Source: Combretum micranthum (taxonomy: Eukaryota > Streptophyta > Magnoliopsida > Myrtales > Combretaceae). From it: a DNA stretch of 64,000 nucleotides. Under the pieces are notes generated by a model. It saw nothing but the letters and a program-made list of their open reading frames with translations. It was not told where the DNA came from and did not search any database. How positions within the stretch are numbered: the first letter of the stretch is position 1; each line of letters begins with the position of its first letter. Location: the NCBI GenBank assembly GCA_024138025.1, contig JAMXBD010000971.1, positions 1 to 64,000 on the forward strand. Reading direction: 5' to 3'. Shown here one piece after another: positions 1-64,000 of the stretch. The translations under genes were made by a program, and so were the position numbers.

Positions 1-1527
1 CAGCAGATCCAACGCTCTAGATTTGATCATTCAGATCAGAGCCCAAGATTTGATCAAATAATCCAGCGCCAGATTGAAGGTCAGAGGATCAAACGGTCAG
101 GATCAGTCCTTAGATCACGCTCCAGTTCTCCTCGCTTCATCCAACGGTCCAAGTTAGTCTGTTTTATTGAATTATTTATTTAATTTCGAAAATAGGAAAA
201 ATTAATAAAAATTCGTAAAAAAATCCTTAATCATAAAAATCCAGAAAAATTAGAAAAATTATTGTTTAATGTATTTTACATGTTTTAACAATTTTTGATA
301 TTTTTTGATATTTTTGAATATGTATTTGCATATAAATTGATCTTTAAATATTATTTGATGCATGAGATGTTTTGTTTTTATTTTAATTCTGTTATGATAT
401 ATTTTGAATATGTTCTGTACATATGTGATGATTATTTAATTTTGAAAAATTAAATTGTAAATAGATTTTTTAAACCAAAATTGTTGTTGAATAATAAAGA
501 TAATTTTTTTTTAAATCATGATATTGATCAAGTTTTTTTTATCAAAATTTATCTTCATAAATTTACTATGAAGATATTAATCAAGTTTTTATAAAATTAT
601 CTTTATAAATTTTCTATGAAATAATACTCAAAGTTTTCAAAATTATTTTCATAAATGACTTTGAAAATAATTAAAGTTGTTCAAAAATGTTTTCATAAAT
701 TTACTATGAAAATATTTAATATTGTTTAATCAAAATTGATTTTCATGTAGCATTAAATTAGCCATGAATTGTCATAAATTAATGATTTTTGAACTTAGAA
801 AAATATATTTTTATGAAAATAAAATCAATTGATTAGATCATAGGATCATCAAAATTGGTTTTCATAAAAATTCAAAATTTAATGAACTTAAAGTGAGAAT
901 ATTTTAAAATATAAAATTGATCAACAAACTAAGTTCTTTATAAAAGAACTACGTTTTGTCTGATCTCGATTAGCGAGTACGTAGGCACCTACGGGGCGAC
1001 AATAAAATTAGAAAAAATATATTTTGTTTTGATAGTTTGAAATAATCATTTTGTACATATTATAATTTTTTTTTTTAAAAGGAAAAATACAAATGTTTGT
1101 TGATATTTAAATCCTAAAAAAAATACATAAAAATAAAAATGAATGATTAAACTTGTAGATATTTGTTTTATAAATGTTTTGTTTGAATTTTTTAGTATAG
1201 AAAAGGATAAATTCTAAATTTTAAATTTAAAGTGGTAACCGCTTAGGTTTTAATAGGTTAGCCCCCGACTCAGATATCTGGTTTTTTTTAAAGTTTGATT
1301 TTTAAATCAAACTTTTCGCAGACTAGTGGCTAAGTTAGGATTAACCGACCCATTAATCCTGGCTTTCATTTTTTTTCCGATTTATATCGGGTGGCGACTC
1401 CAAAATATTTTCAAAATTAAATTTCTTTTAATCCCTAGTCGAGGATTCATATGTTAAATGGGTTAGGGTTTAATATGAATCGGGTTAAAAGAAATGAACC
1501 GGATGATTTTCAAAATCAGGCTCGACA
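1..1527 (+). repeat. 5' LTR, 3' portion
   Basis: It aligns over its whole length with 12930-14467 and ends in CTCGACA, just before the primer-binding site. Differences from the other LTR include many one- or two-base indels. It contains a palindrome at 980-993 (CGTAGG, CA, CCTACG) and a 12-bp-arm inverted repeat at about 1290-1315 (arms AAAGTTTGATTT and AAATCAAACTTT), both also found in the 3' LTR. No gene is visible in it. Confidence 0.9.
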
Positions 1528-1530
1528 GCT

Positions 1531-1549
1531 TGGCGACTCCACTGGGGAC
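1531..1549 (+). other. Primer-binding site of the Tat-type element
   Basis: TGGCGACTCCACTGGGGAC begins three bases after the LTR end. The TGG start is complementary to a tRNA CCA end. In Ogre/Tat elements the primer is usually reported as tRNA-Arg; I infer the same here but cannot match it to a tRNA from the window. Confidence 0.75.
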
Positions 1550-2007
1550 TCGCTTATTTTTTAAAAAAAAAAAGGGGCTAGCCACTTAAGTTTAAAATTT
1601 AAAATTTATCCTTTATTTTTGTATATTGTTAATTATTGTTTGTATGTGTTTTTGTATATATGTCTGTAACTTAGATTTTAAATTAGTTCATTTCACTTGC
1701 ATGTGCATTTGCATTATGCACACAATGTGTGCTAGATACGGTCGAACCCAGGCCGTCTTAAGAGCCTAAGCGAGGAGTTCGAAGTAAGGTCCGGGGGCTG
1801 TGGTTTCCACCCTCTAGATCAAGAAAAGACTCCCACTCCGGTTTAGCCTTATGATTTGCTAGACCGGGGAACCTATAGAACCTTACCAAATCATGCATTC
1901 ATTCATGGGATTTGACCAATTTTTTTCAAAAAAATGGAGTTGTAAATTTTTTTTAAAAAAAAATTTAGGATTTGTCTCCTAATAGGGTCTTTATAAATCC
2001 TCAGGAA

Positions 2008-3526
2008 ATGATTTCCTCGAGTTCGGACAGTAGCGATAGCCTATGGGCTCGTCTCATCAAGGAACCCCGAGTAGAGACTTTCAAGGATCCAATGCTGTTA
2101 CTGGACCGATGGTTGGTCAGTTTTGACCCCGATCAACAATCATTCATTAAGGATAGGTTGGGCCGATCCTCAATTTACCTAAGTCCAAGTTCCATTTACC
2201 ATGTTTCGAGCCCTTGTTCATCTCTGGGAACCCAATGAAGTGGCATTCCGTCTAGGTCAACACGTGCTAAGTCCTACCATTGAAGAATATGCTAGGTTGC
2301 TTCAAGCCCCACCCACTTCCGAAGGGATCTATGTACCAAGCCTTACTCAAAGTCCGATCCGCATCATTTCAGAATTTTTGGGATTAAAAAGAGAAGCAGT
2401 AATTGAAGCCATGAAGGGTTGCAATGAATTCTCCATCCGATTAACTACCTTGATGGATTGGTTTGGAAACTTTGAATTACATAAGCAACCGAGATTCCTT
2501 TACAGTATCAGTTGTGACCTGGAATGAAAATCGGGTTAATGCTTTCATAGTGGCTGCTTTTGCTACCATACTCTTTCCACATGGGAACCTGTTCATTCAC
2601 TTCCGAGTCATCGAGCTTGTAGCACAATATCTAACTGGCAAGTCATATGTTCCCGCCCTTCTAGCAGAACAAATCAGAAGTTTGAATCACATCAAGTCTA
2701 AGGGCAGGGGCAGTTTCAAGGCAAGCATGCATCTGTTGATGGTTTGGTTCGCTAGTCACACCAAGTACTACGGAAAAGATCTAGCTAATGGGTCCCTTAT
2801 CCGCCCGAATTATGATCTCATCCAGTCTTTTGCTGAACGGGTCCATATGGAAGATAATGAGCCTTTCTGGTCTATACTTGCAATATTTGAAGACATGAGA
2901 CCTGAAGACTTTATGTGGCAAGCCCGTTGGTTTAAGTGTCCCGTTGCTATCTTAAGTTGCAAGAAATACCTAACTGTGCCTCTGATTGGAATCACTGGCT
3001 GTACAGGCTATTACCCCTCAAGTGTTATCCGCAATATGGCATGCTACAAGACATTACTGTCAAGCCAGAGTTGGGACGAGTTATTCTCGACTATATGGAT
3101 CCAACCATGACTCAGATAGCAAAGCAGTCCAAGGTAAACCAAATAAAAGCCATCTGGGATGATAGAGAAATCAAGCCAGTTTTCGAAGTCGAGCCAGAAA
3201 ATAAAGTGACTCGGGATTATAGAGCAACCAGGTGGTACATAGCCAATCAAATGAAGAAGAATAAGGACATCCAATATGAAGCTCCTAACATTCTTGAACC
3301 AGCACCACCTGAACCTGATCCTGAAATGATTGCTTACATGGAAATGGTTTCAGCTCGGCTTGAAGTCTGTCATCGGGATTACAAAGAGATAGAGATGATT
3401 GACCGCTTGGAAAAAGCTCACAATAGGATTGCACTGTTAGAGGATGAATTGAAGAAAGCTCGAAAAAGGACTCAACTACTTGAGGATCAAATCATCTGCC
3501 CTGCCAAGACTAGAAGACTAGTTTAG
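2008..3526 (+). pseudogene. Extra ORF between 5' LTR and gag (DUF7745 / plant-mobile-domain-like), frameshifted
   Basis: About 500 codons lie between the primer-binding site and gag, in the sense direction. Translation runs in four successive pieces (frames 1, 2, 3, 2), with breaks near 2190, 2480 and 3080, and no internal stop is needed if the frame is followed. The first piece has an FDPDQQSFIKDRLG stretch and the second HLWEPNEVAFRLG and SPTIEEYARLLQAP, the signature of the DUF7745/plant mobile domain proteins often annotated upstream of Tat gags. The C-terminus (about 3390-3510) is a heptad-rich coiled coil containing RIALLEDELKKA. The function is unknown. Its position inside the element, before gag, argues against a captured host gene of recent origin. 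The start ATG at 2008 is chosen as the first in-frame ATG before MISSSSDSSDS. Confidence 0.7.
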
Positions 3527-3819
3527 AAGTCCTGAGTTTAGTTTTAGCAATTAAGGTTCTTGAACTTTTAGTATAGTAATTTAACTTTGTATGAAAGATT
3601 GTTTTTTGAATTATTACAACTCCAATAAATGTGTTTATCAAAATTTGATGGTCATTATCCCCATTTGCATTCATATTTGCATCCTTGTGTTTGTATGTTA
3701 GTATTCTTATCTTCTTACTTCTTACGGTCCAGTTACGAATCAAGTCTAGCGAATCCAAAATCCTGAAAGATAGCTCCAAACCAGTTAGAAGTCCCATTTA
3801 TACTAGATCACGAGCAAAG

Positions 3820-5969
3820 ATGGCTAGTACCGGGAACACTACCCCTGATCAGACCACTGAACAGAGACTCAATGCCATGGAACAAACCCTGCTTAGAATT
3901 ACCGAACAAATGCAGACCCTTACTCAGAATGTTACCCAGTCCAAGACCCCTATAGCATCTGAAGAATCTTCCGGGGAACAGAAAGGAAAAGAAATCATGC
4001 AGCAACCAGTCAACGTTGATGATTCCCACACTGAGTTCAATATGTCCGAGCTAAAGAAAGAACTTGAAGCCCAAGCAGACATGGAGAAGAAACTGTTTGA
4101 AAAGATGAAGGCATTTGACGGCTTTGATCAGACTGCGATTTTAAGCCTGCCACAATTTGAGGAAGGTGCTTTTCCTGAAAAATTTAAGGCACCCGAGTTC
4201 GAAAAATATGATGGAACTGGCTGTCCTAACATGCACACAAGATTATATGTACGACGTATGGGGCAGTATGCCAAATTTGATAAACTGATGGTACAGACCT
4301 TTCAAGATAGCCTTACTGGTCCAGCATTAGCCTGGTATGCCCAATTGGACTCACAAGAAATTGATACTTGGGATAAATTAGCCAGGGCATTTTTCAACCA
4401 ATACAAGTTCAATATCGAAATGGCACCCTCGGTCTGGGATTTGAGTACTATGAAGAAGAAGAAAGATGAAGCTTTCAAGGAATATGCTCAGCGATGGAGA
4501 GCTTTAGCTGCAAGAATCACCAATCCAATGCCTGAAAAGGATCTCACTTTTACTTTCATCAACACACTAGAAGAGCCATTCTTTTCTCATCTCATAGGGC
4601 ATGCGTCAGCAAGTTTTTCAGAGTGGTAGTAGCCGGATGCAGAATTGAGAATGCTATCTCAGCCGGAAAGCTGCAAGTAGAAAAGAAATATACAGCACCT
4701 AAAAATGTCACGTACAAAGGAAAGGATTCGACTGTCGGTATGGTCAATATCTCAAGTCCAGCAAACCCTACTAAATCCATAGTTCTGCCGACCAATCAGG
4801 TCAAAGTCAACAAAGGGTTGTTTCGAATCAACAATCAAGGCCAACCGACGCAATTTTACTCCAATACCGGTTCCACTCAGCCAAGTGTGGGCTAAATTGA
4901 GAGCCGATAATCTGATTGGCTTTGAAGTACCCAGAGATGATTATAAGCCCAAGAACTACAACCCTGATTTAAAATGTGAATATCACATGGGGCAAATCGG
5001 GCACTCCACTGATTATTGTTGGAGACTCAAACATAAGATTCAAGATCTTATTGATGCAAAGACCATCCAATTAGACTTTGTGCAGCCTCCAAATGTTTCT
5101 ACTAATCCATTGCCAAATCATGGGTCGGTTATTAATATGATCACTGCCGAAGCGCCGGACCCAGAAGTCAACTTGGATGAATTGCCTATCACCATAGAAC
5201 AAGTGGCATGGAATCTCCGCCAAATGGGGCATTTACCCTATATCAATCTGAGAGATCGCACCAAAACCAGACCAGCCATTTACAACTTGTTGCAAAATGG
5301 AATCATAAAGAAAGAAGATATCATGGAAATGCTGGTCCCAAAGCCAAGAAAGTCAAGCACACAGGCAGAATTGTGGGCAAGATACCAAGCTGGAGACCCA
5401 ACTGTCGGAACTCTAGGAGATGATGGAAAGTACCAATATCTGGTTGACTATTGGTTTGAACCACGCGTATATGCGATGCTCCTGCCACTGGATGGGGATC
5501 AGAGTCTGAAGATGAAGAAAAGCCTGTACCAGAGAAAGAAGAAAAATTTGTTGGCATGATCACATGTGAACCGAAGTTAATCAAATTTGAGATGAACAAC
5601 AGTAAAGAAGAGGCAACTGTCTCGAAGCCTAGAAGTTATACTTTTCAAATCCCAATTGCTGTAAAGGATTACAAAGCTGCCCCATTTGATTACCAGACAG
5701 TTAATCACGCTTCTATGATTGGCGGGCTTACCCGTTCGGGAAGACTTTATGAACCAACTGCAAAGAAGGTGACCATGGATTCATCGCCGCCGCCGAATGA
5801 TGAAGAAAAGAAGGAAGATGAGAAAGCAATATTGGCTAAACTCATGAAGGCAAGTGAATTCAAAGTAGTTGAACAACTAGTCAAGACACCAGCCCAAATA
5901 TCACTCATGGGTTTGTTAATTAGCTCTGATATTCACCGTGAGGCCTTGTTCAAGTTCTCAAAGAAGTAA
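3820..5969 (+). pseudogene. gag: gag of the Tat-type element, frameshifted
   Basis: The start is taken at the ATG giving MASTGNTTPDQ. A Retrotrans_gag-like core (about 4140-4620) carries the GPALAWYAQL and YAQRWRALAARI blocks typical of Ty3 capsids. A zinc-knuckle-like C-x2-H-x4-GH-x4-C motif (CEYHMGQIGHSTDYC) lies at about 4975-5020. The reading frame shifts near 4620, 4890 and 5555. Gag forms the particle that packages element RNA. The 5556-5969 portion is an unassigned gag-protease linker. No in-frame nonsense codon interrupts the segments; the damage is by indels. Confidence 0.85.
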
Positions 5970-5983
5970 AAGTTCCAGAGAAT

Positions 5984-6535
5984 GTGACAGAAAAAACCTT
6001 GGAACATATCATTAATTCTGTCTTTGCAAATGAGCAAATTAGCTTCTCATCTGAAGAATTAGAAGAGGAAGGTGGCCAACATAATAAAGCTCTTTTTATT
6101 GTTGTCAAAAGCAATGGTAGAATCGTCTCCCGAGTGCTTATTGACAATGGATCTTCTCTGAATGTATGCCCCTGGCTACTCTGAATTTGTTGGAAGTAGA
6201 CCCGTCAAATATCAAGCCAAGTCCTACTAGTACGAGCATTTGATGGATCAAAGAAGGAAATAATTGGAGAAGTGGAATTAGAGGTCACTATTGGGCCTCA
6301 AACTTTCCTAATTCCTTTTCAAGTGATAGATATCCCAAGAACATTTAATTTGTTGCTTGGAAGGCCATGGATTCATGCAGCAGGAGCAATACCCTCAAGC
6401 TTGCACCAGAGGGTTAAATTTGTAGCAAATGGCCAACTTGTTACCGTTATGGGAGAACAAGATTATGCCATCTATCAAGAAAGCTATTCCATATATGGAA
6501 AAGGGAAGAAGAAGACTTGGGCTCCAAATATTTGA
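5984..6535 (+). pseudogene. pro: Aspartic protease region of the Tat-type element
   Basis: A retropepsin-like segment contains VLIDNGSSLNVCP (D-N-G-S at the position of the catalytic D-T/S-G) and, after a frame change near 6185, the family's second conserved block FNLLLGRPWIHAAGAIPS. Tat elements commonly have a D-x-G-S active site with variable second residue, so Asn may be lineage-normal. The protease would process Gag-Pol. The frame is broken between the two halves. Confidence 0.75.
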
Positions 6536-6813
6536 AGAAGTCTGTGTAATAAATGAAGAAAAAGAAGCTCAGATAGGAACTTTTGGCCTAGGATATTCTC
6601 CTACTCAAACAGAGGTAGCAGACATGAAGAATAAGATGAGAACAAGGAAACTTAATAAAGATATGATCCAGACATCGAAATCCCACATCAGAAGCTCCTT
6701 TCCAAAGCCTCATCATGTCCAGAGACAGATGACTCCAAGGAAGATGATCCACCCAAGAAGATAGCTTTGAAGAATTGGTTTTCCATACCTTGTGCTAGTT
6801 TTAATTTTCTTAA

Positions 6814-6958
6814 GTAAGGACCGATATTAGATTGCGTTTTGTATTTTTCTGCTTTATGTGTTGCTCAAATAAGTGTACTTAAACACCATTTCAAATTTAA
6901 TAAAATTCTTTTGTGTTTTTTCCATATTCTTATTCTTTCCCCATTCATATTCTACCAG
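6814..6958 (+). other. Probable intron between protease and reverse transcriptase
   Basis: The upstream frame is open to a GTAAGG donor and would stop immediately inside it (aag taa). A long pyrimidine tract leads to ctaccag at 6952-6958, and Pol-like coding resumes just after. Ogre elements are known to carry a spliced intron at this place. The size, about 145 bp, is an estimate from these two sites. Confidence 0.5.
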
Positions 6959-7069
6959 ATCCGACTTTTGTAATGAGTTCCGGGATATCTCGCGTCTGTA
7001 AATACTGAAAATATCGATATCACCTCCAACCCTACTGGGTTAGTCGTTGAAGATGATATCGATTATCAA

Positions 7070-8600
7070 TTGAAAACACAAGAAAATTGGCAAAACTTTG
7101 ATCATGAAAGGATTGAAACCCCTGAACCCACTAAATTGGTTAATTTGGGAACAAGTGAAGATCCTAGGAATTTGAGAATTGGGGGTAAATTGCCAGAAGA
7201 CACAACACAGGGTTTGATTAAGTTACTAGCAGAGTATTTGGATGTTTTTGCATGGTCATATAGTGATATGCCCGGTTTAGATCCGTCAATTGTGGTCCAT
7301 AAATTGCCAACCAAAGAAGGCATTAAGCCTAAGAAGCAAAAACTAAGGCGATTTAGACCCGATTTGCTACTTAAAATTAAAGATGAGGTCAAGAATTACT
7401 CGAAGTTGGATTCATTGAAGTTTCGGATTACTCAGATTGGGTATCAAACATAGTACCAGTACTTAAGAAAAATGGGAAACTTAGAATCTGTGTGGACTTT
7501 AGAGACTTGAATCAAGCGACCCCAAAAGATAATTTCCCGTTGCCACATATTGATGTCTTGGTAGACAATACAGCTGGAAACCATCTATTCTCATTTATGG
7601 ATGGATTTTCGGGATACAATCAAATATTGATGGCCGAAGAGGACAAAGTCAAAACCACATTTGTCACAGCCTGGGGAACTTTTTGCTATAAGGTCATGCC
7701 ATTTGGTCTCAAGAATGCCGGAGCAACTTATCAGCGAGCAATGCAGACCATATTGCATGACATGATGCATAGAGAGGTGGAAGTATTGTTGATGACATGA
7801 TTGCCAAATCAAAAGAAGGAGAAGATCATGTGGAAGTATTAAGGAAACTTTTTGAAAGATTGAGAAAGTTTCAATTAAAATTAAACCCAGAAAAATGCAT
7901 TTTTGGAGTAACTTCTGGGAAACTATTGGGATTTGTGATCAGTCAAAGAGGAATAGAAATTGATCCTGATAAGGTCAAAGCAATTCAGAATTACCTCCCC
8001 CAACAACTTTGAAAGAAATTAGAGGTCTTTTGGGGAGACTAAATTACATTGCTCGATTCATTTCCCAGTTGACGGATAAATGTCAACCATTTAAATTATT
8101 GAGAAAAAATGCCCAAATTGAATGGAATGAAGAATGTGAAGAAGCCTTTAACCGAATTAACAGTATCTGACAAATCCCCCAGTTTTGATCACTCCAGTAC
8201 CCGAAAAGCCTTTGTTCTTATACTTGACAATTTTTTCGGAATCCATGGGTTGTGTACTCGGGCAAAAAGATGAAATGGAAAAGAAAGAGCTATTTATTAC
8301 TTGAGCAAAAAATTCTCAAATGGAGAGCAAAAGTACTCAGAGATAGAAAGAACTTGCTGTGCATTAGTATGGACTATGCATAGACTCAGGCAATACACGC
8401 TCTTCTACTCAATCGAGTTAATTACAAAGCATGATCCTTTGAGGTATCTGGCAAATAAGCCCGCCTTGGTCGGTCGAATTTCAAAATGGCAAATGTTGCT
8501 GTCTGAGTTTGATATTACCTATGTTAGACAAAATTCAATTAAAGGACAAGCCTTGGCTGATCAACTCGCTGAAAGCCCGGTTGATGAGGAACTAAAGGAA
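7070..8600 (+). pseudogene. pol: Reverse transcriptase and first RNase H of the Tat-type element, frameshifted
   Basis: RT blocks are in order: an N-terminal DVFAWSYSDMPG segment, then ICVDFRDLN, FPLPHIDVLVD, FSFMDGFSGYNQI, VMPFGLKNAGATYQ, and the region of the catalytic YVDD near 7788-7800. The frame breaks inside YVDD: the two Asp codons are readable but in a different frame from the residues just before. A further break lies near 7400, and others near 8010 and 8160-8300. The first RNase H continues through FSNGEQKYSEIERTCCALVW and a KHDPLRYL block. The enzyme would copy element RNA into DNA; this copy looks inactive. Confidence 0.9.
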
Positions 8601-8648
8601 CAAGATCAATTCCCCGATGAAGGGATTCGGGTAACACAAACGGAAGAT

Positions 8649-9060
8649 GAAAGAATGCCGAATTGGAAATTGTATTTTGATGGAGCAGCTAATGTGTATG
8701 GATGTGGAATAGGGGCAGTCCTAATTTCACCTGAAGGAAACCAATACCCAACAGCGGCCAGATTAATGTTCCCTTATACGAATAATATAGCAGAATATGA
8801 AGCATGCATTTTGGGTTTAGAGATGGCAATCCAAATGGAAATTCAAGAGCTCGAAGTTTTTGGAGATTCATCACTTATTATTTTTCAAACTCGAGGAGAT
8901 TTTAAAACAAAGGATCCCAAGTTGATTCCTTATCATAATCACTTGGCAGAATTGATAGAAAGATTCAGGGAAATCTCCTTTGTATATGTGCCAAGAACTC
9001 AAAATCAGTTTGCTGATGCTCTGGCTACTTTGGCCTCATTAATTCAGTTTACTGAAGGAG
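8649..9060 (+). pseudogene. Second, archaeal-type RNase H (aRNH) domain
   Basis: It lies in the long open frame 8301-9830, between the first RNase H and integrase. All four acidic catalytic positions can be seen: D in WKLYFDGAAN, E in NIAEYEACILGLEMA, D in LEVFGDSSLI and D in NQFADALATLASL. A second RNase H acquired by plant Ty3 Tat elements is established for the lineage and is the best single marker for classifying this element. The domain itself is intact, but the Pol frame around it is not. Confidence 0.85.
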
Positions 9061-9319
9061 CAAGAATCCAACCTTTGCAAGTCCGGGTGAGAAGTGAACC
9101 CGCATTCTGCACCATGATTGAATCAGATGAACCCTGGTTCCAAGATATTAAAGTTCTTTTGCAAACGGGTAATTATCCTGAAGGTGCTACCAAGAAAGAT
9201 CAGAAGTCACTGAGGCGTTTGGCCAGTCATTTTTTGCTAAGTGGAAATACGTTATACAGAAGATCATTCGACACGACTTTGTTAAGATGTGTAGATGAAA
9301 AAGAGGCCCAGAAGCTCAT

Positions 9320-10378
9320 GGAAGAAGTTCACGAAGGAATTTGTGGTCCTCATATGAGTGGTTACATGTTAGCCAAAAAGATTATGAGATTAGGATACTT
9401 TTGGTTAACTATGGAATCAGACTGTATCAAACATGTGAGATCTTGTCATTTATGCCAGATCTATGCAAACAAGATAAGTGCCCCTCCAAAAGAATTACAG
9501 TTAATGTCAACCCCATGGCCTTTCTCAACATGGGGGATAGATGTTATTGGGCCAATTTCACCTAAAGCTTCAAACGGTCATCGGTTCATATTGGTTGCAA
9601 TCGATTACTTCACTAAATGGGTAGAAGCCGCTTCCTATGCAAGTGTAACGAAGTCCGTGGTTGTGCGGTTTATCAAAAGAGACATCATCACTAGATATGG
9701 AACTCCGGAAAGTATCATCACTGATAATGGTACGAATTTGAACAACAAAGAAGTAACAAATTTGTGTCAGCAATTCAAGATCAAGCATCGGAATTACTCC
9801 GTATCGGCCACAGATGAATGGGGCAGTTGAAGCCGCCAATAAGAACATCAAGAGAATTATTGAGAAGATGACCATTGTCTATAAAGATTGGCATGAAATG
9901 TTACCGCTCGCATTAATGGCGTATCGAACGTCTGTAAGAACATCAACCGGGGCAACACCTATTCCTTGGTATACGGAACTGAAGCTGTTTTACCTGTAGA
10001 AGTTGAAATTCCATCACTTCGTATATTAGTAGAAACCAAACTCGATGAAGCTGAGTGGATAAAACAAAGATTTGAACAGTTGAATCTGTTAGATGAAAAG
10101 AGGCTGACTGCAATGTGTCACGGCCAGTTATATCAGCAAAGAATGGCTAAGCATTCAACAAGAAGGTCAAGCCAAGAAGCTTCCAAGAAGGTGATTTGGT
10201 TTTGAGAAAGATGCTGCCAAATGTACAAGACTCCAGAGGAAAGTTCACACCAAATTACGAAGGACCGTATGTAGTTAGAAAAGTATTGTCGGGAGGAGCA
10301 TTGATTCTTTCCCAAATGGATGGACCTGATTTAAAGGATCCTGTAAACTCAGATGCTGTAAAGATGTATTATGAATGA
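9320..10378 (+). pseudogene. int: Integrase of the Tat-type element, frameshifted
   Basis: The HHCC zinc-binding module starts at HEGICGPHMSGYM and ends CIKHVRSCHLCQ. The catalytic core has WGIDVIGP (first Asp) and ITDNGTNL (second Asp); the Glu is in MNGAVEAANKN at about 9814, one frame away because of a break just before. Further frame changes are near 9960 and 10200. The C-terminal part (GKFTPNYEGPYVVRKVL) ends at tga 10378. No chromodomain follows, consistent with Tat rather than chromovirus. Confidence 0.88.
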
Positions 10379-10756
10379 TCAAAAAATTTGTCATTTTCTG
10401 TGTTCAGTTGATTTCATTTTTAGTTTTTACAAGCAAAGTTGATATCCAAAAACTTTGAACTCAGGTCAAATCTCAACCCGTTAATTAAATCATTCAAACA
10501 AATTTCCAAAAATTCTCAAATCAGAAAATCTCATCCCATTCATCACCAAATAACCATAAATTCTCAAACCAGATCAATCTCAACCTATCACTTAAACAAA
10601 TTCCCAAACCCAATAAAACTGTTAGAAAGTAATTTGAGCATCCCATATGGCTTAAAATGCATATATGCAATTTTATCTGGTGATTTATTGCACAAGTAAC
10701 TAGTTTTTGAACACGGTTATGTGAACAACGGAAAAGCCCTAAACACATTAACCGAC

Positions 10757-11100
10757 GTAAGATCAAGATTCTTCAAATGGATCAAGAAGTTTAGAGTTCC
10801 TCAAATGAATCAACAAGATCAAGTTTCCTCAAATGGATTAAGAAGATCAAGTTTTCCCAAATGAATCAAAAGTCAAGTTTATGAGAAAATTAAGTGGATC
10901 AAGATAGATCAAGTTTCCTCAAATGGATCAAAAAGATCAAGTTTCCTCAAGTGGATCAAATGGATCAAAAAGATCAAGTTTCCTCAAGAGGATCAGAAAG
11001 TTAAGTTCCCAAGAAAAAATCCTAAGTGGATCAGAAGATCAAGTTTTCCTAGAAGATCAAGTTTCCGGAAGATCAATAATTCCAAATGGATCAAGAAACC
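10757..11100 (+). repeat. 3' UTR tandem repeat array a
   Basis: Diverged units built round GATCAAGTTTCCTCAAATGG recur with irregular spacing (about 24-45 bp). The core TCC-tcaaat-GGA recalls the small stem-loops of arrays b and c immediately downstream. No coding is supported. Tandem repeats in the 3' UTR are a known habit of Tat/Ogre elements. Confidence 0.8.
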
Positions 11101-11131
11101 AAATCTTTAGGTTTCAAAAATCCCAGTAAAC

Positions 11132-11256
11132 CAAAGCCCATAGGTCCGGCAAATGACCAAACCAAAGCCATAAGTCCGGCAAATGACCAAACCAAAGGCC
11201 ATAGTTCCGGCAAATGACCAAACCAAAGCCCATAGGTTCGGCAAAATGACCAAACC
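11132..11256 (+). repeat. 3' UTR tandem repeat array b (about 31-bp unit, 4 copies)
   Basis: There are four copies of a unit containing CCATAGGTCCGGCAAATGAC at 30-31-bp spacing. The first copy has arms GGTC (11143-11146) and GACC (11155-11158) around an 8-nt loop CGGCAAAT; the others keep the loop but have weaker arms. The loop and geometry resemble array c. Confidence 0.85.
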
Positions 11257-11486
11257 TAGGTTCGATAGATAACCTAACAGTTTTCTATAATCTAGACCCG
11301 ACAGACGGTCTATCAGTTTTTTAGTCTAGGCCCGACAGATGGCCTATCATTTTCTAAATCTAGGCCCGACATATGGCCTATCATTTTTCTAAATCTAGGC
11401 CCGACAGATGGCATATCATTTTTCCAAAGCCTAGGCCCGACAGTTGACCTAGCAAATCTTAAAGTCTAAACTCGACAGATAGTTTA
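11257..11486 (+). repeat. 3' UTR tandem repeat array c: seven stem-loop units with paired arm changes
   Basis: Seven units start at 11257, 11293, 11327, 11361, 11396, 11432 and 11467 (34-36 bp apart). Each consists of a 6-nt arm, an 8-nt loop (mostly CGACAGAT) and a 6-nt arm. Arm pairs are TAGGTT/AACCTA, TAGACC/GGTCTA, TAGGCC/GGCCTA (twice), TAGGCC/GGCATA, TAGGCC/GACCTA and TAAACT/AGTTTA. Five of seven pair perfectly although four different arm sequences are used. Confidence 0.9.
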
Positions 11487-11560
11487 GCACAAGATAAAAA
11501 TCTCTTGTTAAAAACAAAATTTGGCAGGAGAAATTAAGCAAAAATTGGCTATCCTTTTGT

Positions 11561-11606
11561 CTTTGTGGCAAAAGTTTTGTTCAAACTTTACCACAAAGAA
11601 GGGCAG
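11561..11606 (+). other. Hairpin and polypurine tract before the 3' LTR
   Basis: CTTTGTGGCAAAAGTTT (11561-11577) and AAACTTTACCACAAAG (11583-11598) form a near-perfect inverted repeat with a 5-nt loop. The second arm runs into the purine-rich AAAGAAGGGCAG that directly precedes the LTR start TGTAGACACC. The tract would prime plus-strand DNA synthesis. Confidence 0.7.
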
Positions 11607-14467
11607 TGTAGACACCAATTTTTGCCCAATTAAAAATTAGGCTTAAGTTTAGAATAAATTAATGTCATGTTGAGTTCATTAAAAAATAAAATATAATAAT
11701 AAAAATAATAATAATAGTATAATAAAAAAGAGAGAAAAGAGAAAATAGAAAAAATAAAAAAAATAGAGGAATAAAATATGTATAATAAAATAATTAAATG
11801 AATAATAGTAATGTAAATAAAATATATGTAAGAAAAATTAAAATAAATAATTATTTGAGCTTATATAACATATATTTTATTAGTCTTAAGTATTAGTGGG
11901 TAAGCTATATGACCAAGGCACAGGCCAACGGCCTAACAGTTCAGACCATGGACACAAGAGCAAAGGGACCCGAGTTCGATCCTAGCCCAAGGCAGATTTT
12001 ACGTCTTTTTGTTCAATTTTTTTTTTCCAAAAGACACATCGGTTCATCCACTTTGAGACATCATTTGATCAACGAATCTTTGTGTTTTTTCGAAATTAAC
12101 AGTGCAGACACAAACTGGGCATGGGATACATCACATCTATACACAATTCGTGTATTATTTCATCCTAAAAGGCACATTAATTGAGTCATGAAAATTGGGA
12201 AAAAATTCGAATGGACATGATTTTTCAAATTTCAAAATTGGCCGAATTGTATCAATTGATCAAATTAAATACACTTAATCAAGGAGTCATGATCTGTAAA
12301 CATAAGATTCGTGATCAATTTGAATCAACAATCACGAATCGAGTCCCAATTTTGAATCGTTCTTATGTGAAAAAAGTATAACGATTCGTGATTCAAAAAT
12401 TGAACCATTACAAAGCTTCGAAATGACAAATTGTTTCGAACTCTATAAATAGGATCACCCACAAGCAGAAAGCACAATTCAATTTTGCAAAATACACACT
12501 ATAAGATCGAGATCTGAAAATAGAGGAGAAAGTGTTCGAATTGCAAAAATTGCAAATTCGAAGTGATTGGGAGGATTTCGATCCAATTAAAGAGTGTTAG
12601 GATCATTTAGGTAGTGTTTTTGATTGATTATAGTACTTAGATTTGCTCGAATTTGCAATTGGAAGTTCTGCAAATTTTTTGAAATTTTTTTAATCCTTGC
12701 CGCCGTCAACCACCGCACGAACCACCACCATCAGCAGACGCGGCTCCTCCATTCACGTCGGGCCGACAAGGTTTCTGGGATCGAGGACCACCAGAATCGG
12801 CCGATGAACGCTTTGAAACCACCGTCATCGTCTTCTTCACCCGACGGAGCTCCCGAGATCCGACCCGAAATCCGAATCCAACCCGGTCGATCATCGGTCA
12901 ACGTCGGTCAACGGTCTTCGATCAACAGTCAGCAGATCCAACGCTCCAGATTTGATCATTTAGATCAGACGGCCCAGATTTGATCAAATAATCCAACGCG
13001 CCAGATTGAAGGTCAGAGGATCAAACGGTCAGGATCAGTCCATAGATCAGACGCTCCAGATCTCCTCCGCTTCATCCAACGGTCCAGGTTAGTCTGTATT
13101 ATTGAATTATTTATTTATTATTTATTTAATTTCGAAAAATAGGAAAAATTAATAAAAATTCTTAAAAAATCCAGAAAAATTCAGAAAAATCCAGAAAAAT
13201 TATTTTTAATGTAAATTTACATGTTTTAACAATTTTTGTATTTTTTGAATATGTATTTGCATATAAATTGATCTTTAAATATATATTTGATGCATGAGAT
13301 GTTTTGTTTTTGTATTTTAATTCTGTTATGATATTTTGAATATGTTTGTACATATGTGATGATTATTTAATTTTGAAAAATAATAAATTGTAAATAGATT
13401 TTTTAAACCAAAATTGTTGTTGAATAATAAAGATAAATTTTTTTTTAAATCATGATATTGATCAAGTTTTTTTTTTATCAAAATTTATCTTCATAAATTT
13501 ACTATGAAGATATTAATCAAGTTTTTATCAAAATTATCTTTATAATTTTCTATGAAGATAATACTCAAAGTTTTCAAAATTATTTTCATAAATGGACTTT
13601 GAAAATAATTAAAGTTGTTCAAAAATGTTTTCATAAATTACTATGAAAATATTTAATATTGTTTAATCAAAATTGATTTTCATGTAGCATTAAATTAGCC
13701 ATGAATTGTCATAAATTAATGATTTTTTGAACTTAGAAAAATATATTTTTTATGAAATAAAATCAATTGATTAGATCATAGGATCATCAAAATTGGTTTT
13801 CATAAAAATTCAAAATTTAATGAACTTAAAGTGAGAATATTTTGAAAATATAAAATTGATCAACAAACTAAGTTCTTTATAAAGAACTACGTTTTGTCTG
13901 ATCTCGATTAGCGAGTACGTAGGCACCTACAGGGCGACAATAAAATTAGAAAAAATTATTTTGTTTTGATAGTTTGGAATAATCATTTTGTACATATTAT
14001 AAGTTTTTTTTTTTGAAAAGGAAAAATACAAATGTTTGTTGATATTTAAATCCTAAAAAAAATACATAAAATAAAAATGAATGATTAAACTTGTAGATAT
14101 TTGTTTTAAATGTTTTGTTTGAATTTTTTAGTATAGAAAAGGATAAGTTCTAAATTTTAAATTTAAAGTGGTAACCGCTTAGGTTTTAATAGGTTAGCCC
14201 CCGGACTCAGATATCTGGTATTTTTTTTAAAGTTTGATTTTTAAATCAAACTTTTCGCAGACTGGTGGTTAAGTTAGGATTAACCGACCCATTAATCCTG
14301 GCTTTCATTTTTTTTTCCGATTTTTATCGGGTGGCGACTCCAAAATATTTTCAAAATTAAATTTCTTTTAATCCCTAGTCGAGGATTCATATTGAATGGG
14401 TTAAGGGTTTAATGTGAATCGGGTTAAAAGAAATAAACCGGATAGTTTTAAAAATCCAGGCTTGACA
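11607..14467 (+). repeat. 3' LTR of the Tat-type element (2861 bp)
   Basis: It starts TGTAGACACC after the polypurine tract and ends CTTGACA. The U3 part (11607 to about 12440) has no counterpart in the window. A GC-rich patch at about 12700-12930 stands out from the AT-rich remainder and is followed by GATCAGA/CAGATTTGATCA motifs. Open frames within it lack family signatures and codon-like conservation and are not annotated. Confidence 0.92.
12444..12451 (+). promoter_or_regulatory. LTR TATA box
   Basis: TATAAATA in the context actcTATAAATAggatcaccc is the best core-promoter match in the LTR. Transcription of the element would begin about 30 bases downstream; the start site is inferred, not seen. 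Confidence 0.6.
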
Positions 14468-14569
14468 ATTTTTTTACTAAATTAATTTTATTAACTTTTC
14501 CTAATCATAATTTATTATCTATTTTACTTGCTTCATTTTAATCTATCTAAATCCAATTTCTAACTTAGA

Positions 14570-15811
14570 TGAAGCTTTGAGATATTTCAATAGTAGTAGT
14601 AGTATGAAGTAGAGTTGTATTGGGTTGAGTAACATGTCCTCCAATAACAATATGTGGTGTAGCTTAAGAGGATAAGGATCCTCTAAGCTGAATTCCCATG
14701 TTTCTTGCTCGAGGTGCAAGCAATCGTGTAATTATAGGCTCCAATGGTAAGACTTGCTCTTCAACTCTAGTAAGATCCTATTCATGAGTAGGAAGAGGAT
14801 TAGCAAGTTGGGGTGCTTGAGGAGATTAAGGTACCTAGAAAGTGTGTTGTTGCACAACAATAGCAGGGCTTGATAAAGTCGTGCTTTGTTGCATGACAGC
14901 AATAGTAGCTATACTAAGCAAGTATTGGGTAAACATCACCATGAGTTAATTGAATTGCCTCATGCTCTTAGCATCGGTTGATTGACTTGAGCAGTATTTT
15001 CTTGCACCATACATAAGATTTCGGCATTGTCAGGTTAAGTACCAACAGGTTAATTAATATCCTTAAGCGCTGGCACATTATGCTCAACAACTTTAGAATT
15101 AACATTGGGTTCTTAAGCCATCCTCTTTGTTAAGTCGGTAGGTCTCTTTCATGGAGGTGCCATCTTGCAAGTGTCAATTTCCCTCTCCCTAGTGGAGTTG
15201 CAAAAAAATGTGTGGGTAAGGATCTGATCACAACGATCACGTGTGTATTGTGTGACTATTACACTACAAGTGACCTAGGGAAACACACATATGAGGATGA
15301 TCAAGAATGAAGTGTGTAGGGAGAAGGAGTAGACAATCTCAATAAGCTCTAACACACGTGTGATAGGTGAATGAGTTATAAGGCATCGACCTCACTATAT
15401 ATGATGAATTGATGATTGTTATTGATTATGACAAGTGTTTAATTCATCAAGATGAAAATCTGACAACACGATAGTGTTTGTTCCCGATTTTACTTATCTA
15501 AATGAGATGGGGAGTAGTGGTAGTTATAGGGAATCCAATTATCGTTATTGTCTGTCAAATAAGATGGACAACCAATGGCTAGGATGAGTCTTCCTCATAA
15601 TGAATATTATAGTGGGTTCCCTTGTGGACTCAAGCTCATTAATGCCTTTATTTGTATTGTATGAGCCAATCAAGTCTATCATGCAAGTTCTCCCATGATC
15701 ATCTCAAATAACTGGACCTAACTCTCTAAGTCCTATCACATTAGCCTAGAAAATTAAACCCAAATAAAAAAATAGGCTTAAAGCCTTTATAATCAAATTC
15801 ATACATCTACA
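14570..15811 (-). mobile_element. Decayed antisense LTR-retroelement 5' end (LTR, primer site, gag start)
   Basis: Read on the minus strand, an LTR-like stretch (about 15811 to 15204) is followed by TTGCAACTCCACTAGGGAGA (15203-15184). This resembles the Tat primer site TGGCGACTCCACTGGGGAC. About 20 bases later an ATG (15163) opens a degenerate gag-like frame starting MAPP-KRPTDLTKRMA and continuing, with several stops, to about 14570. The LTR resembles the solo LTR at 46867-47531: both share a gagactgtctgctcctcctccc-like and a CACGTGA-rich end. No pol is present. The inner border at 14468-14570 abuts the Tat element, so the remainder may have been separated by that insertion. Confidence 0.5.
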
Positions 15812-16625
15812 GATGTCAATCTAATGTTTAAGTTATTAGAAAGAATAGAAAATGACAAAAAAAAAAAGAAGCAGAAGAAGAAACACACATGTGATCTACA
15901 TGCGCACAAATAAAAAGAATCTATATAATTGTATTTTTTTTTCCTTTTGACATCATATTTCTTTTTGTACTATTTAGATTCTTTTTAATATTTTTTAAAT
16001 ATTCTCTAGTTAAATTTATTATATTTGATTATCATCAGTGTTAAATCAAACCAAAATTTCCCATTATTTACTCCATCAATTTTAAGGAATATAAATTTTA
16101 ATTAAAAAAAGAAAAAATTGGGATTCATGCAATTTCTAAAGGTTTTAAGATATATGCATACAATTTACTGTAAAATTAATATAAAGAATTAACTTAAACA
16201 AAAAGTGTTGTGTTTAAAGAAATCAAAAAAGAAAGGGTTCGGTTACTTCTAATTTAAAGTAATAAGTCAATACCGATTTTTTTTATATGAAAAAAATTGG
16301 AATCAAAACAAAGAAGTCATGGTATAATGAGAAAATTTGCCCTAAGAAAAGCAAATCAACCATAGTCCGACTAGTATACACAGGCTAAACAACCATCGTA
16401 TTATTGTCTAACATTATTCCTAGAAGAACCAAAAAGATCAATCAAATTTGTCCTTCTGAGGTCTCCATTAAGATTTAACATAAGACCTACTTTTCCAATG
16501 TTGTCTTCTACCAAATTGGTCTCTTGGAGAAAATAAGATCTTTACTTCCTAAAATTTTTCCATCTTGTCCTTACACAAATTCAAGACAACACAAGAAAAA
16601 AAAAAGGATTATTATTGATGTTATT
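15812..16625. other. AT-rich intergenic stretch, no gene seen
   Basis: It contains low-complexity A/T runs and no ORF, RNA gene or element end that I can support. It forms the left flank of the next retrotransposon. Confidence 0.6.
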
Positions 16626-18343
16626 TGTAATATACAAATAAATAAATCATAGTAAAGGATAAAGTTGTCATACTTTTAATAAGAGAGTTTTATGGTCCAA
16701 TCTAATATGAATAATAATGTTATGTCAAGTGACAGATGTATTTGATCAAGTGGGAGTTGTTTAAGAAAGATAGGAGGACACAGTAGCTAAGCAGCCCATA
16801 GGCCGTTGGCCTTTGTATTAACGTCATCAGTTTTAACCTTTACACCATCGGCGTCGAACGCTAGCCTTCTTTATTCCCACTTTCGTCTTTCGAGTTTCAA
16901 GCTACCAGTGTATAATCTAGGACGCCAGCTTATATCTTTATACTGCCAGCCTATGTTGTTAGCCTTCATACACGAATTTTTAAGATTTTCCATGTATTAT
17001 ATATTGCCCTAGCCTCACTTCTTCTTCTCAAAACCTCTCATAAGCTTTAGGGAACCTTGAAATCCTCTATCAAGGTTGTGATCTTGCTTTAATGAAGAAT
17101 AAGAATCAAATAATAGGTAAGTTGGTTTCTTTTCAATCCTTTAACAATCTAAAAGAATTATCTTTCTTGAATTTTCTTGTTGATATTGAAGGAAGTCAAA
17201 ATTTTGGAGAAACCTTAAGTTTTGTGGTTGGAGATTTAGTGGTTCTACAATCAAAAGAATGAAGGTATGTATGAACCTAAGGTAATTGTAGTTCTTTTTA
17301 ATTTATGGTTTAGATGATAATAGAAATACGTTTACCTTTTTGGAAACAAGTTTTGAGTTAGTATTTAATGGTATTCAACTATCGTTAGTGAAGCTAGGTT
17401 ATCTATTCTAAACGTTGTTTTAGGTATGTCCTTACCTTGGTTGTTGTTTATGATTGTAGATTTAGTATTTGTAAATGGACTTAATACTATATGGTTTTAA
17501 TTGGTTTGCTGCTTATGTTTGGTTGAGTCTAGTAGACCGAGAGTACTGTGTCACTAAGATAACACCCTGATGATCTGGTGTGTGATGTTATTCCTAGTTG
17601 AGTTGTGCACAAAGATAATTTTGGTAGTTTATGAGTGGTACGGGTACAGTATCTAGGGTATATAGGGAGTACTTAATACCAATATATATATATATAAGTA
17701 TTTTGTATACATATTTGTTTTTTTATGGAGTCATGAGTTACTTCAGGTTTAGAATTAGTTGCAAATGGTTCTAAATTATGTTGTTTGCTTAGCTAATTAA
17801 AGATAATAACCCGTGGTTGTTGCATAAATTATTAGGTTGCATGTGAATTTGTTAATTTATATGATTTTTGTTCATGCGCATGTGATTGTGGTTTGGCGTA
17901 CTAAGCCTTACACTCATTCCTTCTATTTTTTAGGTTCAGGTGAAGAACTTATAGTGTTCAATTTGTCAGGTTATGATAAATTCGTGGATTCTGAAAAGGA
18001 TGATAGTGGAGCTAACTTTCTAGTTGATTTTTAGATATTTTGGATTGGAGATAGCTAGAATTGAATACTTTATAAAACTTTAAATAGTTTTTATGATTTT
18101 GAAATTTTATGAGACCTTTTCTTATGATATTTTAGGTTTATTGTAAGTTAGCTTTTGGTTTATACCAACTAAGATGTTCAGGAGTTTTGTTATTTCATAA
18201 TGTTTTAACAATACCCCAAAATGTGAGATATTGATGTTATATGGAATTTATAATTGTGGATTTGTGGAATAATAGCCTTAGTGTGTCGATATCTAGTGAA
18301 GATACGTGGTGGACTGATAACGCTTTTAGTTTAGGGCATTACA
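16626..18343 (+). repeat. 5' LTR of the chromovirus-like element
   Basis: It starts TGTAATATAC and ends GGGCATTACA. It aligns with 32254 to about 33920, for example at the shared AGGACACAG(C/T)AGCTA segment near 16775 and 32408. The expected primer site after the end is degraded (gcttaagcgattttag). Open frames at 16806 and 17837 lie inside the LTR and are not genes. Confidence 0.85.
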
Positions 18344-18550
18344 GCTTAAGCGATTTTAGTGCTTAGTTTGTAAATCTTATTAGATCTAAGTTATGAACTC
18401 CTTAGGACAGTGAGCAATGATGAGTGAGGCAACCAATAGTTAGGGTAGTTTGTCTATTTAGAATTGTTGTTTAGTAGTTTTCTATATTTTTTGTTCCTCT
18501 TAACATGTTATATCTCTTTTCTCATGTTTTATGTGTTCATCCTTGTTAGA

Positions 18551-19735
18551 ATGCCACCTAGGAGAAGAGCCCCTAATGTTGGTTCCTCCAGGATTAAAGA
18601 AGAAGGAGTTAATAGAGGATAACCACATGAGAACCAGCCACTCAGAATTAGTTACCGCAAGACTTACCACCACCACTGCCCCTACCTATAGGTCAACAAG
18701 TGGTAGTTGATGTTGCTCAGCTCATGTAAGCAATGAATACTCTTTTTGAGGGTAGTTGCACAACAACATCAGATTATGCGTTAGGATGTGCAGGTGATAC
18801 ATGCCAATGCTGAGACCTGGAGATAGGAGACACAAAGACAGAACAACAATGGTGGTAATGGTGCCATCCATACTAATGTGCTAAGTTTGAACAAATTTGT
18901 GGATTTAGTATACAAGTTTGAGCCAAAGCCTGGAAGGCCGATTGATACTCAATTATGGATAGAAGAAGTAGAAAAGACCTTTGCTGCTCTAGATATTCCT
19001 GAGACTAAAAAGGTAGAGTATGCTTCTTATTTGCTGATTGAAAGAGCAAATAACTGGTGGTTGAGCACCAAGAGACATATGGTTGGAGTGATTAGCTGGG
19101 ACAGATTCCAACAAGCTTTTCATAGGGAGTTTTTCCTTGAGAGCATCAAATAATAGATGCTACAAGAGTCCTATACTCTACATTAAGGCCGTACGACTAT
19201 TGAGGAATATCAAGCTGAGTTAAACAGGTTGATGAGGTTTCTGCCAGACCCTTTGAAAGAGAGTGAGGATGCCAAGGCAAGCAGATTTATCACAAGGTTA
19301 GAACTTGAGAATCAGCATCATGTGGACTTGCTGGATTTGACTACTTACTTTGTTGTGTTCAATAAAGCGAAGACTGTTGAGCAAGGCTTGAATAAAATTG
19401 AAGGTCGAAGGGCATAGAGGAGTCAGGTTTGTTTAGGAAAGTGACCAGCTACTAATGCCCTTCCTCAGAAAAGGGAAGAGGCAGATCACACAGCAATTCA
19501 AGGAACTAATAAGAAGTGCACCGGCTGCTATGGACCACATGATATTAAAGATTGCGAATGGGTGGAGAATGCATGCTTTGCATGTGGCAAGGTTAGGCAT
19601 AGCCACAGATCTTGTATAGAGAAAGTTATCCCACAAGTATTCTATTTCAAATGTGGGCAACGTGGACATAAGGCCATAAACTGTAAAGAGCTTAGTAGTC
19701 CAGTAGCTCTAAGGGTTTAAATAGGCTAATCTCAG
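18551..19735 (+). pseudogene. gag: gag of the chromovirus-like element
   Basis: The ATG opens MPPRRRAPNVGSS, a start typical of Tekay-like gags, but stops follow within 25 codons. The capsid core is readable at 18878-19153 (KPGRPIDTQLWIEEVEK, then RANNWWLSTKR) and 19229-19417. Three zinc-knuckle-like CCHC motifs follow at about 19508-19690 (CTGCYGPHDIKDC, CFACGKVRHSHRSC and YFKCGQRGHKAINC). In the last the first Cys is Tyr. Gag would assemble particles; this copy is dead. Confidence 0.82.
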
Positions 19736-19751
19736 GGTAGCGGCCAAGGAA

Positions 19752-20330
19752 AAAGAGTACTAGCTAAGGTTTATGCCCTCCAACACAGAAATACATATAG
19801 TGTGGACACTATTATAGGTGCGCTTCCTATACTCCTGCATAGTGCCTATGTGCTTTTTGATACTAGTGCAAATTTTTCCTGCATGTCTAAATCTTTTATG
19901 TCTGTATGCGATATGTGTGTGGAGAATATAACTAAATGATTGTCTATAGACATACCTCTGGGGAGTGGAACCATGTTAAACAAGATTTGTAGGAATGTGG
20001 ATGTAGATATAGAAAGTAGGCATCTACGTGCAGATCTAGTAGTGTTGGACATGGTAGACTGTGATATAATCTTGAGAGCAAATTGGTTGGCAAAGTATCA
20101 TGCTGTGATTGATTATCATAACCTAGTAGTGGAGTTTAGTTTGCCAGATGGGGTTCGGTTTGTATATAAGCTTGAAGTGCAAAGACCTCTATCTCTACCT
20201 ACATATGAGTTGTGGGGAGGGTCAACTTTAGCTATGAAAACTATGATGACAGAAGATAAACAAAAGACTAACCTTGCACGAGTACCAATAGCATGTGAAT
20301 ACCTCAACGTTTTTTCAAAAGATCTATAGG
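19752..20330 (+). pseudogene. pro: Aspartic protease region of the chromovirus-like element
   Basis: The active-site block reads VLFDTSANFSCMS, where the family has D-S/T-G-A; the Gly is replaced by Ser. The second conserved block is CDIILRANWLAKYHAVIDY (family: DVILGMDWL). A stop lies between them near 19936. The tail FSKDL-stop-GLPLERE matches the family's link to RT. Confidence 0.75.
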
Positions 20331-20339
20331 GGTTACCAC

Positions 20340-21050
20340 TAGAAAGAGAAATAGAGTTTGTATCGATTTGTTGCTAGCTACTTTACCTATATCTAAGACA
20401 CCATATTGTATGGCTCCAACAAAACTTGCAGAGCTCAAGGTTCAATTAGAAGATCTAAAAAGAAGTTTTATTAGACCCAATGTGTCACCTTGGGGAGCTC
20501 CAGTTTTGTTTATGAAGAAGAAGGATGGCAGTATAAGGTTATATATAGATTACAAAGAGCTAAACCAGGTGACTATCAATAATAAATACCCTCTACCAAG
20601 AATAGAGGATCCATTTGACCAGTTGGTACAAGCACAAGTATTTTCAAAGATTGATCTCAAATCAAGATATTACTAGCTACAAATTATGACAAAGGACATA
20701 CAAAAGACAACCTTCGAGAGCAGATATGGACATTATGAGTTTGTGGTCATGCCGTTTGGTCTTACAAATGCACCAGTTGTTTTAATGGACCTTATGAATA
20801 GAGTCTTCAGAGATTATCTGGATTTGTTTGTGGTGGTCTTCATAGATGATGTTTTAGCGTACTCTAAAACTATAGAAGAACATGAAGAACATCTAAGATT
20901 AGTTTTGAATAAATTACAAGATGAGAAGTTTTGTGCTAAGTTCATGCAATGTGAGTTCTAGTTAGAGCAAGTATATTTCTTAGGACATATATTTGATGGA
21001 AATGAGATAGTAGTAGATCCTGAGAAAGTAAGAGTATAGTTGAATGGCCA
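20340..21050 (+). pseudogene. pol: Reverse transcriptase of the chromovirus-like element
   Basis: The motifs are readable in order: [62 protein letters not shown] (followed by TAG), [12 protein letters not shown], and [11 protein letters not shown] holding the two catalytic Asp residues. Another TAG ends the piece after FMQCEF at about 20961. The stops sit where Gln or Trp codons are usual in the family, as expected for C-to-T or G-to-A decay. Confidence 0.88.
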
Positions 21051-21343
21051 ACACCTAAAAGTGTGTTAGAAATTAGTAGTTTTTTGGGAATGGCAAGATA
21101 CTATGAAAGACTTGTGGAGAATTTTTCTAAGATTGCAAGTCCTTTAACTAGACTAACATAGAAAGAGGTAAACTACGAGTGGGATGAAGATTGTGAAAAA
21201 CAGCTTCCAGCAATTGAATGAAAAGCTAATATCTGCACTAATGTTAGCCTTACCAGTGAGTGGTGAAGAGTATACTATCTAGTGATGCCTCCATACAATG
21301 ATTAGGTTATGTGTTGATGTAGGGAGACAGAGGATAGTGTATG
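21051..21343 (+). pseudogene. RNase H of the chromovirus-like element, 5' half before the insertion
   Basis: The thumb/connection region is recognisable (SFLGMARYYERLVENFSKIA), followed by the start of RNase H, with stops. It is cut at the GTATG target site (21339-21343); the second half resumes at 30399. Confidence 0.75.
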
Positions 21344-21934
21344 TGTCATGCCCCAAATGGTACCCTAAACGTAACAGTCCGCCACACTCAATATTAAAAC
21401 TTAAGCATGACAACATTAATCATTCCCAAAAGCTTCGATATTAAGTGTAAAGTGTGCTCTCACAAATTTAGAGGACCATACTTTGAAATATGAAGCTTAA
21501 GAAGATATAATAACATATTAAGAAAGGGAAATCATAATATTCATTCATTCATAATAATTGTCTTACAAGTCTTAGGGGCATTCCCCCATCAACATTCTAG
21601 AATCTATTACAAGGAATTTTCTATGAAGTCTACATCTCAACTAATGCTAAACTTCATCTAAAAATTCCTTAACCAAAAAAGAAAATACCTGATTGCAAGA
21701 TCCACATGACCTCAACCACAAATAGCTAAACCACAAAAAATATCTATAGGGGTATAAGCTAACAGGTTTAGTGAGAATTATTTCCAAAGATAGATACTTG
21801 AGTAACACAATCAAGCAAGTTTTAGGCATCCAAGTGATATGCAACAAAACGTGGGCAAGCAAGACATATATTTCTAGGGACTACATGTTGAATGGATTTA
21901 TGCCTCCATTCGGGGTTTTGGGGAGGCTAATAAG

Positions 21935-22100
21935 ATTATGCTTCCAGCCAATGGCTGTTAAGCATTACTCTTTGTTATTATGTTTCTAGCTTAGAGTCGA
22001 TAAGCATCATCCTAGTATTTTGCTTCGAGCATAATGCCGCTAAGCATTTCTCTTTGTATTATGTTTCTAGCTTAAAGCCGATAAGCATTGTTTATGGCCT
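21935..22100. repeat. Minisatellite inside the solo LTR
   Basis: Two copies of an about 80-bp unit (TTCTAGCTTAGAGTCGATAAG and TTCTAGCTTAAAGCCGATAAG forms, abbreviated) sit next to the GGAGG-CATAAATCCAT segment of the LTR. Confidence 0.7.
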
Positions 22101-24098
22101 TACAATCGTACCACTAACCTTTCCCCACAATATTAGTGATCCCTAGGCAATGTGACCCACTACGTGATATGCATGAAACAATTTATTTAAAATATCATAG
22201 CATAATTAATGTCAATTAATGGTGATTATAGAATTTCAGACATATCAAGTTCTATACTAAAACAAACAATTACTTACAATCAATTCCTACCTCGATATTC
22301 TTAGAATTCTTTCAATAATTATACATACATATCAATTTGTCTTTTCTTAATTCTAGTGTAACTAAACTACAAGCATAATCAAGTAAGGTAATTAAGGAAA
22401 TAAACTCACGTTACCATGACGATACTTTCTTCTTACGAATGAGTCGATCGGTCAATCCACTAATCAAAGTAATCATTTATGTATGGATACTCTTCCTCGG
22501 GATCACCTAATAAAAAATAATACCCATAATGAGTATTTCTTGTTGATCTATCGTACTTTGTCAAAACTATGTCATAAGATCGTCAAATTTCGCATAGAAG
22601 GCAATTCCAACTTAAAATGGTCATATCTTGGTCATTTTAACTCGGAATTGCGCATATAATATACCAATTTCTACCTACTCAAAAAGTTCTATCAGTTTCT
22701 AAAACTACTTTCCTCAAACTAGGTCATTTGGGCTCTAAAACAGTGGTGATCAGATTCACCACGAGATTTCCCATCCCCAAAACATTTATTTCAAACCTCA
22801 AATCATCCACAAATCATTTGATAAATACTTAGTTATCTATATAGTTGAAAAATTCCTCTTTATAGTTACATAGCTCATGTCTCACACATAATTCAAGTAT
22901 TTGTTGTCCAACAAAGCTTTCTAGCAAAAACAATGTTAGTTGATGGTTTATAAAATTATAGTTTATAAGAAATCCTTTTTGTAAATCTTTCTAAAAATGA
23001 ATTTTTTGTTTCCTTTGTTTTCAAAAGTATTTTATGTTTACTTTCCTATTTTCATTGGTGACTTTTCCATAAATATGAAGTTTCTCTATTTTCTTTCCTT
23101 TTTGAAACTAGGGTCACTTTTTCCTATTTTTATACATTTTTCTTTGACTACTACTTGGAAAATCTTGGTTTTGAAAACTCTCATTTTCTTTTTATGGGGT
23201 TTCCTTTATATTATGTTTTTATGGAAAACATTTTAATATTAAAAGTTATCTTCTTTTGGAAAACAATTTAATATAGAGATGATTTAAGAAAAAGATTTTC
23301 AAAACAAAGGTAGTTTCAAAATTATAGTAAGTTCTTCATAAAGCTTTGAAAGTGATGAATTTACTTTTATTAAATCATAAACTCTAAATTTCATATTGAA
23401 TCATTCTTTGGTGACAAAATCTACTTTTTGCAAAAAAACTTATTTGAAGCTTTAAAGTCTAGACAACAACCTTTATGTGTATGAACATGAGAATAATAGC
23501 AAGCAAAAGTAGAATAACAATACAATTAAGATAACAAAATAAAGTCAAGTATTGAGAGTCTTAGCCTCTTTAAGGCTCTCAGGACTAAGGAATAGACTAG
23601 TTCCAAAAAGAAAAGAAAGTAAAAGAAAGAAAATTGTTTTAACTTGATGATGATAAGTCTAAGACTGAAAACTAGTTATAAACAATATGAAATAAATAAA
23701 TTGCATAACTTAATAACAAATGATATTATATGCTCTAAAGATTATATATAGGTACATAATTATATTTAGTTAGATATATAAGAAGTTAGCATAATATCAA
23801 CATTAATATGAGCAAGATATAAAATCAACATAAAAAATAAATATAGAAGTTCATGAACAATAATAATACATGACCATAATGTAGCTTCCATAATAATAAG
23901 TTTAGGAAACTCACACTTAGGGATGTAACCGGGTCGGTTATTATCGGGTTTCCGACCCACCCGATCCGGTAAAAACCCTATAGGGTTTTAGGGTCGGTTT
24001 GGATGTGGATGAAAAATCCTATAGGGTTGTAGGGTCGGGTTTGGATTTTCTAAAATACCCGATGGATACCCACCCGAATACCCGACCCGATAAAATAA

Positions 24099-25303
24099 AT
24101 ATATATATATATATATTTTTTCCCCTTAGCCGATCTGCCGTCTGTGCGCCCTAGCTGAATGCCGATGATAGCTTTATATATATATATATATATTATTTTT
24201 TTTTTTCCAAACTCAAACCCTAGCCGCATACCCACAGCCCACTCACTAGTCACTAACACTAACTATTCACTTCCAGTTCCAATTTCCAAACTTGCAGACG
24301 GCAACGGTACCTCTCCTTTTCTCTCTGTTTCAACTTTCGATCAGATCGTTGCCGCTAGCTCGCTGCACACCATCATCGACTCCGACTCGTCGTTGTCTGT
24401 CACTCAAGGTAAGAAATCTCTCTTTCTCTCTCTCTCTCGTGGGTCTACAAAACCTCTGTTTAGTTGATAATGTTTAATCTAATTTATTAATTTACTTGTA
24501 AAAGAAGAATTGGTTGCTCCTGTACTTTTTCAGTTGAGTGATTTGATGAAGCAATTTGTTTGTGTCGCTATAGAAAGTAGAATTTTAGATATGCTGCCAT
24601 GCTGCTACCAAGAAAAACCATGCGGTGAATGAATCAGTAGGCATTATATTGATTTTTCAAACAACGTGGCCGATCGTAATTTTCTTATTCGTTTATCATT
24701 TAGATAAAGTTTGTCTAATATTCATTGAGTAACGAATGTTAATTTTTTATGTTGCTTTTTATATCCTTAGATGCTTTTCTTTAAATACTGTTTTCTTCTT
24801 TGGCATTCTGAAAATGAGGTACTGCTCTGTTTGTTTTGGCTGCATTGTTCGTGATCCTTTCAACTACTCCTTTTATCTGGAAAATTTTAAAGCCTCTTGC
24901 TGTAATACTGCAATTTCTGAAACTTAGACAACTTTTTCAAGTAGAAATCTATCATCGAATTGATCTTGTTAAATTAATTTTTAAGCTGATAAAATTTACA
25001 TATATAAATGTTGAACATTAGGTATATATTTCCACATATGCTTGAGAATGGCCAAGTACGGTATATTTTTTTTATTTTGTGATGACAGTATGTCGATAAT
25101 TGAATCACATGATAACATTGTGTGTTTTTCATTTTTTTTATGATTCTGATGGTATTCCTTCCACATAACTTGCTAAGATAAATATATATATATATATATA
25201 ATTGGAAAAAAAAAATATTGGATGCGTGTATTACTTCCAAAGATGAATATATATCCACATAAAATGATTTTATACGTTCAGATATATATATATATATATA
25301 TAT
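24099..25303. repeat. TA microsatellites in the hAT 5' region
   Basis: TA runs occur at about 24099-24116, 24176-24192, 25182-25200 and 25281-25302. They explain the YIYIYI-rich open frames nearby, which are not genes. Confidence 0.8.
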
Positions 25304-25439
25304 TTATGGAGGCATGCGTCAAATTAAATTTCCTTTTGGTACAATTAGTCATGATTGGAATTGTGGAAAATAATCGAATTAATGTGATACTGAACAGCGT
25401 CTTTAAAATTAAATCATTTGTATCATCGATGCAGGGAAC

Positions 25440-27736
25440 ATGGATGTTGAATTACTTGAAGCTGAGATGAACATGGATGCAAATGATGTTGATGAAACTC
25501 CATCGGAATCCTCACTTGAAATTGAAAAGGAGGTAGCATCCAAAAAGGCAAAAGTATCATCTTCTCAAGTATCAAGTACTGGAGATCAGAGTGGCAATCC
25601 AAGTAAACATAAGTTGACATCCAGTGTGTGGAAGGATATGGTGAGAAAGACAGTTAAAGGGGAAACTGTGGCTGAGTGCAATTACTGTAAGAAGAGACTT
25701 TCAGCAAGCAGTGCAAATGGTACTTCACATTTGCTTAACCATTTGAAGAGGTGCGTGCAAAAGAAAAGACAAGCAGACATTAGACAATGTTTCCTATCAT
25801 TGGAAACTATCAGGAGCGAAGATGATTGTAATGCAAGTGGTTTAGCAATAGGAAACTGGTCTTTCAATCAAGAATCTGCATGGCAAAAACTTGCAAAGGC
25901 CATAATTGTCCATGAGTATCCATTATCAATGGTTGAGCATGAACATTTTAGAGAGTTTGTTAGTGACATTCAACCTCATTTTAAACACATTAGCCGTACC
26001 ACCATCAGGAAAAAGATTATCAACATTTATAATGCGGAGAAAGAGAAATTGCGAACCCAATTGAAAGGGCTTAATACACGGGTTGCAATAACAACAGATT
26101 TGTGGACATCGAATCAAAAAAGGGGATATATGACAGTGACAGCACATTTTGTTGATAGTAATTGGATGCTCCGGAGCCGACTCCTAAAGTAAGCTTTTGT
26201 AAAATTTTCATTCTATCTAATTGGAATGCCAAGAATTGTTTCTAATAATATTTACGATATGTCCTTTGTTTTTTCTTGCAGCTTTCTATATGTGCCAGCT
26301 CCACACACAAATGAAGCAATTGCAGATTGCCTATTCAATTCATTGATGGCATGGGGTTTGGATAGGAAATTATCTACAGTCACTGTAGATAATTGTTCGA
26401 CAAATGATGCCATGATGACAACTTTACAATTGAAGCTACGAAAGGAGGATCTACTTCTTCGTGGGAAGGTATTTCATATGCGATGTTGTGCACATATTTT
26501 GAATTTAGTTGTCAAAGATGGAGTGAGTGTCATTGAAAAAGAAATAGAGAGGATTCGTGACAGTGTCTTATATTAGACAGCAACACCATCACGAGTGGAA
26601 AAATTTGGAGAGGCGTGTAAGCAACTAAATGTGCCTTTTATTAGGAAGCTTTCCTTAGATTGTAAGAATAGGTGGAATTCCACCTATGACATGTTAGTTA
26701 CTGCAGTCGAATATAAGGAAGTTTTCTATAGAGTTTAGTTTATGGATAAAAACTATAAGTGTCTTCCCACCGAGGAAGATTGGGAGTTAGCAGGTGAGAT
26801 TTGCAAGAAGTTGTCCATATTTTATGAAGTTACCAATCTGTTCTCTGGTTTGCAATACCCAACAGCAAACTATTATTTTGAAAGGGTTTATGAAATTAGG
26901 GAAAACTTGCTTGAATGGAAGGGCTCTCTTGATTTGAATATTAGTTTGATGGTTGATAAGATGTTTGTAAAATTTGAGAAATATTGGAGTGATGTGCACA
27001 CAATTATGGCTATATGTATTGTTCTAGATCCACGCTTTAAGTTCAAAGCTGTGGATTTTATGCTTTCTAGTGTGTATGCTGATCGTGCTTCCATGGAGAA
27101 AGAAAGGATCAAGAACACTTTGTATGAATTACTTCAGGAATACCAACACAGGAGCAATACTCGCAATAATAAGAGTATGGGTGTGGGCAGTAGCTCTTTT
27201 GTGCCTATAGGTGATGTTGATGATGGTTTGAAGAGAGAAACAAAATTGAGGCAATACATGAAAACCTGTGTCACCACCATTGATGACAACCAAGTAAAGA
27301 CAGAGCTGGACCACTACCTACAGGAAACTTTGCTACCCTTGAGTGATGGTGATGATAATTTTGATATCCTTTTATGGTGGAAACAAAGTGGAGCCAAATA
27401 CCCCACATTACAAGCTGTAGGTAGGGACTTGTTGGCTATAACGGTTTCTACAGTTGCTTCTGAGTCAGCATTTAGCACTAGTGGGGGAGTAATTACCTCA
27501 CACAGAAGTCGGCTCAAGCCAACTACAATAGAAGCATTAATGTGTACTCAAAGCTGGTTATCAAATGGAATAATAGGTGACTTCTTTAAATTATGTGATA
27601 CTTAACTTTCTTCATTATTCCCATACTTATTTTATTTAGCATTTTTATTTTTGTAGGTGATGATATATATATATGTAAGCTAGAAGATGAGCTTGACAGG
27701 TTAGATATCAATGATGATGATGCTATAGATGATTAA
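25440..27736 (+). pseudogene. hAT transposase, three coding exons, two nonsense codons
   Basis: Exons are 25440-26188, 26282-27576 and 27657-27736, with GT-AG borders. Together they give 708 codons including the stop, a normal hAT length. A 5'-UTR intron is likely at 24409-25434 (caagGTAAGA to gatgcAG, five bases before ATG). An N-terminal BED zinc finger has VAECNYCKKRL...HLLNHLKRC. The RNase H-like core starts VAITTDLWTS, with VTVDNCSTND further on. The C-terminal dimerisation domain has YPTLQAVGRDLLAI, STVASESAFSTSG and RSRLKPTTIEALMC. Two in-frame TAG codons (26574-26576 and about 26736-26738) interrupt exon 2, so the copy is probably non-autonomous now, although its ends are intact. The last exon adds an acidic tail after G-DDIYICKLEDELDRL. 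Confidence 0.9.
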
Positions 27737-30398
27737 AGCCAAGTAAGTGTTAGAATTTTTCACTTTGTCTATCTTTATGTTTTCGTTATTAGTATTACAT
27801 ATGTCATTCATAGTATAATAATTTACTAGTATTCCTTTATAAAGCTAGCAAGCTTTGTTTAGTGAGTTTTAAATTGGTAATTCACTTTGTCTATCTTTAT
27901 GTTTTCAGACAGATATGGTGAACAATTGTTGAAACATTTGATGTTTAGGAGTTCTAGGGAATGTTATGTTCCTTCTCTTGCTGGTTCTCCAAACGATACT
28001 GATTTGTGTTTGTGTCTGTTGTTAGAAAGTAATTGCTTAATGAAATTTGAAATGAAGTCAAGTGTAGAAAGTCTTTTTATGCATGAGTTTGATTTAAAAA
28101 CTTGACTTTCAATCTTGGCTCATGCTAGTGTTATATAATTATATTCTTTTGTGGTTGAACATTGAAAAAAGTACTGCAATAATCAATTATGATTAACATT
28201 GTTTGTTCAGGTATGATTATGCTAATTGTACCTTATATATTCAATTTTGAAGAAACATGTTGATTTGCTCTGTGATTACCCTGTAGTGTCCTGTTCTTAT
28301 TAACCTATTGCTTATAGTGTAATTTTATAAGTGTCTAATTTTGTTTTAATCCTTATTATATAAAGAGCAAATATGATGAATTAGGAGTTGCTGGAATTAT
28401 TTCTTTTGGTTTTTGTTTTGATTCTGGTTTTGGTTTTGGTTTGAAGTATTGTTTAGATAATATATTTACAGCCATTCGGTTTTGCAGGAAGAGATGTTGG
28501 TGCATATCCTTCTCCATATAGATGATATGGTACATGTGATAGACATTATTCTGCCAACTTCTCTGTTTAGTCTTATGTTGTTGAGGAAAATGTGTGATGA
28601 TGCCAGTCATGTAGCCTTCTTTTGATGTTTTTGATAAGAATCAACTGAAAGTTGTTTTTTGACTCACGTTGTTACTACTTGGCTGTTGGCTAAAATGTGA
28701 TGTACATGGATTATTGATGGGATAAAAAACACATGGTCAACCCTAATTCAATAAAATCTTTGACACAGCGAGTAACATAAGGAACAATAGATAATAACAA
28801 AAATAACCAATGATTAATCTCAAAGAAAGAATACATTAATTTATACATATATATAGTTTGGTTACTTAAAATTTTTTTGATTAAACTAAAATTTTGTCAT
28901 GATAACTTCTGGGTTTTCGCTGATAATTCAGGTGAGCTTGGATCATTGGAATGGCCGCTAAGGGCAAGGAGAGGAAGAAGACATGGAGGAGCTCCTAGAT
29001 GTTTTTCTTTTATGTTTATTAAACTACTTAAGGATTTTATAACTTGTTATTAAAAATTGGTTTAAGTGATGTACTTATGTTTGATTGTTATATGTTTGCA
29101 TGAGGATTGTTATTAAGTGTTTCAATTTATATGTCTCTTGATTCATTACACAATTTGAAAATAAATTGAAACACTTAATTAAGATTATTATTTTATTAGC
29201 TAAAAATTGTTGAATCTATTGAAATAAATAAATAAATAAAGGAGGCGGGTTTGGGTGAATAAACGGGCGGGTAGTCGGGCGGGTAGTCGGGTTAATAGAT
29301 CGGGCGGGTATTCGGGCGGGTCTTGGGTTTTAGGGTAAACCCTGTAGGGTGGGTTTGGATTTAGAGGGAAAACCCTACAGGGTTATAGGGTCGGGTTTGG
29401 TATGTTGTATAGGGTAACGGGTTCGGGTTTGGATTCATAGAACCCGCCCGAAACCCGATCCGGTTACATCCCTACTCACACTATGGTAATGTAAAGTTAC
29501 ATGACATGGTAAGAAAGATTGAAGAAGATTTCTTACCTAAAGTAAAAATGGTAGTAGTGTTGGTATGAGTAGAAGAGAGTTTTGAGAAGAATTTTTGGGA
29601 GAGTGTTTGAGAGGAAATTTAGAGAGAATTTTAGAGAGTAATTTTGTAGGTAGTAGATGTGTGAATGAAGTGAGAGAGGATGAGGGTATTTGTAGGGAAA
29701 TGAGGAGTGAAATTGTGTGATTTAATTAAAGAAAAAATTGAAAAAAATGAAAGAAGGAGAAGAGGGGAGCGCCAGCCACTATTGGAGAGGAGAGAGAGAG
29801 ATGTGATTTTTTTTGTATTTTGTGTATTAAGAGTAATAATATGTAAGGTAGATGTGATATAAAGTTATGAGAAAGATAAAAAGTAAGGATAATAGGTATG
29901 TAGTGTGTAACAGTAGGTGATAGAAAACATAGAGATAAATGAATAGTGTAAAATAGTAATGAATAATGTAATGCAAAGTAGATGTGACTAATAAAATACC
30001 AGTAGTAAGAAAATATGCGTATAAATGCGATATTTGATATTTTTACTTACTAAAAAAATTATAAAACTGATATTTTTAAAAACCTTATATTTTTATGAGT
30101 TAACGGTATATCCATAATATTTTTACTATTCCGAGCCCCGAGACACTTTTTCGAAAGCTGTATTCGTTTGGGTTCAAAACGAATTGCGGTTTTACTAATA
30201 TGATATTTTTAAGCTTTCTTATGTTATTGCGAACTATTCTATAAACTAATCTCTTACTTACTCACTTAGGGTTACGAACACGGGATTGCCGGACTTAAAC
30301 TTGTTACATCTTACTAGGGTTTTGTTAACTTTAGGGTTTTTGGTTGCCTTTCGATTAGGGTTTACGTTTAACCGATCATAAAACTTTGAGGGTTTACA

Positions 30399-30700
30399 GT
30401 ATGCTTCTAGATAGCTAAAGACTAATAAAAGGAATTATCTTACACATGATTTGGAATTGGCAGTAGTAGTATATGCCTTGAAGTTGTGGAGATGCTATCT
30501 GTATGGGGAGATATGTAAAATATATATATAGACCATAAAAGTTTGAAATACATCTTTACCTAGAAAAGAGCTGAATATGAGATAGTGGAGATTGTTGGAG
30601 CTAATTAAGGACTATGATGTGGATATTTAGTACCATCCTAGAAAGTTGAATATAATAGCATATGTCTTGAGTAGAAAGCGGGTTGAGAATTTAGCTACTT
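30399..30700 (+). pseudogene. RNase H of the chromovirus-like element, 3' half after the insertion
   Basis: Coding resumes just after the second GTATG with [19 protein letters not shown], then YHPRKLNIIAYVLSRK, both standard Ty3 RNase H blocks. Stops are present. Removing 21344-30398 and one GTATG makes the two halves contiguous. Confidence 0.8.
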
Positions 30701-30939
30701 TGATCACCTCTGAATGTCGTCTGATAGATGATATGAGAAAGTTGGAATTAGAGATAATGACCATATAAGTGGGAGCAACATTGGTGAATTTGCAGAGTTA
30801 ACCTGCTATTATAGAAAGAATCAAAGCATCACAAGTGAATGATCTAAAGGAGGTAAAAAAAAAAAAACGATAGAAGTGGGGCAGAGCAACTGAGTTTCAC
30901 ATAGATGTCGAAGGTCTTATGAGGTATAAAGGAAGGTTA

Positions 30940-31660
30940 TGTGTACTAGAATAGGAGTGCTCAAGAAGGAGTTACTGAAAGAGGCATGAAACTCTAGTTA
31001 TTCAATTCATCCGAGAGGTAACAAGATATATCAGGATTTGAAAAAGTTGTATTGATAGAATAACATGAAGAAAGAGATTGCAAAATATGTATCTAAGTGC
31101 TACACTTGTCAGTTGGTCAATTTTGAGCATAGAAGACCATTAAGTGAATTAAAACCTTAATCTATAACTTAGTAGAAGTATAAGCACATAACCATGGATT
31201 TTGTTTCAGCTTTACCTAGAACAAAGGAAAGCTTTGACTCAATATTGGTGATTGTAGACAGGCTTACCAAGGTAGTCCATTTTATACCCATTAAAATCGG
31301 GTATGAATTGGAGCATTCAACAAAGTTGCATATCAAGGAGATTGTGAGGTTACACAGAATACCACTGACCATCGTATCAGCCAAAGATACCAGATTTGTT
31401 GAAAGGTTCTGGAAAGCATGCATAAAGCCTTAGGTATTAAAGTGGTTTTTAGTATAGCATATCCCTCTCAGACAGACAGGTAATTTGAGCGAACCATCTA
31501 GATTTTGGAAGACATGTTGATGACGAGTGTTTTAGATTTTGAAGGTAGCTAGGAGGAGCGCATGCCTTTGGTAGAGTTTTCTTACAACAACAACCATCAA
31601 GCTTCGCCTTAAGATGCCACCATATGAAGTCTTATATGGTAAAAAGTGTAGGTCGCCAAG
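30940..31660 (+). pseudogene. int: Integrase of the chromovirus-like element
   Basis: The zinc module is HPRGNKIYQDL...YVSKCYTCQ. The core starts ITMDFVSALPRT (first Asp). The second catalytic position, usually in S-D-R-D, reads IVSAKDTRFVERFW, so the usual Asp is Ala. Stops and frame changes follow. MPPYEVLYGKKCRSP continues the domain end at about 31614. Confidence 0.82.
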
Positions 31661-31776
31661 TCATTGTGATGAAGTAGGCAATAAACTGATAATGGGACTA
31701 GAGCTGGTACAAGATGCCATCAATTGCAAACCACTAAAAGTCGACAGAAAAGTTATGCAACAAGAGGAGGAGACCT

Positions 31777-32222
31777 TTGGAGTTTCAAGTAGGGGAACAT
31801 GTTCTGCTTAAGATTTTACCAGTTAAAGGTGTTGTCAGGTTTGGTTTGAGAGGCAAGTTAAACCCCAGGTATGTGGGACCTCATGAAATTTTGAAAAAGA
31901 TAGGTAATGTGGCTTATAGATTAGATTTACCGCCTAGTTTGAAAGGGGTACATAATATATTCCATGTTTCTATGTTGAGAAAATATGTAAAAGATCTTAA
32001 ACAAATAGTAACATTGGAACTGTTGGAAGTGCAATCAAATCTCACCACAATTGAAAAGCTAGTAAGAATTTTTGACACCAAAGAACAGATTTTGAGAAGT
32101 GGATGATCAAATATGTGAAAGTGCAATAGATGAATCAATTTGAACGAAAAGTCACATGGAAGCTAAAGGAGGAGATGATGACAAAGTATCCTGAGCTTTT
32201 TAATGATTCAGGTAACTTTTAA
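31777..32222 (+). pseudogene. Integrase C-terminus and chromodomain remnant
   Basis: [34 protein letters not shown] and [15 protein letters not shown] blocks are the GPY/F module. After a stop at about 32106 the text resumes as VTWKLKEEMMTKYPELF, matching the end of the chromodomain of Tekay-type elements. In live elements this domain directs integration to heterochromatin. Confidence 0.75.
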
Positions 32223-32253
32223 GAACGAAAGTTTCTTTTAGGGAGAGAAGAGA

Positions 32254-33920
32254 TGTAATATATATATATATATATAAATCATAGTAAAGGAAAAAGTTGT
32301 CATATATTTTAATAAGAGGGTTTTATAATTCACCATAATATGAAGAATGATGTTATGTTAAGTGGTAGATATATTTGATCAAGTGGAAGTTGTTCAAGAA
32401 AGACAGGAGGACACAGCAGCTAGGCCGCCCATAGGCTGTTTGCCTTGATATGTATGCCGCTGACTTTGACATTTATACCGCCGACGTTAGATGCCAACCT
32501 TCTTTGTTCCCGCTTTCATCTTTCGAGTTTCAAGTTGTCAATGTGCAATTTAAGCCACCAACTTATATCTTTACGTCGCTAGCCTATGTTGCCAGCATTC
32601 ATGCATAGATTTTTAAGATTTTCCATCTATTATATATAGCCTTAACCTTATTTCTTCTTTTTAAAACCTCTCATAAGCTTTAAGAAACCCTAAAATCCTC
32701 TATCAAGGCTATGATCTTATTTCAAGGAAGAAAAATAATCAACTAATAGATAAGTTGGCTTTTTTTTTTTCCCCCCAATCCTTTAGCAATTTAAAAGAAT
32801 CATCTTTCCTAAATTTTCTTGTTGATATTAGAGGAAGTAAAAATTTTGGAGAAACCCTAAGTTTTGTTGTCGAAAATTTTGTGGTTCAACAATCAAAAAA
32901 AGGAAAATGTGTATGAACATAGAATAATTATAGTTCTTTTTAGCTTAAGATTTAGATGATAATAGAAGTATTTTTACCTTGTGGAAACAAGTTTTGAATT
33001 AATATTTGATGACTTTCAAGTGTTTTAGTAAAGCTAGATTATTTGTTCTAAATGTTTTTTTACACGTCTCTACCTTAGTTGTTGTTTGTGATTATAGATT
33101 TAGTATCTGTAAATAAACTTAATACTATCTAGTTTTAATTGGTTTGCTGCTTGTGTTTGATTGGACATAGTAGACCGGGAGTACTAAATTACTAGGACGA
33201 CATCCTAATGAACTATATATGATGTTGTCTTGAAAAGAGTTATACATAAAGATGATTCCGATAGTTTATGAATGATATCAATATGGCATTTAGGGTGTAT
33301 AAGAAATACCAAACACCAATATATAGTATTTTTGTATAAATATTTGTTTTTTAATAGATTAATGACTTACTCTAAGGTTAAGACTAACCATAAATAATCC
33401 TAAACTATGTTGTTTGCTTAACTAATTAGAGATAATAAAATGTGATTGCTACATAATTATTAGGTTGCAAGTGAATTTGTATGTTTTTTATTCATGATCG
33501 GAAAACTGAGACTTGCACTCACTCTTTTTTATTTTTAAGTTCATGTGAAGAATCTGTAGTGTTCAATTTATCAAGTTAAGATACATTCATACATTATGTG
33601 GAGGGCTATAATGAAGCTAACTTTCTAATTAATTTTTAGATATTTTGGACTGCAATTAGCTAGATTTGAAGACTATAAAACTTAAAAAAAAAAAAATCTT
33701 ATGATACTAAAATTTAATGATACCTTTTCTTATGATGTTTTAAGTTTATTGGACACTAGCTTTTGATTATAACGACTAAGTTGTTCAAAAGTATTTGATT
33801 TCATAATGTTTTAACAATACAACAAAATATGAGATTTGATGTTATATGAAATTTACACTTGTAAATTTGTGGAACTAATAACTCATGGACGGCTAATAAC
33901 ACTCTTTTTTCTTTTTCATT
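32254..33920 (+). repeat. 3' LTR of the chromovirus-like element
   Basis: It starts TGTAATATATA after the polypurine tract. It has an expanded TA run at the start and a deletion near its end compared with the 5' LTR. The exact 3' border is uncertain by about 15 bp. Confidence 0.8.
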
Positions 33921-34352
33921 TTATTTAATGACAAAGGGCAATCAACATGTCAAATCCACTCTTAATTAAAACAAAAGAAAATATGATCGTCTGCTGCTGA
34001 CTCGATTTTAGAGCCTTCCTTAGAACTATAAGAAAATATGTAAATTTTGAATGTCCTGTGACATTAAACTTGCCGTTTGCTAAATCGGGATAGAAAGTTT
34101 AAGAAGGGAAAATTAAAATAAGTGCCACTGTGTTTGTCTGTGATCACAACATGGAAATTGATCCAGTAGACGGATACTAAGCTAAACAAAATTCATATCA
34201 TATTCTTAAATTTACCAAATCAGTGATAACCCACCGTTCAGCATGGTACAATCTTTAAAAAATCAAGAAGCCGTAAAACTTAACTTGGAAAAAACAACAA
34301 GGGGACAACTCAACAACCTAAATCCTATGCATTGTCCCATTCTCGAAGCAGC
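33921..34352. other. Intergenic; probable 3' UTR of the eS30 gene
   Basis: It lies between the retrotransposon and the eS30 stop codon. On the minus strand it would hold the 3' UTR and polyadenylation region. No other feature is supported. Confidence 0.5.
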
Positions 34353-36497
<2,145 letters not shown>

Positions 36498-36700
36498 TAT
36501 GGATTGCTAGAGAGAGAGAGAGAGAGAGGTGGCGCCGTTAGGGTTTGCTGCTTTGAGTAGGCTTTTTCTGTTGAAAGTGGGGTTAGGTTTTTTTTTATCA
36601 TTTGTAGTGTAGCAGCAGGGGGGTTTTTTTTTTTTATGGGCTTGGTAAGTATTGGGCCTGCACGTATTGTTGTGCTATTTGGAACTTTTGGGTCTGTATC
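36498..36700 (-). promoter_or_regulatory. eS30 5' UTR and promoter with telo-box and site II motifs
   Basis: A CT repeat (36508-36528, minus strand) lies just before the start codon. A telo-box AAACCCTAA (minus, 36546-36538) and two TGGGCY site II motifs (read on the plus strand at 36637-36642 and 36653-36658) follow. This pair is the established signature of plant ribosomal-protein promoters, coupling expression to cell growth. Confidence 0.75.
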
Positions 36701-36739
36701 CTTATGCGGGTTTGTTTTACTAGAACAGATTAGCATTTT

Positions 36740-37771
36740 AAATTTATAATCTTTCTAAAAACAGGCCGAAAAGGGAAAAGAGGAAAAAATGTATTCATAG
36801 CTGTCCATCCACTTAATTGAATGGAACAAACCTATAATGTTGTTGCTATTAGTAAATTTTACTTGATGATTTTTTGTTTTATTGAGCACATTTTACGGAA
36901 GAAAAAATCAATTCCAATGTTCGAATTGTTATTTATAGGCTTAGTAATAAATGATTATACAAAGGTTTTTTTAAATAAGGGTTTCTCATCTTATTCTCAT
37001 CAATTATCTTCAAATCAATATGCTTTATGATTTAGCCATCAAAGTAGTTCCGTTGGGCCCAGCTTCAGCATGCCACTAATTATGTTCTATTTTGCAACCT
37101 ATCACCCATATAATTCAAGTCTAGATTATCTATATTCAGCATTTACTAGATTAGAACTACCGATACGTTATAAATAACTTAGTTTGAAGCACTTAATAAC
37201 TTCGTTTGAAACAAGATAGTGTTATACTAAATACGAGCTCGAGTATAACTCAAAATTTCAAAGCTCAAGTACAATTAAATTTAAAATTTTAAACTTAAGC
37301 TCCATAAACAAGAGTATTAAATAAACTTAAGTTTGATTTGATTAAATTTGTATAGACTCGATTTATATATAAAAAAAACTTTTTATTCAAATTAATATAA
37401 TTGTTATCTAAATTCAATTATAATTCGATTGATATCTAAACTTACTCAAATATTTACAAGCATCCACCAATTGCAAAACTAAAAAAAAAAATTATGAATG
37501 TAATGTCTTACCTACTAAGCATCCTCTAAACTTGCTCAACAACAACTCATATAACCAAAATACTAATTAGAGATTAGGTAAGTATCACAATCCAACATTT
37601 CGAGTTCTATTAAAATTCACAAATTATACATATACATTCACAAATCCAACAGATGAAACATTTTCCTATGCTTGTCTAGTTATAATCCTTAAGAAACCTA
37701 TGAAACCACATATAATTGTCCACAAATGAAAATACATCATGATGTGCCTATATCAATCATGTTTTAATCCT
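36740..37771. other. Intergenic, no gene seen
   Basis: An ATG-started frame at 36821-37030 has no recognisable domain. AGCTCGAGT/ACTCGA-like motifs at 37230-37460 suggest an old element remnant, but I find no paired ends. Confidence 0.5.
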
Positions 37772-37801
37772 CCCATAACCATGGTTATCAAACTTGAGTT
37801 T

Positions 37802-40800
37802 TGTAAACCCTGGTAATCTTAGTAGTTAAGAAAACCCCGGGAGTTGAAAAGCGAAACCCTAATCCAGTTCAGTTTAAGTCTAGTGAGAGGAGCTTAGGAA
37901 CCCTAAATCCGGCTTTCCTTCGGTTTCATAATAAAAGAAGTTTTATAAAGTAAATGAATATGAATTATCATTTTACAGTATATTTTAGACCTTTGAAAGT
38001 TTTAAATTCGAGAATTTTTCAATTCCGGGCCTTCCCGAGCTCAATTACGGAAAAGCGTGCCCCGGGACCACGAACTCAGAAAAATGTTCCGGAATATTCA
38101 TTAGAATCGTAATTTTATAAAGATTCCAAAAATATCAATTTTATAATTTTCCAGGTTATAAAAATTACAATTATAGCCTTTTCCCGTGTTTTCGTTACAA
38201 CCGATAAAGTAGATGTCTTGTCTACTATTTACAAGTACAACCTACACTACACACTACCCATACCCTATTTTTACATCCTTACAACTACTCATTTCAATTT
38301 TCATTTCCAAGAATTTTTGTTTCCTATCTAATTATTACATTTATTACATTTAATTACATAAAATACAAATTATCAAATTTCAAACACACACACACAACCC
38401 TTCCCCCATGGCCGGCGCGGCGCCCCCCCCCTCTCTTATTTTTCCCTCTCATTTGTTTTATTTTACTCAATTTTATTCATCTAAAACCCTAATGCATGTA
38501 ATATATAAGCTTCTTTTTCTCTCTCTCTCCTCATTTTCACTTGTTCCAATTTTTACTAAAGTAAAAACCTCTCATTCTCTCCCCTTGGTGCCGTGAACTC
38601 CCCCCCCTTACTCACACACACAACTCATTTCCTCTTCATTTCCACCTCTAATCTCCATTGGTATGTTGATTCAAGCCTTATTCCTCCCAAATCTTGTAAT
38701 GGCAAAGCTATTCTTGTGTGTTTTTCCATTTAATCCCAATGATCAAATGCTAGGGACATGAAAACACATGTACAAGAATAACAAGCCATCACAAGAAGTG
38801 GATCTAGAGTTTAAATGAGTTTTCGTTGAAGATAGTGTTGTGTTCATGCATGTAAAGTAGGGATCATGCATAGATATTCATATTCATGCCATGAAACTCA
38901 TGAATCATGCATGATATTTAGTAGATCTAGTGTTTAGGCATTCACATCTTCATCTACATTTATGTTCATATGGTTATTTTAATTTTCATGCATGGATGAT
39001 CATAAAAATGTAGCCTTGCTTATGTATAGATATGTTAGATGGTAGATCTTCATGTATAGAAGACAAGGAACTTGAAAAAGAAAATATTTTGTTGGAAAGT
39101 CTTAGTTGAAAATTCGGATGATTTTGAAACCCTATGTTGAAAACCACCAAAACCACTTTAAAACTCATATTTTTCATCAAAAATGGAAGGTATATGTAAT
39201 AGATGCCCTTAAGGAATGATTTTCATAAGTTTAGATGAGTTTAGGCATGAGAAAAATGTAAGACAAGTAGTGGAGTTAGGATGAAAAATATTGAGATAGT
39301 AAATTATAGTCAAATTCGTATTTTTGGATGATGCCTACATAAACACTTAGTATCCAAGCTTAGATGGCATGTTTTATGAGTCAATTGGAGTCCTTAGGTA
39401 ATGGATATATTGAAGCTTCAATTTTTGATGCCTTAAACAAGTTTTCTCATAAAGAAAATGCAAGAAAATGGAATTTACAAAATTCGGATTTTTATAAGTA
39501 GCTTGTTCAAAAACATAGTTACCCAATGAAAAGTGTGGATTTTTATGCATAAATGAAGGTCATAATAAGTATAGATATTGGGAACTTATTTCTAGTTGGA
39601 TAACAAGAAAATTTCAAGAAGAAAATTATGAAAACCGTAGGGAATGTAAGGTTGGAAATAATAGCTTTTTATAAGTAGTCATTAAGGAATTTCTTAATAA
39701 TTAGGAGTCCATGGGAGTTTATCATCAAAGATCATCAAAACCATGCATATCTTGAGTTCATTACATGATAGTCATATTAGGAACTCATTCATATACCATC
39801 TATACATGAATCATCAACTAGGAACATTTTTATCAAATACAAAACAATTTTTCGGAATCTGAGATTTCACGGAACAGATCTGATCCTACTGTTCCGTGAC
39901 CTTAATGTTTTCAAAACTTGAAAATAATATTAGAAATAGATAGATCTTTCGAAGTAGGTAGAGATCGATATAAAATTTGCGAAATTCCGAGTTAAAATGA
40001 TCAAGTTATGGCCGTTTTAAGTTGGAACTTCTGCAAATAGCGCAAATTCCGAATTCATCTAGTTTAGATGCATAGCTTGGAATAGTTAAATGATGAGATT
40101 CTTATTAGGATTATTCTTATTTGGTAGGTGATTCCGAGCAAGACGATACTTTACCACCCGATTACTATTACTGAAAGACCGGCAAACTATGGCCGAGTGA
40201 GTACTACTTCCACTCTCAATTAATGTTTGTGATTGTATTGTTAGTGGCACTAGTGGTGTAGGCAAAGATAAAAGTGGAAATGTATGATGGGGTATATGGG
40301 AATTATATATTGTCTGCTGTTGATGTGTGAAATGGAACTTAAGGAATATCGAAACCGGGTGTTAAGCTATTGATTGATTAGCTAGCATTTTATATGGATT
40401 GTCTGCGGATAATTGTTTGTCACCTAAAAGAATCGAATTAATGTATATTTGACTTCAATTATAATTGGACTCATTCATATCATGACGGGGATGGAGCATT
40501 AGCATTGGTTGGTTTTTCGTGATCCATAAAACGAATATGTTGGTTAATCGTGATCCATAAAACGAGTATGTTGGTTAATCGTGATCCATAAAATGAGTAT
40601 GTTGGTTAATCGTGATCCATAAATCGAATTATTATTCAATTGATCGTGAGCTTAAACGGCGTCGTACCGCAGGATTCGTTAACCTGCTAACCCGGGATGG
40701 AGGGCGTAAGTCCATCCACATATGATTTCCGGCTGGTCATATGTTTGTTGAACTCATTCGTCTGATGCATACATTTGCGTGAATAATCACTTACTTGAGT

Positions 40801-41258
40801 GAATTGTATTAATTGTGACATGAAAGTTCTTACTCGCTAAGCTAGTTAGCTTATGCCCCCATAGCTTTTATTTGTTGCAGCACGAGTTCATTTGGCTTAG
40901 GCCGAGGCAAGCCACAGCTCAGGTACTGGAGATAGGAGTTTCCCATAGAAGTCTACTTCGCTTTTGTTTAGACTTCTGTTGGAAACTAAAAGACTCTGGA
41001 TGACTGTAATGGACTTGATATTATTTTGCGGGGGAATGCCCCTTAGATTTTGAAAAGTATATATATGTGTTTTGGTTTATTATCTATGGCTAATGAATGC
41101 CACATTAAACTTCTTAACTCCATTGATTGGGTATTCTATTGTCGTAAAAGGACGCTTTACATCTATATAAGACTCCCGAAAAGCTCGGATAGAAATTCGA
41201 GAGTCTTTTATAGTATGTGGCGGGCTGTTATGTTTAGGATACCCTATGGGGCGTGACA
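37802..41258 (+). mobile_element. Solo LTR, 3457 bp, same family as 21344-30398
   Basis: Ends are TGTAAACCC and GGGGCGTGACA, with an exact 5-bp duplication AGTTT (37797-37801 and 41259-41263). It is colinear with the reverse complement of the other solo LTR. No gag-pol is visible. An unusually GC-rich spot (38408-38434) and TC-rich stretches lie near 38.4-38.6 kb. The long LTR with a GTGACA end would suit a Ty3 element, but the lineage cannot be set without internal sequence. Confidence 0.9.
40500..40630 (+). repeat. 31-bp minisatellite inside the solo LTR (about 4 units)
   Basis: The unit GTTGGTTAATCGTGATCCAT plus AAAACGAGTAT repeats at 31-bp spacing with few changes. It sits just before the GGGATGGAGGGCGTAAGTCC segment, the same place where the sister LTR has a different repeat. 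Confidence 0.88.
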
Positions 41259-42142
41259 AGTTTCTACCTAGAATCTCTAAGAGATTCATAGAAGCAGAAC
41301 GTAAAATCGAAACGTAGAATCGTAAGATTTTACAACTAATGTAAATTTGGTTGCAAAAACTATTGATGTACTTACTAAACTAATAAAAATTTAAATAAAT
41401 TATGAAAATAAAGAATTTAGTATTAAATTAGTTACATACAACCAAAATTTAAGTTTTACCAATTATAATTCACATACTGTCATTAATATATTTAGTGCAA
41501 TTTTATATTTAAAATAGTTATTTTTATTTAATGATGATTCATAATCTACAATTATTAAGATGTATTACAAATCATTTAAATTTTCATGTGTAAGTAGTTA
41601 GTTTTGTGCAGTAATGAACATTTTCATGTTCACTATATATTTTTCACAAAAAATCATTACATTTATGGAAAATAAATTTATACATAGAAAATTATAAAAA
41701 AAGGAAAAAAAAATATAGCACTATATATATTAGTTTAATTTTCATTCAAAATATTCAAAATATATCAGAGTGTATAACCTTAAAGAAAATAACTCTCTGA
41801 AAAATACAAAAAAAAAGGAAATAAAAGGAAAAAATATTAAGAAAACTAAAATTAAGTTAGATTAAGATAAATATCAAGAACCTAAATTTAAATATATTAA
41901 ATTGATTGCATTTTAAAGTTCAAATACAAAAAAAAGTGTAAAATTATAACTTTACGAATTTACTACGATTCTACTACCGAATCTACTACCGGTCCTATCG
42001 ATTCTACTAACGATTCTACGATTCTACTTACGAGTTTACTTAAAAACGATTTTGAATGCGAGTTAAAACAAAATATCATCATCTCATAAACTTGTAGAAA
42101 CGTACGAGTAAACTCACGAGTTTAATAACTATGCCCATAACC

Positions 42143-44990
42143 ATCACTTTCCTGTAGATTTGTTTACCAAAATCTACCACTTATCTTATATGGTTACAAA
42201 CTTCATAACATACCTCAAATAACTATTTTCATTAAAGGCAAACACACTTCAAATTACAATAGAGCGAGAGAAAGAAAGATTTGCTCATTAACACAAAAAG
42301 TTAATGCACTCTATCTGCATTTTAGTCAAACCCCTAGGTCTTTATTACTTGCACCTAAGATTGGTAAAGAAACTAAGCTCTTAGCTTATTATAAAGTAAA
42401 GTAATCATACACACATATATAAATATAAATAAGGCATAAGCACATCAAAGGATATATATTGGAATTCACAACCATAAGTACACGCTTAAACCAATTACTT
42501 GATTAGACATTAAGTCACTTTATTGAGTAATGCTTTCATTCACTATACTTTCATACCATTGTTGTTTCAATCTCAGTCTAGGTTTCACTCCAAAGGCGAT
42601 TTTTGCACACTTATGCTTGCACGCTTCTACTACATGGGGTAAATCCAAAGACATCAAATTGCTTTTGCTTAGCTCCTCTAAATCAAATGGCAAGCATTAG
42701 TCGTGTTATGCATTAGTACTGAATCATTTTGGATTTTGATCATCGTACAATATTATCTTTTAGGCTCAAAATTACCATCTCGAACCCTTTAAAAGACAAG
42801 TCACAATTATTTTCCATAATTGAGTTTTCTCATTATATATATATCTAACCATTTGGACTACCACATGGTTATCATTAATTGGGTGCAAGTCATAAATTTA
42901 TTGAACCTCAATAAAAAAACTAACCATGTCTAAGTTATAAATTTATCAAGTTGAATTAAAATCTACCTCAAACTTATTGGATGGTGCTTTGAACCAAAAA
43001 ACCTTGATTGAGATAGAAAATATGATTTTGAAAACAACACAGATACATACGATTTTAGATCAAATCGTAGAACTCACACTCTTAATGCAATTGACATTGT
43101 GCTTTAGGACATAGCATATGCTTGAATCATAAGTTCAACTAGAATAACATGACTTGTAAGAGGAGTGTGTTATTATCGATTGATTATAATGAATTAATCG
43201 AGAGGAATATTCATATTATAATTAGGATTTTGCAACTTGAGTGAGAAGCAAATCCCTCTGAGTTTAGTCAAAATCCAAATGAACAAACCTAATTATTATT
43301 ACAATGCAGTAAATGAAAATCCGAGCCATACACTTTCATAATCCCGAACTTATTTGTTGAAGAAGTTTCTAAGAGTAATTTTAGTATTAGTTTAGTTACA
43401 ATTTGTAGTGGTGAATTGTTAGAAGTAGTTTAATTAATTTAAGAATTTGAATAACCCCATTTCAACTGCCTAGTTTAGAGTAAAATTGCTATAGTCTAGT
43501 ACATAGTCATAAACTCTCGGTAGATATGATGTTGTACTCACCGGTATTTATTTCTACATACACACCTAATACATTGACAGATAGTTTTACGCTAAAAAAT
43601 AGTTTTAACCCAAGAAGCGTATCAGCCACCCAACAAATTACTACAATAAATCATGATAAAAGCACTATGAGTACTTTCTCACATCATATGAAGCTACAAA
43701 ATTATGAACTCGTATATCAAATTAAATTATCAATATTGATAAGGACTAATGCGGTATTATTAAAGAAGTACCACTAATAATAAATAATTATTGCTTTTAA
43801 ATTATCTTCAAAGTGTGTTATCGAAGTATGAGTGTTTCACTGTTGCTTTGTCATAATTAAATTAAAAATCTAAATTGTTTATTGTTGCATTTGCATTTGA
43901 ATAAGTGCATATGATCATGTTATGTGTGCTTGTATTGTTGTCATACTAAGTGTTAATTCATTCATTCTTTTTCAAGTTAAGAAGATGATTCGATCTGGAT
44001 ACTCTGATTACATAGATTATAGGTTGGATATTGATGAGAGATTGAACAAGCTGGACATTTTAATGCATTAGATATTTTAATGTTATGTTTTGACAGTTAG
44101 CATATTGTGAGAATTTTTTATAGGAATCAACTTCCAACGGATCTTATTACAAGAGCTCGAGCTAAGGGGTTACAAAATTTAGTTTTAAGAATTCTATTAA
44201 ATCCACCCTCTTAAGATGAATTCGACTTTCTAAATGGCTATAGAGTGTATTGCACAAAGGAACATGGATCAATTTGTAAGAAGTTAGAAAGAGAACTTGA
44301 AGAAGTTGTAGGAAACGGGTCAATCATGGTCATGACCTAGGCCATTTTTTAAAAACGAAGGAACAGAGGAGATCACGGGTGACATCACGCTCATAACAAG
44401 GGGCATCATCTCAATAACGCCCGTGATGAAGCTCATCCCAATGCTTAAAATTTTACTCCGAGGAGATCACGGCCTAAGCTATAGCCGTGATGGTGCCTGT
44501 TATCCCAATTACGGTTGTTTCTTGCACGTTATCAACGTTACAGAATTGGGTCAAAGGAGATTGCGGCCTTTGATATGCCCATGATGGGGCCCATGAACGT
44601 CAATAATGCCCATTATCAAGGGCGTGACCAATGTTCTCTCTTTTGCATGATTTTTTTTAATTGTATTATTTACAAGTTTGCTATTATATGAGGTTAATAT
44701 AAATACCTCCTTATGTTAGAAAACCCTAGCAAGACACATTATATTTCAACTTTCTTTGTATCTGCCTTTCGTATTGAGAGCAAAACATTGTGTTCTTATC
44801 AATCTATCCAAGATTGTGGCGAACAACTACTCGATCTAGCTTGTGCGTTATATCAAGTGAGTGAAAGTGTAGTTCATGTTATTATTAATGTGTAATATCC
44901 ACTAATAACGCCATTCATATCCTTATTTTCATTGCAAATTGATTTTCAAGGCCAACTACGTCATGAAACAACTTGGAGCGTATCAATTTT
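42143..44990. other. Intergenic, no gene seen; one degenerate repeat tract
   Basis: It is mostly AT-rich. The stretch 43975-44075 shares about 65 bp with 50750-50815. At 44370-44645 three degenerate units about 87-95 bp apart start GGAGATCACGGGTG, GGAGATCACGGCCT and GGAGATTGCGGCCT. Frames at 43526 and 44713 have no domain I recognise. Confidence 0.5.
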
Positions 44991-45029
44991 CCTTGCATTT
45001 TTGAGTGATTATTTTATCTTTATTTTTTG

Positions 45030-46530
45030 TTGCAATTCAAGTGATTAATAAACTTAATTAAGGATTTCTTAAACTAGAATTTAGTTAGAAATACATTTAG
45101 TTAAGACAACCTTTGCATATAATACTTAAATTTCATACATGGCAAAACCATTGACTCTCTAAACCTTACTTGGAGCATAACAATATTCATGTGTGAAAAC
45201 CCAAAATTTCAAAAGATTTAATGAAAAAGCTTTTTTTGACAAAAGCTCTTTGGACAAATTGCCTTTCTCCTTTGCCATCCTATTAGTCTCGAATGTTAGC
45301 GGCAAAAGGAAAACCGCCTAGCCATAGGGTTGAACATGCTAAAATATGATCCTTCAAAGTTTTGCAGCCCACATATATAATTATCCTTTAATTAGTGGCA
45401 TAAACTCATGAGTTCAATATAAAATTGTACGATTTCAGTTTAAGATCATGTCTTCAGACCATGATATAAATTTACTCCTAATAGGACCATATTATAAAGA
45501 AAAGTTTAGAAAGAATGTAGGTTTATCATTTGAGCAAAATTTAGACATTTTCTCTGTAATTATTGCATATTTTAAAGAAATAAAATTCTTATTCGCATCT
45601 ATTACGAATTCACCTGCTATATTTAACATCTAATGATTCTTTTTAATTTATTTAGTTAATGAGACTATGGAAAAATTATGCCCCAAAATTTTCTATCTTA
45701 TTTGACACGTTCTATAGACTGACTTTAGATAGCATGTCCCATATTGAGGGACCCAGGAGTATAAACGTTGCCGCCTAAATAACAATGCTCCATAAGCTTG
45801 TTGCGTGGTGCAAGAACCCAAATATTTATGAATCATACACCAAAACATTGTCATATTTTACATGATATAACAATTTTGATATGTAAATTATGATGAACAA
45901 TTTTGCTATGTAAAAAGAAGATTTGATAACACGCTGGACTTTAATTTTTCTGTTCTATAAAATCAAGAAACAGGTTTCGTGCCCAATACACGTTCTCACA
46001 ATTCCTCTGCAAAATTTCATTCTAATAGCTAATTAAAGTAGGATAGACCATGGGGGAATACCTAGTATCTTTTCTATGTTGAATAACGCGTTGTATTGAC
46101 TGACTTAAGATACATGTTCCACGTCAAAAGTATTAGTAGTGAGAAGCAATTCAATATTTATTACAGGTCACATGTTATGTACATAAAATATTGATAAATT
46201 AATATTTATAACGAATATAAAATCATGCTTTGGATGCTTATTATATGAAAGTAAGAGCCCAAGTCTTTAATAAATTATCCACCAAAATATATCATATTTT
46301 TTATGATACTAAATAATTCCTTTTACATCATCTTGTGAAAAGAGAAATGATTAAGAACATTTTACTAATCGAGGTAAAAGATTTGATAACAGTATCTTAA
46401 ACAAAAGTAGAGTCCAATTTGTCCGTTGAACAAAATTTTTCAAAAATTATATAATTTCATGTGATTATTTTCAACTAATTGATAAAAAGATAAATAATCT
46501 AATTAGCTCGTATAGAGTAGATGAATCTTT
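45030..46530 (+). repeat. Duplicated flanking block A of the receptor-kinase array (gene lost)
   Basis: It matches, in order and orientation, 52640-54395 (upstream of the receptor-like gene) and parts of 47950-49115. Shared marks include AATAAACTTAATTAAGGATT/AGAATT, CAGGTTTCGTGCCC followed by ACGTTCTCACAATTCCTCTG (46,0 and 54,1 kb), and the AGTAAGAGCCCAAGTCTT(T/C) segment of blocks A and B. No lectin exon follows; after about 46530 the sequence is unrelated. Confidence 0.75.
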
Positions 46531-46619
46531 TGTATAAAAATAGGATAAAAATATGCAACTTTCTTGTAGACTATTACATTTTTAGCCATCATTTAAAAAA
46601 ATTACATAAATACAACTTA

Positions 46620-46795
46620 GATAAAAATAATTACATAATTATCATCGCTAACATGCGATATAGAATTTGTACGTGTATTGCATGACTAACATGCAATATA
46701 CGTGAAATTATTCAGACATATATCGCATATTGGTCATGCGATAAACAAACAAACATATATCGCATGACCAACATGCAATATAACTTAGCTTAAAA
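46620..46795. repeat. Cluster of inverted ATGCGATAT-type motifs
   Basis: Alternating direct and inverted copies of TGCGATAT/ATATCGCATG and CATGACCAACATGCAATAT occur about every 25-40 bp. They could fold on each other. They belong to the sequence that the solo LTR at 46867 entered. Confidence 0.6.
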
Positions 46796-46866
46796 ATTCA
46801 CTCAAATACATTGTTATATTATATCTTGGAAATATGATACATGTGTAAAATAGTGTATTGTATTTC

Positions 46867-47531
46867 TGTAAATGTAGGGTTCTTGATGATAGCGGTCACG
46901 TACACGTCACGTGGATTTCGCGCCTGGCACGTGACTTCAGAATGTATTGAGGAAATAACACTTAATGACGGGATGGCTTGGAGAGAATGACAAGGGAGGA
47001 GGAGCAGACAGTCTCAGTGTCTCAAATGCACAAGTGACAGATAAGGGAGCTTAAGTAGACCTCGCACGTCAACCTTACAGTTCTTGAGCAGTTGGAATAG
47101 AAATCACTTAAGTTGCCTTGTTTGATCTTCCTGAATAGAACCTTCTTTACAAATTATTGTTTGTCTTCTTTCTCCAAAAGTTCTTTTTTGAGGAGGAGGA
47201 GTGACTAAATATTTATAGACTCTTGGCGTGGATGACGACTGTCAGATCACCTCAGTGATTGACAGATGAGATGGAGCAAGATCAAATCATGCTTATCATG
47301 AATGAGCTCCTCATGAGCCAAGGATTGTAGTCATCTCCTGTGTGTGCATGAGCCTAACTGAGAAAGGTTGGATACGGCGAACCGGCCCGACGATCTCTGT
47401 TCCAAGCCCACCAAGTCAAATCTCCCCAAGCCATCCTAATAATTGAACTGGACTTATTAGGCCCTATCGTTCTGCCTATGAGTCAAGCCCAAATAAATAA
47501 ATAATATTTATTTTTTTAAAGCCCTTTTACA
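46867..47531 (-). mobile_element. Solo LTR, 665 bp, probably Tat-like, minus orientation
   Basis: The exact 5-bp duplication ATTTC (46862-46866 and 47532-47536) flanks TGTAAATG...CTTTTACA. On the minus strand a CTATAAATATTT box lies mid-element and a CACGTGAC-rich 3' end follows. This end resembles the LTR part of the antisense remnant at 15204-15811. GC content is higher than that of the surroundings. Confidence 0.8.
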
Positions 47532-47949
47532 ATTTCTAAGATGCAATATAGCAATGATATTTTAGTAATTATTTTTAATGTAATTTTTTGGCCCATTTTA
47601 ATATAACTTTATTTTTGTAATTATTTTTAAGGAATGATAGGCACGCGTTTAACCCATTTTCACAAAGAAATAATATGCTCTCTTGCAACGTGGGTGGAAG
47701 GATGAGAGATGGAAGTTATAGAAAGGTAAATAAAAGTGTTTTGGGACCAATAGCAGTGGAAATGTGCAACCTTTTCCAAGGACACAAATGGGTGTTAGGT
47801 GAAAATAAAAATAAAAGTGTTTGGGACCATTATTTGTTCTCGATTAATGAGTCACCCCTTCAAATCTAAAGGGTGGATGCAAACAGTGAAATGTGTGTAC
47901 TAGGTGCTTCCTTTAATTCCCGGGGTCCAACAATAACAAGGAAAAAGAA

Positions 47950-49960
47950 TCTGCATTAATGTGTGAAAGCCCTTGCGATGCTCTTGGTCACAAAATTTAG
48001 TTGCAAAGGAAAGACTGCCATGAACAGGATCGGAATTGCTGAAATTTGATCCTTAAAGATTTGCAGCTCGTTTAATCATCCTTTATTTTGTGGCATAAAA
48101 TCATAAGTTCCATATGTAATAGGACTGATTTTATTTTGAGATTATGTCCTCGAGTTAATTCTACAGTAGTCTAAAACGGTGTTATAAACTCACTTCTAAA
48201 AGGACCATATATTAATAAATTTTTTTAAAAGATTATAGATTTATCATTTTTAACAAAATTTAGACATTTTATCTGTCATTATCGTGTATTTTCAACAAAT
48301 AAAATTTTTATTTGCATTTATTAAGATATTATATGCTACGTTTCAGTTCTAGTGATTCTTTTAATTAATTAATCAATTATTATTATTATTAGTAGTAATA
48401 ATAGTAGTAGATCGACTTTATATAGTATATCCCACACCAAAGGACCCAGTTGTACAAACGTGGCCACCTAAACAACCATGAAAAGTACGATATTTTTTGG
48501 CATATGGTCTATGAAAACACAAGCTTTTGAAGCATGGTTGACTGACTTTTAATAAATATTTTTTCATGATGCTAGATAATTCCGTCTACATAATCTTGTG
48601 AAAATACTTGGCATCATCTCTATGTTGAATAACGCGTACAGTTGACTGACTTTTAATAAATATCCCAACACCCTGGGCCGTAACAATTTAATAGGTATTA
48701 TATATAAATTCTAATAAAATTTTTATATTTATATAGCGTGCAAACTATGAGTGTTAATTATTTAAAAAAAACTCTATTGGTATACATGTAACATACAATA
48801 ACTACTAAATCTAGTTTTCCTAGTATTATAAATATGCCAACTGCATAACGATGTTCAAGAGGCTTGTTATATGAAAGTAAGAGCCCAAGTCTTCGATAAA
48901 TTATACACCAAAATATATCATACTTTCGATGATACTATATAATTTCGTTTGCATCATCCAGTGAAAATATACCATGCGAAATAAAAGATTTGATAACAAT
49001 GTCCTAAGACACAGGCAAAGTTATGCTTTTCTTTCCATAAAATTTTCTGAAATCATATAATTTCATGTAATTTGTCAACTAATCATGGAAAGATAAATTA
49101 TCTAATTAGCTCAAAGCTCTTATACTCGTTAATGGAGCCATTAAAAGTTGGAAGGAGAAAAAAAAATGACGAAAAAAAAAGTGCTGTCACTGTTTTCTCA
49201 ACGTAACTGATGGGATACGTGCCTAACGTTCTTACAAATGATTTTCCAAGAGCCTAATGTGAAGTGTTAATGTTGACTAAAAGTAAATTAGAGATGCAAT
49301 CGGGACGGGTCTTTTGAAACCTGAACCTAATCTTATTCTTAATGAGTGTCCTAGAATCCGAGAAAAACCCTATCGGGTTTTTTTATCATTCCAAAACCTG
49401 ACTCGATGGGGTTTTAAGGAACCCATAACCCGATCCGATTCTAAGATTTTTAATTTTTTTTTAAAAATAAAGAAAAAGAAATAATTTTGTTTTAAGTTAT
49501 TAATGATACAAACACTTGTATTGAAAAGAATGAATTTTAGACAATAATATCATATAAAAGGATACAAACACTTCATTTCCACTTACTTTCACATACATAG
49601 AATATAAATGGAATCTTTGCTTTAATAACTTAATATTTTTTACTTTTTTATATTTTAAATTTATGCCAGGTCGGATTTCCCAACAGGCTACCTAGTAAAC
49701 CTAAATCCAACCTGATAACTTATCGGATTTTTTTTTTTTAAATCCTAAAATTCTATAGAGTTTTTAGCGGGTTGGATGGTCAGTACCGTATAACGACCCG
49801 TCCCGCTTGCATTCCTAAAACGCTTGACCTATTCCAAACGTCTGTCAATGTTGACAGCTGATGAATGCTACCGATTTGGTTTTTTTCTCTTGACTTCTAC
49901 ATTGACCTGAAGTAAACTTCTTGTGATCATGGTCAGTTTATGTTTATCCTATAAGTCCGA
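47950..49960 (+). repeat. Duplicated flanking block B of the receptor-kinase array
   Basis: Segments match block A (45270-46500) and block C (52800-54690), for example CAACGTAACTGATGGGATAC at 49198 and 54449 and TTTTCCAAGAGC at 49241 and 54489. It leads into the pseudogene at 49918. A TIR element interrupts it at 49289-49817. Confidence 0.75.
49289..49817. mobile_element. Non-autonomous hAT-like element (MITE, 529 bp)
   Basis: The terminal repeats TAGAGATGCAATCGGGACGG and TAGGAATGCAAGCGGGACGG (right end complement) resemble those of the hAT at 23918. The inside has the same kind of AACCCGATCCGAT and AAACCCTATCGGGTTT motifs. The paralogous block C (around 54525) lacks it and gives the empty site. 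A perfect 8-bp duplication is not visible. Confidence 0.75.
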
Positions 49961-50690
49961 CAACGTCTTGCGGAGGATGATGAAGTGGAAGAATAGCGAA
50001 TAGATTTATGAAACAATATAAAAATTAGTCCACGGTAGTCTTGTAATTTTAAGTCTTATTTTAATACAAACGAGTCAAGAAATAAAAACCATCATCTTTG
50101 GGAATGATCAACGTCATTTTTTAACAAATTCAGAGCCTTTAAAAATGTTTTTTTTTTTTAAAATAAATTTTGGGAAACTTTTAATGTCATACCTTGTAAT
50201 AAAAATATCTGTTTTATATATTGTCTGTGCATGTTATTTGTATTATTTATTTATTTCATGTCGGTAGATTTTAAGAACTTTCAATTTCAATTTTTGAATG
50301 CCGATTGTCTAATTATTAAAGAATCACTAGGAAAATAGGAAATCACGTTCTGGTGTTTGTGTATGAATTAACGGAAGACGGTGATTTTTATGTCTTTAGC
50401 TGTATCATATGGTCGGTCTATACATTAAAACCAAATCACAAATTCCAAAGGCAGCATTTCGAGTTGGTTTTCCTCCATTAGCCTTATTTGATGGCAAAAC
50501 TTTTTAATGATGGAACATGATACAAGAGCGGTCCATCTACTACGGCTTGGATTGTACATAGAGATACACCTGTTCTTTACTCTAGTAGAGTTATATGCAA
50601 ATTTAAACCTCACTAAAGAAGAAGATCTTCAGCTCCAAGTCAAAGATCGGATAATTTGGAATACCAAGACTTCTAAAACTGAAAAGTCAT
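49918..50690 (+). pseudogene. S-domain receptor-kinase pseudogene (lectin exon fragments)
   Basis: 49918-49972 matches the signal-peptide end of the gene at 54690 (ATCATGGT, TTTATCCTAT, AGTCCGACA words). After an unrelated stretch of about 440 bp, 50410-50680 matches the bulb-type lectin part: GGTCGGTCTATA, then ACAAGAGCGGTCCATCTACT, GATACACCTGTTC, AACCTCACTAAAGAAG. The frame is broken and the rest (S-locus, PAN and kinase parts) is missing. Confidence 0.82.
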
Positions 50691-50749
50691 ATTTAGCCCA
50701 CGAAATTATAGTAGTTGGAAAAGAGTTTGTTGCCATATTCATAATTTTT

Positions 50750-50815
50750 AGTAGTTATGATTGCATAGATTATAGGTTGGATATTGATGAGAGATTGAGT
50801 AAGCTAGATGTTTAG
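50750..50815 (+). repeat. Short segment shared with 44005-44068
   Basis: CATAGATTATAGGTTGGATA and the following TTGATGAGAGATTGA(G/A)(T/C)AAGCT are nearly identical in both places, and both keep the frame DYRLDIDERL. The origin is unknown; it may be an exon scrap duplicated with the array. Confidence 0.55.
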
Positions 50816-52630
50816 ATGTGTGTTGCTAAATAACAGATAACTATTTGTAATATATAAATACTAATAGTGGATTTTTTTTAAAAAATATATATTATCTTAT
50901 CTTATTTTGTTGGCCAAATATCATCTCATTTTTAAAAACTGCTAAATATAAATATTTACTAATACTTAAATGTTATTAATTAATTTATGGGACATGAGAG
51001 TTTCCTTATAACTCCCACATTTTAATGCTGTAAATTGTGACTTACAAAGATATGTATATGTATACGTTGCAGCTCTGCGGCACTTTAAAATGAGAAAATA
51101 TGAGAGAACGTGTTGGTTTCAAATTTCCAGAACCCAAAGTCCCAAATTTTATATGTATAAAAGGAATTTCTGGACTAGAACCAAACGCTGTGTGAAGATT
51201 TTGAACTAAACCTAGTATTAATTTAGACTTTATATATATATGTATGTATGTATATATGTATATTAAGCTAGCCACAAGAGTTAAAAAGTCTAATTTGCAA
51301 TAATTTAGGAACATTTTCGATGAGTTATAATGGGATTGTAAAACTAGTTTACCTAGTCTGAACTACTTTTAAAATACCTACGCATGTAACAAGAATGAGT
51401 ACAAATCTTGAACCTATGACAAATTCATTAAGATATCATTTTATCGAGTCGTTTTTGTCCCATTCCACAATCATCAAGGCAATCTAACAGATACCACCAA
51501 GCTTAAGGATCTACAAATACTCAATAACATCTGTCATTTAAGGAAGAGAGTAGAGATAAGATATTGTAATATTGTTATCTTATCTCGTCATTCTTTTTAA
51601 ATGGTTCCTTGAGATATTATATCTACGCTATTTTTTTAAAATAATGTGAAACATAAGAGTACTCATACAATATTCATGTGACTACCGCCAATAAGATCCT
51701 CTAATCTATAACAACGATTCTCAAAAAGGATGTCCATATATAAAAATATGCTTTCTTTTTACCTATATCTATTGAAATAGATCATGAATTATGCAATTTA
51801 TAATATAAATTATGTGTTTGAAATGCTCAATGATAATCTAAAGTAATACTTGTAATATGAGCAAAAGGGAGGATAGGTTAATTTGAAGATTTTGTGAAAA
51901 GATTCGAACGATTCTTATCAAGAGCAAAAGAGAGTATATAAGAGCAAAAAGGCTCAAAACTCTTATAAATTCTTCAGATTTCTTTTGTCTAAAGCAAAAG
52001 GGTAAACCTTTTGAATTTGGAGATTTTTCCCATAACATCACGTATCAAAGAGATATGACTTTTTATCAAAATTTAAAGAGTTTTAGTTATATTAATCATA
52101 TGTGTTTGTGGTTGGAGATCTAGATCCATTTATAATCAAATCTAATAGATATCATTCAAGTGTTGAAGGTTATAAGTCCTTAGAAGAGTTGTACTATTTG
52201 AAAATTGTTCAAATCTATAAAATATGTTGCTTTTTCTATTTTTGCTAAATTTTTCACATGAGTTTTCTTGAATATTTTAGAATTTTCTCTTTCTTCATAC
52301 TACTATGCAATACAAAACATCTCATATATATAAAGTGTGATTCGATGTCCATAGATTTATTGTTCGAGTATTATGACTTAATTGTACTTGGGATAATTTC
52401 ATATTCAACTTCTGTAGCAAATTTAGTTTTAAAAGGGTGAATTCTCAAAGAAAAGCGAACTCATCAGTCACATTAAATCTTCTATCAATTTTTAATTTCA
52501 CCAATCATATTATTTTAGCAATATCTTAGTCAAAGCTGAAATAATCCTCATATTTTTATAGCAAAACTATTTGTTTTTTTTTTTGAATTCTACTATAAAT
52601 AATCCATGTATTATCGAGTGCTTGTTTTAT
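50816..52630. other. Intergenic, no gene seen
   Basis: AT-rich sequence with a (TA)/(TG) tract near 51228-51262. Small open frames have no recognisable domain. Confidence 0.5.
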
Positions 52631-52639
52631 TTTTGTTTT

Positions 52640-54689
52640 CTAGTGCAATTCAATTAATTAATAAACTTAATTAAGAATTTCCTAATCTAAAATATGATCA
52701 GAAATTCATTTAGCTAATAAAACCTTTGCATAAAATACTTATGTATCACAAATGGCAAAACCATTAACGCTCTAAACTTTATTTGAGGCGTGATGACATT
52801 AACATGTGAATGTATTAACGTGTGAAAATCTAAAATTTCAAAAGATTTAATGAAAAAGCTTGTTTTACAAAAGTTCCTTAGATAAATTGCCTCTCTCCTT
52901 TGCCATCCTGTTATTCTCAAAAGTTAGCAGCACAAGGAAAACTGCTAGAAATAGAGTCGAACATGTCGAAATATGATCCTTCAAAGTTTTGCAGCTCATA
53001 TATATAATCATCCTTTAATATGTGGTGTAAACTCATGAGTTCAATATAAAATTTGTTAGGGTACAAGTGTGAAGTTGAAAAAATCACACATGAAAAATAT
53101 GAGATTTACGTGAAGAGTTTATAAGAACGTAGGTTTATTCTTTCAGCAAAATGTAAACATTTTCTCAGCAATTATCGCGAATTTTCAACAAATAAAATTC
53201 TTATTTGTATCTATTACAAATTTACCTGCTATGTTTAATTTCTAATGATTCTTTTAATTTATTTAGTTAAGGAGATGTTTAATAGACTGAAAAAATTATG
53301 CCACAGAATTTTCTATCTTATTTAACACGTTCTATAAATTCACTTTAGATAGCACGTCCCGTATGAAGGGACCCAGTAGCATAAACGTGGCTACCTAAAT
53401 AACAATGCTCCAAAAGCTTGTTGCGTAAGTGTGAGAACCCAATGCGGCAGCAGAAATGGAAATACTTCATGAAAATTTAGGAAAAAAAGTAAATTGGTAT
53501 TTAATGACGTGGTAGAAAAATTGACGATGTTTTATTTAAATTTGGAAAAGAAATTGACATTTGTTTGTCCTATTAATATTATTTTGATATTTATAGACTT
53601 TTAGGAAATTTGCTTTATGTGTCATCTACAGCATTTTTTTCGTCATTTAATTATATTTTTATAACCGTAGACTTTTTAGGAATTTTCCCTTTCAGTAAAT
53701 TTTGTCCTTTTTTATATGTAAATGTATGTTTTAGGATATAATAAGAAAGAGATGTCAGTTATTGTTAGAAATAGAAATTTCAGTTATTTTGCTCTATATT
53801 TCATAAAATCTTTGAATTATTCAATTGTTATTCTAATTTTGGATGTATTCATAGAATTAATAGATAATTTAAAATCAATTTTTTAAATATTCTGAGAATC
53901 TATGGAATTATGATATTTTCTTACCCCGTATGCTGGGTCACAAATATTTATGAACCATACACCAAAACGTGTCGTACTTTTCATGATACTGGATAATTTT
54001 ATTTACATGATCTTCATAAAAGAAAATATGATAAAAGATTTGGTAACAAGCCGGACTTTAATCAAGAAACAGGTTTCGTGCCCTATGCACGTTCTCACAA
54101 TTCCTCTGCAAAATTTCATTCCTAATAGCTAATTATGGGTAGGATAGACCATGTAGGAAATTACACGTCACATGTTATGTATATAAAGTGTGTAAATATT
54201 GATAAGTTAACATTTATAAATAATTTTATTTGTATAACATGAATTGAATGTTTTTTCCCAGTAGTTTAAATGTGCCTCCTACAAAAATATATTATCCACC
54301 AAAATATATCATTTTTTGTTCAATAAAATTTTCAAAAATTGTGTAATTTCATCTGATTATTTTCAACTAATTGAGAAAAAGATAAATAATCTAAACAGAG
54401 AGAAGAAGAAGAAGAAGAAGAAGAAGAAGAAAAATTGTCAGTATTCAACGTAACTGATGGGATACGTACCTAACGTCCTTATGAATAATTTTCCAAGAGC
54501 TTCTTGTGAAATGTTATAGTTGACTCGAAGTAAACGCTTGATTTTTCGAAACTTCTGTCAATTGTGCCAGCTGCTGAATGCTACCTGTTTGTTTTATTCT
54601 CTTGACTTTGACATTGCTTTGCTTCTTCCTTATTCATCCGAGATGTTATCTATTCATCATCAGTAGATTGTACTGGCAGTATTATCAAA
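52640..54689 (+). repeat. Duplicated flanking block C, upstream region of the receptor-like gene
   Basis: It is colinear with blocks A and B. A segment at about 53442-53940 is absent from block A, where gaaccca joins aatatttatg at 45815-45830, so it is an insertion of about 500 bp. A GAA trinucleotide run lies at 54402-54431. The promoter of the gene at 54690 should lie in the last few hundred bases; I see no convincing TATA box. Confidence 0.72.
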
Positions 54690-56090
54690 ATGTCTATTGT
54701 AAGAAGTAACTCAAGGAGGACTATATGTCTTGTAATCATGGTTTCTTTCATCTCCATGAATAGTTTATCCTATCAGTCCGACAGCATCTTGCCTGGGCAG
54801 TCTATAAATTACAACCAGACCATAATTTCCCAAGGTGGCATTTTCGAATTGGGAATCTATAACAATTCTTATGTTGGAATATGGTACAAAAGCGATCCAA
54901 CTACTCCAGTTTGGGTTGCAAATAGAGATACACCTATTCCATATTCTGACATAGGTGATGCAAATTTAACCCTCACTAAAGAAGGTGATCTCCAGCTCCA
55001 GTTCAATGGCCTGATAACTTGGAATACCAACACTACCACAGCTGATCTCAATACAAGTAAGGCAGTACTTCTTGACAGCGGAAATCTCGCAGTTGGATCA
55101 GATAGTTCACCTCATATGTGGGAGAGCTTCAATTATCCTACAGACACTTGGCTTCCTGGTGCCAAGATTGGTTTGGACGCGACAACTGGTAAGACAGATC
55201 CAACAATCCTCAAAGCCTTGAATGATGAAGGTATCGGGTTGTTTTCATTTGGGATAGACTTAAGTGGATCAATGGAATTACTTATCCGGAATAATGAAAC
55301 CAACACAACATCGAGGATTAGGGCTTCGGATTTCTCAAAGATGATCATGGGATTTAAATTGAATATCACATTCAGTGTAAGTAGAACCAATGGGGTCAAT
55401 TATGCCACGTACCAAACACTAAACAACTCTGCTTCAACTAGGATGGTTCTAGACCTTGATGGACAGCTACGCCTGTACATATGGAACATGAAAAGTGCTT
55501 ATTGGCTAAACGTTTGGACGAGACCAGAAGTTTATGATAGCGATATCCCTTGTGGAAGCAATGGGATATTCACCATGGGTCAAAGCCCTCCATGTATCTG
55601 TCCCGAGGGTTTTGAGCCTAAATATAAATCGTATTGGGAGTTGGATGATTATTCTGGAGGTTGCGTTAAAAGAATTGGATCGCAATGTCTCGAGGACAAA
55701 GATAATTTCATAGCTCTGGTTAACATTCAATTGCGATGGTACCTAAATGATGAATATCTGTCAAATGAAGGTGAAGATTGTGAATTCACCTGTGTAAATA
55801 ACTGTAGTTGCACAGCTTATACCAGCTATATTGACTCGGACAATACAAGGAGATGCGATATGTGGTATGGTGATCTTCTGGGCATGAGACAGGTAAATGG
55901 TACGATTGGTGGTTATACAATATTTGTGAGATCAAGTTCAGTTGAGCTTTCTAAGAAAGGTGAGAATGCTTACTGGATAATTAAGATGAGAGCAATTTAT
56001 TCGTATATTGTAGGCATGCCATTATTCCTAGTTATACTAATAATAGGCGCATACATTATGCTTGTGCAAAAATTATGCAAAATTGGATAA
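54690..56090 (+). CDS. G-type lectin S-domain receptor-like protein without kinase
   Basis: One open exon of 466 residues. A hydrophobic N-terminus (about 1-29, CLVIMVSFISMNSL) looks like a signal peptide. The bulb-type lectin follows (about 30-150, GIWYKSDPTTPVWVANRD and SFNYPTDTWLPGAKIG), then the S-locus glycoprotein part, an EGF-like stretch (CGSNGIFTMGQSPPCICPEGF) and PAN/apple (CEFTCVNNCSCTAY). A membrane segment (about 437-458, IVGMPLFLVILIIGAYIML) ends three to seven residues before the stop. In the EGF-like part one usual Cys (GIC) is Phe. After SSVELSKK there is a GTGAGA at the place where the neighbour gene splices, so an unspliced read-through or a spliced form are both possible. 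No kinase exons lie downstream before 56672. S-domain receptors act in immunity and self-recognition at the plasma membrane; a kinase-less form would need a partner. It could also be a truncated pseudogene with an intact first exon. Confidence 0.82.
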   Translation: MSIVRSNSRRTICLVIMVSFISMNSLSYQSDSILPGQSINYNQTIISQGGIFELGIYNNSYVGIWYKSDPTTPVWVANRDTPIPYSDIGDANLTLTKEGDLQLQFNGLITWNTNTTTADLNTSKAVLLDSGNLAVGSDSSPHMWESFNYPTDTWLPGAKIGLDATTGKTDPTILKALNDEGIGLFSFGIDLSGSMELLIRNNETNTTSRIRASDFSKMIMGFKLNITFSVSRTNGVNYATYQTLNNSASTRMVLDLDGQLRLYIWNMKSAYWLNVWTRPEVYDSDIPCGSNGIFTMGQSPPCICPEGFEPKYKSYWELDDYSGGCVKRIGSQCLEDKDNFIALVNIQLRWYLNDEYLSNEGEDCEFTCVNNCSCTAYTSYIDSDNTRRCDMWYGDLLGMRQVNGTIGGYTIFVRSSSVELSKKGENAYWIIKMRAIYSYIVGMPLFLVILIIGAYIMLVQKLCKIG

Positions 56091-56671
56091 TTAAAATTCA
56101 AAGTTTTTCATAATTATTGAGTTAAACTATTTATAGTTTATACGACTGATGATCTAAAAAAAAGTAAAAATAATCCATAAACACATGGTGCGAAAACGTG
56201 TGATACAAAAGCAAGCATAAAAAAATCGTAGTAATATATGTGGCTGTTTTAACCAACAAAATCAACAACATTTTTTTAGTTGTTAAATTTTGGAAAACTT
56301 ATCACCAAAAATAGCTGTGATTGTCATGCATTAAAGTAGCTACGTAAATGTGAGTGAAATTCTGTAAAAGAAACCATTTAATGTAGTAAATTACAATGAC
56401 AACCTTATACTGAATAAGCACAATATCTGACCATGGCAAGGCACGAAGTGATTAAATATGTATGTGTACATGGTGATTGTGGGAAAGTTAAAAGAAATAG
56501 AACATCGCACTAAAAGTCATAAATGGACCCAGCCGCTTTAATAATTTTGAAAATAATAAAGCACAGATGATGATACCACATTCTACAACGACTGTGAAGA
56601 CACGATACGCTCCTCTTTGTTGAAGATTCTCATAGATATTTATGATTTCACATTAACCAAATCTTGTGATT
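56091..56671. other. Spacer between the two receptor genes
   Basis: It contains no kinase exon, domain or element end. It must contain the promoter of the next locus if that is transcribed. Confidence 0.5.
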
Positions 56672-59600
56672 ATGATTTCTTTCATCTCCACAGCCATCTT
56701 GCCTGGTCAATCTATAGAGTCCTACCAAACCATAACTTCCCAAGGAGGCATATTCGAATTGGGTTTCTATCGCTCTGCTTATGTTGGAATATGGTACAAG
56801 AGTGATCCATCTACTCCAGTTTGGATTGCAAATAAAGACAAGCCTATTCCAGATTCTGACATAGATTATGCAAATTTAGCCCTCACCGAAGAAGGTGTTC
56901 TTCGGCTCCTCGTCAATCGTAGGATAATTTGGAATACAAGCACAACTACAAAGGATCCAAATACAGCTAAGGCACTGCTTCTTGACAACGGAAATCTCAT
57001 AGTTGGATCAGATGGTTCACCAGATATGTGGCAGAGTTTCAATTATCCTACAGACACTTGGCTTCCTGGCGCCAAGATTGGTTTGGATTTGACGGGTAAA
57101 ACAGAGCCAACAATCCTCAGCGTTCAGAATTATTCATTTGGGATAGACATATGTAGAGCGAGCGCATTACTCATCCAGAATAACGAAACCAAAACAATAG
57201 CAAGGCTTGGGGCTTCGGATTTCTCAAAGATGAACCTGGGATTTAAGTTGAACATCACTTTCAACGTAAATAGAACAAATGGGGTCAATTATGCCACATA
57301 TAACACGCTTAACGACTCCAGTCCTATTAGAATGGTTCTCGACACCAATGGACGATTACGCCTGTATATATGGAACGAGAAAAATGCTGACTGGCTAAAT
57401 GTTTGGACAAGCTCAAAAGTTCATGATAGCTATGCTCCTTGTGGTAGCAATGGTATTTGCTCATCAAATCAAAACCCTGTTTGTAGCTGTCCTAAGGGTT
57501 TTCAACCTAAGTATACATTGCATTGGGAATCGCAAGATTATTCTGGGGGGTGTGTTAGAAATGGATCACAATGTCTCAAGGAGCAAGATGAATTCATAGC
57601 TCTAGATAGCATTGAAATGCCACCAAATTATCAGATCCTATCTAGTCGAAGTGCTAAAGTTTGTCATATTGACTGTGCCGCCAACTGTAGTTGTTCAGCT
57701 TATTATAGCAACACTTCGGGATGTTACCTGTGGTTTGGTGATCTTGTGGACATGAGACAACCATATTTTATGTCTGCTGGTGAAAAAATATTTTTCAGAT
57801 TAGGTTCAAGGGAACTTCTGAAGAAAGGTAAGATTGCTTACTAGTGTGCTTACTTGTTTCTTTGGCTTGACAGATAAATTCTAGCAACGTCCGTAGTCCT
57901 AATTATGTATAATGGGAATGAAAATGTGCTTGATAGGGGCAAAAAGGGAGTTGCGGATCAGTCTGGGAGCTTCCATTTCCCTTTTTATCCTTGTTTTGGG
58001 ATTAGTCTCCTATTATGTCTACCGAAAAAAGATCACAAAAGGTAATAGATAAATATGTCAAGTAATTGTTCAGTTACTTCAAGAACTTCAAATTTACTAT
58101 CATATCAAATTGACTTAAAAGTTCTCTTACCTTGCTATATGTCCACTTCAACTTGAAGCAGGTCTTAAGGATAGAGGACAAGATCTGCTCTCACTCGATT
58201 TGGAAATGACCAATGAGAGACATGTGAATCAAGAACGAAGTGACAGCGATCGCCAAAAAGGAAATAAAGATCTAGCTTTGCCAATATTTAGTTTATCGAG
58301 TGTATTTTCTGCAACAGATAATTTTTCCCCTTCAAATAAGCTTGGAGAAGGGGGTTTTGGGTCAGTATACAAGGTAAGCCATTTGGATTATCATTCACCG
58401 ACTAAAAGTTATAACAAACAAGATTAAAAAAAGGAAAAAGAAAAGAGAAAATTTACATTTTCAATGCTACTGCCACTCTTGTCTCTTCATTCCTAGGAGA
58501 ACTGAAAAATACATTTTTTGTTTGTAGCTCTCATCATTAAGAAGTTCACAAACATGTTCATACAACTCTATGTTTCCTTTTAGGGTAAGTTGCGCAATGG
58601 TCAAGAAGTAGCAATAAAAAGACTATCAAAGCATTCAAGTCAAGGACTTGGTGAATTGATCAATGAGGCGAAGTTGATTGCCAAACTCAAGCATACAAAT
58701 CTTGTCAGACTCTTAGGCTGCTGCATTCAAAAAGATGAAAAGATATTGATCTATGAATTCATGCCAAACAAAAGCCTTGATTTTTTTCTTTTTGGTCGAT
58801 CATTATTCTCTAGACACTTTATCCTTAGGTAGAACATAATTTATAATTATCATAATTTCCATAAGTTTATCTAAAATGAAATGCACCTTGATGACATGTT
58901 TATAGATCCAATGAAAAAGGATGCTAGATTGGAGCAAACGTATGAGCATAATTGAAGGAATTGGTCAAGGGCTTCTCTATCTCCATCACTACTCTAGACT
59001 AAGAATCGTTCATAGAGATTTGAAAGCTAGTAACATCCTATTGGATGCAGACATGAAACCAAAAATATCAGATTTTGGCTTAGCAAGAATCTTTGGAGGA
59101 AATCAGTCACATGCCAATACAAAGCATGTAGTTGGGACCATGTACGTTAAATTCTTGAAACATCAAGTGAGCAAACCTTATTAGTCACATTTACCTTCTT
59201 CAAATGGTTATCTTCTCATACTTTCATCCCATTTATTGCATGCAGTGGATATATACCCCCTGAATATGCTTTGGAAGGCCTTTTCTCAATAAAAACAGAT
59301 GTGTTCAGTTTTGGAGTTTTACTTCTAGAAATTTTAAGTGGAGAAAGGAATACTAGTTTTCGTCATGAAGACTGCCTCAATCTCCTTGGATATGTAAGTA
59401 GCAATATTGTTTTCACATTTGCAGACTAGTATGTAATCTTATTAACTTGTGCATCTGACTTGGCATTTGATTTTCAGCGTGGAAGTTGTGGACGAATGAG
59501 ACACCACTTGAAATACTAGATCCAACCTTGAAAACATCTTGCGATTTGTCCACAGCTTTGAGATGTATTCACGTGGGGCTTTTATGTGTTCAAGAACATC

Positions 59601-59773
59601 CAGATGATAGACCTAATATGTCGGATATAGTTGCCATGATGGCAAATGAGATGAAAGTTATTGGTGTACAACCCAAGCAACCAGCTTATATGGGTAGGAG
59701 AAGAGCCGCAGAAGCACCACCTGAGAGATTTTCGTTAAACGAATTAACTTATTCGATAATGCAACCACGTTAG
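56672..59773 (+). pseudogene. G-type lectin S-receptor-like Ser/Thr kinase, seven exons, two frame breaks
   Basis: Exons: 56672-57827 (lectin, S-locus, EGF-like, PAN), 57937-58041 (membrane helix, LGASISLFILVLGLVSYYVY), 58162-58373 (juxtamembrane, Gly loop [11 protein letters not shown]), 58584-58794 (EVAIKRL Lys, [12 protein letters not shown]lu), 58906-59141 ([18 protein letters not shown]), 59246-59393 ([24 protein letters not shown]) and 59478-59773 (kinase end, RPNMSDIVAMM). This is the standard S-domain kinase gene plan. Lesions: no proper signal peptide (24 bp fewer than the gene at 54690 and an in-frame stop at 56653 upstream); a weak exon-4 donor (gGTCGAT); one extra base (or two missing) near 58920; and one base missing at the start of exon 7. 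Kinase catalytic residues are all present. It is a recent pseudogene, or the breaks are sequence errors. Confidence 0.88.
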
Positions 59774-61130
59774 AATCTTCTTGAGTTTCACTGTTTGACA
59801 ATTAGACGGCAAGTATGAATTTTCTGTTAAACAATATGTTTATGTGAATTTCCCATGCAGGGTTGGAAACACTAGCCTAACTGCACTATATTATCAATGA
59901 GTTTCTGAATCTCAGAAGAAACACAAATGAGGCCTTGATGGAAAATAAGTGTAATCGAATGCATTGCTTATCTTACAGGATTTATCATCTCTTATGATGT
60001 GTCCATCCGCTATGCACTTCCCACTGCACTGAAACAGGGGTTGTTAGCAGTTATTTTCATATGCTTATTACATTTGGATCTGAATACCTTTTCTTAGTAC
60101 AGATGATGATTCTCAGATGGTTTGTAGAAAAATCATAATAATAGTAGCAAGCTAAGCATGTAATGCACACTATAATAGATTTTGAAAGTGATGAATTTAT
60201 TCCATGTCCAATCTTATCACTTTTCTACTCTTGTGAGCCGTAACGTTTAACTAAAACCCATTAAGTGAACTATTTAGCATAATACATTTGAATAATATTG
60301 CAATGTCTTCTCTGTTCACTATCATCCAGCGGTGCTATCATGGCCTATATCCTTTGAAAAGAAAAATATTTTATTATTTCCATTTCTCATTGCTATCATG
60401 CTGCAAAATGAATGAACTCGAACCAAGCATGCGACCGAGACTCATTTATGGAGTTTCTGTTGTATCTGCTGGGTGATATGGAACAATCGACTTTGCCTAG
60501 AGTATGTCTGTTGAATTTTTTTAATTTAATTTTTTAGAAGATGAAGGCAATTGATTGGGGTTCATTTCTTTAATCATATTTGGGTTCAGGGTTCAATTGT
60601 TGGAGCCTTATTTGATTGGCTAATTTTGTGTTTTGATGCTTGAAACTTGTGATAAGAAGTTGGAAGAAAATTTTAAGAGAGGAAAGAGCTTAAAGAGTTT
60701 ATTTTTGAATTAGAAAAAAAAAAAAATTGTCAATCAACAAAATTTTTCATGGCAGGCTGCGGGCTAATGACGCTGTTATGGCTACGACTACCATATGCAG
60801 ACAGACGTTGTCCAAATGAGTGAATTTAGAAAGCCGACTCTTGAATGCTCCTCAACAAATCCAGTCTCACAAACATATGATTCTTTGTCATTTTTCGTAA
60901 TTAAAATAAATCTAAAGAAATGCAATCTATTTTTTATACATGTGATGACTCCTCTTCAGTTAGAGGATGGTAAATATAAGTATCGCATAGCATGATATTT
61001 CATTAGAGGAAGAATAAAAACATTGGAACTAATATGAGAACAGAATACCCAGCTTGGATGGTAGCCTCCAACCAAAGGAATTCTTGGATTGGTTGGCTAC
61101 ATTGAGGAATCCTAGAGTTTAAGGGGTCCA
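59774..61130. other. Intergenic and possible 3' UTR, no gene seen
   Basis: 59774 to about 60000 may be the 3' UTR of the receptor kinase. The frames at 60288 and 60795 have no domain. Sequence near 61030-61130 precedes the copia LTR end. Confidence 0.5.
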
Positions 61131-61806
61131 TGATTTAGGATTACTAGCGCAATAGAAGAGTAAAATACGTGGTGGATAACTGATAAATAAAATACAAAGA
61201 ATAATTAAAAAAAATAAAGTAAATGGCACCAGAAATTTAATGTAGTTCACCTTGTATCTATGTCCACGGACCAATCCAAAAATTTTTCCACTTAAATAAT
61301 ATAGACTACATAAGAAGATTTCCTAGAAAAATATTCTAGAGATACAACACAAATATTAAGATAAACTCAAATACTGGCACACAATGTATTTTTCCAACAT
61401 CCAAAAATGACCACACAATTTGTCACTCTTTAAACATTATCTCTCTCTAAATTAATTTCATCAAAGCAAACTTTGCTTTAGCATTTTTTTCGAGAACCAC
61501 TCACACCCAAAGCTTCACGCAGAAGGTATCATGTCTTTAATAGCAAATTAAGTTAATTAAATCCGACTGGAGATTCCTAAGTACCAAAATGCTTGACCCA
61601 TGCTCTACGATGCTGAATCTTCTTCCAAAAAAGAAAAAAAAAAAACTAGCTTGTTCCACATAAAAACTGGTAGAAATTCATGAAATTCTTAAGATTCTTG
61701 AACTTTATCGTAGCTACTATACGTACCAACTTTGCTACACTTCCTTTTTTTTTTTAAATAATAATAATAATAAATGAGACCCTCATGTAGGAGGGACCCA
61801 CTAACA
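61131..61806 (-). repeat. 3' LTR of a Ty1/copia element (borders approximate at the 61131 side)
   Basis: On the minus strand the polypurine tract AATGGGGAGAAT (61818-61807) is followed by TGTTAGTGGGTCCC, the LTR start. The other end is set at the TG...CA rule (plus-strand TGATTTAGG at 61131). The second LTR is outside the window, so neither length nor TSD can be verified. Confidence 0.65.
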
Positions 61807-61829
61807 ATTCTCCCCATTCCAACAAATGA

Positions 61830-64000
61830 GGCTCCACCAATCCTGTTACTGATCGACAGTATTCAAACTTATCCCTTGGAAGAACTTTTATCAACATGTC
61901 TGATCCATTTTCATCATATATCTTTCAAGCATAATAGCTCTTCTCCAATACATCTCTGATCCAAGGTATCTCACATCGATATGTTTGATCTAGAATGAAA
62001 TGAGAATTCTTCCCCAAGGTGAATTGCACTGACTGACTCACAAAATAGCTTATACTTCTCTTGGTGGAAACCAAATTCATTTTAAGAACTATCTCATCCA
62101 CAAAACTCCTTACAAGCTTCAGTTACTGTAATAAACTCTGCTTCAACTTAGAGACACAACACATTTCTGTAATATTGACTCATGTCATTGCTCCTTACAA
62201 TGAAATCAAGTATCTTGATGTAGACTTTTATGATCAACATCGCTAACATATCTGCATTTGTGTAATCAACCAGCATGGTTTTTTATCTCCAAAACACAAC
62301 ACATTTGGAGTTCCACACGAAAATATCTAAAAATCCATTTCACTTCAACCCATGTTCCTTTCCAGGATTTGACAGGAACCGACTTACTACCCAACTGAGT
62401 AGCAATATTTGGCCATATACTTACCATGGCATACATCAAAATTCCAACAAATGAAGCATATGGAACCTGTCCATCTCCTCCTTCTCTTTCTCATAGAACG
62501 CATTACTTGAACTTAATCTAAAGTGATTACAAGAGACAACAACCACTTTAGCATTATCTATATTAAACCTTTGAAGTATTTTCTCAAGTACTTCTTTTGA
62601 CAACCAAATTCTTAGCACCCCTATCTCTAGTTATTTTCATACCAAGAATTTGTCTTGCTGCCTTAAGTCTTTCATAGCTGAAACTTACTCAACACTTCTT
62701 CAGCTATTCATCCTGGAAATATCCTGGCCAATGATCAACCTATCATCCACATAAAGCAATAGAATAATGAAATCATTATCAAAGAATTTCTGCACAAATA
62801 CAGTGATATGAAGTGTCTCTTGTAGCCTTGCTCCCCCTGTAATCGACTCAAACTTCTTGTACCACTATTTAGTCTGTTTCAAGCCATATAGACTTTTCTT
62901 TGATTGCAAACATAGTAATTCTTTTCCTTTAAAAACAAACCCTTTAGCTGCTCCATGTATACTTTTCCTCCAAATTACCATGAAAGAAAGCTGTCTTCAA
63001 ATTCATGCTCTGCTCAATCTCCAGGTGGAGACTTGCTGCTAACCCCAACACTATTCGAATGGATGTCATTTTCATCACTAGTAAAAATATCTCATCGAAG
63101 TCAATCCCTTTCCTCTGGCTTTGAATTGTGGTTGTGGACCATGTTCTTCATGCTTTATCCTGAACACTAGCTTGTTTTTCAAAGCCCTCTTATCTTTTGG
63201 TAACTTCACTAGTGGAAAAGTTTCATTCTTATGCAAGGATCTCATTTCATCTTGCATAGCCTCAATCTACTTCTTTTTGTGTTCAACATCTATTACTTCT
63301 ACAAAGTCTTCTTGTTCTCCTTCGTCAGTTAATAACACATGATTTTGGGATATCCAGTTTAGGGTTGTCAAACTTAATAGATCTTAGCTCAAGAGAACCC
63401 ATTGGAGCTGGCGGTTGATTAGGAACACTATCATTATCAAATCATCTAATGGAAATCAAGGGAGCATCTGCTTCATCTGTCTCAGGTTGGTCATTCTGTA
63501 CTCATCTCCAACCTCTCTTGGCACCATTGTTAGAGGCATCATTTTAGGTCTATTGTACCACTACTAGAACTGGAAGCATTCTTTTGAGCCTTCCTTATAT
63601 CCTCAATGGTCTCATCTTCAATAAACATAACATCACGGCTTCTCACAAGCTTCTTTTGAATTGGATCATAAAACCTATAACCAAACTGATCTTGACCATA
63701 GCCAATAAACACACACTGTCGTGTCTTGACATCAAGCTTTGACCTCTCATCCTTTTGAATATGCATAATGGTTTTATAACCAAACACCTGCAAATGATCA
63801 TAGGAAACATCTTTTCCTGACCATACTCTTTCAGGAGTATCAAACTATAGATGAACATATGGTGAAAGGTTTAATACATGAACAACTATCAGTATGGCCT
63901 CACCTCAAAACATTTATGTCAACTTTGCATCTGAGAGTAAACATCTGACTCTCTCCATCAAAGTCCTGTTCATCCTCTCAGCTAAGCCATTTAACTGTGG
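61830..64000 (-). pseudogene. pol: Ty1/copia pol (integrase end, RT, RNase H), running off the window
   Basis: Read on the minus strand from 64000: NGLAERMNRTLMERVRCLL (integrase core end), then FGYKTIMHIQKDERSKLD and CVFIGYGQDQFGYRFYDP (63793-63539), the copia integrase-RT link. RT follows with the LLYVDD catalytic block at 62753-62742, where the next residue is Arg instead of the usual Met. RNase H ends with MLIKVLPRDKFEYC near 61890. The integrase-before-RT order defines copia. Many stops and frame changes occur between 63540 and 62000. Plus-strand open frames at 61774-63342 are shadows of this gene. Confidence 0.85.

Follow-up and report, generated by a model that had tools for sequence, protein, structure and literature searches.

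The hypervariable region of Tat-lineage LTR retrotransposons is said to have been described by Macas et al. in 2009. The tandem repeats that elements of this lineage (Ogre, Retand) carry in their 3' untranslated region (UTR) are described as hypervariable and of unknown origin and function (PMC11963269, PMC7004042), and the array analysed here resembles them in its position between pol and the 3' LTR, in its family-specific sequence and in its variable length; it differs from them in that its unit is a stem-loop with covarying arms. The terms 'secondary structure', 'hairpin' and 'stem' are absent from the main text of PMC11963269, as are 'secondary structure' and 'palindrom' from that of PMC7004042, and hairpin arrays in Tat/Ogre 3'-UTR repeats are not told of in the titles and abstract beginnings of the open-access literature, among the matches listed. 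Tandem repeats at the pol–3' LTR position of the Tat lineage are, according to these sources, already known (PMC7004042, PMC11963269). New, as far as listings of the open-access literature go, is the unit as a covarying stem-loop.

Among retroviruses, the constitutive transport element and the Rev response element act in export or packaging. Our array is likened to them by description only: both would present stem-loops with a repeated loop on the genomic RNA, protein-bound in the retroviral elements and putatively so here, and the array differs in being tandem and of variable copy number.

Materials and Methods

A single genome of 1.86 Gb (5442 contigs) was searched. The unit pattern TAGGCC, CGACAGAT, GGCCTA, admitting at most two mismatches, was found at 2945 + 2734 places (5679), and its reversed control at none. 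Thirty-one loci (L009-L039) were drawn from 100 listed places of this search, all exact TAGGCC/GGCCTA matches, so that this part of the sample favours the TAGGCC/GGCCTA type. Seventy further loci (L040-L109, hereafter junctions) were picked by polypurine tract (PPT) and LTR start, with a pattern blind to the array and free of that bias; it occurs at 1262 + 1204 places genome-wide (2466), and of 100 listed places 70 were used, 12 already lay within fetched stretches and 18 were left out. Some junctions duplicate the first 31 loci; arrays sharing their last five units were counted once, giving 71 arrays, 943 units and 111 distinct arm pairs. For eight LTR stretches, position was the sole criterion of retrieval.

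Covariation was measured on 63 distinct units, namely the 58 common to at least two arrays, those of the window and two solitary forms (see below); in the alignment designated A2, five of the 63 rows, being out of register, were left out, while the seven window units and the two solitary forms were included. Tree tests used the units with at least three of six Watson-Crick pairs (905/943), a filter with a slight bias toward pairing. The generic covariation test was R-scape-like; its statistic was non-specific and its null sets numbered 30.

Results and Discussion

The window, i.e. the whole stretch of 64,000 nt that was analysed (C971:1-64000), begins with a Ty3/gypsy LTR retrotransposon occupying its first 14.5 kb (Table 1), which on its domains and layout is classed as Tat/Ogre-type. 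The element has a broken pol, and its two LTRs share 93.6% identity across 1569 aligned columns (27 mismatches, 40 gap openings). In angiosperms, Ogre or Retand are marked by a second RNase H (aRH) in the interval between RNase H and integrase (PMC6317226). The ORF at 8301-9830 has this order (RT_RNaseH at residues 1-70, RVT_3 at 136-244, Integrase_H2C2 at 331-388 and rve at 407-498), and its RVT_3 would correspond to the aRH. An extra ORF 5' of gag is a mark of Ogre, to which the ORF preceding gag, matching DUF7745 with an E value of 1e-15, therefore points, and tandem repeats in the 3' UTR, a Tat/Ogre feature, are also present. In Retand, pol and the 3' LTR are separated by an ORF in antisense orientation, in most cases with TRP28 (PMC11963269); no antisense ORF was found here, all eight ORFs of at least 120 aa overlapping positions 1-20000 being on the plus strand, in a copy that may be decayed. 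A search with the gag protein gave, as nearest matches, proteins without a name that are up to 78-79% identical to a portion of the query. The highest-listed protein with a name (44% identity) is labelled Salmonella enterica, probably a contamination, and the other organism names listed are those of plants, such as Cucumis melo (42-45%), Gossypium and Vicia, which points to a plant genome. Downstream of the 5' LTR, TGGCGACTCCACTGGGGA at 1531-1548 resembles what we take to be a primer binding site of the arginine-tRNA type. The 3' end of the 5' LTR (GGCTCGACA then G, 1519-1528) has CGACAG in common with the loop of the hairpins described below.

Table 1. Features of the element and of its 3' repeats (positions in the window).
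Feature	Positions	Strand	Evidence
5' LTR, truncated at contig start	1..1527	+	LTR alignment, genome search
Extra ORF 5' of gag, DUF7745 / weak plant mobile domain (under its cut-off)	2463..3110	+	domain search
gag ORF	3685..4629	+	domain and protein searches
RNase H, second RNase H (RVT_3), integrase	8301..9830	+	domain search
31-bp tandem array, unit TAGGTC, CGGCAAAT, GACCAA	11128..11256	+	Tandem Repeats Finder, other copies
Unit 1: TAGGTT, CGATAGAT, AACCTA	11257..11276	+	sequence
Unit 2: TAGACC, CGACAGAC, GGTCTA	11293..11312	+	sequence, other copies
Unit 3: TAGGCC, CGACAGAT, GGCCTA	11327..11346	+	sequence, other copies
Unit 4: TAGGCC, CGACATAT, GGCCTA	11361..11380	+	sequence
Unit 5: TAGGCC, CGACAGAT, GGCATA; one mismatch	11396..11415	+	sequence
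Unit 6: TAGGCC, CGACAGTT, GACCTA; C.A mismatch, arm pair in 13/71 arrays	11432..11451	+	sequence, other copies
Unit 7 (last type): TAAACT, CGACAGAT, AGTTTA; 7 bp with outer C-G	11467..11486	+	sequence, other copies
PPT-adjacent hairpin: CTTTGTGG CA AAAGTTT-TGTTC-AAACTTT A CCACAAAG	11561..11598	+	junction folds, covariation
Polypurine tract (common family form AGAGGGGCAGC)	11599..11606	+	genome pattern search, sequence
3' LTR	11607..14467	+	LTR alignment, sequence

About 120 bp 5' of the 3' LTR ends the array that the sequence-only reading had described (11257-11486), and its account of the location in a retrotransposon 3' UTR and of seven 34-36-bp units with 6-nt arms around an 8-nt loop, five of them with a perfect 6-bp stem, was confirmed. 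The unit starts are spaced 36, 34, 34, 35, 36 and 35 nt, Tandem Repeats Finder calling 11252-11451 with a period of 34, and 40 of the 42 arm positions are Watson-Crick, with one mismatch each in units 5 and 6. When the right arms were permuted among the units, 24 of the 5040 orders attained 40/42, which makes within-unit pairing by chance unlikely even on the window copy alone. The loop, which had been given as mostly CGACAGAT, is indeed near-constant, but exact in three of the seven units and one base off in each of the other four. Unit 1 would be the first-unit type TAGGTC/GACCTA after one further paired change. The array folds better than its shuffles on both strands (sense z -2.57, 0/200 as good; antisense z -2.92, 2/200), and the minimum-energy RNA fold leaves at least one unit without a hairpin of its own. 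None of the 4227 Rfam families matched in window 1-15000 at the gathering score, and one unit pattern had no exact match in viral contigs.

Pairing of the loops with the rest of the element was rejected, since 7-base pieces complementary to either loop are absent from the plus strand of window 1-14500; together with the loop not being self-complementary, this also makes loop-loop dimerisation less likely. An origin of the loop from the LTR end or primer binding site was rejected as well, the seven unit forms scoring 12-18 there as against a best of 19-24 elsewhere in the element.

The hairpin signal looks to extend beyond these seven units, into the 31-bp array immediately 5', which appears to be a diverged relative of the 34-36-bp unit. 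Its form in the window has an A.A mismatch at pair 2, a form that is widespread, and perfectly paired forms of the same unit (TTGGTC/GACCAA, TAGGTC/GACCTA) occur in other copies. Among the 70 junctions, 52 had two or more perfect hairpins whose loop is of the CGACAGAT/CGGCAAAT type and four a single one, nine had an array based on GCTCAAGGAGC instead and five had none of the arrays sought; in 45, two or more perfect arm pairs of different sequence were present.

Five fully paired types recur through the 71 arrays: TAGGTC/GACCTA (52 arrays), TAGACC/GGTCTA (38), TAGGCC/GGCCTA (37), TAAACT/AGTTTA (35) and TTGGTC/GACCAA (28). They make up most of the eight arm pairs present in at least ten arrays, the others being one with G-U (TAAACT/GGTTTA, 16 arrays) and two with a mismatch, TAGGTC/GACCAA (A.A, 34 arrays) and TAGGCC/GACCTA (C.A, 13); a further mismatched type, TAGGTC/GTCCTA, is found in five. 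Eighteen arm pairs occur in at least five arrays (five fully paired, five with G-U, eight mismatched, some of these being units shifted by one base) and 41 in at least two (six, 11 and 24, respectively). Of the 70 private arm pairs, 62 are mismatched, seven have G-U and one, CTAGGC/GCCTAG, which is offset by a base from the rest, is fully paired. The arm variants of the window are thus mostly old, inherited unit types common to other copies, with the exception of TAGGTT/AACCTA, which among the 71 arrays is limited to the window and L109.

The paired types can be arranged as a chain, TTGGTC/GACCAA, TAGGTC/GACCTA, TAGGCC/GGCCTA, TAGACC/GGTCTA, TAGACT/AGTCTA, TAAACT/AGTTTA, from which TAGGTT/AACCTA branches off to the side. 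The first step of the chain exchanges A-T and T-A, without a wobble intermediate. The gap in the array types is bridged by TAGACT/AGTCTA, known from a solitary hairpin, so that every step is one base pair. This hairpin (TCAGTC-TAGACT-CGACAGAT-AGTCTA-G(T)ACTGA; a CGACAGAT-type loop on a 12-bp stem with a single bulge) is found 5' of the array, 316-1846 nt before the PPT in the 17 loci with a readable distance, and was matched in 18 of 102 loci (L035, L037, L039, L015, L017, L021, L042, L050, L052, L076, L079, L084, L085, L087, L090, L092, L094 and L098, of which L050 and L052 repeat L015 and L017). It is also present in four junctions without this kind of array (L076, L079, L090, L092). With less strict criteria, 18 distinct sequences were recovered, five of them with G-U (TAGACT/AGTTTA) and one with A-C (TAAACT/AGTCTA), and window 9801-11640 yielded none. 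The array units may descend from this solitary hairpin.

As for the earlier claims on the arms, the paired changes are real, but they do not represent seven independent histories. A single inverted-repeat conversion event, which the sequence-only reading had named as a possible source, does not account for them, since successive types in the chain are separated by one base pair each; arm changes independent of each other, which it had also considered, are what is seen in the recent private changes and not in the commonest types. By our count the paired types trace to about six events, which limits the independent evidence.

Pairing is nonetheless kept well above expectation in the other copies. 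In the 63 distinct units, 95.5% of the cells are paired, as compared with 83.2 +- 1.1 in shuffles and 9-46% when the arms are slid; changes on both sides number 64 (21.5 +- 6.9 shuffled, 0-11 slid) and the covariation score is 0.510 (0.274 +- 0.019 shuffled). The two remaining of five measures did not exceed the shuffles (both-side-changed pairs, 5 vs 4.1; further pair types, 9 vs 8.4). Both-side change was seen at five of the six stem pairs. Corrected mutual information was highest at columns 5-16 and 4-17 among the column pairs at least 4 apart; the next pairs, 12-19 and 9-19, lie outside the pairing of the arms and are due to a linkage between loop and arm within unit types. Against a tree-aware null with 438 distinct 34-base units, the Watson-Crick fraction was 0.907 vs 0.497 +- 0.073 (max 0.713, 0/400) and both-side cells 443 vs 112.7 (max 349, 0/400); with a tree built without the arms, the observed pairing was reached in 0/400 and the both-side cells in 1/400. 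In the generic test, only pair 4 was significant, ranking first among 465 (E<0.033); pair 5 was second (E=0.53) and pairs 3, 6, 2 and 1 were 7th, 21st, 34th and 91st. The covariation test over other copies that the sequence-only reading had asked for thus speaks for the stems having been kept, the generic statistic doing so at pair 4 only, and the interpretation given in that reading is partly supported.

Cross-unit pairing instead of hairpins is disfavoured: among 599 pairs of neighbouring units with different arms, pairing within units averaged 5.39/6 with 773/1198 perfect, vs 4.33/6 and 115/1198 across units. In a scan of the fetched loci for loops of 4-13 nt closed by perfect 6-bp arms, CGACAGAT had the most different arm pairs (six), and more than two matched arm pairs were otherwise found with its own variants only.

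A second hairpin, of 15 bp, abuts the PPT and is predicted in most of the 40 distinct sequences obtained from the 70 junctions (exceptions are e.g. L046 and L106). It also covaries, on three of five measures: in 31 distinct sequences 88.8% of the cells are paired (86.9 +- 0.4 shuffled) and both-side changes number 15 (5.6 +- 1.7 shuffled, 0-6 slid), whereas both-side-changed pairs (4 vs 3.4) and further types (11 vs 11.7) are not above shuffles. The both-side changes fall between family branches at four pairs (G-C/A-U, U-A/C-G, A-U/G-C/U-A and A-U/G-C), the U-A/C-G pair being unpaired in 19 of the 31 sequences.

Preservation of the stems through paired arm changes is best explained, in our opinion, by selection acting on a nucleic acid in its folded form, which is probably the transcript. 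Conservation of the fold is likely; fold conservation together with the RNA reading is what we favour, with more confidence than doubt. Pairing, its sharing among copies and the stepwise paired changes are directly observed, and suggest that the element preserves the shape of the fold and not the sequence itself. Counting against a strict constraint, two mismatched types are widespread and the recent private changes are mostly one-sided. Since the arrays lie between pol and the PPT, they would be inside the genomic RNA, and the array would then be a series of short stem-loops within the 3' untranslated part of that RNA. Source copies would keep the stem of each unit closable while the arm sequence drifts by paired substitutions. 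The 8-nt loop (CGACAGAT and the related CGGCAAAT) is less free to vary, and the length of the array changes as whole units are amplified and lost, probably in reverse transcription.

The balance between G-U and A-C bears on which molecule folds. In the distinct arm pairs there are 57 G-U and 53 A-C, vs 94 and 84, respectively, in shuffles; units common to at least two arrays have 16 vs 6, and private units 32 vs 29. Nine of the 16 G-U of the common units are at pair 6, whose C sits in a CCG context, in which plant methylation raises C-to-T change, so that 16 vs 6 does not establish that the sense RNA folds. Genome-wide, pair 4 has its G-U form, the only form so counted, at 108 places. With no clear excess of G-U over A-C, this comparison does not separate sense RNA from single-stranded DNA or from template-switch correction.

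The latter is the main rival, and we consider it rather unlikely. In reverse transcription, a fold-back would copy the change of one arm onto the other, leaving hairpins as a functionless by-product with arms that would likewise stay complementary, and a depletion of G-U as strong as that of A-C is what is expected if reverse-complement identity is maintained. However, quasi-palindrome correction predicts frequent recent perfect corrections, whereas a single one of the 70 private arm pairs is fully paired and seven have G-U, which indicates that recent correction is not frequent; mismatched types have stayed uncorrected through many copies (34 and 13 arrays), and unrelated loops in the fetched loci reach at most two matched arm pairs.

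Selection on single-stranded DNA or on a DNA cruciform (in minus- or plus-strand synthesis, or in chromatin), and not on RNA, appears improbable. It is in accordance with the sense strand having no clear G-U excess and with both strands beating their shuffles in folding, but the arrays would be part of the genomic RNA, and the covarying PPT hairpin would act, if at all, on RNA or on an RNA-DNA hybrid. That a few old types, palindromic by chance, were amplified and shuffled with no function or mechanism, ancestry mimicking covariation, is very improbable and already disfavoured: the independent events are few and five of the six pairs fail the tree-aware generic test, but the pairing-specific tree-aware null, the chain of single matched-pair steps, its A-T to T-A change included, and the permutation within the window all stand against it.

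If selection on the folded transcript is accepted, the job of the fold can be approached with less confidence. As its most likely job, we tentatively propose that the array is a multivalent platform to which Gag or a host RNA-binding protein would bind, in the service of export, packaging or the control of translation. Should the unit be a selected stem-loop, the function of the repeat becomes testable through the partner of the loop and through the fold; one can ask whether such satellites begin as RNA structures, and arrays without a common sequence might be recognised by their fold. More broadly, the 'hypervariable' Tat/Ogre 3'-UTR repeats could be variable in sequence and conserved in fold, a solitary master with the CGACAGAT loop having been amplified into interchangeable hairpins that form a multivalent protein-binding cis element (packaging/export), with the different arrays of the branches (CGACAGAT, CGGCAAAT, GCTCAAGGAGC and the LTR AATTTAC loop) doing the same job; this possibility we put forward with some reserve.

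Further repeats were seen in the same family. Arrays with a GCTCAAGGAGC core lie beside the same PPT in L062, L066, L068, L075, L077, L080, L083, L089 and L091, with arms that include CAAACGC/GCGTTTG and CAAATGC/GCATTTG. In the eight loci with at least ten cores (89 distinct arm pairs), 297 cells are paired, vs 236 +- 8 in shuffles (max 262).

Tandem units of about 48 bp within the LTRs also fold as hairpins, mostly with the loop AATTTAC, in the window (542-726 and 13472-13683) and in L110, L113, L115, L116 and L054; the first four of these loci are among the eight LTR stretches fetched by position. Their arms are CTTCATA/TATGAAG, CTTTATA/TATAAAG, TTTTCATA/TATGAAAA and TTCTCATA/TATGAGAA. The statistics are weak, the observed pairing of the nine distinct units being reached by 40 of 500 shuffles.

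Degenerate 18-65-bp tandem repeats, rich in GATCAAG, lie 5' of the hairpin arrays at window 10759-11076, by eye with no clear matched arms. The 3' UTRs of L041, L049, L055, L076 and L079 contain short repeats in which 5-bp hairpins with the arms CCATC/GATGG, CTATC/GATAG and CCTTG/CAAGG can be seen by eye.
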